Origin: Daphnia pulex
Lineage: Eukaryota; Arthropoda; Branchiopoda; Diplostraca; Daphniidae
Direction of reading: 5' to 3'
Assembly (NCBI RefSeq): GCF_021134715.1
Contig: NC_060022.1
Span: 3,291,001 to 3,355,000, forward strand
DNA length: 64,000 nucleotides
Part shown: one piece after another, positions 1 through 64,000 of the stretch
How the letters are laid out: each line of letters starts with the position of its first letter
Position numbering within the stretch: the stretch's first letter is position 1
The notes under the pieces: model-generated
Database searches by the model: none
What the model was told of the DNA's origin: nothing
The model's input: the letters and a program-made list of their open reading frames with translations, nothing else
Made by a program: the position numbers and the translations under genes

Positions 1-1131
1 TCTTGGAACCTGGTATCAAACAGTTATAAATCACTGATTAGAAATACATATAGAAATTATTTAAAAAAAAGTTCAACTTCCATTTCTTTCTTAAATTTGT
101 GAAACGAGAAGTTTGCCTCAAACAGAGATGACTCTGTCTTGAGTTCAGGCAATATGCACAACATAAAGTGCCATTTTGGATTTGTTGGCGTATATCTGAC
201 ACAATTGAGTCAGAATGGACATGCAATTGACATGCATCTGTCTTCCAATATTACACTGATTTGGTACTTGGTGGGCATTGAACTAGTTTTGGAAATGGTT
301 ACACAATTTAAGACTTTAAATACCCAAGCATTTCACAGAGAACATATGTCACTTTACAGCTTTATCCGTTAAGGTTTAACATATAGTTAGTAAGTAACCA
401 TCCAACTACATCGTATTGAAACACCAAACTGATCCTTTCAATCTGATCAATTTTATTAGAGTTGAGACTTGAGAGTTGAGACTATGACTTTTACACTTCC
501 ATTCATGAATGCCATTCTTAATAACCAAGAACCTTCCAGTACTATGTGCAAAGTTGCAAACGTTCAATGGATGATGGACTAAAAAAAAGCGTTACAGAAG
601 CTTGCGTACAGCACATTAAGTCGCAGTATACGTTTCAACGATTCGAATCCTAAAATTACAGTCTTACATTCTTATGGTTTCACTAACAACAATACTTTTA
701 CATACTACTGAATGCTTCTCTTAGTTCTTTCATGATAAATATTTCTTTTTCTTACTTCATTACTTCGTTCGTCTTGATGGTCTCCATTCTCGAACTTGAA
801 TGACATTTACATATTTTGGTTGTGCTTTGTGCAACATTGCCAGATTTTATATTAATAATGCTGCCCAGTGCCCACCAAGAGGCGACTGATATTTTGTTTT
901 ACCGCTGTGGTTTTGCTGTGATGTGATTATTTAATTAAAACGAGTAGAGAACGTAAGAACAAAGCGGAACAAGGAGATGAGCAATAGAAGCGGATTCAAT
1001 CACGTGAACCATAGACAGTGTAAATCAACGCATACTTAAACATCACGATGAGAATTTTCCTTTTTGTATTATGTAACCTTTATAATGATGTGCTGTGTTA
1101 AGCGGTAATTTAAAAAAAAAAATGTAAACAT
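1..1131. other. Non-coding flank downstream of CREBZF
   Basis: No convincing coding exon was found on either strand. The ORFs here are short, lack recognisable domains and have no supporting splice sites. Part of it is probably 3' UTR of the minus-strand CREBZF-like gene; a reverse-strand AATAAA (TTTATT) lies near 449. Nothing else can be supported. Confidence 0.5.
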
Positions 1132-2337
1132 CTAACGGACATTCAGGATCCAAGCCAATTCGATGGAGCCGCTGAGCTCTACAAACCATCTGTTCAAAAT
1201 GAAAATGCACGAATTACTAAGAGTGAATTTCTTGTTAATTTTGAATATTTTACCAAGGCAAGCGTCGTTATTCCTGTCAATGGAACACTCGGAACACTTT
1301 TCCACGGAGATGCGTTGATGTCTGTCAAGGTGGACGCAAATCCCTCCGGATCTTTTCTGCTGGCCGGTGGATGAAGATGCAACTGGCTTTCTATTGTATT
1401 TCGACGGATCCAGGTTACTTGTAAATCGTAGATTGCCGATGCTCTTCAGACCGGACAAAACGGTTGATAACGAGCTATCATTGGCCAGAACACTTTTGAG
1501 GTAGTAAACTTCCTCTTCCAGTGTCGTGACGCGATGGCGCAGCTTTCCATTATCGGATTCCAGATGGGTGTTATCTTTGGTTAGCTTATCGCATTGTTTT
1601 TCCATTTCATCCATGAGAGCCTTCTTCTTTTCACGATTCCTTTTGGCGATAATGGCATTTTTACGACTCTTCTCGAACGCAGGATCCTCCGAAGGATTTT
1701 CCTCGTAGCGTCGTCTCTTTTTCCGTCCGTTGCTGTTGTTATTGTAGGGGCTGTCGTCCGCATCGTCGTAACTGCCGCCACTCATCACACTCTGCGCCGA
1801 CATGTGACGTTTGCGACCGCTTTTGTTGGCGTTCTCCGACTGGCTGCAGAACGAATTGTCATCTTCACTGAGGACTAGAGAGACACGTTGCGAGGCGTTG
1901 CGAGTCCGGCGAAGGCCCACACGGCCGGCCACGGGAATATTATCTTGGGCGAGATGGGTCTCGACGGTCGACTGGTAAATTTCATCCACCGTACACGGAT
2001 GGGCTTCGACCAAGCTCTGATCAACCAATTCCAACGAGGAGCAAATGTCGTTCAAATCCTCCGTTTCCTCGTCTTTGGGAAAGAAACTGAAGCCATTGAG
2101 ACTAATGTATTGTGGGCCGGCCTCGGCTTCGCCCGATCTGTTTTCTCTCTGCCGACGATCCAAGAAGGTGATATCCTCTCCCCAAACCAATGGACTCTTA
2201 CTCTTGTTATTGTCACTTGTTTTACTGGCAACGCCAACGTTGCTGTTTGGCTGGTCGGGGTAAACTTCAGTCGGAGCTTCTTTATGGGCAGGACCCACAG
2301 GATCCTCATAATCAAAGTGCGATCGTATGCTCGACAT
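1132..2337 (-). CDS. CREBZF: CREBZF/Zhangfei-like bZIP transcription factor
   Basis: Nuclear bZIP regulator, 401 aa if read as one exon. The N-terminal half is acidic and serine rich. The basic region (KNAIIAKRNREKKK) runs into a leucine zipper that ends YYLKSVLAND. After it comes the block GGICVHLDRHQRISVEKCSEC, which resembles the Cys/His tail of vertebrate CREBZF; this tail and the YLKSVLAN block are why I prefer CREBZF over CREBL2 or ATF4. The start is the ATG at 2337: a good acceptor (tttccacag) ends at 2364, so the 13 codons further upstream lie in or across a splice junction and a 5' non-coding exon is expected. The last 40 codons are AT rich and may hide an intron: donor at 1253, acceptor near 1190. 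The true C terminus may therefore be shorter. In the family these proteins act mostly as co-regulators with weak autonomous DNA binding; that role is inferred here. Confidence 0.85.
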   Translation of the reverse strand: MSSIRSHFDYEDPVGPAHKEAPTEVYPDQPNSNVGVASKTSDNNKSKSPLVWGEDITFLDRRQRENRSGEAEAGPQYISLNGFSFFPKDEETEDLNDICSSLELVDQSLVEAHPCTVDEIYQSTVETHLAQDNIPVAGRVGLRRTRNASQRVSLVLSEDDNSFCSQSENANKSGRKRHMSAQSVMSGGSYDDADDSPYNNNSNGRKKRRRYEENPSEDPAFEKSRKNAIIAKRNREKKKALMDEMEKQCDKLTKDNTHLESDNGKLRHRVTTLEEEVYYLKSVLANDSSLSTVLSGLKSIGNLRFTSNLDPSKYNRKPVASSSTGQQKRSGGICVHLDRHQRISVEKCSECSIDRNNDACLGKIFKINKKFTLSNSCIFILNRWFVELSGSIELAWILNVR

Positions 2338-2399
2338 TTCTCGTTCATATTCAAGAAAAGGCGCTGTGGAAACCAAAATGAAAAATGTTCCGAGAATTA

Positions 2400-4218
2400 A
2401 TCTCTGACAAAGTTAAGCATATGATGCAATAGGTGCCCTCGGCAATCAACAACAGAGTATTTGAGATGATTTCGGTTACTAAAAAAATGAGTTAAAATCT
2501 TTGAATCTTTGAATAATTACAGTTGGAAATTTGAGAGAAATCCGGCAACGCTTTCATCACAATGCAGGCGTCCATTGAATATTGTTGATTAAATGCTCGT
2601 TTGGACATAAATTAAATTCAGAACGACGTGATTATGAAACTAAATAAAAAGATTCGAGGGGAAATGTCGAACAACAACACCAACTCAGTTGCAGTCGCAT
2701 ACGGAGAGCAGTGGAACGATCGACCTTTCTCTGCGATTGCAATTTTTGAACTGAACTGTTTGTACGGGCGCACAGAGCCATAACAACACTATCTCCAACT
2801 ACTAGTACACAGAACTTGGGTCATAAGCTCCAGGCCGATGAATCAGGTCATCTCTTTCTACCTCTAGTCGACTCCAGCCAATCTCGACGGCCCGTTTCTC
2901 ACCACTTGGGAATTGTGGGTTGAAAGGAGCCCTAAGATGGGCCAGCCATCCGTTAACGCTTGAGCGTTTTGGCTATTTATCGCAAAAGCGTTTGTCGAGT
3001 TCTGTGGAAGTGAAATTGCGCTGAATCCTTAATTGATCCCAGTGCGGCTTTGTCGCTTGTTGTTTTCTTCGTCGCCCTGCAGCTTCCAGCGATAGAGCCG
3101 TGCATCCATCAAATTTCTCAGAACGACTCTAAAGGAGGCCAGACGTCACATGCAATAATTTCGGAAGAAGCAGCAAAGATGTGAAACCTTCAAATAACCT
3201 TGGTTTATTCTTGTTCTTGCTCTTTTTTCAAGTTCTCCGAAGAGGAATTTCATGCGAGTACTACACCCAAAAATGATCTAGAAATACGATCGATGTACAG
3301 TAACGCGGAATGTCAACCATGAAATTGGGTTTTCTAGTGTATTACAAGCACCTTTTTGTTTCCATTATATTAGGGCTTTAGTCATTGGCAGCTGAGACTA
3401 GCTGCCATATTTGCCAATCGGTTACACAGTTTCAGAATCATATCTTTTTTTAAAAATGTCGATTTCTATCAAATGTATACTGTATAGGTTGTTAAAATCG
3501 TTTTAGTTTCTAAATATGCCTTCAACAATAGAAGTGAATCACTTTAAAACCACACTTTTCTGTTTTGTTTTTCTTGTGTCAATTTTTGGGATTTTTTTTT
3601 TAAATCTTTTTGTTTTTCGTAACAAGGAATGTAAAGTATAAAGAAACGCCCGCTGTTTTCTTGCTGGGCAGACAGAGAAAGAGAGAGAAAAAAACAGGTC
3701 TGAATTCTCTGGTAAAAAAGAATTAACAATGATAGTGAAGGCCATTGCGTCTTGATTATAATGAATATACAAAAATAGGCACACTTGTCCTCGGATCCTA
3801 ATTGATGTGAAGCTGCCCACTGCCCAGCAAAAGAAGGAAAAATATCAACATGAAAGTAATGTATCATTCTGAAGCAATTTGGATGATAAAAAAATGTAAT
3901 TATAATTATATAAGGCCGCTGCCCTCCTATTCCGAATGGCTTCATCCTATCTTGTTCTCTCTTCTTTTTAAAATCGTTTAGCAAAAACATAGAAAATGGT
4001 CGGGACGAAGGAATCAGTATTTTAGCATCTAACCCAAACCTATGTAACATATGTGTTGCTTCGGTGTATGTTTAAGGGTGACGACTTTGTATCGTGCGAT
4101 CCCTGGTTAATTATTTTAGCACCGTTAAAAAAAACTAGGCATGGAGAAGAAGGCGAGATGGTGAAGCTTTTTTAAAAAATTAATAGCCAGCTGCTTCCAG
4201 TTGTATCGCACACTTTTT
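2400..4218. other. Intergenic region between CREBZF-like gene and hillarin 3' end
   Basis: It holds the presumed promoter and 5' non-coding exon(s) of the CREBZF-like gene (2.4-3.3 kb) and the presumed hillarin 3' UTR (toward 4.2 kb). The two overlapping minus-strand ORFs at 3539-4050 are low-complexity Phe/Lys-rich reads of AT-rich DNA and were not accepted as genes. Confidence 0.4.
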
Positions 4219-7200
4219 TTAAACCTGGTTGCGCTTAGAAGAGTTGATCAGATATTTACAGCAATGAGTCAACAGGTGCTTCTCGTTGCTCTGCTCGGCA
4301 TTGTTGCCGCTGCTGTTTCCCATCGAATTGACTTCGCGCGTGTAAATGTCCATGCCGTATTGGCCCTCCTCGGGGAAACTGATTTTGAATGTGACCAGAT
4401 CGCCCGTCACGTAGTGCGTGGCGTATTTGGCCAGCCGCTTCTCTTCCGATCCGTTTTTGTGGAGAGTCGCCATAAAGTCGGTCAGCGGTCGGGACATGCG
4501 GAATTGGCATTCCAACTCACGGCCGGCAAAGATCAAGGCGTCCTGATGGGTGATGGGCACCAGGCCGAAGAGACGCGTCGCCTTCATCGGCCCCCACTCA
4601 CCGCTGGCGCAGTCCGGCAAGGGCACCATGACCGTCTGAAGGTCCTCGCAAACAATTTTGAACTTGCAAACGCTCTTGAATTTCATGGGCTCGCCCGTCA
4701 GGTACTCGCGCGGTGTCACCGCATTGGCGAATATGTCCAGCAGGAAGGCACCACTGCACGGGGCGTGGACTCGGAACGCCACCACATTTCCCACAACAGA
4801 CTAAGCACAAAATTAATTGAATTTTAAAAAGCTTATTATTTCGGCGTCGTGAGCAAAATATGTACCTGCATGACGAAGCGCTTCAAGCTAATAGTCTCAA
4901 ACGTATCGGTATCATTGTCGTAGAATTTGAGGTTGTAATGGAAAATGAGACTGGCTTGCATGTTGGACGGCATGCCGATTCGGATGGTTACCGCTCCTGT
5001 CAAGAAAAAAGATGAAAATAAATAACGACTGCACATTAAGGAAAGCAAACGGTGACGCCGAGTATCGGGAAAAATAACAATTGGAATGATGGGTCGGCCG
5101 ACCCCTTTTTTGTTTGTACAAGGTGATGTAAGCAATCAATAAAGGGGGAAAACAAACGAAAAAAAGGTAATAATTACCGGTGGAATCTGTGACCATAACG
5201 GCCTTGGTATTTTCGTCTGGGAAGTAAAGTCCGTAGCGGAAGAAGAGTGAACGCACAAATGGAAGGTCTTCGAATTCTTTGAGCGTGATGGTGGTCTTAA
5301 GCAGTTGCCATTCCGACTGAAGAGGGAAAAACTCGTAGATGAATTCCTTGGGATCCGTCAAGAAATAATGGTCGTCGTACTCGTAACTGTAACACGAATA
5401 AAATTTCGATGAATTTTGTTTGGCAATTCCGGTGAATTGTTTCGATTGTCGCTTACCGAAGACTGTCGGATTTGCTCTTGCTTCCAGGTTTGGGCACTTC
5501 TTTAGCATTGACCAGATGGCGGGCGCCCCAGTTGCACTGGACGAAACGCCAGGCTCCGGCCACATAGACGGCGTTCCACGAATTGCGGAAGCGGTTGTCC
5601 TCGAAGCGCACGCCTGGCTGGTAGCCGGCCGATTTTGAATAGCCCTTGATGACAACGCAATGCAAACCGGCGTAGCTGCATTATTTCCCCATACCGGAAA
5701 AGCGAAATTTTCGTTAATACAATGTGTTGACGTGACAGTCTCAGATACAGTATATATTTCTCTCCTCATACCTGCAAATGCGCTTGAACAGGACGTGGTA
5801 ACTTTCCGTGCCGTGTTTGATGCCTCTCAGCAGACCCATGGGTGTGTCGGTGCGAACCGTGTCGTCAAATTGCATCGTATTCAAATTCTTCACCGTGATC
5901 CACCGGAAAATCGTTCTATCAAAAAAAGGGAAAATGTCGTTGACTTTTCATTTCTTTTTCCCCAACATTTTCTGATTTTTCTAAAAATTTAATTATACCT
6001 GGCTTTCTCGACGTCTGATCCGCATCGTCCGATCAACATCCGGACGAGGTCCGTGAATGTTTTTTGATCTTCTTGCGCCACCTGCATCCAACCAAACGAT
6101 AACAAAATATTAAAAAAGAAAACGTATTGGAATGAATGGGTAATAGGTTATTCAACGTTGATCATCGACCGTGACTTTGTCGACCAATTCAAACGACTTT
6201 GCAACAACTTCCGTAATTGCCAACCAGGTATAACGAAAGTGCGGCCACCGAGTCTACATTTTGAATTGATATTACCGTATTACGGTATTATTGTCATCTG
6301 TCTCTCTCGTCTGTTTGTACAATATCACATTCAAAATTCGTTTTCAAAGTCGGCCAACTTTTCAAAGACGCCACTCGATGACTTCAGTTTCTATCCGTTA
6401 AAATCTATTATCCCTGGGCAACGATTGTCACGCTAACAGAGTTCATAGAAGAAAAGTCTCTTTTTACAAAGCCCATTGATTGACATTTGTTTAAGCGACA
6501 TCAAATGTTTAAAGGAGAACTATAGGAAATGTTACCGAGATGGCGATCTGGTCGATGTCTGCGAAGACAAGAGGATTGTGATAGATGTCGGTCTTGGCGA
6601 CGCCCGGCGGCTGAGGTGCTGGCGGATTGCTCGGGTAAGGAAAGAGTTCTTCCGTCTGGTAGTCATCGTCGATGTAGAGGCTCTCGGCGCGCATAAACTC
6701 GGAGCGCTTCTCGTTGATTAGATTCATCATCTCTTTGCTTTGCTTTTCCACCAGCGCTGCCGTCGCCGCCCTGAAATTTACATTTGATTTCAAGCAAAAT
6801 GATAGTTGAAATACGTAAGAAGAATTAAAATTCTCAGATGGATTAAGGGCAACAAGTCAGCTGATCAAGCCGATCCCGTTATACACAGCTAGTTCTTTTG
6901 ATCTCCCCCGAAACCAAATAATCCGATTCTCTCGTTCCTTCTTAGCACGGACGCTATTTTCGCATGACTCGGGGACATATTGTCAAACACAAAAACCAAA
7001 ATTTAAAAAGACGTTGCACGCGATGCTCCGGGAGACGTTTTCCAACCAATTACCAGAAACCGGAAAAGGTCCTACATAATAAAAGAATGCTAATCGGAGG
7101 AGGATGGTGAAATGGGAGAGCTGCTGGGATAATAGAAATGGAACGCGATAATCAAAATCCCCATGGCAAAACACGAGACATTTTTTCTTTCTTTCCGTGG

Positions 7201-10200
7201 TTATTCCATTTCCACTGGGCTGATCAGCAGGTTCAATGAAATCAATTCTTAATGCCAAATGCGTAGCATTTCAAATTTTTCGGGGGAAGCGGCTGCATTA
7301 AACCAATAATAACAAGGAAACGGCCAACTAGCAGCTTGCAGCTTGTATAGTCCCAAGGCTGCGCGTTGCATGTGTTTGTATAATAGATGTATACTACGTA
7401 AAGTACGTATATATGTATGTATGTTTTACCGTTCATGTTCCAGGAGTTTTCGGGTGAGCGATTCCTTTTTCTTGTCACGGCGGACGGTCAGGTTCTTCTC
7501 GAGATCCTCGCGCTCCTTTTGCAGTCTCAGCGTCAGCACTTTTTGCTCGTCGGGCTTTTTCCGTTTGTTGGCCAGCTCCCGCTCGAACCGTGACGTCAAC
7601 TTCTCCAGCTCCTTCTCCCACTCTTCCTGTTGATTGCAAAATTCACAGCCGTAAAAAAACAAACCATTGGTCGTGACGGTGCCGTATCATCTTATATAAC
7701 ATTAGACTAAAGTAAAGATCTTTCGACCTCTTGTTTTTTTCTCTTATCGCCCGTCTTTGGTTGAGTTTGGGTATTGAATTTGGACACAAATAAATCTAGA
7801 CGACGGGAAGAGAATGTCAATTGAACGAACGTGACAAAATGAGCTGATGGCGCCACTATTGACGGCAATCGTCATGAAACGACAGCACGGCACCATTTCC
7901 TTGTTGTTGTTGTTTTTATTTTTATTTTTTTTTTGAAATGTCAAGAGAGACATAGAGAAAGGAGGAGATGATAACGTTAGGAAAGTCATCATCCGCGTCC
8001 CACTTGCTGTTTAGCCGTTATCTTGCTACACATCGAATCCGCTGGATATTATAAGATGTTATTATCTATTGCGTTTCGCTATTTAGTTTAGAGAGCACTC
8101 GACCATGCTACCGGCGTCTACTTTAGTGGGTTTTTTTCTTTTTTCTTGTGTTCTTATAGTTTTACTCTTTTTTATTTGTTTGTTTTGTTTGTTGCATATC
8201 TCTTCTCAATTCTAAATTTCTTGCCAACAACCAACAGCCGGCGACGCTAGTGGCAAAACACTTACCCGAAATTCTTCCTTGAATTTGAATTCCTCTTCTT
8301 CGCGTTGCCGCGCGAATTTGCGGTACAAGTCGTCCTCTTCTTTGCGGTGTTTCATCTCCAATCGAACTTGAGTGTCTTTGTCCTGGCAAAAAAAAGGAAC
8401 AAAAGAAAATGAACAGAAAATCATTAACGGTGCTTTGGTGAATATTTACTGTTTGCATTTATAGACAACACACACGCGGTCGTGTACACACACAAAGTCC
8501 TCTCACCGAATTGCATTACATGGCCGTGTGAAAAGAATCTTATACGGTTCATTGGATACTGATCAAATAGTTATGACGCCAAATCGTCGGTGCGAGGAAA
8601 AAGTACAGGGAAACATAACGGGAGTAATATCAGCTTTAGTACTTTAAGATAAAAAGCAACGTCAGCCTGTACTAGTATGCACTCTCGGCTACTGGATAAA
8701 TAGACCGTCTAACGGTATAAGTAGATGAGGTTAAATCAAATTCCTGGAGGGATCATATACTTTGCAAGATATGAACATAAAAACCCGGGGAAAAATTTGC
8801 AAAAATCAAACATGAGCAAGTCCATCGAATATGATCACAAGCGAAGCGGTTGGGAAAAAGTGTCGCGCGCATGCGCATTTCTGTCATTACACAACAGCAG
8901 AGATCTTGCGTAAGACGTGAATCACCGCAGTGCCATGTAAAGGATTTTTGTTTTTTCTTTTGTATTTTCGGGAAGACTGGGACAATGAGCCAACGACCGC
9001 GGGAAGTCTCTCGAATTTTTTCTCCCACACTAATGCATTCCTCTCTCTTTTCATTTTCTCCTCCTCGTCGTACATATCGTACGTGCACATCCGACAGGAG
9101 TTTAGAATTTAATTTTTATTAGTGCGCACAAGTCGTCGGGTTGCGGCCCTGGTTGTATAAGACAGCCGGCGAGAGTCTTTGACTTTCCTCTCTGGTAATT
9201 TCCAGCTCAGAGAGTATTATGATTTATACGGTAGACATTATACGGTAATTGTTTCCAGTAAAGACCCTGTAAATTCTATTATTCCTCCTTACAGTTTTGC
9301 GGCGAGATTCTCGGAAGACAAACTCCGGCTGTACAAGGCTCAACAATGACCTCATTATACCTGAAAAGGCATATTAAATCATCTAATTGAAGAAGAAGAG
9401 AGAGAAAACGCATTCCCCAAAGAGAGGGTTTTCCGACTTTTCCCATCGACATAATTTAACCCTAAACTCATTCGACTGCTGAAGCCTCACGCAAAAAGAT
9501 TATGGGCCTACATATCGTGAAATCCAATTTCCTGTCAGGTCGTATAACTTTAAGACCGATACTACATCTTTGGCTTCGAGGCGCAAAATTCCCCTAATCG
9601 CCGAGAAACGACGAAGCTCTAAAAGAAATTGCTAGTCAGTATATACTTGAGAAGATGATCCGTTACGCAGTGTGTGTGCATAGACGTGATGTTCGCATTA
9701 CTCCCCCCCGACAAACTAGACGTGAGAGTCCCGTTGCCTTCATTCAAATTCGGCCGATAATCATCATACTTCTCCTAGCCACGATTCATGAACTGCGCCC
9801 CAATCTGAAAAGCCTAATCAATAAATAACAGTAAAACATCAAAGCTGCCAGGGCAAAATGAAACAATCGCAGCAGCAGCAGAGTCTTTCAGAAAAAAAAT
9901 AAAATAAGACGGGTATACCTGGTTGTTTACTTTTTTTTCAATAATTTAAAAAAAAATTAGATATTTTTTTTGTCTTATTCGAAGGTAGTTAGAAAAGCCA
10001 CCTGTAAAGCGCTGAGACTGGAACAACGGCACATCAACGTGGCGACCGCAAAAAAGAAAAACGGCGCATTACAAGAAGAAAAAGAAGAAGAAAAAAAAAG
10101 AGTTGAATGGAAAGACCCCGTCGACATACATTCGAAAAAGGCCAGCAGCACGAAGAAGAGCTAGATATTCAATCGGTTCATTTCGGTGACGCAACACAAA

Positions 10201-13200
10201 CGGACCATACAGAAAACGATTGGAATCTCTCGCGGCGCCGCGGACGACGGCACACAGAAAGACCCAAACTGGGGATGAAACAATAAGGCGGTGCACAACG
10301 CGAAAAATAAAATAAAAAGGACCAGCAGGAAATGACCGTAAAAGGAGAATTTTTCAGGTTGGATTGATTCAATTCATAGGAGAGAAATAAGCGCCATCCT
10401 TATTTTATCAATACCCGTTGAATTTTCATTTTGCCGACAGGATTTGAAAATAAGGAGAGAAAGGAGCTACTATAGAGTGGAATGATATTATTATAAGTTG
10501 GTTCTAGTATTTATTTTTGTTTGGTGATTTCACCTTGTCCATCAATGGCGTTTCAACTTTGAATGCATTTAGGGCGTTGTCATCTGCGGGCGGGCCCTGA
10601 CGTCACGTACGTATGCAAAGTTGATGAATAACGCCGGCCAAATGGGTGCTAACCGACAAATCATCTCGATGTCTAACTAACTGTTTATAGTATACAACTA
10701 GGCGACTAGAAGTAAAACTGGATGACTCTGGTTCAAAAAACTTTTGGGCGAATTTCCGACCAACGTGATAAAAACCAAAGACAAAAGAAAAACGGCTGTT
10801 GGGTTTTCCTTTAAGGAATATCATTCAGGGTGGTGGGTGTAACACATTTTGTTGTTTTTTTTTTTAGCATGTCGTGTGATGGCGATTACCTTTTAAAATG
10901 AATCGCAAAAACTCGTAAAAGAAACGCAGAAACAGAAAAGACAAAACGGGCACAGAAACAAAAGATGACGCGATCTGTTTTCAGCCATCACGAACGATGG
11001 CGTGGATGGCCGACAAGAGAGAAGCAATACAAATTTGTTTTAATTTCTTTTCTCCTCTTTCGCAACAACGAATATGACCCGTCAAATTCTCGCGACCGTA
11101 TACAGACGGACGGACGGACAGCGGGACAGCCACACGGCGGCGTTCAGAATTCCCAACCGGAGGGAAAAGAAATGGCCACTTCAAACATCGAATTTCTTTT
11201 TACATCCAAACATGGAGACAGGGAGACACAGTGTAGTAATGTAGTATAACAATTGATCGCAAGCCGCGCGCGCGAGTTTCAAAAAGACCTTTGGCAACTC
11301 ACAGCTGCCGCCAATAAATTACATCAAAACAAAACAAAACAAAAGTCAACCAGTTATTTCGGGTCCCTCTTATTAATTGTTTAGCCTGAAAATAATACGT
11401 AAATATAATAAGAAGAGAGAAGCGAAATAATAGGAACGTCTTTTGGTTGGGAGTTTTCTGTTTTTAATAAGGCGTGATAGGAATTGAGACGAATCGGCAG
11501 CGTCCGTGCAAGTCTATCAAGAAGAAGAAGAAAGAAAAACACCGTAGTTGCCAGAGAGAAGCGAATCTCCTTGTATGGCCAACCGCAGCACACGAAAACA
11601 ATGGAATGAACGCGCACGAAAAAAAAAAAGAAAAATTCTCTGCGCTATAGCGCATAGTCTCGAAATGTTGTTGTAGCCGCGGGAAGTTTGGGGCGCGCTT
11701 AAGATGACGTCTATTCCCGACAGTTGGATTGGTTGATCGCCTTTATTGTCCAGAGAGAGAGAACAGAGAACCCACATAAGAAATGCAGTAGGCAGGTATA
11801 TAGACAGCACTCGAGGCAGGCGAGGTTCCATCACGTTTTGGCCTTTTTTCTCTTTTTCTCTTGGGGTTCCATCAACAATTTTCCTTCCTTTTGATTTTTC
11901 TTCTCTTTGGCTTTCCACCATATTCCTTGACTTCTTCTTCTTCGTTACGCAGGGCTCTCAGGTAATCATCAAGGCCGATGACCGTATAAGGTGTTGGCGT
12001 GGAGCAGCACACACACACAATAATACGACGGCCAGCCCAAAAGGAGAAAGTGGCGTCATCGTACTGGCTCCTATCTCTCCCTCCCTCTGTTACTTCTTTC
12101 GCATGTGCACATGTTTTTAAAATTATTATTCCGGTTTTTTCTTCATTTCTCACCTGGTCGTTGCTTTATTGTTCAACATTTTTATTCGAAATTTGCATAA
12201 GTCGCCGGCGCGGTCGGTCGTGCGGTTATCCAGCGGGAAAAATATCGCACGTCTCAGAAATGTTCACAAGAGATGAGGGAAGAGGAGACATTCCTTATAG
12301 CCATTAAGAAATGAAATAAAAAGAAAAGGATCGAATGAATGGAAGGAAAGAAAAGAGAAAGGCCGGAGACAGCAGCAGCATATTAGAAGAAGAAGAAGAA
12401 GGAGATGGATGGAATAAGATAAGAGGGTTGAAAGCAAAAGTCGTGTGTTTCAATAGAAAGTTGGTGGTTGGTTGGGGAGAGAGAGAAAAAGAGAAGAGAG
12501 AGAGAGAGACAAGGATAGCAAAAGGTAGACAACACATGCACAGGTGGAGCGACAGCAACATCCTGCCGTCGGCACGGAAGACAGCTGATTCTCTTTTTTT
12601 TGGTTTCCCTTTTGGGGTTTTTGTTGCCTCCATGTTCCCCTTCATTTTTTGTTTTCTTCCAATGGCATATTATTTGTCTTCTAAACAAACTACCCTCATA
12701 TTTTATCGTTGATGTGTGTATAGAGCCAAACGAAAACGAAACGGCCATCATCATCATTGTCTATGTAGCATAAGCAAGAGAAGCTGGCGAGTTGACCATC
12801 TGCGACGTCCACTATAACTTAATAGTATAAAATCTAGAGGTACCAAAATGGCGGCCCCCGAATTTTGTTTTGGGTATATCCAAATAAAATACGTAAAAGG
12901 ATTTTTCGGGAGACGGAGAACGAGACTAAATAGTTGTCCATCACCAAGCCGGAATTTGATTTAAAAAAAAAAAGAGAATAAATAATAAAAAAAGGAATGC
13001 TGCAAGTGAAAGTTGACATGGAAAATTCGACAAACTATACACGTTACACGACTGGGGGGAGAAACCGGCAATCTGTCAGCTCCTTTACTAGCGATACCTT
13101 TTTGAAGCAAAAACCAGAGACACCCAAAAAACAACCATGGAATGGATGTGTCTCGTGTGGTGACGCCATCGATTGCTATCTCTTTTTTGACTCGATCCCC

Positions 13201-14048
13201 ACCTGTTGATGACGTCCGCATTCGAAAGTGTTTCCCCCCCATTCTCGGCTTTATTCAAATTTCATATCGTAACACGATCACTGTTCAAATGGTATATGTA
13301 CTAATATTTTTAAAAAAGACACAGTGATCCGTTAGATTATAGTCGTAACTGGTAACATATGAAAAAAGACACTGGTCGCCGTGTCGTTTTTTCCGTGTGC
13401 TCGCCAGATAAGAGATGCGATTGTAACGGAATTTATCGACCGTTTGAGAGCTAACAGAAACTGAATTTGAAAAATAAATAAAAAAAAAACGAGCGGGGCT
13501 GTGGGGTGTACGTAGGTTTTTTATCAACTTACCAGATAAGAGTCGAGGGGCTTTTCAATGGGCCGCCTGTAACTGCGCTGGAGCTCGGTGGCCCGCAGAG
13601 CGTGGGCAATGTGAAGGGCGCTGGCGTCGAATCGTCCGTACTGATGGTCGGAGAAATTGCCGTTCTCGCCGCTGTTCTGGCGGCCGTTGTTGAGGTGAGG
13701 CTTGATGGCCAACGCCTCGGCGTCGAAAGTGCCTTTGCCTCCGCCGCGGATCTGTTCGTTGACGTAGTTGAACGACTTGGGCACGTTGAGGGCAGAGCGG
13801 ATGCCCACGGCCGAGCCGTCCAGATGGCCGGGCCCGATCTTGGGCACATGGCTGACGCAATAGACCTCCTTGTCGTCGTTGGAATCCTGGTTGTTGTAGT
13901 AGGTTTTGAGCGTCAACTTGGTGCCGCATGCCGAACACTTGAAACAGCCCTGATGGAAAAATGTAAAGTCCTTTAGTGGGCCGACGCGGTCCACCTGGTA
14001 CACCGTTTGGTCGCACCGGAAACAGAGATTCTCGTAAAAGTTCATCAT
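4219..14048 (-). CDS. hil: Hillarin (kyphoscoliosis-peptidase family; LIM + transglutaminase-like)
   Basis: Cytoskeletal protein of the KY/hillarin family, 810 aa. Coding exons on the minus strand: 14048-13533, 8382-8266, 7626-7430, 6770-6536, 6081-5999, 5915-5772, 5675-5457, 5386-5178, 4996-4866, 4800-4219; all phases join. The N-terminal LIM domain (residues 9-67) has a full ligand set: C9, C12, H32, C35, C38, C41, C64, H67. A charged, probably coiled-coil linker (exons 2-4) follows, then the transglutaminase-like core (about 400-490, with AGLHCVVIKGYS, NSWNAV and GAWRFVQCNWG) and the KY C-terminal region. Aligned by eye to the family pattern, the catalytic Cys position is T419, the His position N462 and the Asp position Q477, so enzyme activity is doubtful. 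An acceptor (cacag) just upstream of the ATG implies a 5' non-coding exon. Length agrees with fly hillarin. In flies it is linked to septins and cytokinesis; that role is not shown here. Confidence 0.93.
8383..13532 (-). other. Large first intron of hillarin (about 5.15 kb)
   Basis: GT-AG intron between the LIM exon (donor at 13532) and exon 2 (acceptor at 8383). It is far longer than the other introns in the window and contains poly-purine/pyrimidine and A/T tracts (for example 12,476-12,510). No ORF in it shows domain similarity or joins in frame. It may hold enhancers or an alternative promoter for an isoform lacking LIM; no sequence proof. Confidence 0.6.
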
Positions 14049-14369
14049 TTCTTGACTGTGACTATATCTTAATTCTATGCTAATCTACACACCAGTCGTC
14101 TATAGGCACCAAGAAATAAACAGCCGACACAGTTAGTTTTCTTAGTTCACTTTTCAGTCGCAGTTAGTAACAACAAACTGCCATGATGGAAGCGGATGTT
14201 GAAACAAGTTTTCAACAGGCGACGTATCGTATAGGATGTAACACCAACGCACTGCACACGAATAAACACGCACGAAAAAAACACCCAGCTAGAGAAAAGT
14301 CGTCGATCGTCGGCAATCGTTGTCTGTGTGTATATTAGACTATACGTGCTATACACTCACGTTGGTTGG

Positions 14370-14386
14370 GAGAGAGAGAGAGAGAG
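14370..14386. repeat. (GA)n microsatellite
   Basis: About eight GA units next to the hillarin 5' end. In arthropod promoters such runs can bind GAGA-type factors; that is only an inference here. Confidence 0.8.
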
Positions 14387-14709
14387 CAGTCGCTGCAGTG
14401 TGACCACTCTTTCAAGGTGAGCGGCGGTTACTGAACTGGTCGTGGCGTTCGCATCGCCATCGCTCTTTTTTTCCTTTTTTCTTTCTTTTTCTTTCTCCCA
14501 CCTTTTCTATGCCCTCCCTTCTCTCTGCATACCTTTTTGGTGCCTTTTCCCACGTCGGGTTGGCTGTACACAACAACAATCCCGCCCACCTAGTCGACGA
14601 CTTGGCGAGTCGACTTGGAACCGAGTCGAGACCCAACGTAGCGGATCGAACGACCGGTCGACCGACCGACTACATTTTTCAGGTATATCGAGATAATCAC
14701 AGCCGAGGG

Positions 14710-14739
14710 AAAAATAAAATAAAATAAAATAAAATAAAA
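14710..14739. repeat. (AAAAT)n microsatellite
   Basis: Five to six near-perfect copies of the pentamer AAAAT, ending in AAAAC. Non-coding. Confidence 0.85.
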
Positions 14740-16638
14740 CAAAAGAGAAAATTGGGTGGAAGGAGGAAGGAAAAAAAGTATGTGCCGCTCTCTTGACCCG
14801 ACCATCCGGATCATCCGCGTCCTCCCTTATTTAAAAAAGAAATCCTCCAACGACACTAATCCATAAAAGAAATGTCTTTAAATTATATAGACAAATGAGT
14901 GAGAGAGGAAGAAGAATTTATTTGACCCGACGAAAAGTCTCAGTTAATTACTGGAATGTGCCAAGACTCCGCCTAGTTTCCGTGGGTGGCACACAAGCAA
15001 CAAACAAACAAAAAAAAGTGTAGATGATACCGAACCGGATTTCTGAAAAATCCCGCTGCATTTTAGTTCAGATTTTTATTTCTTTTTTTCCTTTTTTTGA
15101 AAATGCTTTGTAGCTGGAGGGGGGAAGAGGATATTTGGCTGCCCGCTGCCCAGCTGAGATAGTGCATGCACACCGAGTATACTATACGCAATAAAAAAAT
15201 TAAACGTGATGTCTTATCACCCCGCTCTCTGTACGAGTGTAACACTTCCTTATGCCTTGGCCGTCTCGTCGTATCCCGGGGTGCAGCTAAACGCCCAGCA
15301 GCAGCTTCATCTCGTGTTCCCCACCTAATGGGCACAGGATGATGCGTTCCAAAGGTGCAAAGTCGCCTGTTAACAAATCGTTAGCTAACCATTTCTGGCT
15401 GAGCTCAGGCTGAGCTGCGTTGTTGGCTGTATAAAATGAATAATGGCGCGAGTGGCATGTTATTTGAACAGGTGGGAGAAAGGAGAAACCAAATGAAATG
15501 CGAAACGACAACGGAAAACAGTCAAAACATGACGAAGAATGATAATTTCTGTCGAAAAATTTGAACGGCTATCTCATTCACGTCAGCGGCCAGCACTGTA
15601 TAGTTGCGTTACCCAGGTCTATAAGCTCACACTTCCTATTCCTGTAGTTAATTGCGCGCACCATTTCCCCTTCTCGTCTTCGTTTCCGTTTCCGGTTTCT
15701 GTGAACAGCAAAAAAAAACGGGGAAAAAATTAAAAAAAGGGAGGACGACCAGCAGCACGTAGCAAATGAATTCCATACTTCAATGGTTTAGTCACGGTTT
15801 TGCCAGCCAAATCACCTGCTTGCCGTTTTTTTTTTTATTATGGCTCGGCTTTAAATCAATTGCGCAACGTAGAATAAACAATTCCACATTATATCTTTGT
15901 ATACAAGGGTTTTCCCCAATGTTTTTTCAAGGATTTCGTGGGTGATAAAGAAAACCTTAGGAGGAAGATGCAATGAAATTGGTTAAACTATTAATATTTT
16001 TTTTTCCAGTGGGCATTATATAAAAATCGTATGAAGCTTTTGTTTGGCCAAAACCGGAATCTGCGACTTGGCCTTTAGGAAAATGGGAGTACGAAAATAA
16101 AAAGATGAGACAGACCGAGGAGAATTCCCAACGCAACGCAGCAGAGAAGAAGTGAGTCAATCCATTAATTACAGAGCTCGCTAGAAGCTCGCGGCGAAAA
16201 TAGCCAGCATGAAACTAACAAATCGTGTAAATGAGAGCAGACTCACTACTGCACTATTGCACGACGTCCCAAAACGAAACAAAAACAAAAAAAAAGGACA
16301 GCTCATCTTTAAATAACCAGAATTTCATTATAAAGACACGGGGGAAGAAGAAGAAAAGATAAACAACAGCACACACATAATACAAGAAAAAAAAAGAGAC
16401 TAATCTGATACCGGGGCCTTATAATAGATGAATAGTAGAACACATTCAATGATATTATTAAATTGTAGTATGCGAAGACCAATAAATAAAGGAGGGCAAA
16501 CTATACGAGAACATTTTTTTTTTTTACTAAGGGCTATCGCACAAAATGAGGAATTCGCTGGTGGCAACTGAAGATCAGACGAGGATGAGAAGCAGGGAGA
16601 GATTCCAAAATTCTCCCGTTTCCAGGTAATCCCGAAAT

Positions 16639-19340
16639 CTAAACGTCATCAAAGAAATTTCGTGGCGGTCCGCTGCGCGTGTAACTGGAACGATAGTCGG
16701 ACGACCCTGTCACAGAAGTCGCCGGTGTGGAACCAACGTCGTCGCCGATTCTCCGACTGGCCTGCATGAAAAGCTGATCGTATCGATCATCTTCATTGCT
16801 CATGTTGTCGGATGTAGAGCCGAACAGCTCCGAGCGTGACGATTCTCGCTTTACTAGTAAACCTGTTCCATTTGTTTCAACGATAGTTGTTCATCCGAAC
16901 GTCGTGTTAAATTGTGCGTATGCTTTACCTCCAGTTTCACGAACGCGCTCGGCTCGAGAGGAACTGCTGGCAACTTCGACATTTCGACGCCGGGATTCAT
17001 TATCTTCAGCTCTCTGACGCCTCCGCTTCTCTACAACAGTTTCAAAATGATTTTTGAGCCAACATACGAAACGAGTGAATTCGTGAATCCCAGCTAGTTT
17101 TACCCCGTTTGATAAGCTCTCTTCCTTCGTCAGACAGATCGGCCGTAATATCATCTTCGTCGTCTACAAATTGTTGGAATCCGATGAAGGTAAGGAAGCG
17201 AGCTCCCAGTGAGAAGTAAGTGGCCAGACATAGTCCCAAAATGGCCATGGGGAAGTAGATGTTGAAACCGTCCGAAATGATGGGCAACACATCCATATGC
17301 CCCATTATCTGAAGCGAAACGAAGGGGAGATTTACTCGAACGAAACAAACACGTAACGCAAGAGTCCTTATCTAACGGGCTACTTACTTGAGTGTAATAG
17401 GTTTCCATCAGACGAGCTTTGATAATGTGGCTGTCCATGTGAATTAGGCCAAGGAAGTTCAAACACATGGGCGGAGTCAACCGACAAAGTAACATTCCCG
17501 AAAAGATCAAACTATACTCGTCCGTTTGGTGGTGGGGTGCCAGATAATACAAATTGAGTACGCGAATTTTCAACACTGTCGAATAAGCGCACACGCACAT
17601 GTAGGCGATGGTGGCAATTGAAACCAGCTACAAGTTGAAAAAATGTGACCGTTAATACACCAACAGATTTTAGATGAATAAAAAGAATATAAACTAACTT
17701 CAATCGAGAGGTAGTCATAGTATTCCTTGGCCAAGTTGACAAAAATAGCAAAGATGGACAAAACAGGACTGGCATTGAAAAAAGTCAACTCGGACCACAC
17801 CACCAACACTGACAGAAGGGCCAAAATCATTGCCAATCCTTGACAGACATACCGTCTCAGTAAGCATTTCCAGTACCACTCTGTTGCCATGGTAAGAAAT
17901 AAAGTGTGCTATGAGAATACGACGCTTAAAAGTCACGCGTTTATCTTTTACCTATCGTGGGACTGCGAATCCGTGCTACCCAGTTGGGTTGACTCGATTC
18001 AAATGATGGCTTAAAGTAGTGTTCATGGCTACCGATATTACGGTGGACATCTTCAAGATCAAAGATTTTCTCCACCAAATTATGCCACTGGGTTTCTGTT
18101 CTGTGCTGACGTTGTAGTGCTCGGATCACCTGGTATAAGTAATAATTAATGTTATACAGTTTCGGATCCAAGATTGTATTACTGCAAACTAAACCTTACT
18201 TGTCTGTGTAGGCGAACAAGTGACTTCTCATTTAGATCGCTATCGTTCATCTGATTGGTGTTGACAGACTTACGCTTCATGCGCTCTCGCCATTCCAGTG
18301 GCAATTTGTCAGAAATGGTTTCGGCATTCTTTCGCAATGGGTCACTAGGTGGAATGCGATTCAGTGCGACCTGAAGCGCCTCTAAATAGTCTTCCAAGTT
18401 TTCTTCAGCCTCACTCTTTTCAGCATTCAATTTGGCTGCTTTGAAATAGAGGCGGGACAGCAAAGGCCCTGGGATAGCACTGCGCCATACAGAGCGAGGG
18501 ATGTCCACGAGACCATACCCTAGCAACAAAACTAACCAAAATAGCCCCCAAGTATTGCTTGCGGATGCTGCGATCGCTTTTAGTTTTGGCCTGGAACATT
18601 CAATCTATGAAGTATAATTCTAACAGAAATATTGAATTTTGTACGAAAAAAATTACCAATCAAATTCAAAGTCCGGTTTAGCCGCTAGATATATAATAAG
18701 AATAGTGGCTATTACGAGGTAGCTCCCGTAATAAATTGCGTTATCGATCAAAGAGGACCTCAACTTTCCTTTGACAGTGAAATCTCCAGCTTTAGTGTAC
18801 GACTGCATGAGTGGTAGCACAAACCTTAAAATTTTAACAAAAAATGACCAATTACTTGAAAATCATAATATTTAAAACACAAGTCATCTTACCATGTAAG
18901 GAATTGTGAAGTCCAGTACAGTACTCTCCACAGCTGCGGCAGCACATTTTCTGGCACATAGCTCCAGGGGAGCTTGCAGACTGAAGTTTCATTTGATGGG
19001 ATAACATGAGGAACTGCTGTTGTGCTTGCATTTGCAGTATCATTCAGTTGTGGTTCTTCGATAAAAGAAGTATGTTCCTGAATACATTGCCTGTAGGCAG
19101 TCTGCGATAAGAAAGTAGTTTCTATGGTATTAGCAGTCATAAATAATCAATGGAATCGAGACTTACCGATGTAACATCCAGAGGTAAAATGAATATGATA
19201 AGGAATGAAAAATACCATGCTATTAACACAGAGAGAGTGACTATTATATGGTGCCTGAACCAGTCTCCATAACGGTACAAAATAGAAGCTGCAACAATAA
19301 ATGTGCAAGTAATTTCTGTGACAAGAGGTCCAACAGTCAT
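16639..19340 (-). CDS. LMBRD2: LMBR1 domain-containing protein 2
   Basis: Multi-pass membrane protein of the LMBR1/LIMR family, 687 aa (human about 695). Minus-strand coding exons: 19340-19167, 19101-18893, 18824-18657, 18590-18200, 18129-17952, 17880-17699, 17627-17388, 17308-17104, 17030-16929, 16853-16639; all junctions keep frame. The N terminus is luminal, then a helix ends in the family block [13 protein letters not shown] charged cytosolic loop (exons 4-5) and a second bundle of helices follow. The C-terminal block GHMDV...DGFNIYFP and GFQQFV is typical of LMBRD2, with a basic, serine-rich cytosolic tail after it. The ATG lies 8 nt after the BBIP1 stop, in an acceptable context (A at -3), with no strong acceptor between, so both are probably on one mRNA. 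Family members are linked to beta-adrenergic receptor signalling in mammals; function here is inferred. Confidence 0.95.
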
Positions 19341-19348
19341 TTTGGGTT

Positions 19349-19576
19349 TTATTCGCTTGACAAGTTTGAGTTCATCAACTTTTCCTCTGCTTCCTTCTGC
19401 AACTTTTCTAATTTCTCAATGGTAAATGTTTTTAGAGGGAGAAGTTTTGGTTTGCAAAAAGTCCAGTTCAGTTTTGACTCTTCGTGTTGACGGCGATGGG
19501 AGATTCGCCCCTTTACCGATTGTAGTAAAGTTTCCAAAGTTTCTGACGTATCAGTTGTAGAAATTGATTCCTCCAT
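19349..19576 (-). CDS. BBIP1: BBSome-interacting protein 1 (BBS18)
   Basis: Small BBSome subunit, 75 aa. The core CKPKLLPLKTFTIEKLEKLQ matches the conserved segment of BBIP1/BBIP10, followed by a short helical Glu/Lys tail. Human BBIP1 is of similar size. The BBSome carries membrane proteins to and from cilia. It is an uninterrupted single coding exon; a good acceptor (gacttttag) lies just upstream, so a 5' non-coding exon is likely. If that acceptor is used, the exon opens with ATG CTT GTC TGA, a three-codon upstream ORF whose stop overlaps the BBIP1 ATG. The BBIP1 stop is 8 nt before the LMBRD2 ATG on the same strand. The N terminus before the core is divergent. I am confident of the family from the core, less so of regulation. 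Confidence 0.88.
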   Translation of the reverse strand: MEESISTTDTSETLETLLQSVKGRISHRRQHEESKLNWTFCKPKLLPLKTFTIEKLEKLQKEAEEKLMNSNLSSE

Positions 19577-19587
19577 CAGACAAGCAT
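19576..19587 (-). promoter_or_regulatory. Three-codon upstream ORF overlapping the BBIP1 start
   Basis: The sequence reads ATGCTTGTCTGATGG: a Met-Leu-Val ORF ends in TGA, whose last base is the first base of the BBIP1 ATG. It would favour termination-reinitiation or leaky scanning if present in the mature mRNA. The ATG coincides with the first base after a candidate splice acceptor. Confidence 0.45.
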
Positions 19588-19639
19588 CTAAAAGTCTCAG
19601 GAAAACAAAAACTCGTAGAATTTACTAATAGCGTCGCGG

Positions 19640-22600
19640 GCAATCTCCCAAAGCCCTGTTACACTAACACGACACGTCAATATATAACAGCTGAGACTGA
19701 ACGATGACGTCATGAAAAACAGATTCAAAGATTTTTCAGAACTTGACACGGTTGCACTTTTTAAAAAGCGTGAAAAATTTTGACTGAATAATTTAAACCA
19801 TAGATTGAAGAACCTTTAAAATTTAAAAAATAAAGCGATTATGTAATTTATGATCTGTATTCACCATTCACATAAATAACTGAAGTAATAAATAAACTGC
19901 CATCCTGGGAGTTCCGACTCGGTTCCTGAATTCCTTCGATTCTATTTGAATCTCGTTATTTTTATACGTTGCTATTATGCAATATACCATTCCTACTAAG
20001 TCACACTGTCTGTGTCAGACGTAAAGTCTTTTGGAGAAGTTTTAAGCTCACGACAGTTGGCATGATTTCACAAAGATTGTCTGTCTTATTCTTAGTCATT
20101 GTAACGTAAATCTTTTGAAACAAAGCTCAAACTACTGGACAAGCAAGTGTTGTCCTTATAAAAGAACTCGGCAATAAAAATCACAAGTCATTGCTGAGAG
20201 CACCAGTTTTAAATTTAATTCTAATAATATACACCGAGTTTGGCTCTGGCACAAACATTAATTTTGTATCCTTGTGCTCATTGGAACCAAAACAAAATTC
20301 TACGATTATTGCGTCTACCATTTAGTCTGTCTGTGTTTATTAGATGAAAACCTAAATCATGATTTTGCCATGTAGCACCCAAGTCATCTTCAGTAAACAC
20401 AAATCGTAGCTTTTCTTATAACTTCGTCTCGCAGTGAAGCGCTGACAATTATAGGTAATTTATAAATTACCAATAAAAAATCTTCGTAGTAAATTAATTT
20501 TTTATTAGGTGTTAAAAGTCGGTGATAATTGCTTATTTAGTTATACAGTTACTATAGGTCGAGCCAGTAACACAACAGCATGACAACATAAGAAATATGT
20601 ACGTTAGGGAAGATAATTGCGTTTAGATGAAAACATTTCAAGGAACATCAACACCATATTGAATGATTTATACAAACAAGTATCACACACTTTCTTCCGT
20701 CGAATTGGATTCGTACCGCAAGTTCGGCGCAATTTTCAAACTCGTTGATCGCTTCCGTGTCACGTCTACAGCTATCTATAATTTACGCATGTGTAATATA
20801 TAACAACTACACGTCTGTGCCAAGAGGTTTATAGCCTATTAGCCTACTGTCAAATCACAGCACCTCATAATACCATAAACTATAATTGCCAAATTGAGTA
20901 AATATTATGCACGTAATGCTAGGAACCTTTTTGTGAACACCGCTTTGAAAGAAATTGTAAAATAAGAAACTTACTCCCGCGTGATGAATCATTATGCAAA
21001 TAATAAATGGCAAATATTGTGTTTTTAACAAAATGAAGAGCATTAATAATACTACCGTTATTTGGCACGTTTATACAGGGCAATTTTCAAGACATTTTTA
21101 AAATTTATTTCCGTGTTTATTCATTTGTTATGGCGCTTTTCTAGCTTAAGTGAGAGTCGTGACCGTTTGACGGTAAACTCGCTGACGCGGAGCCGTAAGA
21201 GAATTCTTTGAAGTAACTGGTCCACATGCGGTTTGAAGCCTAGATAAATAAACCACAAACAAATAAAAAGATATAGGTAATACTGAGAATAAACATTTTC
21301 AATGGAAAAACAGTGCATCACGGTTTTTATTCATTAAAGGGGAAGCGCATCATCAACACAATTATTTGTGATTATTTGTTGGTACTATCGAGAAAGTGAG
21401 GGTGTTAAATGTTTAACCACAGGTTGTAAACCTCGGCAGAGAAAAAGCGTTCTACTATCATGTTGTACGACAAGTGATGTTTTAAAAAATCACGGCATTC
21501 AGTTTACAATAAAGTGATAAATGTGCAATACACTAGCTTTGTCGCTAGATTTTTATCTCTTTAACTTAGTTTGATAATGTTGATCCTAACTAATATCCCT
21601 TGGATTTGAATTTACGCTAATCTGCGTAGAGTAAAATCTTCATCATGGCACAAGCGCAAAATAGTAGCGCTAAGAAAAAGATGACGTCGATAGCCGAAAA
21701 ACCACGAAGAATTCGTCCATGAACTGCGGCAGCCACAGTCGAAAAGCGTAGTCGGCAAACAAAAAGTAAAGTTAGTTTACAGTTCGCGGTGACGAAAAGT
21801 CGTTTATCCTGTATGAAGATTACTCATGCTGCTGCCTGTACAGTGTGAAATAAATCGGCGCTAGCTTTTCTGGTCTTACGATTAACTTCTGGTCACGAGT
21901 TACCAAACATAACATCCTTGGAAGGATGTTATTGATCTCTGACATGTTCAGAATGCTCTCTGTCCATAACAGCTAACATCTGTACGGCATCGCATTTGGC
22001 GGGATACAAATTTTTTGTCTTTCCAAGGACAAACTCCGGCTAAATTTGAAGTTCTTTGGTAATGACCCATCAGGCTAAATCATGGGCAAATAATTTTAGG
22101 ACCTTCGTTTAACTACCAAAATAAGATCCCGCTGGGCGGTGGCCGCACGAGCCAGTCATCAACATGTCGGTCAACCATCAGATTTCAGCTCGCAAATGAA
22201 ATAAACCAGGATAGATGGTAAAACTAAGTCTAATATTAGCCTAGTGCGAGAAAAACTTATTCCTGAAATAATTTCTCGGTTGGTTTCGTGCCAGCAACAT
22301 AGTGTGGACTACACACACTGTGAAATCCTATAAATAACATTAAGGTTGAATGGCATAACTCCTTGACGTAACATGGTTCGCTTATCGTCCCTGCTTATCT
22401 GAATTACGTTGAATATGCCTTTTGATGTTTATGATGAGAATAAGCGTGCCATGTTTGTGCGCTTTTGGAGGAGGATTCCGAGAGTTAGTTGAAGACCATG
22501 ACAAAGCTGAAGGCGATAAGATGTGGCAGTGTAACAACATGTTATCAATTTATTTCTTTGCCATTGATTTGCTTTTGGTTGTGATGGCAGAACAAATTAT

Positions 22601-22648
22601 CAAAAAATATTGAACTACGGATATATTGACAATGAGCGGATCACACAA
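19640..22648. other. Intergenic region between BBIP1-LMBRD2 and COA6
   Basis: About 3 kb of AT-rich DNA. No coding exon with domain similarity was found. A short ORF near 21,644 (25 codons starting MAQAQNSSAKKK) lacks a donor site and was not called. It contains the hairpin at 21,909-21,932. Confidence 0.4.
21909..21932. repeat. 24-nt perfect hairpin
   Basis: Two 11-nt arms (ataacatcctt and aaggatgttat) are perfect inverted repeats with a 2-nt GG spacer. Lies in intergenic DNA. Could be a dyad binding site or chance. Confidence 0.6.
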
Positions 22649-23931
22649 TCAAGATTTGGTATTCTTTTTCTCGTCTAGCGGTTCATACCCTTCATTAATG
22701 CGTTCCTTAAACTTCAGATATTCCCGTTTCCGGTCAAAGTGTTTAACCTGCAAAAAAGAAAAGAAAAAAAAGGTTATACAAAAAAATTCAGAGATCCCAG
22801 ACTCTCTGACTTGCTTAACAACTTTAAATATAGGACACAAACACAGAGGTAATAAACTGAAGAATCCGCTCGATCCAAAAATATACCCCAACCGCCGTGT
22901 TTGAAAAGAAACAGGTATTTCTTTTTGCTTTGAACCTTTCGTCATCCCTGTCCTCTGTGATTCAAGTCCCACAATTTTCCCTTCGTACCCGCACGTTTTG
23001 AAAGCGGGCAGTCTATTTCGGAAATCTATTTCTAGAAATCCATAAAACTGTATATCCCTAATATTGTCGACAGCAGCTGCATTCGCAAATCTCTGGTCCG
23101 AAAAAAGATTTACAAATGGAAAATCAAAGAGGAATCTGAAATCTATTTCCTAAATTTTTCGGTCGACATCGGCACGATCTGCGTCCTAAAAAGAGGAGGT
23201 GGTGGGCTGGCGGAAGGGGGAAGGAACGGCCGATGGGAACTGAGGCAATTCTAAATTTAAAGCCGGATACAAACCAACGTCATCCGGCTCATCAAGCGGT
23301 TTGCGCACACGTAGCGGGGAGGTAGTACCCCTATCTGAAGGAAGCTTTTTTGAGACTTGAAATAGTTTGTCAATCTGCAATTGGCAACTGGGCGTAAAAT
23401 GGGCCGTGATGAGCGACGCAAACAATGCAAACCCGACCTTTCCCTAAAAATCAAAAGCACCGATGGCTGTTGTCTTCTTTATTATTATCCATTTCGCTGA
23501 TGTTGGCAATATACACCGTAACGGCTGCTCTCTTTCTCGTGGATTCCCCGTGTGTTGATGCTCTGTTGGATATTTTCTGCCTGGGTCGCCGAAAAATTTT
23601 CTATATTTTTATCTTCCAAGAAATTTGCAGCTTTACAGAGTTAACAGCCATTGTCTACCGCAGTTCTGTTCCTGGCACAAAAATGGACAAATCTGTCACC
23701 GCCGTCCTTCATCTACGACTATTTTGGCTCATATTTTTCAACTAAAATTTAAAGTTTAGTTTGTAAAAAACTCTAAATTGCACTTACCCATTGACTCGGA
23801 CAGGTAGTTTCGTAGAGTGTCCTTACTTCCACGCACTTTTCAATTTGATCGCCGCTCTTATCTAAGCATTCCCAGTAGCGATCACGGGAATCCCAGCATT
23901 TCTGTCGTTTTTCTTTATCTGGAAAGGACAT
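22649..23931 (-). CDS. COA6: Cytochrome c oxidase assembly factor 6
   Basis: Mitochondrial intermembrane-space copper-handling factor for complex IV assembly (COX2/CuA site), 80 aa. Minus-strand exons 23931-23788 and 22747-22649, phase 0 junction. The first exon has no complete ORF of its own but gives MSFPDKEKRQKCWDSRDRYW and a good donor (TGG|GTAAGT). Cysteines at 12, 22, 33 and 44 form the CX9C...CX10C twin motif characteristic of COA6. The tail KHFDRKREYLKFKERI also matches the family. The single intron is about 1 kb, large for this window. No mitochondrial presequence is seen or expected for twin-CX9C proteins imported through the MIA40 pathway. Confidence 0.93.
23186..23450 (-). other. 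Unassigned open reading frame within the COA6 intron
   Basis: An open minus-strand frame of about 85 codons (includes DRGTTSPLRVRKPLDEPDDV) ends at 23186 and lies in the COA6 intron. No domain was recognised. No upstream exon joins convincingly, though acceptor-like AG sites occur just 5' of it. It could be an alternative exon, a nested gene or chance. Confidence 0.2.
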
Positions 23932-23939
23932 GTTGCCGT

Positions 23940-25129
23940 TCTTGAAGTATACACGCGATTGTAGGACTCACTCAACGTTATTTGTCAAAGTCGATTATTG
24001 TCTGAAATACGGCACGTGTAAATCGCTCTGGGTTAGTTTCAATGTTAAAAAAAGAACTATACGATTAATATCCACATAAACAATTGAAAACACTTGATAA
24101 CTATTCCCTTGTCATAGAGCCCAAAAATATTCTACTGCATAAAAGGCTTTGAATTAAGGTAAGTGAACTAGTATTGAATCAGACGAATGATCTGGGCGAC
24201 CGATTGGTGTAAAGACCTCTGGCCAACTGACGCGCAGTTCCTTTGCAGCCACAGTATATACACTTCAGATCGGCAAAATCGTAAATGTATTTCAACGAGC
24301 CCGTTCTCCCATTATTGCCTCTCATTTTTCATGCCATAGGTCCCGCCCCATCCAACAGCTTATGAATGAAAGGGTCCGAAGTAAACACCTCCCTTTTTTT
24401 TCATTTTTCACCTTTCCCATTTGGCGCGCAGCTGTTTTTATTTTTGCCGTTGTTGCTACATAAAGTCCGAAATGCACGATTTCTTTCAAGAAGTGAAAAT
24501 AGACGCAAATACATCATCATAAGTGAATGGACTCAGGCAAAGCTTCATTTATGACTCTGTTTCCTACAAAATAGAGCAACTAATTAAATAGAATTAAATA
24601 GTCTACCTAAGTAATTCCACGATTATACCATGATTACTTAATATCCAGAAAAATTTCAAGACATACACTATATATAATCATTTTTGAATGAACTATGATT
24701 TAAAGAAATATGTACTATTATCAGAAATGCAGCAAACTATGTTTCAATTCCATACATCTAAGTTTTCTAACAGTTGTTTTTCTGATTAAAAGTTCACTGG
24801 TAATTCAAGATCACTAGTAAACCATCAATTTTTTTATAAGTTGAGATAAAAAATTATTTACCCTGTTTTCTTTTTTAAATCACAGAAAATTCTAAGTTGT
24901 TTACGAGTTTTACCTTTAAATGTTTTCCAGTCCAACTCCAAACAGAGCGGATTTTCGACAACCGACAAAAATCCTTTTCGTCTGCTGAACAAAATCAACG
25001 CACTGCCAAATTTTTAAAATTCAATATTCTTGCGTTGTGAACTTGTGATTTGCGAAAAAAAATTAGTTTTCGGAAATTAAAAAAGTCGTAAAAATTATAG
25101 AAAATTCTTTTTATTTCTTAATTTCACAT
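23940..25129. other. Intergenic region between COA6 and RNASEH2A
   Basis: AT-rich, no coding exon found. The COA6 promoter is expected at the left end and the RNASEH2A 3' UTR at the right end. Confidence 0.4.
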
Positions 25130-26195
25130 TTAAATAAGCTTTGTTGCTTGCTTCAACTTACGATCGATAAAATAAGGATGTCTACGCGGGGAATTCGATT
25201 TTCCTGAATTGTAAAAGAATTTCTTTACAGAAACTGCTTGATTTTCTTGTTCTTCTGTGTCTTCCCATTCTACTGTGACACCTTTGGTTTTCAAGATCTG
25301 CTCAGATGTGGACCAAGAAAATCTTACAAGTTGAGGGAAACCAAAAACCACATCAATATTCTGAGCCAAAAACTTTTTTGTAGTAGGATCTGCAACACAG
25401 AGATCAATCGTTTTCATAATTGTATAATTATTATTTATTATAGGATGTGTCAAATTTATTACCTCCTGGGTAGCCACTTCCCCATTTTAGTTCTTGGTTT
25501 TCTGCTTTTAAACTGATGAATGGAGACTCTTTGAATTTCCAAGTTGACAGTGCCTTATCACGAGCAACTTTTGCACAAATACTAGCAGCACTGACAACTG
25601 GAAAGAGAGAGTCAGCCTTTTTGGAAACAGTTATTTTGATACCTGGAAAAAGAGCTGAGAGCTTGGCTTGATACTTCTCTGGTGGACCTACAGTGTCGAC
25701 AAAGACTGAAGTGATGTTTGCTTCTAGGCTAAGTGCTTTCCTGATAAGGCCAATTGCCGAATCATGAGACACTTCATTCAGACTGTGTTTGAGCCTTTTG
25801 AACATGTTATTGCAGATGGAATTGGGTGAGATTACTTCTACAGCCCATCCTACAAAGTCTTGAAGTGAATCTAATTTTCCAAATAGTTTCTCACGCTGTT
25901 CCTCTGTCAGTGTTTTTGAATCAGCACATCCAATAGCTTTCAACTCCTCTGCTCGAGATTCAGGGCAATATGTTATTCCATACACCATGGGACCTTGAAA
26001 TAATTAAATACTTAACCATTACCATTGCTACAAAATGGTGTTTGTGTAAAGTTAAAAGTTACCCAGAACTGGCCCTCTGCCTGCTTCATCGATTCCTAAA
26101 GCACACGGTTGTTTTCGACAAACATCAGGTACTTTTGACACGATTGTGATATTTCTGTGGTTATTATCAGAAAATGCTTGTAAACCTTCATCCAT
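25130..26195 (-). CDS. RNASEH2A: Ribonuclease H2 catalytic subunit A
   Basis: Nuclear type-2 RNase H that cleaves RNA in RNA-DNA hybrids and removes single ribonucleotides from DNA; works with RNASEH2B and C, which are not in this window. 307 aa (human 299). Minus-strand exons: 26195-26063, 25993-25463, 25389-25130. The signature [17 protein letters not shown] carries D36 and E37; further acidic active-site residues are D144 (VFVDTVGPP) and D172 ([14 protein letters not shown]), so the tetrad is intact. ADSKTL and GSGYPGDPTT are also family blocks. The C terminus is the usual basic tail. It is divergent from the ASRGL1-like gene, with 619 bp between start codons, probably a shared promoter region. 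Confidence 0.96.
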
Positions 26196-26814
26196 AGTGA
26201 AACCAGTGAAACTTCGATTATGTTTATCTGTTGTAAAGTGGCAGAGCCTGAAGTGTTGTTAACTCAACAACTGCAAAAAATTTTTTGGCGGCAAAATTAA
26301 TTTCGTCGGTTTTAAACGCAATGTTGTCAGTTTTCACTATACTACTACCATTTTCTTATCTTGGAAGTTGGAAAAATCCGATAAATTTCTCCATTACTAG
26401 TTTACTTACCGTTATCCCGTCTTCACCAGCAATACAAAGGCAAAAACAAGAAGTCAAGTAATCAAGTAATTGAAGTCAATCACTTAGTTGACTTGTTGTT
26501 TGTTTGCTGGCCAAATAGAGGGTTTCTCTCTGGCCAAACAGAGGGCTTCTACTTCTAGCCTTCTAGACTATCTTGTATCTTCAGTCACAGAGTCAATGAA
26601 CACGGTTGATAACACACTTACTTATAGGTCAATGACCGTCTTCTTGATTTGCTATTTAGGCGACAGTTGAAAGGGGCGAAACTGTCAGTTTCCAAGACGG
26701 TCTGTAAAAATAGTTTTGTTTCATATTCAGTACGTCTTGGGACTAGTAATTTCTTTCCAGATTCCAGCACATTATACATCGAAAAGAGTCTCTGTTGACT
26801 GCGTGTTTAAAGCC

Positions 26815-27948
26815 ATGATTGATCCAGTGATACTTGTGCATGGCGGAGCCGGAGACATCCCTGAATGGCGAGTTCCGCTAAAGTTGCATGGTGTTCGAAA
26901 AGCTGCCAGAGCTGGATATGTCAGTTTGTCAAAGGATGAATGCTCCGCGTTGGATGCTGTAGAAGCTGCCGTTAAAGTAATGGAGGACGACGAAGCCTTC
27001 AATGCGGGTACAAATACTGCCATACTGTATCATTAAATGTATACTAAAAATAACGTAGGTTTTCTTGTACTATTCAAAAGGTAAAGGATCCGTTCTAACG
27101 ATTAAAGGAACGATTGAAATGGATGCCATAATCATGGAAGGAAAAAACTTGAAAACAGGTACGAATTTAGCTATACCATCTCTATTAACAAAGAACTTAT
27201 GGAATATCTAAATATTGTACACAAAAAAGGTGCTGTTGCTGGTTTAAGTAATGTTTCCAATCCGGTCACAGTTGCTAGACTCGTGATGGATAGCACACCT
27301 CACATTTTTCTAGCTGGCCCAGGTGCTAATTCATTTGCTCGGGAAAAAGGAGTACCGTTTGCATCTGACGACGAATTAATTACAGACTTTGCTCGTGAGG
27401 CGCTGGATGATTTTATCCATGGCAGAGGAGAAGCTACCAGTGAACTTGGGTTATTCTTTTACCTTTCTAAAATTCAGTTTTGAAGAGTGTACATAAATAA
27501 ATTTAGCCAGGAAAGCAAACATGGGACTGTTGGAGCGGTAGCGATAGATCGCTATGGCCGTATGGCTTGCGCAACATCGACTGGAGGAATGACCGGCAAA
27601 CTTCCAGGAAGAGTTGGAGATACTCCACTTGTCGGAGCTGGAGGATATTGTGATGACGCTGGAGGGGCTTCATCTGCAACAGGTCACGGGGAATCAATCG
27701 CCAAAGTATGTCTATGTCATCATATAATTGGATTAATGCAATCTGGTTTGGGTCCGAAAGAGGCAACACAACGTGCTCTAACAAACATGCAAAATAGAAC
27801 TGGAGGAACCGCTGGGGCGATAACTCTTTCAAATAAAGGTCAAGTAGGTATACATTTCAATTCCAAGCGTATGGCTTGGGCGTACGTAAGAAATGGAGAA
27901 GTCCATTCCGGAATTAATCCAGATGAAGATGAAATTGAATTACTTTGA
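26815..27948 (+). CDS. ASRGL1: Isoaspartyl peptidase/L-asparaginase (ASRGL1-type Ntn hydrolase)
   Basis: Plant-type asparaginase that hydrolyses L-asparagine and isoaspartyl dipeptides after autocleavage. 310 aa (human 308). Exons: 26815-27007, 27081-27158, 27230-27449, 27507-27948. VILVHGGAG opens the protein. The autoprocessing nucleophile is T171 in KHGTVGAVA, followed by STGGMTGK, GRVGDTPLVGAGGYCDD and TGHGES, so the active site is complete. The exon 3 donor is taken after CTTGG at 27449 because it alone restores frame into the nucleophile exon. An acceptor (tttccag) lies before the first coding exon, so a 5' UTR exon is likely; the ATG at 26815 matches the usual start better than the upstream in-frame ATG at 26716. 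AATAAA at 27968-27973 is the likely poly(A) signal. Confidence 0.95.
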
Positions 27949-27967
27949 ATACGTGCAATATGAGAAT

Positions 27968-27973
27968 AATAAA
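27968..27973 (+). terminator. Poly(A) signal, ASRGL1-like gene
   Basis: Canonical AATAAA 20 nt after the stop codon. Confidence 0.6.
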
Positions 27974-28151
27974 CTGGTGTAGACTAAATATAACAGTGTC
28001 ATGAATTGCAAAATGAATTTGGATGGAAATAAATGGCTACACATCATTCCTTATGCTAAATTATTGACAATACAATCCTTCAAAAATAATTTGGATTTAC
28101 AATTTTGCATTGAGATTCAGAAAAAGTTCAAACATGACTACGAAATATCAT

Positions 28152-28445
28152 TCACACATTTTTGAAAAAAAAACGTTGAAGAAAATTTTTTGCATCAGTG
28201 AAAAAAGTTTTTTCATTCGACAATGACCTAGCAGCTTTGGCTACTGCATCTCGTTTTCTCTTTTCCCTCTTTCGTCTATTAGTTCTTTGGTTGACGCGCT
28301 GTTTTCTAGTCAGTCGTTGAGGGTTAGTTTCATTAGATTGCTGATCTAATAACTGAACATTTTGAAGCCCGGAGGTAATTAGAGTTAGCCCGGTACGTCC
28401 TTCAGCCTCTTCCTCAATGACAGGATGTGATGTCATCGGCGACAT
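28152..28445 (-). CDS. Hypothetical 97-aa basic protein
   Basis: Intact ORF from ATG 28445. The first 45 residues are mixed and acidic; a strongly basic helix follows (NQRTNRRKREKRKRDAVAKA), then a Phe-rich end. It is predicted soluble, perhaps nuclear or nucleolar from the basic cluster. I do not recognise the family. An acceptor-like CATAG lies just upstream of the ATG, and the degenerate LMBRD2 copy begins about 46 bp beyond the ATG on the same strand. Splicing the copy's exon 9 donor to that acceptor would keep the reading frame (V-K-A-M-S-P), so it could be the last exon of a chimeric gene; equally it may be an independent small gene or not expressed. Confidence 0.4.
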   Translation of the reverse strand: MSPMTSHPVIEEEAEGRTGLTLITSGLQNVQLLDQQSNETNPQRLTRKQRVNQRTNRRKREKRKRDAVAKAARSLSNEKTFFTDAKNFLQRFFFKNV

Positions 28446-28491
28446 TGCTTTGACTATGGCGGAAACGTTGTATCAAAATAGCGTTCACAGT

Positions 28492-29003
28492 ACGTCGTGA
28501 TGAATTGTGCTTATTCTTTACCTCCAGTTTCACGAATGCGCTCGGCTCGAGAGGAACTGCTGGCAACTTCGACATTTCGACGTCGGGATTCATTATCTTC
28601 AGCTCTCTGACGCCTCCGCTTCTCTACAACAGTTTAAAAATGATTTTGAGCCAACAAACGAAACGAGTGAATTCGTGAATCCCAGCTAGTTTTACCCCGT
28701 TTGATAAGCTCTCTTCCTTCGTTAGACAGATCGACCGTAATATCATCTTCGCCGTCTACAAATTGCTGGAATCCGAGGAAGGAAAGAAAACGAACTCCCA
28801 ATACGAAGTAAGTGGCCGCCAGACATAGTCCAAAAAAAATGGCCATGGGGAAGTAGATGTTGAAACCGTCCGAAATGTGCAACACATCCATGTGCCCCAT
28901 AATCTGAAGCGAAACGAAGGGGAGATTTACTTGAACGAAACAAAAACTTAAAGGAAGAGTCCTTATCTTAACGGGCTTATACTTACTTTTGTGTAATAGG
29001 TTT
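28492..29003 (-). pseudogene. Partial genomic duplicate of LMBRD2 (exons 8-9 region)
   Basis: This 512-bp segment matches 16899-17404 at roughly 92% by eye, in the same orientation. It spans the 3' edge of intron 9's donor side, exon 9, intron 8, exon 8, intron 7 and about 17 nt of exon 7. Introns are retained, so it arose by DNA duplication and not from a retrotransposed mRNA. It lies about 9.2 kb upstream of the parent gene's start. The exon 8 copy reads MGHMDVL...[11 protein letters not shown] and carries one 3-nt loss plus insertions that restore frame, leaving the frame open; the splice donors and acceptor are kept. It lacks exons 1-7 and 10 of LMBRD2, so it cannot encode the full protein. 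Confidence 0.85.
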
Positions 29004-29241
29004 GATGCATTATGTTTGAGTGCTGTTTGAGTGCGATAGATTTGCTCCGTGACCGGTTTGTTCGTCGTCCTCGAACAGACTAAAGAGTAGCAGACGAACT
29101 GTCCAAGAGTCCAACAATTCGAAGATCTTTTCCATTCGGTGGTTTTCTTTGTTATTCTTCTTGAAAATCGTAAATTATTAAGACGATTTCCTCAATAAAC
29201 ATTTAAAGTTTAAATTTAAAGTCCATAGTAGAATTTTGACA

Positions 29242-30428
29242 ATGGGGACCAAAAGTTATGTAGGTCATTTATCTAAAGAAATTGCCTGTAAACAAGGAGC
29301 AGTCAGGGCAGTCCGATTTAACGGTAAATATTTTCATATTTATAAACGAATAATGTATAAAACAGTTACAAATTCATGCATCTTTTTTATATAGTTGAAG
29401 GTGAATATTGCCTAACATGTGGATCAGATAAAAGTGTGAAATTGTGGAATCCTTATCGGGGAGCCCTTTTGAAAACTTATTCTGGTCATGGGTATGAAGT
29501 ATTGGATGCCCAGAGTAGCTGTGATAGTAGGTAAAATTAAATTGGCTATTTTATTTTAGTTTGAATCCCTTTTTCATTAATTGTATTTTTCTAGTCATAT
29601 AGTCTCTTGTGGAATGGATAAAACTATTATACTATGGGATGTGTCAACTGGACAATCTTTACGTAAATATCGTGGACATCTGGGAACAGTAAACTGTGTA
29701 AAGTTTAATGAAGATTCATCTGTTGCTATTTCTGGCAGTGTTGACACCTCTATCAGATGTTGGGATTGCAGATCAAAGAAACCAGAAGCATTCCAGATCA
29801 TGCAAGAAGCCAAAGATAGCGTAAGCTCTGTTCAAGTCACTGATCATGAAATTCTAACTGGATCACTAGATGGCCAAATCAGGAGGTATGATGTTCGGAA
29901 CGGAGAAATGATTGCTGATGAAATGGCTCGTAAGTATGCATATTCAAAAAGTGTGGTGCTGCATTAGTAATAAATTGTGTTGGTTTTTACTAGATCCCAT
30001 AACTTCAGTATGGTTTACTCGTGACGGCCAAGGATTGCTCGTGTCATGCCTGGACAGCACTCTCCGTTTAATTGATAAGGACACCGGTGAATTGTTACAA
30101 GAGTAATTCTATATTTTCTCAACTGTCTGTAATTTCTAGTTACAAATAATAATCCGTAATATTCTTCATCAGGTACACTGGACACGTCAACACGGAATAC
30201 AAAATCGATTGCTGTCTTGATCACACAGATAACTTCGTAATATCTGGTTCGGAAGACGGTACAGTTTACATTTGGTCTTTAGTTGAAGGCCAGTTAGTAG
30301 CGAGACTGGAGCACGTTGGTTCAAAAGTTGTTCATTCATTGTCCCCGCATCCATCCCAAGAGTGGTTACTAACTGCTGCTCAGAATAGTATTTATTTGTG
30401 GAAAGACCAACCTGACGAAGACGAGTAA
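29242..30428 (+). CDS. WDR83: WD repeat domain-containing protein 83 (MORG1)
   Basis: Seven-bladed WD40 scaffold, 305 aa (human 315). Exons: 29242-29323, 29395-29530, 29595-29929, 29994-30102, 30173-30428, all in frame. Conserved blocks: GAVRAVRFNVEGEYCLTCGS near the start, YSGHGYEVLDA, SGSVDTSIRCWDCRS, DHEILTGSLDG, LDSTLRLIDKDTGELL, and SGSEDGTVYIW, typical of WDR83. The mammalian protein scaffolds ERK/MAPK components and associates with the spliceosomal C complex. It starts directly after a short A/T-rich promoter region and is on the opposite strand from the LMBRD2 fragment. AATAAA at 30477-30482 is the likely poly(A) signal. Confidence 0.95.
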
Positions 30429-30476
30429 TTTTATTGTGTTATGCTAGTCCGGTATTGCGTCATTGCGTCATTGTTT

Positions 30477-30482
30477 AATAAA
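30477..30482 (+). terminator. Poly(A) signal, WDR83
   Basis: Canonical AATAAA about 50 nt past the stop. Confidence 0.6.
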
Positions 30483-30679
30483 ATGTATCTCATGCTCAAA
30501 TTCCATTTGACGTCGAATTGTTTTATGCACCCAAATACGTAGCTGGTATCGCAACAATGTTGTGATGAGTTGACTTCCACCCCCGACAAAAAGTGTTGTG
30601 GGAATTTTGATGACGCATTACGCAACAACCCCACATTATTCATGATCCAAACCCGACTAAGCTTGTTTTACCGTTGGAA

Positions 30680-30696
30680 CCCCCCCCCCCCCCCCC
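30680..30696. repeat. Poly(C) tract, 17 nt
   Basis: Seventeen consecutive C residues, 250 bp past WDR83. Probably length-unstable and prone to sequencing error. Confidence 0.9.
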
Positions 30697-33294
30697 GTCC
30701 GGTTATTATTCAGAGTAGGTTAGAAATATGTCACATATTCGATTCTAAACGCTAAAAAGATAAATCTTTTGCATGACTTATTCCTACGCATATTATAGAT
30801 TTACAATGGCAGCCATTTTACTCATCTCCAATTGCAGCTACTTTTGTCATGCAGTGGGAGTTGTTCAACAGGAGCGCTATTACAATCTGCACATGGCGTG
30901 ATTTGACACGATAATGGACCACGGAAGAAGGGAGATGCGTGAGGTTGGTAACCTCTTATTGTGGGCAAAGTCGTCGATCATTATACCTTGACAGCCACGC
31001 GTGTATCAAAAATGGGAAAAAAAGCGGTGTATGTGAAAGATACGACAGAATTTCCCTTGCAGGCAGGAACGCACTCTTAAGAGAAACGAGGCAGGAAGTG
31101 ATGGCTAGGAAGATATGCTACGTATATAACAACAATCGACCTGGAAAAGGACAACGACCTCCATTTGTGTACAGTACTATATAGTGTAAATCGTTTTGAC
31201 GAAGAGCGGTCAGTTACCTTGGTTGTCAATCTTTCTTTCGATTTCAACACTCGAGTTCCCAGCAGTCCAATTAAAAAAAGGAATAAGCCGGGGGAAAGAA
31301 ATATACTGGATTCATTTAGTATTAGTTGCCAGCCTAGCTGGTTACCGTTATATTCCAAGTCGACCATCGAACAATAAAAGACAATTATCCGAGTCATTAT
31401 ACGCATGGAGGCAGAGCAATGATGGATGACATTGCATGATGCCCTTTTATTTTAAAACACTATGGTGACGAAATTCAAGTATTAAACTACTTTGTTTTCG
31501 TTGTTCACTTATATCAACCAAGCACTGGAAGAGTGACTATTTCCAGTTTACGAAACGAATTTTCTTGTTCACGTAACATTTGTGTAGCATTTCAATATTT
31601 AGACAAGTACTGGTTAGAGAAAACGTTAGGCCGCGTACAGTTGGTTGAAAGCAGGAGAAAGTGTTCATCAATCTCCCTACTACTACGAAGTTTCTCTAAT
31701 AGACCGTTTGTCCGTTTCTACTCTGAATTAACATGTTTTGTGTTAGCCAACCAATTACGAACCAACGGTGGACATCATCGTAAAAGAAAGATAAATACGG
31801 AAATATAACGTCTATATAAGTGAAAGAGGGCCGGGGGTTGAAAGTCCGAAGGATATAACTTTCCGTTTCGAACGCGGCGCCAAAGAGTCGCCATGCATCG
31901 TTGTATATTCAGCGTCAGGGTCTTAAACTGTGTGTGTTTTCTTTGCCGATAGGTAAAACCAAAAGGAAAATATAGTAGAAAAGAGTTTCTAAGGGGGGGG
32001 ATAAAAGTTTATATAAACCTTTCTTTTTACTTGTGAAGGAAAACCTTCAGGAGAAAAGAGAAAGGAGTTGTGAAAATACGTAGACCTTTACTATTTGGTT
32101 AACGAGTTATATAGAGTTAGGTAAAAGAAGAATAGGGAAGAGGGGGGGAGTGTGGGAGGGGGGCAAAAACTTGGCGGAGAAAAGGAAGATTTAAACCCCT
32201 TCACTTTCCCCGTGTGTCGGTCACTTTCACCTCGTTTAAATCCTTAAATTTTTCTTTCTCCGCCTTAATTTGAACGATTCCTCCCCATTCTTCTTCCACG
32301 GACTCCCTTCTGCTCTTTTCAAGTTACAAAAATTTCCCTCGGACCACTAAAGTCTAAAAAGAAAGAAAAATCAAAGTGGGGATGAGCGATTTTCTAATGA
32401 AATTTTCTTTGAAACGACCGCCAATGCGCAATGTCTGGGAGCGGAGAGAACTGCAAGCTGATGAGCGTTTAACGTTGGGAAAAGTGACAGCCGAAAAACC
32501 GCACGAAATGGCGATTTGTTTATAAAAATAAAGGAGAAACAAATGGCAAAATTAACACCATCTCAAATCAGTTTTAACTTTTAAATCTTTCTTTTTTTTT
32601 TAGCTTTCTCGGAAGATATATGGTGACAGCAGGAGGTAAATGAGGGGAGGAAACAAAGCAGCAATTCGTTTAAAAGTCTTTTTCGACGCTACATGTTCAC
32701 TTGACAGCACCGCCCTGCTGTTTAGATATTTACCCCATTATAACCCAAACATAGTTTCTTTCTCTTTTTCTCACCGTTAGTGAAAGTGAGGTTATTTTTC
32801 TTCCGATTTTTCGAAAGTGAAAAGGACACACAAACATTTTATGTACACGCTTGCGGCGAGAGCAGCAGTACTGCCGGTCGACACAAGTTCTTTCTCTCGT
32901 ATTCAAATTTCAATTGAAACCGAAAATCTGACCGCAGTCGTATTACATTATATACCATCGGTATAGTAACGTATTTGCCGACACATATATTACGCCTGAC
33001 TGGTCTTTGGCACTTGAGTGCTGGTATCGGTTAAAATTCCACTAACTGTATATAATGTTTCTATATACTACATTCGTCGATTTAAATGTTGGATTATTAC
33101 CGCCTTACGCCTTGATATGATGACGAAGCTATTTTTACATTCAAATAATTTGTGTCGCCAGCGCTGGAAATAGAAGACCTAACTGTATGTTTGTTTGGTT
33201 TTGTTTACCGCGACTTGATTGAACCGGACTGCTTGAAACAGTCCGGTCAACGATCCCTTTCTCCCCTTTATTTCTGAGTGTATAACCCCCCGGA

Positions 33295-33309
33295 AATAAT
33301 AATAATAAT
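33295..33309. repeat. (AAT)n tract next to CTG-rich run
   Basis: Five AAT/TAA units, directly followed by several CTG/CTT triplets to about 33330. Non-coding. Confidence 0.7.
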
Positions 33310-36300
33310 CAGCTGCTGCTGCTTCTGCTGGTCTCACGATTTATTCGGTTCGTCGAGATAGCGGGAAACGAACGAAAGCAACGGTCAACTCGTCAAGGAA
33401 GCGTGATTTCTTCTTTATAAGAAAACAAAACTTGCAGAACAACAACTCAAAAGAAAGACCACGTCCTTAGCGCGATTTTCTCCAGTTGTTTTGATCTTCA
33501 TCTTTCGGTTCTTTCACATCGAAATACTTAATCTACCACTTTCCCTGTGTTTCTATATAGTCAACGCATGGGTAAATTGAGCGATAAGGGGCTTCCATAT
33601 GCGATGCGTACTCTACGGCGAGTAAATTGTCCGCTATGTACCGAATCCTAATAGCGGGTTTTGTTTTCTATTTCTTTCCCTTTTTTCTTTCTTTCTTATT
33701 ACAAACGGACGCAGTTGGTGGGCCGATATCGTTGGATGATTCGAATTCTCATCAGCTGCTGTTGAACGCGATATTATTAACACGAGTTAGAGAAACCGAA
33801 TCTAAATGGTCAACAGAGAATATCTATACACACAGGCCGGTAGTAATCACGAAATGGATAGAAAGTTTGGTTGAAATGAAAAGTACGCAACCCAGGAAGC
33901 GGACGAGTGTGTAGTGTTTGTCCAGCAGCTTTCGAAAATATAAAAAATCTCGCATCAATATAAAACGACAGAAATGTGAGTGAAAAAGAAAACGGGAAGC
34001 GACCATCTCTCTTTCACTTTATTGCACGCCGATCGTTTATTATGTCACGAAAAAACCCAAATAATAACTACAACTCATAGGCAAACAATGACAACAAGAA
34101 ACTTTCGATACGGGAATTTGGATCGCAATTTATACGACGGGAAGATGGCACAGATCGTCAAAGTGCCACTTTGTCCGCACGCCAAGAAATATAAAAACGA
34201 CACGGTTATTTGGCATCACCCCCTATATCTTGACATTATTTGTTAGATCCAACTTTCGATTGGTTATCATAACTTTTATACAGCCCGTCATAAAAACACT
34301 GTACATTTTGAAATATAGTGGGCAAATATTATTAGTTCATAATCAAAAACAAATGGCGCGAATTTTGAATGTGTCCATCTGGGATAGAAAATATATAATG
34401 GACGATTGAGCTGTCCGTTACTAGTGAAAGCTATCGGACACTTGTTACCTGATATAATAGAAACCTGTCTCTCTCCTCCTGCGGGACTGGTCCAGTAAAT
34501 TTGAAAAAAGAAACATGTACGCGCTGGCGGAGAAATAACCAAACTTTCCCCCCCAAAAAAAGAAGCGTCTCTCTGGCTTCCACGGTTGTTTATGTTGTTG
34601 GGTTCCTCCCGCTGTCGCCCGTTTTGGAACACGTGTTGTGCACGCATTTGACGAATTCGATTCACTAAATTATAATGCACTTGGTCTGAAATCACCGTGT
34701 CATTAAATCAAATCGGTGCGCCGTGTTTTTATTCAATCTGTTTTTTATTTTTCACGTTTTGAATTGAATGGCGGGAAACACACTACTTATATATAGGAGG
34801 ACCTGTTTTTTCCGATGTAACCAAACGATACCAAATTAAGTTAAGTGGAATTTCCAAGACTTGAATAATGAGGGCTCGACTCATTCATCGCCGTGAATAA
34901 AGATGGAAATGATTAGAGAAAACTGGAGAATAGAAGAATAAAGAAAGATGACCTACTGCGGGAGCGCTGACGGCAGCACTTAAAGTGGAACCAAAGAAAA
35001 CACCCTAGTCATATAGTGCTCCATTTAAATGACGATAAGAGATCCTTTTTCTCGTCAACTAAAAAACAAGAATAAAAATACAAAACACAAAGATTGAATA
35101 TAAAGAAACAGGAATTTATTATGTGTATCGAGGGACACGCCTTGTGTAATGTCTACAGGGCGGCACCGCGACTCGGACGTCAAACCCGCCGCGGTATACA
35201 TTAAGGTAATACGTTCCTTTTCGTGGCAGCGCACGCTGATGGTTTTTATATAATAAGAATATGCTGGGATATTGGCTGCTACCGTTCTACATTGACTTCC
35301 TCTTTCCGGTTTTTCTTCTTCTTTAACCAACAAAAGTTGCATTGGGTTTTTTTCTTAAAGAAAGTTGTTGAACCGCGGAATCATTGGTGAAAAAGATAAT
35401 CATCTTTGAATTCAATTCTTTGATGAATTTGATTGCTCGTTTTCATTGCGCTTTTTATTATGAGGAATCACACAAATTGATGTACCGCAAGGCAGTGTAT
35501 AGGATAGAGCCAGGGCAACCTGTTGCTGGGTATGTACACAGAGAAAAGTAAAGCGGGTCAACCAGGTACACACACACAACAAGAGAGCAAAAACGGCGCA
35601 CGCAGCAGCGACGGCCATGAACGAACGCCGATCTCGACGGTCAGACTTCCTATACTACAACTAGTAGAATTTCCTGAATGTTTGTCTTTCGATGTAGAAT
35701 CTCTTATCATTCCAGTCTTTTCCTTTGTTGTTTTCTTTATATTATTATCATTTCGTTTTTGTTATAGCTACCGAATCGCTTGGCCGCCACCGCGGGGAAT
35801 CTGACCTCGTTACAAATCACCGGGACGGTTATTAATTTTTTCGGGAAAAAAATCTTGAATTATATCACGCTCCTATGTATTAAAGGGCTTATCAAGTTCT
35901 ACTAGTATACGCAGCTCTTTGACACTTGTTGTTTCCTCATCGAAATCAAAACATGCAACAAGAAAAGAAAAACCCGTTTTGATTGTTTGTCAACATTTTT
36001 CGTTTCGGGATGGAAATTCAAATGAATGTTTCTGAAACGTCAACTTCTTTTCAAATTTTTCCTTCCATAAGAATGAATTGGATGGATTTAATGAGTTTTT
36101 CCTTTCAGAGTTTCAGGCATATGTGAACAGCAAGAAAATCCGCAATCATTCCAAGCGGTTCCAGTTGGCGACGTCCCATACATCCGATCGGAAATCTTTT
36201 CTCCGATTGCACACATTTTATGACTGCGGGAGAAAAAAAAAAGAAAATTCAAAACGTCAGTCAATTGTTTACTTATTCAATGAAGACTATTTCATTGTTG

Positions 36301-36888
36301 TCGACCTTATTTTAATTCTTTTTTTCGTTCATAAGGGGAGCGGACCTCGTAACACCTTTTTGTTATGAGCCAAGTAATAAGAACGAGACGACCTGAAGAT
36401 GTCACGACCCAATGAACGAATGATGCATTGCCGCAAGTCAGTCGAGTGGAACTGCTGCTGTTATCTTGGTCATCCTCAACACTATCTGGGAGAAACCATC
36501 ACGTTGTTTCTTTCGCTTTTTCCCGTCCGTTTTTTGGCGAAATTATTGGATCAGCTGGTGTCAAAATTCGTGTTGGTCTACAACTTTGTACTGAAGAATA
36601 ATGACTTGAACGCCGCTGTACAAAAATATGCAAATTGCGAAAAGGGAGAGAATGAATATCGTTAACCGACCCAATTTCTCTCCCATCCTCAAAGTTGAAA
36701 AACACCCGCACGATGGAAATCCATAATGGCGGCTAAAAATTAAAAACAAATTTAAATAAAGTCCAACCATTGAAATGCTATGAATACTTAATAAGCTGAA
36801 TTGAAATTAATCCTTACCTTTTTATTATTTGTTTTTCGCTGCTCTAATATTCAATTTGTATTTAAATTTTTTTCTGATTTAATCTCAA

Positions 36889-36960
36889 TTGGTGGTGGCA
36901 CAGCGGAATAATGTTTGATTGAAAATTTAACCGTTTCGGGTTCAACTCTCAAACGTCTAA
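36889..36960 (+). ncRNA. tRNA-like / SINE-head fragment with A- and B-box matches
   Basis: TGGCACAGCGG at 36896-36906 resembles the pol III A box, and GGGTTCAACTC at 36938-36948 resembles the B box, 31 nt between. Acceptor and T stems pair poorly, so this is not a functional tRNA. It could be a tRNA-derived SINE head, a tRNA pseudogene or coincidence. Confidence 0.25.
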
Positions 36961-37645
36961 AAAGTGATTGGCTAAGCAATAAAAAGGGGATGAGTAACAA
37001 AATCTTCCATTTTGATTTTGGAAAAAGGGGAAAGGGTAAGGAAAAAAAAAGATGGCCGTCGATTTGATAAAACAAAGACCTTGAGAAGGGGGTGACAAAA
37101 GGGTTGTATGCAAATAGCAGCCTAATACAGTCGTCTGCTGCTGCTGGCCACGCGTTCAATCATAGTCAGACCTATTGCCATGCCGGTCGTAAGCAAGAGT
37201 GTGTGTCCGATAGTTGTGATGCACATCAAATGAGGTTGGAAAAAAGAGAAAAGATGTTGGGGAAGAAAAGAAAAGAGGAGGAGCCTCTCGTCGGGTGGAC
37301 TGTGCCGTCGAGTTTTGTGCTGCCACAGCGCGGCCAAGACGAGCGGACACCTTGCGATCGAGTTGGCGGTGGACCGAAACTTTTGGGATCGTGTGTCCCG
37401 GTTTCACTCAACCGAACTCAGTTAAGCGCCGGCGCTGCTACCGTGCACTAGCATACCAAACAAACAGCAGGTCTTTTTATTAAATTTTTCTTTTAAGTCT
37501 CACATTTTTACTTGTTAAACACTCGAGTACAACTGTCGTAATTGTTATATCCTAGTAAAGAACAAACGTGCTTCTCCAAGGTGTCACCCACAGTTTTTCA
37601 ACCACCGAAAGTTTTTCTTGCCAAAAAAGGACCACAGTTCATCTC

Positions 37646-37671
37646 CAACAACAACAACAACAACAACAACA
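37646..37671. repeat. (CAA)n microsatellite
   Basis: About eight perfect CAA triplets. Non-coding. Confidence 0.9.
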
Positions 37672-38121
37672 GTAGTAAGTCCACTGTGCATTCCAATAGT
37701 CTGTTTTGTGTATGTTGACGTCAATTCGATTGGTAAATTTGGGCGACACGGTTCAATGTAGCTGTGTGGTGGTTGGTTGTCGATGAACGCAAGAAGCGAT
37801 CAAGTCCGCGTGAATCCAATGACGGCGTGAATGCGGGTCGTACATTGCAGCCGCTGCACGCGCGATATAATACCCCATGTTCGATCGTGCGAGACTTTCG
37901 GTTGCTGGCGAAGAGAATTTCGGTCGGGAGTAAAAGTAATTCGTTGTTATTACGACAGCAAACATAGCGGACCGATAGTCGTTTATTTGCGTACGTGCGC
38001 TCCCGAACGATCTCGGCAGCAGCAGCAAGTCAGCGAGAAAATCCGAAATAATTTAACCAAGTCCCGTTATGTTCCCAAACTTCAAAGGCGCTATTGTATA
38101 ATGTTGCGTGAGTTATACAGC

Positions 38122-38138
38122 GTGTGTGTGTGTGTGTG
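38122..38138. repeat. (GT)n microsatellite
   Basis: Eight GT units in intergenic DNA. Confidence 0.9.
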
Positions 38139-41133
38139 GAAACATTTTCATTTTCTGCTCGACCAGGTCAACGTAGCTTCCAGAAATTCTTTACTCTACT
38201 TAACTGGTTTCCATTTTTATGATTTCCACCGAACAATTTTGATCGTTCGAGTTTATGTCATACGCGCGTCCTGTGTGTGTTGGTCACTGGGTGCTGGCAC
38301 TGCGCAAAAATTGTTGGTTTAAAATTGAGAAAAAGTGTGGCCGCGGCCATTTCTCATGGGCAATTAGACGACAACGGGCCTGAACGACGATGCACGATAA
38401 CTTTTATATACGGAAGCCGATGGCCAATTTTTTTTTCTCGTTCACTTGTAGAACACGGGCCATCGGACACGTTAGCCGACCCAACACGTTAAAGATGGCT
38501 CGAGCTCAGTTTTAATGGTTCTGATGAAACAATTCTTATAGCTTCCGGTATCGATCAATATTGTTTTTCTCACAAATTAAAAACAAAGTCATTTTATTTC
38601 TTCATTTTGGCAATAACACGGGCCATCATTTCACAATCAGAGGACACGCGTTCAAAATTGAAATGGTTGTTTTTTAAATCCGCACCCGCTTTGGCCTGAA
38701 TTGCAAACACGTTGAATTGGCAGCAAAAGTTCAATTTCCTTGTTCATTTGTTTAATCCGGTGGTCTCGATTTCTCGTCATTTGCATCCAGGGCGGAATTT
38801 TTGGGGTGGCCGGGGAAAAACACATTAATGAGCGACCACACATCTTTTCTCTTTCCCTCTCTCTTTTGTTCGTCGGATGCATTTCGCGGAGAATTCACGC
38901 AGTCGGGAATGACTATTTGGCCGCTGGCTAGGCAAAAATTGGTTGACCCAAGCAAACAAATAACATGATGTTCGCCGATATGTTATTTCTCGCATTTTAT
39001 TTTGGCAAAACTCAAACGGCCGACCTATTCCCGATTCAACTAAACAGCACCGAGACAAAACGCTACAAGATATCGGGATAGTTCTAGGCGATAGCGAGAG
39101 AAAACCGGGTGCGGTGCTGGTGTCGTCTTGCTGCTGGTTGGGGAAAAAACCTTGAACCTGAATCTGTTCCACTGATCCACTTTTCGTGTCAGTTTTTATT
39201 TGTCCTGTTTGTAATCGCAGATGTTTGGGCGTCGTCAGCGACGTTTTCCGGTGAACGTCCTTCCACATTTTTACGTGGGGTTTTTTCAGCTATTTATTTT
39301 GAATCGTCACACCGTTCACTCTATTTTTTCACGTTTTTCCCAGCGATGACGAGCTAATAAAATTGGCAATCAGATTCCCACAACGGCCAACGTAAATCGA
39401 GTCCTATCGCCTATCATTCCGCGCCAATATTCAAATGGAACGTTTTTGCAATCAAATCGACTCAATTTGTTATCTGGATCGGAATAAACAAATTGGTGGC
39501 CATTTCACATCAGGATTGGCCACACCTTATTTCATATTACTAGTTTGTTGCATCGCGTTGATATTTGATATTACGCATGGCGCGATTGACGGATTGAGGT
39601 TGTTGGGAAATTGGTGCCAACCGTCAGTCTCGCGGACTCTCGTACCATCACTATTTTTTTTCCGTTTCACGCAGAGAAGAAATAAGTGTGCCGATTGAGA
39701 CGTTTATGGACGTTTGTCCTCTATATTGGTCACTCCCCATTTCGTGTCAATGCCGTAAACGCATCCGAGTCTTTTATAAGAAAAAACAAAATCATCTCGT
39801 GATGTATTTAGAGGAGAAAGTTGCCATCTCTTTCCATACTATGGAGGCGATAATTCATTCATTCAGGTTAATAAGCAGTTGCCCTTAATGTCATCGGCTA
39901 TTTATTATTACCGACGCCGCTGTTATTTGATACACACATCCAATGAGAAAAACGTAGCGGGGTTAAAAGTTTGGACATTCGAAACTGTCGTTTCATGACG
40001 GCCAGTCTAATAAACAGATTTGAACGGCCTGGCCATGAAGCGACATCACGTACGACCTCCTTTTTTGTTTAAAAAGAAAAGAAAAAAAATTCTGGACGGC
40101 CTTTTCATTCATCTCGTAAATCAAACACGCGCACGCGGTCGGAGTTCTTCACGGAGCCCGGTCGTCGTCACTGTGTATAGAATAAATATACAACCCAGTT
40201 ACTAGATATTATACTACGTATTCGTCTTTAGGTCATCGCCTTTCCCAATCTTCTCCGTTGACAATTAGCGTGACGTACATCAAACTGCTGGGCATCAATC
40301 CCATATTTGGCGTGTGCGTGTCTTTTAATTCCCGGTTTTTTCCATTCACTACATGTATTCTAGGTTTTCTTTCATCGTAAAAAGGCAAATAATATTATAG
40401 TAATGTCGCTGGATGTTATATAATGTTGCGGTCCCAATAGAAATGCAATTTGTTATGCATTAACTTCCTGTTGCTACTGGAATATCTCATCCCTGCAGCC
40501 ATGCATGTCCCGAATGAGAGTTCGCCGGAGAGAAATTTTTGTGGATCAATGGAATATAATCTCTATACCGCACGAATATATACGTATTTGATCCTGTGTG
40601 TATAGCATACGCGGATTGTTTCTTATATGCCGGCGGAAGAAAAAAACCCTGACCAGACAAACCGTTGATTTATGGTTTTGTCAGCGCGCGCGAATGGTGA
40701 TTTCCCATGGTGGCTAATAATCAACTTTCTTCCACTGTGAGCATCGCAACGCAACAATAACTTGATTATTACGTGATCACCAATAATACGCCAACAGCGA
40801 AAGAATCGGAAAGTCTGACTATAGGAATGTTGATTCATTTGACATGTTTACATTATGTATATACAATGGAATGTGATTTACATAACGTGAGAACGATCTT
40901 TTTGAATTATCTGTGAAACTGGCCGCAGGTAGTAGATGATAGGGCCTCCTCCTGGCATTTTGTCTTGTGTGTTATTTTCGGGGGCTCTTTTCTTTCTTTT
41001 TTGGTGAGCCACCACCAGCAGCAGCAGCCCTTTTCATGTGTATAGACGTATATGGTCATTGGATGATTCTCTCTAGTCTTTTGTGTGTACTACATTTTCT
41101 CTCGGCCGTGTATATCTTCAACAATGACTGCAG

Positions 41134-41171
41134 TATATATAGTTAAAAGCGATCGGTTTGCGGTCAGTTGG
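41134..41171 (+). promoter_or_regulatory. Candidate TATA + Initiator core promoter of the lipase gene
   Basis: TATATATAG begins at 41134 and the arthropod Initiator-like TCAGTT lies at 41164-41169, with the putative start A at 41166, 32 nt downstream: the classical spacing. The lipase ATG is 519 nt further on, on the same strand. No clear DPE was seen. Confidence 0.5.
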
Positions 41172-41684
41172 TTCATCATCTCAAGTGGACCGGAATTCAA
41201 TCGTTGCATGTTTATTCCTCCTATATGTTTCAATAGAGGAAGAAGACTACTATAATTGGACTCGATAGTTAATGTTGCTTTTATTTCGGTTTCTTTTTTC
41301 TTTTAGTTTTCCTTTGCCGGTTTTGTTTGTTCTCCAAGAAGAAGAAGAAGGTGCAGCCGAGTCAACCAAATCACCGGCAGTATAACATCGGCTACTCCCG
41401 ATATATACTCTATTTGATGAGCCGACCATGAAGCTTCCATTCCGGCGGAAAAATAACCACCGTCTTTGAGAGAAAAATCGCCGACTGTGGAAACAATTGA
41501 TTCGCGGTACAAGTTTGTTCTTCACACGCACTTTATGATTCGAACGTGAATCAATTCGACACCTCAACAGCAGCGTAAATCGTCTGGCCCCTGTCCGGCA
41601 TTATAAGAAGAAGCAAGGGAGGAAAAACTCTCTTCAGGAAATTGGCATTCCGGTCGTCGACCTTGTGACAACGAACCCTGGAAT

Positions 41685-44600
41685 ATGAATAACGGTGAAA
41701 CTTGTCGCTCGTCGGCTGTCAAGATGCAACACATTAGCTGGATTTTGCTACAATTGGCCGGTAAGTCTTGCAGTGTGCAGACTCCTTTTTACATTTGATT
41801 CAGGACAACTGTACAATGACGTTTGATCGTCATTCTAACTGGAAATCTAACGGTGAATTCCTCTCGGTTAGGCCCTCGTCCTTTGTATTTAATTGTTTTA
41901 ATTTTTCTGGGCCGGGGTAAAAAGAGGATGATGACCGTTTTATCCGATGGATGAGGGCTACTACTACCTATCGGTATAAAAATAAAAGGGTCAAATAACT
42001 ACTGCGGCTTACATATAGTATACTCTCGGTAAATATTTGTTAAATCATTTTTCGTTTGTATGCAGACGACTGGCATAGATTTTCGGGGTTCCCTTCACTT
42101 TTGGTTGGTTGGTTGTTTGCCCATGGGAAGAAGATGAGTTCGTCACTGCGGGAACAACGGTCCGATTCAATGACCGCCCCCTTTAAACTAGAGCCGAAGG
42201 TTACTCACCTCTACGCTACCCAGCACAGTTACCCACATCTCGCCCAGTCTCCCTATACACACACACACAACACAGACAGGAGCATAAAGGGAACGCACGC
42301 GCATTTCCTCCTTTTTTTAGACGCCGAGACTTTTAAATAACCCCGTATTTTCCTTTTAAAAAAGAATCCTAGTCGTGATTAAGATATAAGTGTTGCGTTC
42401 AGTCAGGATGTCAGGTGTTTTGTTGTGATACCTTTTCGCCAGGTAATGCGGGAGATGACAACTTCCCGTCAGCTGTCGACAGATTCCGGCAGACAGACAG
42501 ACGCCCCAGCCCATGACCCTAATAGACCCCAAAATCACGATTTGTTTAACCGTCTTTTCGTATTGTAATCGTTTTTATTAGTGAAAGAAAAAAAAAGAGG
42601 AAGGGTGTCAGCCTTTAGTTTCTCTAACGCCTAAAGATATCAAAAGGTCTGAACTGCATCCGTAATGACTTTTTGAGTATGCGGCTTCGAGTTGTGCGAA
42701 AGCGAATTAGGCTATGCGTATACAACAACATCATAAATGATGGATGCAAACAAAGAAACTGTGCAGACATTTCCAGACAGCTTGTCCCCAATTTTGCGGG
42801 TTTTTACTCACGAAATTCCCCGCACGCGCCTTTTTTCTTGTATTCGAAAAAATTGTGTTGAGTTTATAAATTTTGTTGTGTTGCCAAGTGGTGGCGAATC
42901 AAACGTCCGAAATCATCCCGTACATATTACTGTAGCTAGGCGAAACCACCGTGACGGGTTTTCCAGAATAACAACAACGTCTTGTGAGAGCGAATATGGC
43001 ACAATTTTCGGACAATAACATCGGATAGCTCTTGTCTGCTCATGTGTCTGCTGGGCCGATTTCGCGAAATAGCGAATGACCGCAAGCGTGAAGGCAAGAA
43101 ATGAACATTTATCACGAGGTTATACTACGCCGGAATACCGACTAATCTACAGGGGAGTAAAAAGACACGTCAATATATATATAGCTCACGTATACGTGAT
43201 GAACAACGGTCGGAGGTGTTGTTGTACTACTTAAAAGTCCTCGTTGCACTTCCCTAAACTCTTGATTCTCTTTTCTAATTTAAACAATTCGAGTATCATA
43301 TTATTTTGGGATTAGAAAAACTAAGGAAAAAGGAAAGAAAGTAAAGCAGGTGAGACACACCTGTTGAATACTTAATGAGCTTATTCGAGAAGAAAAGGTT
43401 CAACTCGTGAACACAAAACAACAGCGCGAGAGTGAGCTGGTTCAAACAACCTTTGATTAAAAATTGGATTCAAAGAACAAATGATAAACGTCGATAATGG
43501 CTGCCCACAACTGTAGTAATTGGACAAGAAATTTGACGGAATTTCCTACTATTATTATTGTAGGAAAAAAGTAGGACGGAAATGACGATTGGCTCCGTTA
43601 GTTTCGACGATTTCCACAATGTTCGAAATATAGCGACCAAGAAATAAAATGGTAGAAATGTCACAATTCTATATTTCCTTGTGGAAATTTCTAAACGAAA
43701 CCCCTTAGCTCTTCTCCTAATGACGTTATCACAGTGTTATTTTTTTCCTTCATTTTAACTTATTTTTCCCCCCACCAAAAACCAGTGTTTGTAGGCTTCT
43801 ACGTCATGGTGGGGTCGTCAGCAACGTTGGATGATGGGGACGCTGTTTTGGCGCGCAATAAAATCAGTTTGAATTCATCAACGCCGTCGCGCTGGTGGAG
43901 GGCGAAAACGGACAACAACCGATTGTCGTCGTCATCTGACATGATCAATTCCGAGTTGCGGCATTACCAATTGCAGATGCACCAACGACAACGGCAAAGT
44001 CAACGCGTCAAGTCGCAGGAGGAGAACAGGAAACTCTGGTTAATGTGGAACGGAGCACAAGAGAAACTGAACGAAGACAATGACAAGTTAATGGAAGAAA
44101 CGAGCGCAAATTCTACCCGGAAAGAGACCGAAGAGGGTCTCTCCCTATTGGAGAATCTCGTTCACCCCGAAGAGGAATTACTGGATGAAATCAACGACCG
44201 TCAAATCATCCAGGCCGTTATCGCCAGCATGGCCCAGTGGAACTTGCGCAAATTGCAAAAGATGCAACGCAAATCAGACCAGACCAGGTATAGGGCTGCA
44301 TTTCATTCGTGTTTTAATTCCATAAGATTTAATTGCAATTATTTGAACCAAACAACAGGCATCGCAGTCGTCGCGATGAAGCGATGGTCTGCTACAACGA
44401 ATTGGGTTGTTTCCGCGACGAAGGACCGTTCAACTACCTGGACCTGTTGCCAGCTCCGCCGGAAGAAATTAACACGCGTTTCTTCCTCTACACTCCGCGC
44501 AACCGTGACGTTCCCCACCCTTTGGTCTACAACAACGCCAGCACAATTTTGACGTCACCTTACAACGCTACGCTGCCCACCAAAGTCATGATCCACGGAT

Positions 44601-47600
44601 TCGGCTCCTCCTGTCAGCGCATCTGGGCCAAAGAGATGCGAACGGCTCTCATCAGCGTCGTAAGTCGGCCGGATCGGTCAATTTTAACGAGCTACTATAT
44701 ACAATTTTGATATTGCAGTAATACAGTTATCCTTTTGTATTTTTCCTCAGGGAGACGTCAATGTCATTTGCGTCGATTGGGAAAATGGAGCCAATTTGCC
44801 CAATTACGTCAGAGCGGCAGTTAACGCTCGTCTGGTTGGCCGGCAAGTGGCACTTTTGGTCAACGCCATCAACGGTATGCTGGGCTCCAAGAACGGCGAT
44901 TTTCATCTCATCGGCTTCAGCCTGGGAGCTCACGTGGCTGGATTCGCTGGATCCGAACTCCGCAACGTTAGCCGAATTACTGGTTTGTTTTGAAAACATT
45001 AGAGAGCAAAGGATCAAAATCAACTGGGAATGTTTCACAGGACTCGATCCGGCTGGTCCGCTGTTTGAAAATTATGACCCGAGAGTTCGACTGGATTCGA
45101 CCGACGCCGATTTAGTTGACGTCATCCATTCCAACGGCGAGAAAATCTACATGGGCGGACTAGGAGCCTGGGCCCCAATGGGCGACATTGATTTCTACCC
45201 CAACGGTGGTCGTATGCAGAAAGGATGCACGAACCTCTTTGTCGGAGCCGTCAGCGACATGATTTGGTGTAAGATTTCACATTATTTAAATATTTTTGTG
45301 TGTGGCAGCAATCGGCCGTCTTTCGCATGTTTGCGAAAAAGAGAAAAATCTGAGGCTACAATAATTAGCTTTCTCCTCAAATGAAAAGTAGAAGAAAAGA
45401 AATCTCCCGCAGAGTAGAGCAATAGCCGCCAAGTGACACATGGATGGGGAGAGTAGAGCGCTTTTCACTTGTTGACTAAACAGCAGCAGCAGCTCTCATC
45501 TCCTAACGGCCGCAGAATAGTTTTACAACGTCAACGAACGCTCCTGAGCTAAAGAGATGATGACATCTCAGAAGAAACGGCCAATAAATGAGCAGCGAAA
45601 TTTCAAAGATTTTTCTAAAAATGGTGAAAATGAGTAAAAATGTTTTTTCGTTCACTTGTTACTAGCCGGGAAGAAATGTGTCCACGCTAAATTGGGCGCG
45701 ACTTTCACCGATCTCGGCGATCATAGCGATACAGCGGGAGTCTATTTAGCAGAAATTCTTCTTTCATGTTGGCTGCTGCTCTCTCTCTCTCTTTGTTTCA
45801 TATTGACCGCAGTCCACCGCTTTTCCTTGTTAGTCGGCGAAATTCTTAAATCTTATTCGGATGACGTTTAGCATCCGACAGCAGACGATCTTGTCTGTCC
45901 CATATGTACTAGTCTTCTTTAAGTCTTTCAAAGTTTGTTAATCCTTTTGATCGCATTTGGGCGAAACCGACCGCTAGGTAAAAGACCCCGCACCAGAGTC
46001 CCATTTTTCTTACCAGAAAAATGCCCGGCCTCCTATAGCGGGGGCTTTTGGATACGTTGCGTTCTGTTTAGAAAATGGAAGTGTACCAATGCGGGACGAG
46101 GAAAAACAAATAATAAAAAAAAAAAAAGAGAAAGAGAAAATGTTTCTAGCTTCGTCTTTCGGCTTAATAGTAGAACGCTAGATAGTGTGAGTCATTTTCG
46201 CGAGCGAAACCGACGAAGCTTTTGCACCCCGCCGTTGGCTTATTCTTCGCCCCATTTACGCAATGATCCCCCAAATCATAATTGACGTCAGTCCAGGCGT
46301 AAATTTTTTTAGACCCTGTTGAAAGTGGTGGGTGTTGTATTTTTTAAATAAGAGATTTTCCCGAAGACGACGTGACCGGGTTGTATAATCAAATAGTAAA
46401 ACACAGCCTACTTTTAAGTCCGCCTTTTATTTCTTTTAAAACAAATAAACGGACAGTGTATAGGACTTTAATGTAGGCTAATCAGTTTTCTTTTCAAATT
46501 TTTCTGGCGAATGTTTATAATATTGCTTTAAATAGTACTCGTACCGGGTTTTTTTTTAACTCTTGTTCTTTTTTTGTGCGTTTATTTATTTGTTCTCCCC
46601 CCGTGGAATTTATTGTTGACGTCACAGCATCTGCTGAGGAAAACGGCCGAAGTTTGTGCAACCACCGACGCGTAAGTGTTTGACAATCGTTAAAAGTTAC
46701 TAGACGTTCGTATATATATATCTATCATGAAATGGAACTTTCTGACCATCAACTTGTCTTTATGTCGTTCATAAAGGCTTATAAGCTGTTCACCGACTCG
46801 GTGGTGCCTGGATGCCACTTTCCGGCCTTTGCCTGCGAGTCTTACGAAAAGGTATGACCATGTCCAATAAAATAATTTTCACTTGCCAGTTCAGGGGTAT
46901 TTACGTTGATATTGTCTTGTTTTAAAGCTCCTGGAAGGCGATTGCTTTCCTTGCACGGACGCTGAACGCTGCTCCAACATGGGTTTCTACGCCGATAAAT
47001 CGCCCGGTCGAGGTATCATGTATCTAGCCACTCGAGAAGAGGAGCCTTTCTGTGGTACGTCAACTTTCTTTTCATATGTATGTAGTATTAAAAATTCTTA
47101 ATTACCTATTCATGTTCAATTTTACAGCCAACCAGTACCGAGTGCAACTGCAGAGCTCTACCACGTTACAGCCTGTAACAACCCAGGGCAAGATAGAACT
47201 CATCCTTATCGGAGCCAACAATTTCAACGAGACTTTTACTTTGACTAAGTATGCAAATCGATAATAATTCAGTGGGAATAAAAAGTGGACTCATTTTTTA
47301 ATGGCTCGTTTCAAGGGGTCCGGATTACGAATTGACTAGCGGTGGGAAACTGGTGCGGCTCATCGTGCCGCATCCAACATTTTCACCTCCATCTAAAGTT
47401 CACGTCGTCTACACAGCCTATCAAGGTTGGATTTACAGCGGATTGACTAAATGGCCCGTCGACAAGCTCGTCCTCACTGATAGCTATGGAAAAAGGTAAA
47501 ACGATGGACGTTAATTTATCTTACTCTTTCAATTTAAAATGAGATTCGTTTTAATAACAATAATTTGAGGTATACATATTTTTACTGTGGTCTGTGTGGA

Positions 47601-49974
47601 AATCGGCAGCTGTCTTGGCACAAGAGTACCTATTTAAAAGCACATTAATTTATTACCAAAGAGATAATTTTGCACAGCAGATGGCCAAATTATTTTTGTT
47701 CCACATTTTTGCAATTGCTCAACACCCATCTAATTATTGTGCTCAATAAAATGAAATTTAATGAATACTGTTGTTTTTACGTGTTCCAACATAATATACG
47801 TTACGTAACATTTTTTAAATAAAATGTTACATGTTTCTTTCAGTGTGTCTTACTGTCAAAAAGGAATGTTCTTGGAATCGGGCAAAGGACTTGCCATCAC
47901 TCTACATCCAGGAGAGTGTAATCCGGCTCCTCCTTTACCTCCATCTTCTTCTCCGGCGCTGACCAACAACCTCGTCCATAACAATCAGACGCCATTCCCA
48001 AGCCGTCAACCGCTGGATTCAGCAGTAAGTTTCAATAGGAAACAAATAATCCTTTCAAAATTTGATGTAAAAATATAATTCTACTTCTTTTTTTCCCCTA
48101 TTCAGCCCTTGGATAACGAAATTCCCGTACTCAATGAAATCAGATTCCGATCCCTGGATGGCGATATAGTCGGTGGATTGAACCAAACCGCCGAATCCAA
48201 GTCGACGTCGTCTTCGTTGGTCCGTTCCAACGCCAATAACATAACGAATAATATTTACCCCTACGGAAATGTGCCTTTGGCTTTGCTCCAGCAGCAAATT
48301 CCTGCCGACATCAAAGTGGGTGGTGGCGGCGGAAATAGCGGCCCTAGTAGTAGCAAAAGGCCCAGTTTTTATCAGTGGCCATTAGTTGGCAATTTCTTCG
48401 GTAATCACGGCCGATCTCGTTTCAAGTCTGGATCGGGTCGAAAGTACGAGCCGCAAGGACAGTTGACTCCTCCATCGCTCCAGCAATTACAGCAAGGTAA
48501 CGGAGTTCAATCGAGTAAAGAGTCCATCTCCCGGCGGCCATTCACTCGCCGGAATAATCCGCAACAAACGATGAGCGTGGAAGATCAGACCAAAGTCGAG
48601 TACTATCTCCTCCGACAACAACAACTGCATTTGCAACAGCAACAACTTCATCAGGCCAATCGATTGCTGTGGGGAAATTCCAATAGATCACAACAGCTGT
48701 CCATTCGAGGACAACAACTGGCTCTTGCCAACCAGCAACAATACCAACAACAATGGGTTCCGCAACGCCAAGTCGTTCCTCCCCCACCGCCACCTCCTCA
48801 ATGGCGACCGGATGCCCTTGTCGACGCGGAAATAACACGCTATTCGACAAACAACAAACCGATCGCTCAAGGAGAACTCTCAATGCCGTTGGATCACATG
48901 CAACAAACCTTTGCCCAAACTTTGCTAAATCCTGCAAATCAGCAATTTATTGAGCGCTTTAGGAATCAACAACAACAAAACATTCCGCAACTTCGATCGA
49001 GCATGATTTTGCCCAGTACCGAAATGACAACTACTCCAACATTGACGAGTACAGGTAGTTTGATTGTGGCCAATGTCATCGTTCCGTCCTCGTCTATTAC
49101 CATTTCAAGCAGTCCGGTAACATTGACAACTATGACGATTAGCAACACGTTAGCCTCTCATAGCCAACAATCCATTCGACAACCGGAGGTGGAACATGTG
49201 TTACCGCCAATCGATAATCCAGCCGATATCGACATGGAGCAATCAGAGAGTATTCAGGTTACCCATACAAAGAAATCAAATAACGAGGACCCTGTATTAT
49301 CTTTGGCCACTATCGAAGCAGCTACTTTGCTGTCAGCCAAGGCACCTCCTTCAATCAGTCATCGACAAATGAACGATACAGTTGTTATCATCGCGAGTAA
49401 CAATATCTCAACTCCTGCAGCATCAGCAGATACTACTATCACAACATCTCCGGCCTCAACAACACTGGATTTCGGTGAAGAATTATCCTCTACAAACCAG
49501 ACCGTGAACCCGAGCAATGTTTCTTCATCCATAACCACTAAAGAAGATGTTGCGATCAAAGACAATTCAAACAGCGGTATTCTGTGGTCAGACTATCCTT
49601 CTGAGGCTGGAACTAGCCCGGTATTAATGTCTGACGAGCTTTATCCCGATCCGGAGCAATTGGGTCAGGCAAGAGATGAATACTGGTCGAATAAAGCTCT
49701 CACCTCTCGAGTTAAGCAAATCAGTCCTTCTTCGGTTGTTGCTGCCGTTGTTGGATCCACATTTTACCCACACGCGTATGCAGCCATGCGGCCGTCTAGA
49801 CTCCAGTTACAAGAACATCAGCCGCTCTACATTCCTTTAAATCCAGCCGATCGTGATCGCCAAAGTCGACAACTTCAAGCGCAGTATTATGCCGACACGA
49901 CGGGCAGCAGTAGCACGAATAATATCAAGAAATCGGCTCATGAACCCGTTCAGACTGTCGTGTCCGCTAGGTGA
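41685..49974 (+). CDS. Secreted pancreatic-lipase-family lipase with long Gln/Ser/Thr-rich tail
   Basis: Neutral lipase (alpha/beta hydrolase + PLAT), 1311 aa against about 450-500 in typical members. Exons: 41685-41760, 43786-44287, 44359-44659, 44751-44982, 45041-45268, 46628-46671, 46777-46851, 46928-47054, 47128-47248, 47316-47495, 47844-48024, 48106-49974. A signal peptide is seen from the second Met (ILLQLAVFVGFYVMVGSSA), then a charged, Gln-rich spacer (about 40-200). The catalytic core starts near RDEAMVCYNELGCF. The triad is S350 (GFSLGAH), D373 (GLDPAGP) and H459 (LCNHRRAYKLF), all present. The lid loop is short. A PLAT/C2-like domain follows (about 530-655). Residues 690-1311, one exon, are low complexity: Gly runs, poly-Q (about 850-920), Pro runs and Thr/Ser stretches. 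Substrate is likely tri- or phospho-acylglycerol; not decided. Secretion is inferred from the signal and cysteines. Confidence 0.88.
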
Positions 49975-51560
49975 ATGTCTACTTCACCAACTTTCTTATA
50001 TATAAGAATTCAAATGCTAGCCACGCCCAGCAGCAGTGAACTTTGGTAAATTATGTTTGTCTTGAAATATTCTGCAAACAGTTGTCGTGTTGAAACTGAA
50101 TGCGGTGACAAATCCTGTACAGATGATTTAATTTTCTATTTTACGGGGACTTGTGAAATCATTTTTTGCGCTAATATGCCTTCCCCCCAAAAAAACCAAA
50201 CACGAGAATCCTTACATTACTTAATGTATCCCAAACTGTTAGGTGACACCGTATGTTTTTGATTATTGAAAACGCCAGAAAAAAAAAGTTCTTCCTACGA
50301 AAAAAAAAAAAGAAAAAACTGAAAAAAACGTGCCTGTGATTTGTGTTCTATTTGCTGGTGTTATCGATGATGAAAAGGAAAAAAAAAACCCAGTTAGAAT
50401 CATGTTTTCTGTTCATGTTGTTTGATGAAGATGTTATTTATATTTCGTCTTCCACAATCTTATTACCGTTTTAGTATGATATCGTCACCAACCTGCTATA
50501 TTTGTTTTCATGTGCAAAGAAACAATTTGCTGGTCGCCATGCCGAAATGTCCTTCAATTATACCCACCATACATAACATATTACTTGTTTTTTTTTGTGT
50601 TCTTTAATACATGATTTATTTCAGTACCATAACGTTTGTCGACCAGCATGAAAATATTCGCATACCAAGAATGTACTCTGTATCTCTGAAAATATGTTTC
50701 GAATTGAGACATATCAGTTTTTTCCGTGCAAGTTTGTGTTGCCTTAAATAAAATATTGATTATCATAAAATCGAGCACGATAATGTTGATAGCCTACTGC
50801 CATTGTCGCGTAGTGGAGTTCTACTGTCGGGCACTGTAGTTCTATTGTCGGTTTTTTTTAAAATAATATTTAAAAAGGCGTAAAAAGGGAGTTCTTGGAG
50901 TTCTACTGTCGTTGGAGTTCTATTGTCACCTACAAAGAAATTTTTAAAAATGATTAAAAATATTGGGGGTCTATTGTCGGTGGAGTTCTTCTGTCTTTGG
51001 AGTTCTACTGTCAGCAACCCACCAAAGATAGTTGGATGAATAAATTTGCTTAACTTTTAACACATATTTTTTTATCGACGCCCAATAGGCAATAATATTC
51101 TTCTTTCGGTAAAAAAATCCCGCTGATCGCTACTTACGGATTTATTCGGTAGTCTCGTTTTGGCAACGCAGCACTTCGCGTCGAATCGCAGATGTAAAGT
51201 AGTCTGCTTTGGTTAATGTCGTCGTTCTAGTGTCTCCAATAAACTAGACTAAAGTTCATCTCACCAGCAAGTGCTTCCTGAAACTGTTTCACTTGACCCA
51301 AAAGGTTTTATTGAGCGTTACTCAAATTTTCAAATTAATTAAAACATTATGAGTAATGTAAGAATCAGCGAGCGGCAACATTTTTTAAATTTCTGGTCTC
51401 ACGAGGCACAAAGAGTTGCAATGTGTTAACGTCGTTTTTAAAAAGAAATTATGCCAAATTATGCCATATAGAAATTTTATTGTACTATGATAATGAACTC
51501 TCTAAGATCAAATGCGTAATTGAAATATTTAATTTTCAGAATTAGAGCTTCACCTCCACT
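49975..51560. other. Lipase 3' UTR and PAIP1 promoter region
   Basis: No accepted coding exon. A/T-rich lipase 3' UTR, then the degenerate repeat cluster at 50808-51015, then the PAIP1 5' flank with a likely 5' UTR exon near 51.2 kb; an acceptor-like tttcag ends just before 51540. Confidence 0.4.
50808..51015. repeat. Cluster of degenerate GGAGTTCTAYTGTCG repeats
   Basis: Seven imperfect copies of the 15-nt unit GGAGTTCTAYTGTCG within about 200 bp (near 50815, 50835, 50897, 50914, 50966, 50982, 50999). Some are back-to-back, others separated by A/T-rich spacers. It explains the repetitive minus-strand ORF at 50763-51017 (recurrent TVELQ and DNRT), which is not called a gene. Confidence 0.75.
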
Positions 51561-53299
51561 ATGGAATCCCTTTCTCCCACAGAACGGGATATAGGGAATG
51601 GATCAAATCCTGCTGAAAAAAGTAATCATTCTCTTCAGCAGCAGAATCCTCTAGCAGAACATTCCTCTCAGAGACAATCAGGAGATGGTTCAGAAAGCAA
51701 CAGTTTGGTTACAGATTCCTTGTCTACCTTATCCATCAGTGCTGAACCTTTTAAAAGCACTTCATTTGATCAATCAGCAGCCACTCAACTCTCTGTATTT
51801 GCGAAAGAATTTGTTCCAAAAACATTTCCAACAACATCTTACACAGAGAGCTATCAAACATATGTGGTATGTAAAATTGTGGTCTCATAATTTTTTAAAT
51901 GTTGGTAAAACAACCTGTTTGCTCTACAGGATACAGAATATCATGAACAGACTACAGAGTTAGCTCCTGCAGATTCTGAAAGAAGTGATCCATTATTAGA
52001 TTATGCTTTCCAAGTGTTGTATGAAATAACATATAGGTGAGCACAATTAATCGTCACCCGTTAAGGCAATACATACAAACAAAAATAATTTAAATTTTTT
52101 ATGAATATATATATAGTCCTGGTCACTTCACACATTTGTGTGATCAACTCATCTCTAACCTGAACAGTTGGCCAGCTTTGGATGAAAGTATGCTGCAGAT
52201 ATTAGTGGATGAAATCGTCGCTCTAGTAACTATTTTCTTTCTTATCATTATTTAAAATTATTAATCTGGTAATTTACGTTTAAAGGCTATTCGTGAACCT
52301 AATTTCCGGTATAACGGCGCAAGGCTTTGTAATTCAATTACTCGAGGACTACGAATTTCCGGTCCTACTTCTCCCGATTTTCGATCTACTCTTTTTAACA
52401 GGTGGTGATAAAATATTCAATGCTGAATTGAGATATGCATGAACCATATCTTTCAAAATTCTCATCTCAGATGTCGAATAATCCATGATGATCGAAAAAA
52501 CCTGATGCAAAGCGATGCAGAGTATTTGAGGGGATTTGCTTTATTTATGAGCGAACTCTTTGTGCACATGAATCAGAAAGATGCGTCCAGCAGATTCCGC
52601 GTTTTAGGAAGAGCCGTTCGGGAGCTATTGCTGACTCTTCTAGAACATCCAACTCCTGGTAACGTCAAATGCGTCTGTCAAATTCTGAAGGTACTACAGT
52701 CGTTTAATAGAATCGGTTTGAAATGAAATTTGGTAAAATTTTTGCTTTAGTTATCGGGCTCTTACCTTGAAGACGATGATCGTGAGGCTAATAAAGGAAA
52801 AACCACCGAAATGGACCAACTGATGGCGAAGATTGAAACAGTCGGTCGCACAGTTGAAATGCAAATGCATATGAAAGGTTACATTTTTTACATAACTTTC
52901 AATTAATTAAAATTAATTATTTTTTTTTTTGTGTGTTAGATCTTCTTCTGAACATGATTGAGTTGAGAGGCAGTGACTGGGGTCGGGCACCGAGCTCCCC
53001 AGTGACTCGTGAAAGTCACACTGCAAGTAGTCAGCTCCCCAACCATCAAATGGGTGTGTATTATGGCCCTGACGGTCAAGCTCTAACTGCTGAGGAAACT
53101 GAGTTTCTTGACCAAGGAATCAATCGCCATGATGAGGATGAAGAATACGAGTATATGCGTTTTCAAAATGACGATTTTACATCTTATGACCTAATATTAT
53201 TTCTTATCTAGGTATGCGTATGAAGAAGATACTGGAATGGATGATGAGATGGCTGAGGCATTTGAAAAATTTCTCATGATGCAAGACGCTTTGAAATAA
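51561..53299 (+). CDS. PAIP1: Poly(A)-binding protein-interacting protein 1
   Basis: Translation co-activator that binds PABP and eIF4A/eIF3, 427 aa. Exons: 51561-51866, 51930-52036, 52117-52225, 52286-52401, 52471-52690, 52751-52877, 52940-53150, 53212-53299, all in frame. The Ser/Gln-rich N terminus holds a PAM2 motif, LSVFAKEFVP (77-86), the PABP MLLE-domain ligand with A81 and F84 conserved. The MIF4G domain runs from about 110 to 340 (FRYNGARLCNSITRGL, RVLGRAVRELLLTLL, LLLNMIELRGSDWGR). The C terminus is acidic with the PAIP1 ending EEAYEKF-like (DDEMAEAFEKFLMMQD), matching the PAM1 region. AATAAA is at 53394-53399. It is convergent with BCAP31, whose stop is 250 bp away. Confidence 0.95.
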
Positions 53300-53393
53300 A
53301 ATTCAGTATATCGATCATGTTTTAAGGACCATTTCGAATGTGTAATTATTATGTTGCTGTCACTTTTGCTGATACATCAAAGTAGGGAGAAAT

Positions 53394-53399
53394 AATAAA
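53394..53399 (+). terminator. Poly(A) signal, PAIP1
   Basis: AATAAA about 95 nt after the PAIP1 stop; the reverse-strand signal for BCAP31 is 38 nt further on. Confidence 0.6.
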
Positions 53400-53436
53400 G
53401 TTGATACCCCTCCCCAAACTATGTTTTAGCCTGGAT

Positions 53437-53442
53437 TTTATT
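53437..53442 (-). terminator. Poly(A) signal, BCAP31
   Basis: TTTATT (AATAAA on the minus strand) about 107 nt after the BCAP31 stop. Confidence 0.6.
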
Positions 53443-53548
53443 GTTTGTAAAAGCTAGATAGATTATAGAGCATTACCACAATTTTCAAAGTGACAAACAA
53501 AAGGACAAGCATGTTATTTCATAACCAACAGATCAACCAAGGTCATTT

Positions 53549-54545
53549 TTAATCATCTTTCTTGTCAGACCCACCTTCTCCTTCTAAGACGGCCAATTTC
53601 TTTACAAGTTTACTGTGCTCTTCGGCGAGACGGTCGTATTCCCGAGCAACACCTTCGCTTTGTGATTTAAAGGCTTCAAGGTCTTTCACGGCTTGAGACC
53701 TCTCTGAAAAAGAAAAATCTTTATAAGAACGTCCATGATTTATCCCTACATTACAGACTCTTACCTTTCTTGGCATCAGCCAATTCTTTCTCCAAAAGGG
53801 AAATCTTTTCTTCAGCTTCTTTAACGTTTTCATCACTAGCGGATTTGTCTTTCTGGGACATTAACTCTTCCGCAGCCTTCGAAGCTGAAGTGGCCTGGCG
53901 CATAGCGGCCTCACTGGTTGCTGCCAAAGTTGCTTGAGCCGCAAGCAGTGTCATCAGACGACGAATAACGCTAGAAAATGTACGGAGTTAGTTGGGAACA
54001 GTAAATGGTCATTCAAATGATCAATACTTACAAAATCAAAAACAGAGAGAATCCAGTAATGTAAAAATTCCTTTGGGCTCTAAAGAGCACCATAGAATTT
54101 CGAAGTTCTTGCTCTAAATGTTGGTGTTGTTGTTCCTTTGCTTTTCCATCGTGAGTAACATCATACTTCCTCATCTCCCGAATAGCATCTAGGAATTACA
54201 TGTGATTTAGCATTGCCATGGAAGTATGTCATATTATTTCGTCATAACATATCAGGCTGAGAAATTATGTGTTCTATATTACCGAATAAGCAGAGGACCA
54301 GGAATGCAAGGATGACATAGAAGTATATGTGAACTTGCTGACCTAGACCTCTGAGGAAACTTGACTTGAAAAGTTTGTTCCATCTTGGGGAGGAAAAAGA
54401 GAAAAAAAACTGATGTAAATGTTGAAATGGGTACACAATGATATTTTATTTACCTCTGAGCAGAGATGAATGGCAGAAGGAGTAGGAAAACAACAGCTAT
54501 CTCAATGTAGAGAAAAGTTGCAATTAAACCCCACTGAAAACTCAT
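53549..54545 (-). CDS. BCAP31: B-cell receptor-associated protein 31 (BAP31)
   Basis: ER membrane chaperone and export/quality-control factor, 236 aa (human 246). Minus-strand exons: 54545-54454, 54383-54283, 54188-54032, 53970-53765, 53703-53549. MSFQWGLIATFLYIE begins TM1; two more helices (about 43-63 and 100-120, the latter ending FYITGFSLFLI) precede a cytosolic coiled coil rich in Ala/Glu/Lys. LFRAQRNFYI and SEGVAREYDRL are family blocks. It ends KKDD, a canonical KKxx ER-retrieval signal. The exact residues at the caspase sites of vertebrate BAP31 are not evident. Convergent with PAIP1. Confidence 0.95.
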
Positions 54546-55385
54546 TGTGGACTATTTATATCCTGAAACAGTTTTCAGAATAGTTTCACGTTATCCCATG
54601 TACACGAACACGGTAGGTATTACACAAATCAATAATTCCCAAAATAAACTTACGGCTTGTGTAGACAATTTCAGCAAAAATGTAGTTTCGTCAACGTTCG
54701 AAATAGCAAGTCATTCGTTTATGTCTCGTCGGATACTGCTGCAAGAATGCTAGTACAAGATTTGATTTCTTTTCCTGTTAAACAAAATTTCAGTGCAGGC
54801 TCGTGCAGACTACCTTCGCATGTGTTCGTCTGGTGTAAACTGAGAGAAAATCTTTTGATACCAACTTATCTTTACAAATTACAGTAGCTAGAGGCTAGGA
54901 GACATAGGTAATAAAGGCGGGGTTTGCTATGACGATGTCAGCGCCACCACATTACGGCGAGTCTTCTTATTGGCGATGACGTGTACCAAACAAAAATTGG
55001 CTGGGCTCCAAATTCAACTCTTTCTTACGTCTTTCTTCTATAAGATTTCGTGTTAAAGAACAAGTATTGCACTTTTTTTTAGAGTGTCGACGTGTCGTCG
55101 ACCTTTTTATCTGATGAAACATGTCTCCTACACATCGCAGTGGTAAAGCTGTGACTAATAATAAAATAAAAAGAAACTTTTGGTCTCGTGTCCGCTTTCT
55201 AATTTTCTTATTGGTGCTACGGTTTCATTGCCGTATCATAACCTTACATTCGCAATAATATTTCATAGCAATAATTTCACGAGTTTCAATATAATACAGG
55301 AGATTTAAAGTGAATTGTGATCAAAGTTGTGAAATTACTATAATCATTCGACTTTGCAATAGGCTTTAGAAGATATTCGTAACAT
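54546..55385. other. Divergent promoter region, BCAP31 and ankyrin gene
   Basis: Head-to-head region between BCAP31 (minus) and the ankyrin gene (plus). The ORFs here have no recognisable features and were left out. Confidence 0.45.
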
Positions 55386-55598
55386 ATGTTGGAACGTGAC
55401 TTTGCTGCAGCCAATTCAAATCGTGCAGGGTTGAGCCATTTTTATTCACCAATTGAGTTATTGCGAGCGGCACGAAACGATGTAATCTGTCCTATAAATG
55501 GTATTAGGCTACTGTTTGCGGACGATGAAGGCCAATATGTTGACATTGATAATAATACAACCCCTCTCTCCCTGCATGTTTACTACGGACAAGCGTAA
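55386..55598 (+). CDS. Short upstream ORF, 70 aa, unassigned
   Basis: Intact ORF starting MLERDFAAANSNRAG and ending 177 bp before the ankyrin gene's ATG on the same strand. No domain recognised. It could be a uORF in a long 5' leader, an alternative first exon or a separate micropeptide; its stop is not followed by a splice donor joining the ankyrin frame. Low confidence that it is translated. Confidence 0.2.
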   Translation: MLERDFAAANSNRAGLSHFYSPIELLRAARNDVICPINGIRLLFADDEGQYVDIDNNTTPLSLHVYYGQA

Positions 55599-55774
55599 CG
55601 CGCGAGTACTTTCAATTGAATTTCCTCACGACGCATTCTCTCGTGCGCATTCAGGGATTTTGCGACGTCGACTGAGTACCTACACCACTCCTTTAAAAAT
55701 CCTAGGCTCTTTGCCGTGCGATCGAAGTCGTTTGGAAACATTCGATCAGCGGGCACCTACAGCTATCGTCGCCT

Positions 55775-56805
55775 ATGGACTCAGTAGCGGATCGTGCTTC
55801 GTATTTGTTAGATGCTGTTATTAGTGGACATTATCGCCAAGTTAAATTCTATTTAGATGCTGGTTATGATCAAGATTACGTCGACATCCATCGTGAGGGT
55901 AAAGAAAAATGCTTTAAATTTAATACTGAACACTTTACCGCTATTTTACGACTGTTAACGAATAGTAAAGCAAAACTTTTATTTTACTGCATGGAACTAT
56001 AGGAAGTACTCCTCTAATCCTGGCGGTTACACAGGTGAAGGACGACGAATCAATAAGAAACCGCTTAATTGTACTTTTACTACAAGCCGGAGCAGATCCA
56101 AACATTGGTGATCGGTACGGTATGACACCGCTAATGCACTCTATACTACGTCGACAAAAGAGCACTGTTCGCATTTTGCTGGAATCGGTAGAGATTCATA
56201 TCGTTTCAAGTTCAGCTTAACAAATTACTGTTTAGTTTTATCACAGAAACGTTTGGATCATGGTATGGAAGACTTTGATGGAAACAGTGCACTCATGGTG
56301 AAACTTACATAAATTGATACTTTACATTTAAGCACGTTAACATTATTTTAAAATTTACAATAACATTCTATTATTAGCACGCCGCATCGCTTGGTTTAAC
56401 CGATATAGTGACGATTATTCTTGAGCGGCTAAGTGCTGTGCATCGAATGATCTACCTCGGTTAGAAAAAATGCTCTCTTTGACTTTTCTTCCACTAATCG
56501 ATGATTCTTGTTTAGGTCAGAAGAATCGAAAAGGTCTTACAGCTGGAAATTTGGCAGAAGGATTCGAAAAAAAGGAACTAGCTGATTTGTTGAGTTGGAA
56601 GAGCACATATTTTTTGCCGGACAACTTCGAAGGATTTGCTGATCCAAGACAACTCGAACAGGGGAAAAAATCTTCCACGTCTTGTCGTGAAACGCGCCAC
56701 AAACCTATAGCTGGTATTCAAAGTCGGTCGTTTACTCCAGAAATTCAGAGGCGACATTGGCGGAAAAACGACAGCAACTGTACAGATCAAAACGATGTAC
56801 AGTAA
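55775..56805 (+). CDS. Ankyrin-repeat protein (243 aa)
   Basis: Cytosolic or nuclear adaptor with about four ankyrin repeats. Exons: 55775-55898, 56003-56187, 56247-56297, 56378-56459, 56516-56805, all in frame. Repeat units: RASYLLDAVISGHYRQVKFY; GSTPLILAV...LLLQAGADPNIGDRYG; MTPLMHSILRRQKSTVRILL; DFDGNSALMHAASLGLTDIV. The last exon, after KGLTAGNLAEGFEKKELADL, is basic and not repeat-like. The pattern (long inter-repeat loop, then GADPNIGD) is reminiscent of ANKRD34-type proteins but the similarity is not enough to name it. The start at 55775 gives a full first repeat. The gene is convergent with the optineurin-like gene, 475 bp between stops. Confidence 0.75.
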
Positions 56806-57280
56806 ATCGTATAATTCGATTTGCGCAGGAAGAACCAATTGCCTCGTGATAACTCTCCAGCCGATTGTGCAACACAACGCCATTCGTCGAAAAAAATTTC
56901 TGTTAGCACTTTAATTAAACACAAAAAAAAACTTAAAGATCTGCGTTTGTGTCAGTTATTTTTATCAGATTTGGCAATAATTTGCTGCATTAAGAAAAAA
57001 ATGTAACTTATAAACCTAAAGGAATATGAAGAAGTGACTATGAGTACTTAACTGTGACTTCAAGTTCAGCAATTAGATTTTATTACTGAAATTTCAATCA
57101 TGTGTATTAATACTAGATTGATAATTAACTTCAAAATTTTAGAAACGTTAAAGGATAAACAAAACCAATGTTTGCAGTTGTAATAACGCAACTCGACGTT
57201 TTCAGTCTTTCTACAAATCTTAATTCTAAAAATTCGATTGTTGAAGGGTTGAAATCAACATTATCCTGCGCATAAGCGAA

Positions 57281-58881
57281 TTACGGAAACATTTGTTGAG
57301 TTAAACAAACATCCAAATGATTATTAAGTGCATCATTGGACTGAAATGCAAAGTTACATTTCGGACACTCATAACTTGTCACGACAACGTCGTCTTCTGA
57401 AGGACGGGTCGACACTGAAACAAAAGAATTTTCTACAGCACCTTCAAGTTGTCGTTTTAATAGACGAATTTCCTGTTCCATGGCATCTTTGTCTCCAGCT
57501 AAACTTTGACGCGCCTCACGTTCAGCTTCGAAATCAGTGCGAAAAAGTTCCATCTGCCATTAAACCTTTAACTTAGAATTCCCTTATACTTTCAAAATAA
57601 AATAAGATGGATGTTCAAACCTGGGCTTTCAGGATGGGCATTGTTTCCAGACACTTTTCCAAACGAGCTATTTCGGATTGCAGTTCTGTGATGTCTACCT
57701 GTTTGCTAAGCACCATTTCCTCGGCTACAGCCAACCGAGTGTTGGCAGAAATTACTTTTTCTTCCAGTTCAGTGTAATTATGTCTTAACTGCAGGTTTGT
57801 TTTAGTCAGTTCCTCAACACTAGGATCTAGCACAGCTTGACTTTGTTGACCCCACTTTTTAGATAATTCTTGGAATTCAACCATAAGTTGATCCAACTGA
57901 GCTGTTGTTTGATTTAACAAAATTCTGAAATGTAGAGTACATTTAGTGAATTTCAAGTAATCGAAAAATGGTTAAACAAGACCAATTTACTGTTTGTTCT
58001 TGTTGCTTTCCATTTCGTTGGCTAACTGCTCCCGTAGGAAATCTGCTTCTCGTTGTACTTGGCAAAGGGATGTATCTGCAATTCCTTCACCATTTTCGCG
58101 CTGGTGAAAAAGAGAATCATAGCTTGGTAATTCATCACCATGCCGATTATCTTTCAATGTAAGATCGTCTGGTGGCGAAGAAGCAACAAGAACATAACTA
58201 TCGAGGGATTCAAATCCCTCCTACAAATACGTAGAAGGGCAAGATGGTAAGTAAGAATGAATCACCAAAATATTTCAGATTTAGTTAACAACACTTTCAT
58301 TAAATAAACATAAATTTTTTTTATTGTAGAATAAAAATCTAAAAATAATAACTCACCTGAGTTGCCTGAATCTGGTTTGATCTTGCAATCTCAGAAATAT
58401 TTGAACTGGAATGAGCATTTGCCCTTTCCAAATCAATTTTTTCTTTCAATGCAGCATTTTCCTCTTTCAACTGCATAGATGAAACATTTTTTTATATAGA
58501 GGATTTGTCGATTTGATAAAACCAAAACTAAAATTCTAAACTACTTGATTAAAATTACTTTGGTTATAATTTCCTTAGCTCTTTCAACTTTGTTTTGATA
58601 AACACTTTGAACTCTTATAACTTCCTCCTGCCATTCCACCAACGTTGAAGAAAGTTGTCTCATATAGGTGTTATTCTGCTGTAATGTATCTGGGAAGTTA
58701 AAAGTGGAATTATGAAATGTAACAAAAATTTTAAACGGAAGAAATAATAAGAACACATACTTCGTAAACCAGTATTTTCAGTAATAAGCTGTTGTATCTT
58801 TTCTTCTATCTCTTCAACACTTAGAAGGGTATTACTTTCTAAACTTTTACTTTGTGAAGCATACATGCTTTGAGAAGTCAT
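57281..58881 (-). CDS. Optineurin/NEMO-like ubiquitin-binding adaptor
   Basis: Coiled-coil adaptor of the optineurin/IKK-gamma family, 390 aa. Minus-strand exons: 58881-58761, 58689-58559, 58470-58357, 58220-57991, 57924-57621, 57553-57281; all phases join. The N-terminal coiled coil (about 25-115; IQQLITENTGLR, then QNNTYMRQL, LKEENAALKEKI) resembles the TBK1/IKK-binding region. A candidate LC3-interacting motif D129-S130-Y-V-L-V134 follows, then coiled coil, then a UBAN-type segment ELFRTDFEAEREARQSLA (302-319, with the DFxxER core) that binds linear or K63 ubiquitin in the family. A C-terminal CCHC-type zinc finger uses C363, C366, H379 and C383. The domain order NEMO-N, LIR, UBAN, ZF matches optineurin better than NEMO; a Kenny/IKK-gamma orthologue is the alternative. 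Autophagy or NF-kB roles are inferred. Confidence 0.85.
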
Positions 58882-59394
58882 TTTCGTCTCTAATTTTCAA
58901 ACGTTTGTTCTTATCACTATCCAGAATTCGTTATCTTAAATGTACGATTCGTACTTCGAACATAATACGAATTGACGCAGTACTGGCAGTACTACCACAT
59001 ACGGTGTGTACTTCATGCTATAGCAGACGAACACGAGCCGCAATGTAAAAAATAACATTCGAAAACACCATCTAGTGTGTAAAATTGCGTTCAATCTTTC
59101 AAACTCGAACGAAACATTTATTTTCGTGTTTACCCTTATCCAGAAACAATTTTTCTTATTTTTTTCTTATTTTCACTTAATACAGTGTCTTACTACCCTC
59201 TATAGTGCAGTGCGAAATCAAGTATTCAAATTTACTGAGCTTCGTAAAAGGGCAACACTGCTTATTAGTTTTTGCACGGAAGTTCGTCTGCCAGCTGTAT
59301 TGCCAACTTCAACAACGATACACATAAACTTGTATTTAAGAACTATGAACTATACGTTAATTGAAAGAAAAAAAAATGGTAAAGACTAAGTTTT
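58882..59394. other. Promoter of optineurin-like gene and HSPBAP1 3' UTR
   Basis: About 0.5 kb between two minus-strand genes. The plus-strand ORF at 59075-59389 is hydrophobic, without domain match, and is treated as chance. Confidence 0.5.
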
Positions 59395-60621
59395 TCATTC
59401 CCCTTGAAGAATTTGGGAAACGATTTCAATGACACGGGGATGAGAAAATGCTCTGATAACATCTAGGGCATCAACTTCGGCATGGTCTTCGTCGAATCGA
59501 GCTTTTTTCACTTCAGGATCTAACCTCGGCAACTGACTACACGCTACAGGAAGAATCCACGGATCGCTCAAGAGCGGTAATTCACTGATGTCTTCAGGTG
59601 TATGTTTTCGGTTAGCTGCCGATGTGGCTTTTAAAGTATAGCCTACCAAGTTTTGGATTTCATCCAAGTCTGCATCTGCCATGTCTTCCTATATATTTCA
59701 ATCAAAATATTTTAGTAAAAAAGAAGCGAGCAATAAAAAAATAAATATAAATACTTCGTTCGGATTGAGTAGTTCGTAAAGTACGTCTGTTGGAAGATTA
59801 CGGCTGGTGTGCGCAACAATAAACTTTACCAACGATTCTTGCAATCGCGCCTTATGATCTTCATTGGCAAGTTCAATCCAGGTATTGATACTCACTGACA
59901 ACTCTTCATTGCGTACATGATGCCACCAGTGCCTTGGAACAAAGAGGACGTCTCCCGGAACCAATTCCACCACATGAGGGTGAGTTCCTTCGATATCTGG
60001 AACAGCCTCAGCCCATTTTTCGAAGTTGATTCTACTATAAACACTTGATTCTTCATAAGGTATGCGGGTTGGCTGCAGAAAACATGTATCTTCCGGAGGG
60101 TAAAGGATCCAGCGCTTTCGTCCAGCGAGTTGAGCCACAAGATTAAAACCGTAAGTATCATAATGGCAAGGAGTGTGAGCCCCCGCTGTACCCAACCAGA
60201 AAGTTGAGTCGGTTCCGTTTCTTTCTGGATAACCAAATGCCTTCCAATCTATCATCTGCAACACTTCCAGATCAAAAATATCCTTCATATATTTGTAACC
60301 ATAGTAGAGAAAACGTTTGCTCGTTTCCAAGCCACTTAATTCGACATTGTTTCCACCACCACAATTTTCAGACCATTTGATTAACTCATCATAGGTGCAC
60401 TTTATATTGTCAGACTGTCTTTCCCATTGAGGTTTATCACTTTTCGAGTCCCTTTTCCCCACTCGGCACTCCAATAATTTATCACTGAACAAATTGTTCC
60501 AATCACTCATGGAAAACTTGAGCATTGGCCACGTATCGATCAATCCGCGAAAGACTATAGGCTTTTGAAAGTGGCTGATTAACCGCCGAACTTCCGATGG
60601 CTCCGGGAAATTTGACGCCAT
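59395..60621 (-). CDS. HSPBAP1: HSPB1-associated protein 1 homologue (JmjC)
   Basis: JmjC-family 2-oxoglutarate/Fe(II) oxygenase-like protein, 386 aa. Minus-strand exons: 60621-59755 and 59688-59395, phase 0. The JmjC core holds the metal ligands H153-x-D155 (HTPCHYDTYG) and a distal H234 in PRHWWHHV, and K169 (GRKRW) for 2-oxoglutarate, so the facial triad is intact. FGYPERNGTDSTFWLG and PTRIPYEESSVYS are hallmark HSPBAP1 blocks. The C-terminal exon is divergent but ends like the family (VIEIVSQILQGE). Substrate is unknown in the family. The vertebrate protein binds HSP27 and is cytosolic. Its start is 165 bp head-to-head from the CDP-alcohol transferase gene. Confidence 0.93.
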
Positions 60622-60786
60622 CTAGCAGTAATTCTGTGAAAGTAAAAAAGAAAACAATGTAACGTCATACAAGATACACGCAATATTCAATTTCACAAGA
60701 CGAATGGTTGCAATGCGCCAGTAACACTACACGTGTATCAAAACGAACTACTTAATTCTCTGCCACACCCGGTGAGAATTTAAGCT
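60622..60786. promoter_or_regulatory. Compact bidirectional promoter, HSPBAP1 / CDP-alcohol transferase
   Basis: Only 165 bp separate the two divergent start codons, so both 5' UTRs and promoters must share this stretch or overlap the genes. No TATA box at canonical spacing was seen. Confidence 0.6.
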
Positions 60787-61771
60787 ATGGAGTCGCATTC
60801 CAAATTAAACCTTGCCATTCCATTTTATGTACCTAACTTGATTGGTAAATCTAGCTTTTCAAATTAAAATATTTTACATAAACTCATCGATTCACTATGC
60901 AGGTTATGTAAGACTGATACTAATCATCACAGGTCACCTATTCAAAGATGAATCTCCATTCACAGCTGTACTATTTTATGCAATTTTTGCTACACTTGAT
61001 GGGATTGATGGGTGGGTAGCAAGAAAACTGAATCAGTGTTCTTCATTTGGTGCTTGGGTAAGCAGAACTCTCAAGTATTACACTGAAGTGCATCAATAAT
61101 TAACTTAAAATTGAATTTTCCTATTCAGCTAGATGTAATTATTGATAACATTGGAAGAACTCTGATTTGGTCAAATTTTAAGGTAAATACATAAATCATT
61201 TAAGACATTAACTACTTGAGGTCTTAACTATTTGTCACATATTTTTCAGTGGGGAGTAGTTGTATCTAATCTAGAATGGGTAACTTATGTTTGCAACCAT
61301 TGTCATGGAGCTGGATGGAGAGAACAGCTATGGAAAGATTCTTTTGCAAATGCTCCAAGCTATGTCAAAAGAGTTATGGCTGAAGGTTCTAAAGCTTATT
61401 TTATAAATAGAAAACTAATAAGTCACTTGATACATTTTCTCCCAATGAATAGGTTTCAAAACTCCTTATGGGATTCTTGCCATTGGGGGACTACATGTAC
61501 TACCAATTTGGATGTTTGGCTGGCAGCACAATGTTTTTGAAACACATTTCTCATTTCTTCCTACATGGATTATTCTATCAGGTATTTCATATTTATGGAG
61601 AAAAATGGCAAATATTTTAAACATTCTGTTTTGTATGGATCCTAATAAGGTTTCATCATTTTACTATCTGGGAGGATTCTATGTGCCATGGTGGAGCTAT
61701 GGTGTGTCAAAGTCCACATACAATGCCTTTTAATGGATGAAAAACAGAACAATTCAAAGAATTCAAACTAA
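60787..61771 (+). CDS. CDP-alcohol phosphatidyltransferase (CDIPT-like)
   Basis: Multi-pass membrane enzyme that transfers a phosphatidyl group from a CDP-lipid to an alcohol, 217 aa. Exons: 60787-60844, 60903-61057, 61129-61182, 61250-61385, 61453-61581, 61650-61771. The class signature D-x2-DG-x2-AR-x8-G-x3-D-x3-D is complete: D52, D55, G56, A59, R60, G69, D73, D77. VPNLIGYVRLIL just before it and LNQ...FGAWLD within it resemble phosphatidylinositol synthase (CDIPT), and the length (213 in human) fits. The rest of the protein is divergent, with a CNHCHGAGW segment I do not know from CDIPT, so a paralogous or unnamed clade is possible. The last exon was chosen because a 68-nt intron (61582-61649) restores a frame ending VKVHIQCLLMDEK; the alternative read-through ends at 61733. 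Convergent with GINS2 (120 bp). Confidence 0.8.
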
Positions 61772-61852
61772 ATTAGGGTTACCTATACAACAACTACTAG
61801 TCATAATCAATCTTACTATTAGCAATTCAAATAATTCTACACACAAACAAAA

Positions 61853-61858
61853 TTTATT
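61853..61858 (-). terminator. Poly(A) signal, GINS2
   Basis: AATAAA on the minus strand, about 34 nt after the GINS2 stop codon. Confidence 0.6.
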
Positions 61859-61891
61859 GGAACAAAAATGTGCTTACATTATGTTGTAAGT

Positions 61892-62560
61892 TTACTGGGT
61901 CTGATTGTAGTTGAAGTTCTTTTCCTACAAAACAAATGATGAGTTAAAATAAATAGTTTTCAGTTAATAATCACTGATCATTAAAACCTGTCGTAGCCTG
62001 AAAAGTTGATCCAAAGCATGAGGCAAGAATGGACGTACAGTATTAATTTCCATCAAGGTAAGATGGTCTACTTTGGCTAGTGAGCCACCAATTTTCAGAA
62101 ATGCATCAACAGAAGACCTCAATTTAGCAATTCTCATGTCCCAAATATCCTAAGCAATATGATTAATAGGCATGTGGAATTCACTGTAGGATATTTTGAA
62201 AAATACCTTGACCAAGATACGGATCTCATCTGTATTGGGAATGTCGTGAGGAGCAGCTCCCAGAATAAGCTGAGTGGTTACCATGTAATGTTGATCTGGC
62301 ATAGGAGTGAATGTTTTAGATTGCCCCTCATCCTCCTTGATTTTTGTCAATGTCTCAACTGTCATCCATTCAGGTGCGGTTAATCGACATTTCTGACGTT
62401 GTTTCAAGTTAATGGCCATCCACAATGGAACTTGAACAGGAATTCCTGGCCTGAATGGTCCTACTTCTCCACAGATCAAGTAGAGGCGATCGTGACTAAA
62501 GTTGGGCGTGATTTGAATAGACTGATTCTCGGCCAAAAATTCTACTTCAGCCGGATTCAT
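61892..62560 (-). CDS. GINS2: DNA replication complex GINS subunit PSF2
   Basis: Subunit of the GINS tetramer in the CMG replicative helicase, nuclear, 182 aa (human 185). Minus-strand exons: 62560-62207, 62149-61988, 61924-61892, all phase 0. NPAEVEFLAENQSIQI opens the family fold; PVQVPLWMAINLKQRQKCRL, APEWM and the DIWDMRIAKLRSS helix are invariant PSF2 blocks, and LTLMEINTVRPFL closes the conserved domain. The last exon is only 11 codons with stop. TTTATT (reverse AATAAA) at 61853-61858 is a likely poly(A) signal. Confidence 0.96.
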
Positions 62561-63175
62561 AATCCGTTAGTTGTTTTGTCACTTTCTCACACACAAGAAA
62601 AATTTTGGGTATTAACGAATAGGCGTTATTCCGAATAACTGAATAGCTGAATAGAAATTACAATCAACAACATGCAGTTTTCGATCCCATTATTCGTTTA
62701 GCCGGGAAACTCTGTGAGCGTTGCCATATTTTACTATTTATTTCGCGCAAATATCGTTAAATTCGTAAATTACTTGTAAAGATGTTTTAGAACAAGCTTT
62801 ACACTGTTCATTTATATTTTTAATTGTGATTTTAATAATAAACCATGATTCTGATATTAATTTAAGATAAAACTGTAGATTCTTCCTTTCTGTTTAGATC
62901 CATGTAATGAAAAGGTGTTGGAGCATCAGCGTAAACTCTGAATGTATTTCTTAACAAAGCAGACGGGGCAGAAAAATTGGAATGACGATATTGGCAATTA
63001 ACCTTCATGAGAATCAAAAAGAATTGACATTTTTATAGTAGTTAATGATTTTCCAGCACTATTTTTAAAGTTCCCAAACCAAGCTAAAGATAGTATCCCC
63101 TAGAGTGATGTGATGTGTGTGATGCAGCATCAAGAAAAAAAGAAAGATTAAATCACAGTTGATGGTAGTTTACGT
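62561..63175. other. GINS2 5' flank and MFSD10 3' UTR
   Basis: About 0.6 kb with no coding exon seen. It holds the GINS2 promoter on the left and presumed MFSD10 3' UTR on the right. Confidence 0.5.
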
Positions 63176-64000
63176 TTACAACGGCGACTGACGTAGTAAA
63201 ACGAACGGCAGTATTAGACCAACAGCTCCAATGCAGTAGCATGGCCCGGCTCCGAACACAAAAAAAACTATAAAAAATGTTATGATTTCACTATGTTGCT
63301 TGCAATTATGCGAAAAAAATTTTTATTTTTTATTTACCAAATGAAGACAGTAAAGGGCCGAAGGCACGAGCGAGCGCTCCCAATGATCTAAGGGTACCAA
63401 TAACTGCTCCCTTCTGATCGGCTCGTCCATAGGCAGCGGTCATTGCAGTTAGACAAGGAATTACGATGGCTGATCCTAATAAATTCGAAAACATTTCCAT
63501 GTGCTCAAAGAGATACGCAATGAGAATGAAATAAAAAATTTACTTACCCAAAGAGTACAAGGCAAGTCCAAAATACAAAGCTGTTGCACTATTGGAAAGA
63601 CCTACTACTACAAAGCTAGGGATGATAACTCCAAGTCCCTATTTTAATAGAGTCGCACATTAATACTTAATAGTGATTACTAATTATTGTCTAAACTTAC
63701 AATTAACGCGAGCATTTTTTCTTTGCCGGGCTTGACTCGTCGGACTAAACCGCCTTGAAAAAAGGCCATCAACAAGCCAATAAAGAGTAACATTTTGCCT
63801 TGTTGAGCAGCGTTATAGTTGAATCGCAAATGAGTCAAAAATGTTAACGTATACTCGAGTCCAGAGAAAAGAAACAAAAACAAAAAGTAGACTCTTCCAA
63901 GTACTTTCAATTTCTCGAGATCTAAAAAACGGTGGTTTATGTCAAATTAAATTGCGAGTTCAATGAAATTTGTTCCAAGAATTTAGGTAAGTCAGGTGCA
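63176..64000 (-). CDS. MFSD10: Major facilitator superfamily transporter MFSD10, C-terminal part
   Basis: Twelve-helix MFS carrier; only the C-terminal half lies in the window. Minus-strand exons seen: 63921-63701, 63638-63548, 63475-63338, 63267-63176, with matching phases. Diagnostic blocks: FLFSGLEYTLTFLTHLRF, QQGKMLLFIGL, GLVRRVKPG, GLGVIIPSF, GADQKG-like RADQKGAVIGTLRSLGALAR and FGPLLSSF, all typical of MFSD10 (tetracycline-transporter-like protein). The stop TAA is at 63176-63178. The exon upstream of 63921 is beyond the edge: 63922-64000 is intron or undetermined. In mammals the protein may export organic anions; the substrate here is unknown. Confidence 0.9.

Follow-up and report, generated by a model that had tools for sequence, protein, structure and literature searches.

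Dicistronic genes are uncommon but well documented in animals, and the pair described here, BBIP1 and LMBRD2 of Daphnia pulex, probably adds to the known cases. For Drosophila, FlyBase release 6.04 lists 159 dicistronic pairs, and at loci that give polycistronic transcripts only, the distance from the first stop codon to the second start codon ranges from -34 to 319 nt (PMC4528330). In the Drosophila pair sloth1/sloth2, the gap between the ORFs is 5 nt, ORF 1 begins in a non-optimal context and ORF 2 begins with CAAAATG, which the authors call optimal; their reporters favour leaky scanning, in which ribosomes pass the first start codon and initiate at the second (PMC9681215). The subunits of molybdopterin synthase are encoded by another conserved bicistronic pair, MOCS2A-MOCS2B (PMC2276209). 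Outside the animals, bicistronic genes of green algae combine a weak ORF 1 context with a stronger ORF 2 context, few AUGs and generally short inter-ORF regions (PMC11892635).

We analysed a 64,000-nt stretch of the D. pulex assembly (hereafter the window), in which the BBIP1 and LMBRD2 ORFs follow one another on the minus strand. We are fairly confident that the two genes share an mRNA in some form, and we give a probability of about 0.6 to the fuller reading in which leaky scanning on that common mRNA is the main route to LMBRD2. From the genomic sequence we infer, as likely, a single mRNA, its start site and, as the source of LMBRD2, leaky scanning in preference to reinitiation or an internal start. 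A preliminary description of the locus had already proposed a dicistronic transcript. The anatomy of the locus and two control pairs from the same genome fit that proposal, but it did not mention an AATAAA that overlaps the end of the BBIP1 ORF and offered no route by which the second ORF would be translated.

Among the matches listed in our search, no title announces an earlier description of BBIP1-LMBRD2, and neither LMBR nor Bbip appears in the main text of the FlyBase dicistronic study (PMC4528330).

Two conserved genes on either side of a short spacer

The first ORF, BBIP1 (BBS18/BBIP10), occupies positions 19576-19349 of the minus strand and consists of 75 codons plus TAA, with no intron. 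Its identity, as named in the preliminary description, is well founded. The family profile PF14777 (BBIP10) matches residues 32-68 of the protein with E=3.6e-12 (46.1 bits, against a gathering cut-off of 26), and the matching PDB chains are Bardet-Biedl syndrome 18 protein (E=2.6e-7) and BBSome-interacting protein 1 (E=5.8e-6). Alignment of the Daphnia protein with the PDB BBS18 chain reveals the common pattern CKPKLLPLK..T.EKLEK, which on an approximate mapping would run from the last part of the human U-bolt into the beginning of the helix that follows. In human BBIP1, the U-bolt clamps BBS4 to BBS8 (PMC7018512).

BBIP1 was found at a single place in the assembly (133,188,837 bases in 13 contigs), both by protein search (E<=0.001) and by family search (E<=1). 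It appears to have BBSome partners, since matches to two further subunits occur elsewhere in the assembly: one partial match to BBS2_N (E=8.7e-6, C3:7938715-7938876) and five pieces of the BBL5/BBS5 family (best E=6.9e-17, C8:7194171-7195385). BBS2 is probably retained in D. pulex; Drosophila has been reported to lack BBS2 and BBS7 (PMC5700813).

The second ORF, LMBRD2, has a coding region at 19340-16639 of the minus strand, with ten predicted exons that encode 690 aa and a TAG ending at 16639. A splice-aware assembly predicts the exon ends from the genomic sequence alone, and places exons 1 to 5 at 19340-19167, 19101-18893, 18824-18657, 18590-18200 and 18129-17952, and exons 6 to 10 at 17880-17699, 17627-17388, 17308-17104, 17030-16929 and 16862-16639 (all on the minus strand). 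The nine introns are uniformly GT-AG and 65-79 nt long. A single LMBR1 match covers profile positions 3-510 of 510 (E=5.2e-200), so the 690-aa model holds a full-length domain. At least eight LMBR1-family pieces occur in the assembly at E<=0.001, six of them here and two at a second locus, on contig C8. The name LMBRD2, as opposed to LMBR1 or LMBRD1, is one that we assume within this family, following the preliminary description. BBIP1 and LMBRD2 both look like real genes by these matches.

Direct reading places the BBIP1 stop codon 8 nt upstream of the LMBRD2 ATG (19340) on the same strand, exactly as described previously; the intercistronic spacer, AACCCAAA, spans 19348-19341 of the minus strand. 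It had also been argued that no promoter or splice acceptor has room between the two ORFs. This is true of 8 nt but trivial, as either element could sit within the BBIP1 ORF. The nearness of the letters alone likewise means little, because a stop codon followed within 10 nt by an ATG is common in raw sequence: on the plus strand of the window, 575 of 3,156 stop codons have some ATG, in any frame, 0-10 nt downstream. The unusual feature is instead that conserved genes lie on both sides of the gap, on one strand. Tandem conserved ORFs of this kind are what is expected of an animal dicistronic gene, and here they are identified by the BBIP10 and LMBR1 Pfam matches. There is no space between BBIP1 and LMBRD2 for a 3' UTR, a promoter and a 5' UTR. 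Searches of bacterial/archaeal and viral contigs found no relative, as expected.

Start contexts and the route to LMBRD2

We propose a single gene with BBIP1 and LMBRD2 as its cistrons. One transcript would arise from a promoter near 19,655-19,700 and consist of a short leader, BBIP1 and then the spliced LMBRD2 coding sequence. Scanning ribosomes would reach the BBIP1 ATG in a poor context, where a fraction would initiate and produce BBIP1. The remaining ribosomes would traverse 236 nt with one weak in-frame ATG and would then initiate at LMBRD2.

The start contexts differ in the direction that leaky scanning calls for, with a poor context at ORF 1 and a strong one at ORF 2. The BBIP1 ATG at 19576 is preceded by a C at position -3 (TGTCTGATGG), while the LMBRD2 ATG at 19340 lies in the context CCCAAAATGA, with CAAA before the ATG (CAAAATG); both were graded against the fly optimum given in PMC9681215, which may not be that of D. 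pulex. Counting both strands of the window, 25 of 2,135 ATGs are preceded by CAAA. Given this layout, part of the ribosomes could pass BBIP1 and initiate at LMBRD2.

Along the 236 nt from the BBIP1 start to the LMBRD2 start there are no out-of-frame ATGs, and the sole further ATG, at 19375-19373 of the minus strand, is in the BBIP1 frame and has a T at -3. Such emptiness is rare within the LMBRD2 coding sequence, where 18 of 613 overlapping segments of equal length have no out-of-frame ATG. It is less telling against the window as a whole: when ATGs of all frames are counted, 11.9% of 2,162 stretches of 236 nt contain no more than one. We considered ATG depletion as evidence of selection and withdrew it. 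The absence of out-of-frame ATGs reveals no selection because 59% of synonymous resamplings of BBIP1, and 50% of shuffles of its own codons, are equally empty.

Reinitiation is another way in which a dicistronic mRNA could deliver LMBRD2, and a short ORF just upstream of BBIP1 bears on it. This three-codon ORF (Met-Leu-Val-stop) lies at 19587-19576 of the minus strand, and the last base of its TGA is the first base of the BBIP1 ATG (TGATGG); it would be part of the mRNA only if the transcription start site permits. Ribosomes could reinitiate after BBIP1, whose stop codon is merely 8 nt from the LMBRD2 start, or, having translated the three-codon ORF, they would be unable to initiate at the BBIP1 ATG that its TGA overlaps and would regain competence over the 236 nt to LMBRD2. 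Regained competence after an upstream ORF is the scheme known from ATF4 and GCN4. However, if the leader is unspliced, the ATG of the three-codon ORF is itself in a weak context (TTTTAGATGC), and the 75 codons of BBIP1 are long for efficient reinitiation. In addition, changes to the ORF 1 start in algae and in fly sloth1/2 favoured leaky scanning (PMC11892635, PMC9681215). We consider reinitiation as the main route to LMBRD2 unlikely.

An internal ribosome entry site (IRES) in or ahead of the BBIP1 ORF could also bring ribosomes to LMBRD2, and the FlyBase authors consider IRES use perhaps common among fly dicistronic genes (PMC4528330). However, the 411 nt of RNA from 19700 to 19290 are not unusually structured, with a folding z-score of -1.20 and 13 of 100 shuffles as stable, and the start contexts suffice to explain access to LMBRD2. 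We judge an IRES at this locus highly improbable.

Candidate poly(A), promoter and splice signals

An AATAAA at 19353-19348 of the minus strand, overlapping the BBIP1 stop codon, is a possible poly(A) signal. From 19900 to 16000 the minus strand contains no other AATAAA and no ATTAAA, and beyond LMBRD2 the next minus-strand AATAAA is at 15839. The probability that an AATAAA starts between -10 and +40 of a random minus-strand point is 0.054. Cleavage at this AATAAA would sever LMBRD2 near its first codons.

On a dicistronic gene, this signal may yield an additional BBIP1-only mRNA, as at many fly loci. It also accords with two overlapping transcription units, in which the BBIP1 mRNA would be cleaved after the AATAAA and LMBRD2 would either start within the BBIP1 ORF or be spliced past the BBIP1 ATG, making the two genes neighbours that are not co-translated. 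The fly record lends this arrangement some weight, as only 45 of the 159 dicistronic loci appear exclusively dicistronic for both genes and many also make monocistronic forms (PMC4528330).

Candidate splice and promoter elements for a separate LMBRD2 transcript can be found, and LMBRD2 could have a transcription start or a splice site within BBIP1. Splicing from a donor-like site at 19864 (score 2.7) to an acceptor-like site with its exon start at 19542 (score 1.6) would excise the BBIP1 ATG, on a rough scale that gives the nine LMBRD2 acceptors values of -0.7 to 4.4. However, the 19542 acceptor is at chance level, because AG sites that score at least 1 occur about six times per kb. A possible acceptor AG with a score of 2.1 (TTTGTTTTCCTGAGACTTTTAG, directly followed by ATG) lies at 19589-19588 of the minus strand, immediately 5' of the three-codon ORF; no donor scoring above 0 was found between 19864 and this site.

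As for a promoter, a DPE-like match at 19331, just beyond the LMBRD2 start, would suit a separate LMBRD2 transcript, with the caveat that this motif turns up 4.7 times per kb. The other matches cluster upstream of both ORFs, at 19712-19681 of the minus strand, and comprise a CRE (TGACGTCA) at 19712, an initiator-like TCAGTC at 19700 and TATATA at 19686; they come from a consensus scan and are not proof of use. The same scan gave no Inr-like or TATA match within the BBIP1 ORF, which is weak evidence because in 236 nt the expected number of each is below one. A promoter inside BBIP1 would also need to fit within 228 nt of conserved coding sequence. Taking these points together, we regard two overlapping units as unlikely and prefer the dicistronic mRNA with leaky scanning.

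A more elaborate version of the dicistronic gene would treat BBIP1 as a regulatory upstream ORF. The three-codon ORF, the poor context of the BBIP1 start and the AATAAA would then act as a switch among a BBIP1-only mRNA, BBIP1 translation and LMBRD2 translation, setting BBSome assembly against LMBRD2 output, for example under stress. We think such a switch quite unlikely.

The 8-nt spacer contains no AG, hence no acceptor lies between the BBIP1 stop and the LMBRD2 start, and we do not favour an operon resolved by trans-splicing. One paper listed for Daphnia and spliced leaders contains, in its accessible part, nothing on trans-splicing in Daphnia; another paper on spliced leaders removed them in the amphipod Parhyale.

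The RFX X-box is expected at ciliary genes, and we scanned for it with a loose and a stricter pattern. Loose matches lie at 20201 and 20040, a distance of 340-500 nt from the proposed promoter on its upstream side, whereas the stretch from 20000 to 19330 has none; the density of the loose pattern is 0.71 per kb per strand. With the stricter pattern, the window holds two matches with at most two mismatches, compared to 2.61 expected, and LMBRD2 intron 5 ends with a one-mismatch site (17883-17896). Across the whole assembly, sites of a near-identical pattern (at most one mismatch) number 1,239 and 1,228 on the two strands, versus 327 and 306 for the reversed control. X-box-like sites are thus about four times commoner than the reversed control genome-wide, and one per 64 kb fits that density.

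The next same-strand gene that we noticed upstream lies at 22649-23967 of the minus strand, with about 3 kb separating it from the region of the proposed BBIP1 promoter. It belongs to the COX6B family (E=3.4e-18, with two ORF pieces joined by eye) and is presumably COA6.

Comparison with known dicistronic pairs

As controls, we looked in the same genome for two of the known fly dicistronic pairs, and both are adjacent in the assembly. The first consists of SMIM4/sloth1 followed, after a gap of 2 nt, by a sloth2/Brawnin-like ORF on the reverse strand at C2:851789-854938. SMIM4 matches UPF0640 (E=1.4e-35), and the second ORF matches DUF4516 (PF14990, E=2.1e-15), a protein that we take to be the sloth2/Brawnin counterpart; we likewise assume that Drosophila sloth1 and sloth2 are the homologues of SMIM4 and C12orf73/Brawnin. 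The second control is MOCS2A followed by MOCS2B on the reverse strand at C10:10881992-10885117, with a gap of 69 nt, where MOCS2A matches ThiS (E=9.7e-7) and MOCS2B matches MoaE in three exon matches.

With ORF starts chosen by hand, both control pairs have T at position -3 of ORF 1 and A at position -3 of ORF 2. In all three pairs, including BBIP1-LMBRD2, ORF 1 is without a purine at -3 and ORF 2 has an A at that position. Three further ATGs precede ORF 2 in each control pair (two of three out of frame in one pair, all three in the other), compared to one, in frame, for BBIP1. The two further pairs suggest that D. pulex uses the dicistronic arrangement as flies do.

If BBIP1-LMBRD2 is confirmed, a conserved ciliary scaffold subunit would join the animal dicistronic genes, and the dose of BBIP1 would be tied to that of LMBRD2. 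There is also a risk for annotation, as pipelines that allow one protein per transcript could miss BBIP1 or place the LMBRD2 start wrongly. A functional link between the BBSome and LMBRD2 is speculation: we know of no physical link between BBIP1 and LMBRD2, and the literature that we searched gives no support for a functional one, with the two names co-occurring just in unrelated table rows of a single paper.

Set beside the known systems, the locus resembles each of them in part. AUG depletion in the green algae is reported across many loci, whereas at BBIP1-LMBRD2 it is not significant, and those examples are from algae, not animals. The products of MOCS2A-MOCS2B are subunits of one enzyme; BBIP1 and LMBRD2 are not known to be linked in this way. 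Sloth1 and Sloth2 are proposed to be paralogous peptides that act on mitochondria (PMC9681215), whereas the Daphnia pair places a 75-aa BBSome subunit before an unrelated 690-aa membrane protein. The 8-nt gap falls within the range of -34 to 319 nt given for the polycistronic-only loci of FlyBase. In its layout, BBIP1-LMBRD2 is like sloth1-sloth2, with a short ORF 1, a gap of a few nucleotides, a poor context at the first start codon and CAAAATG at the second.
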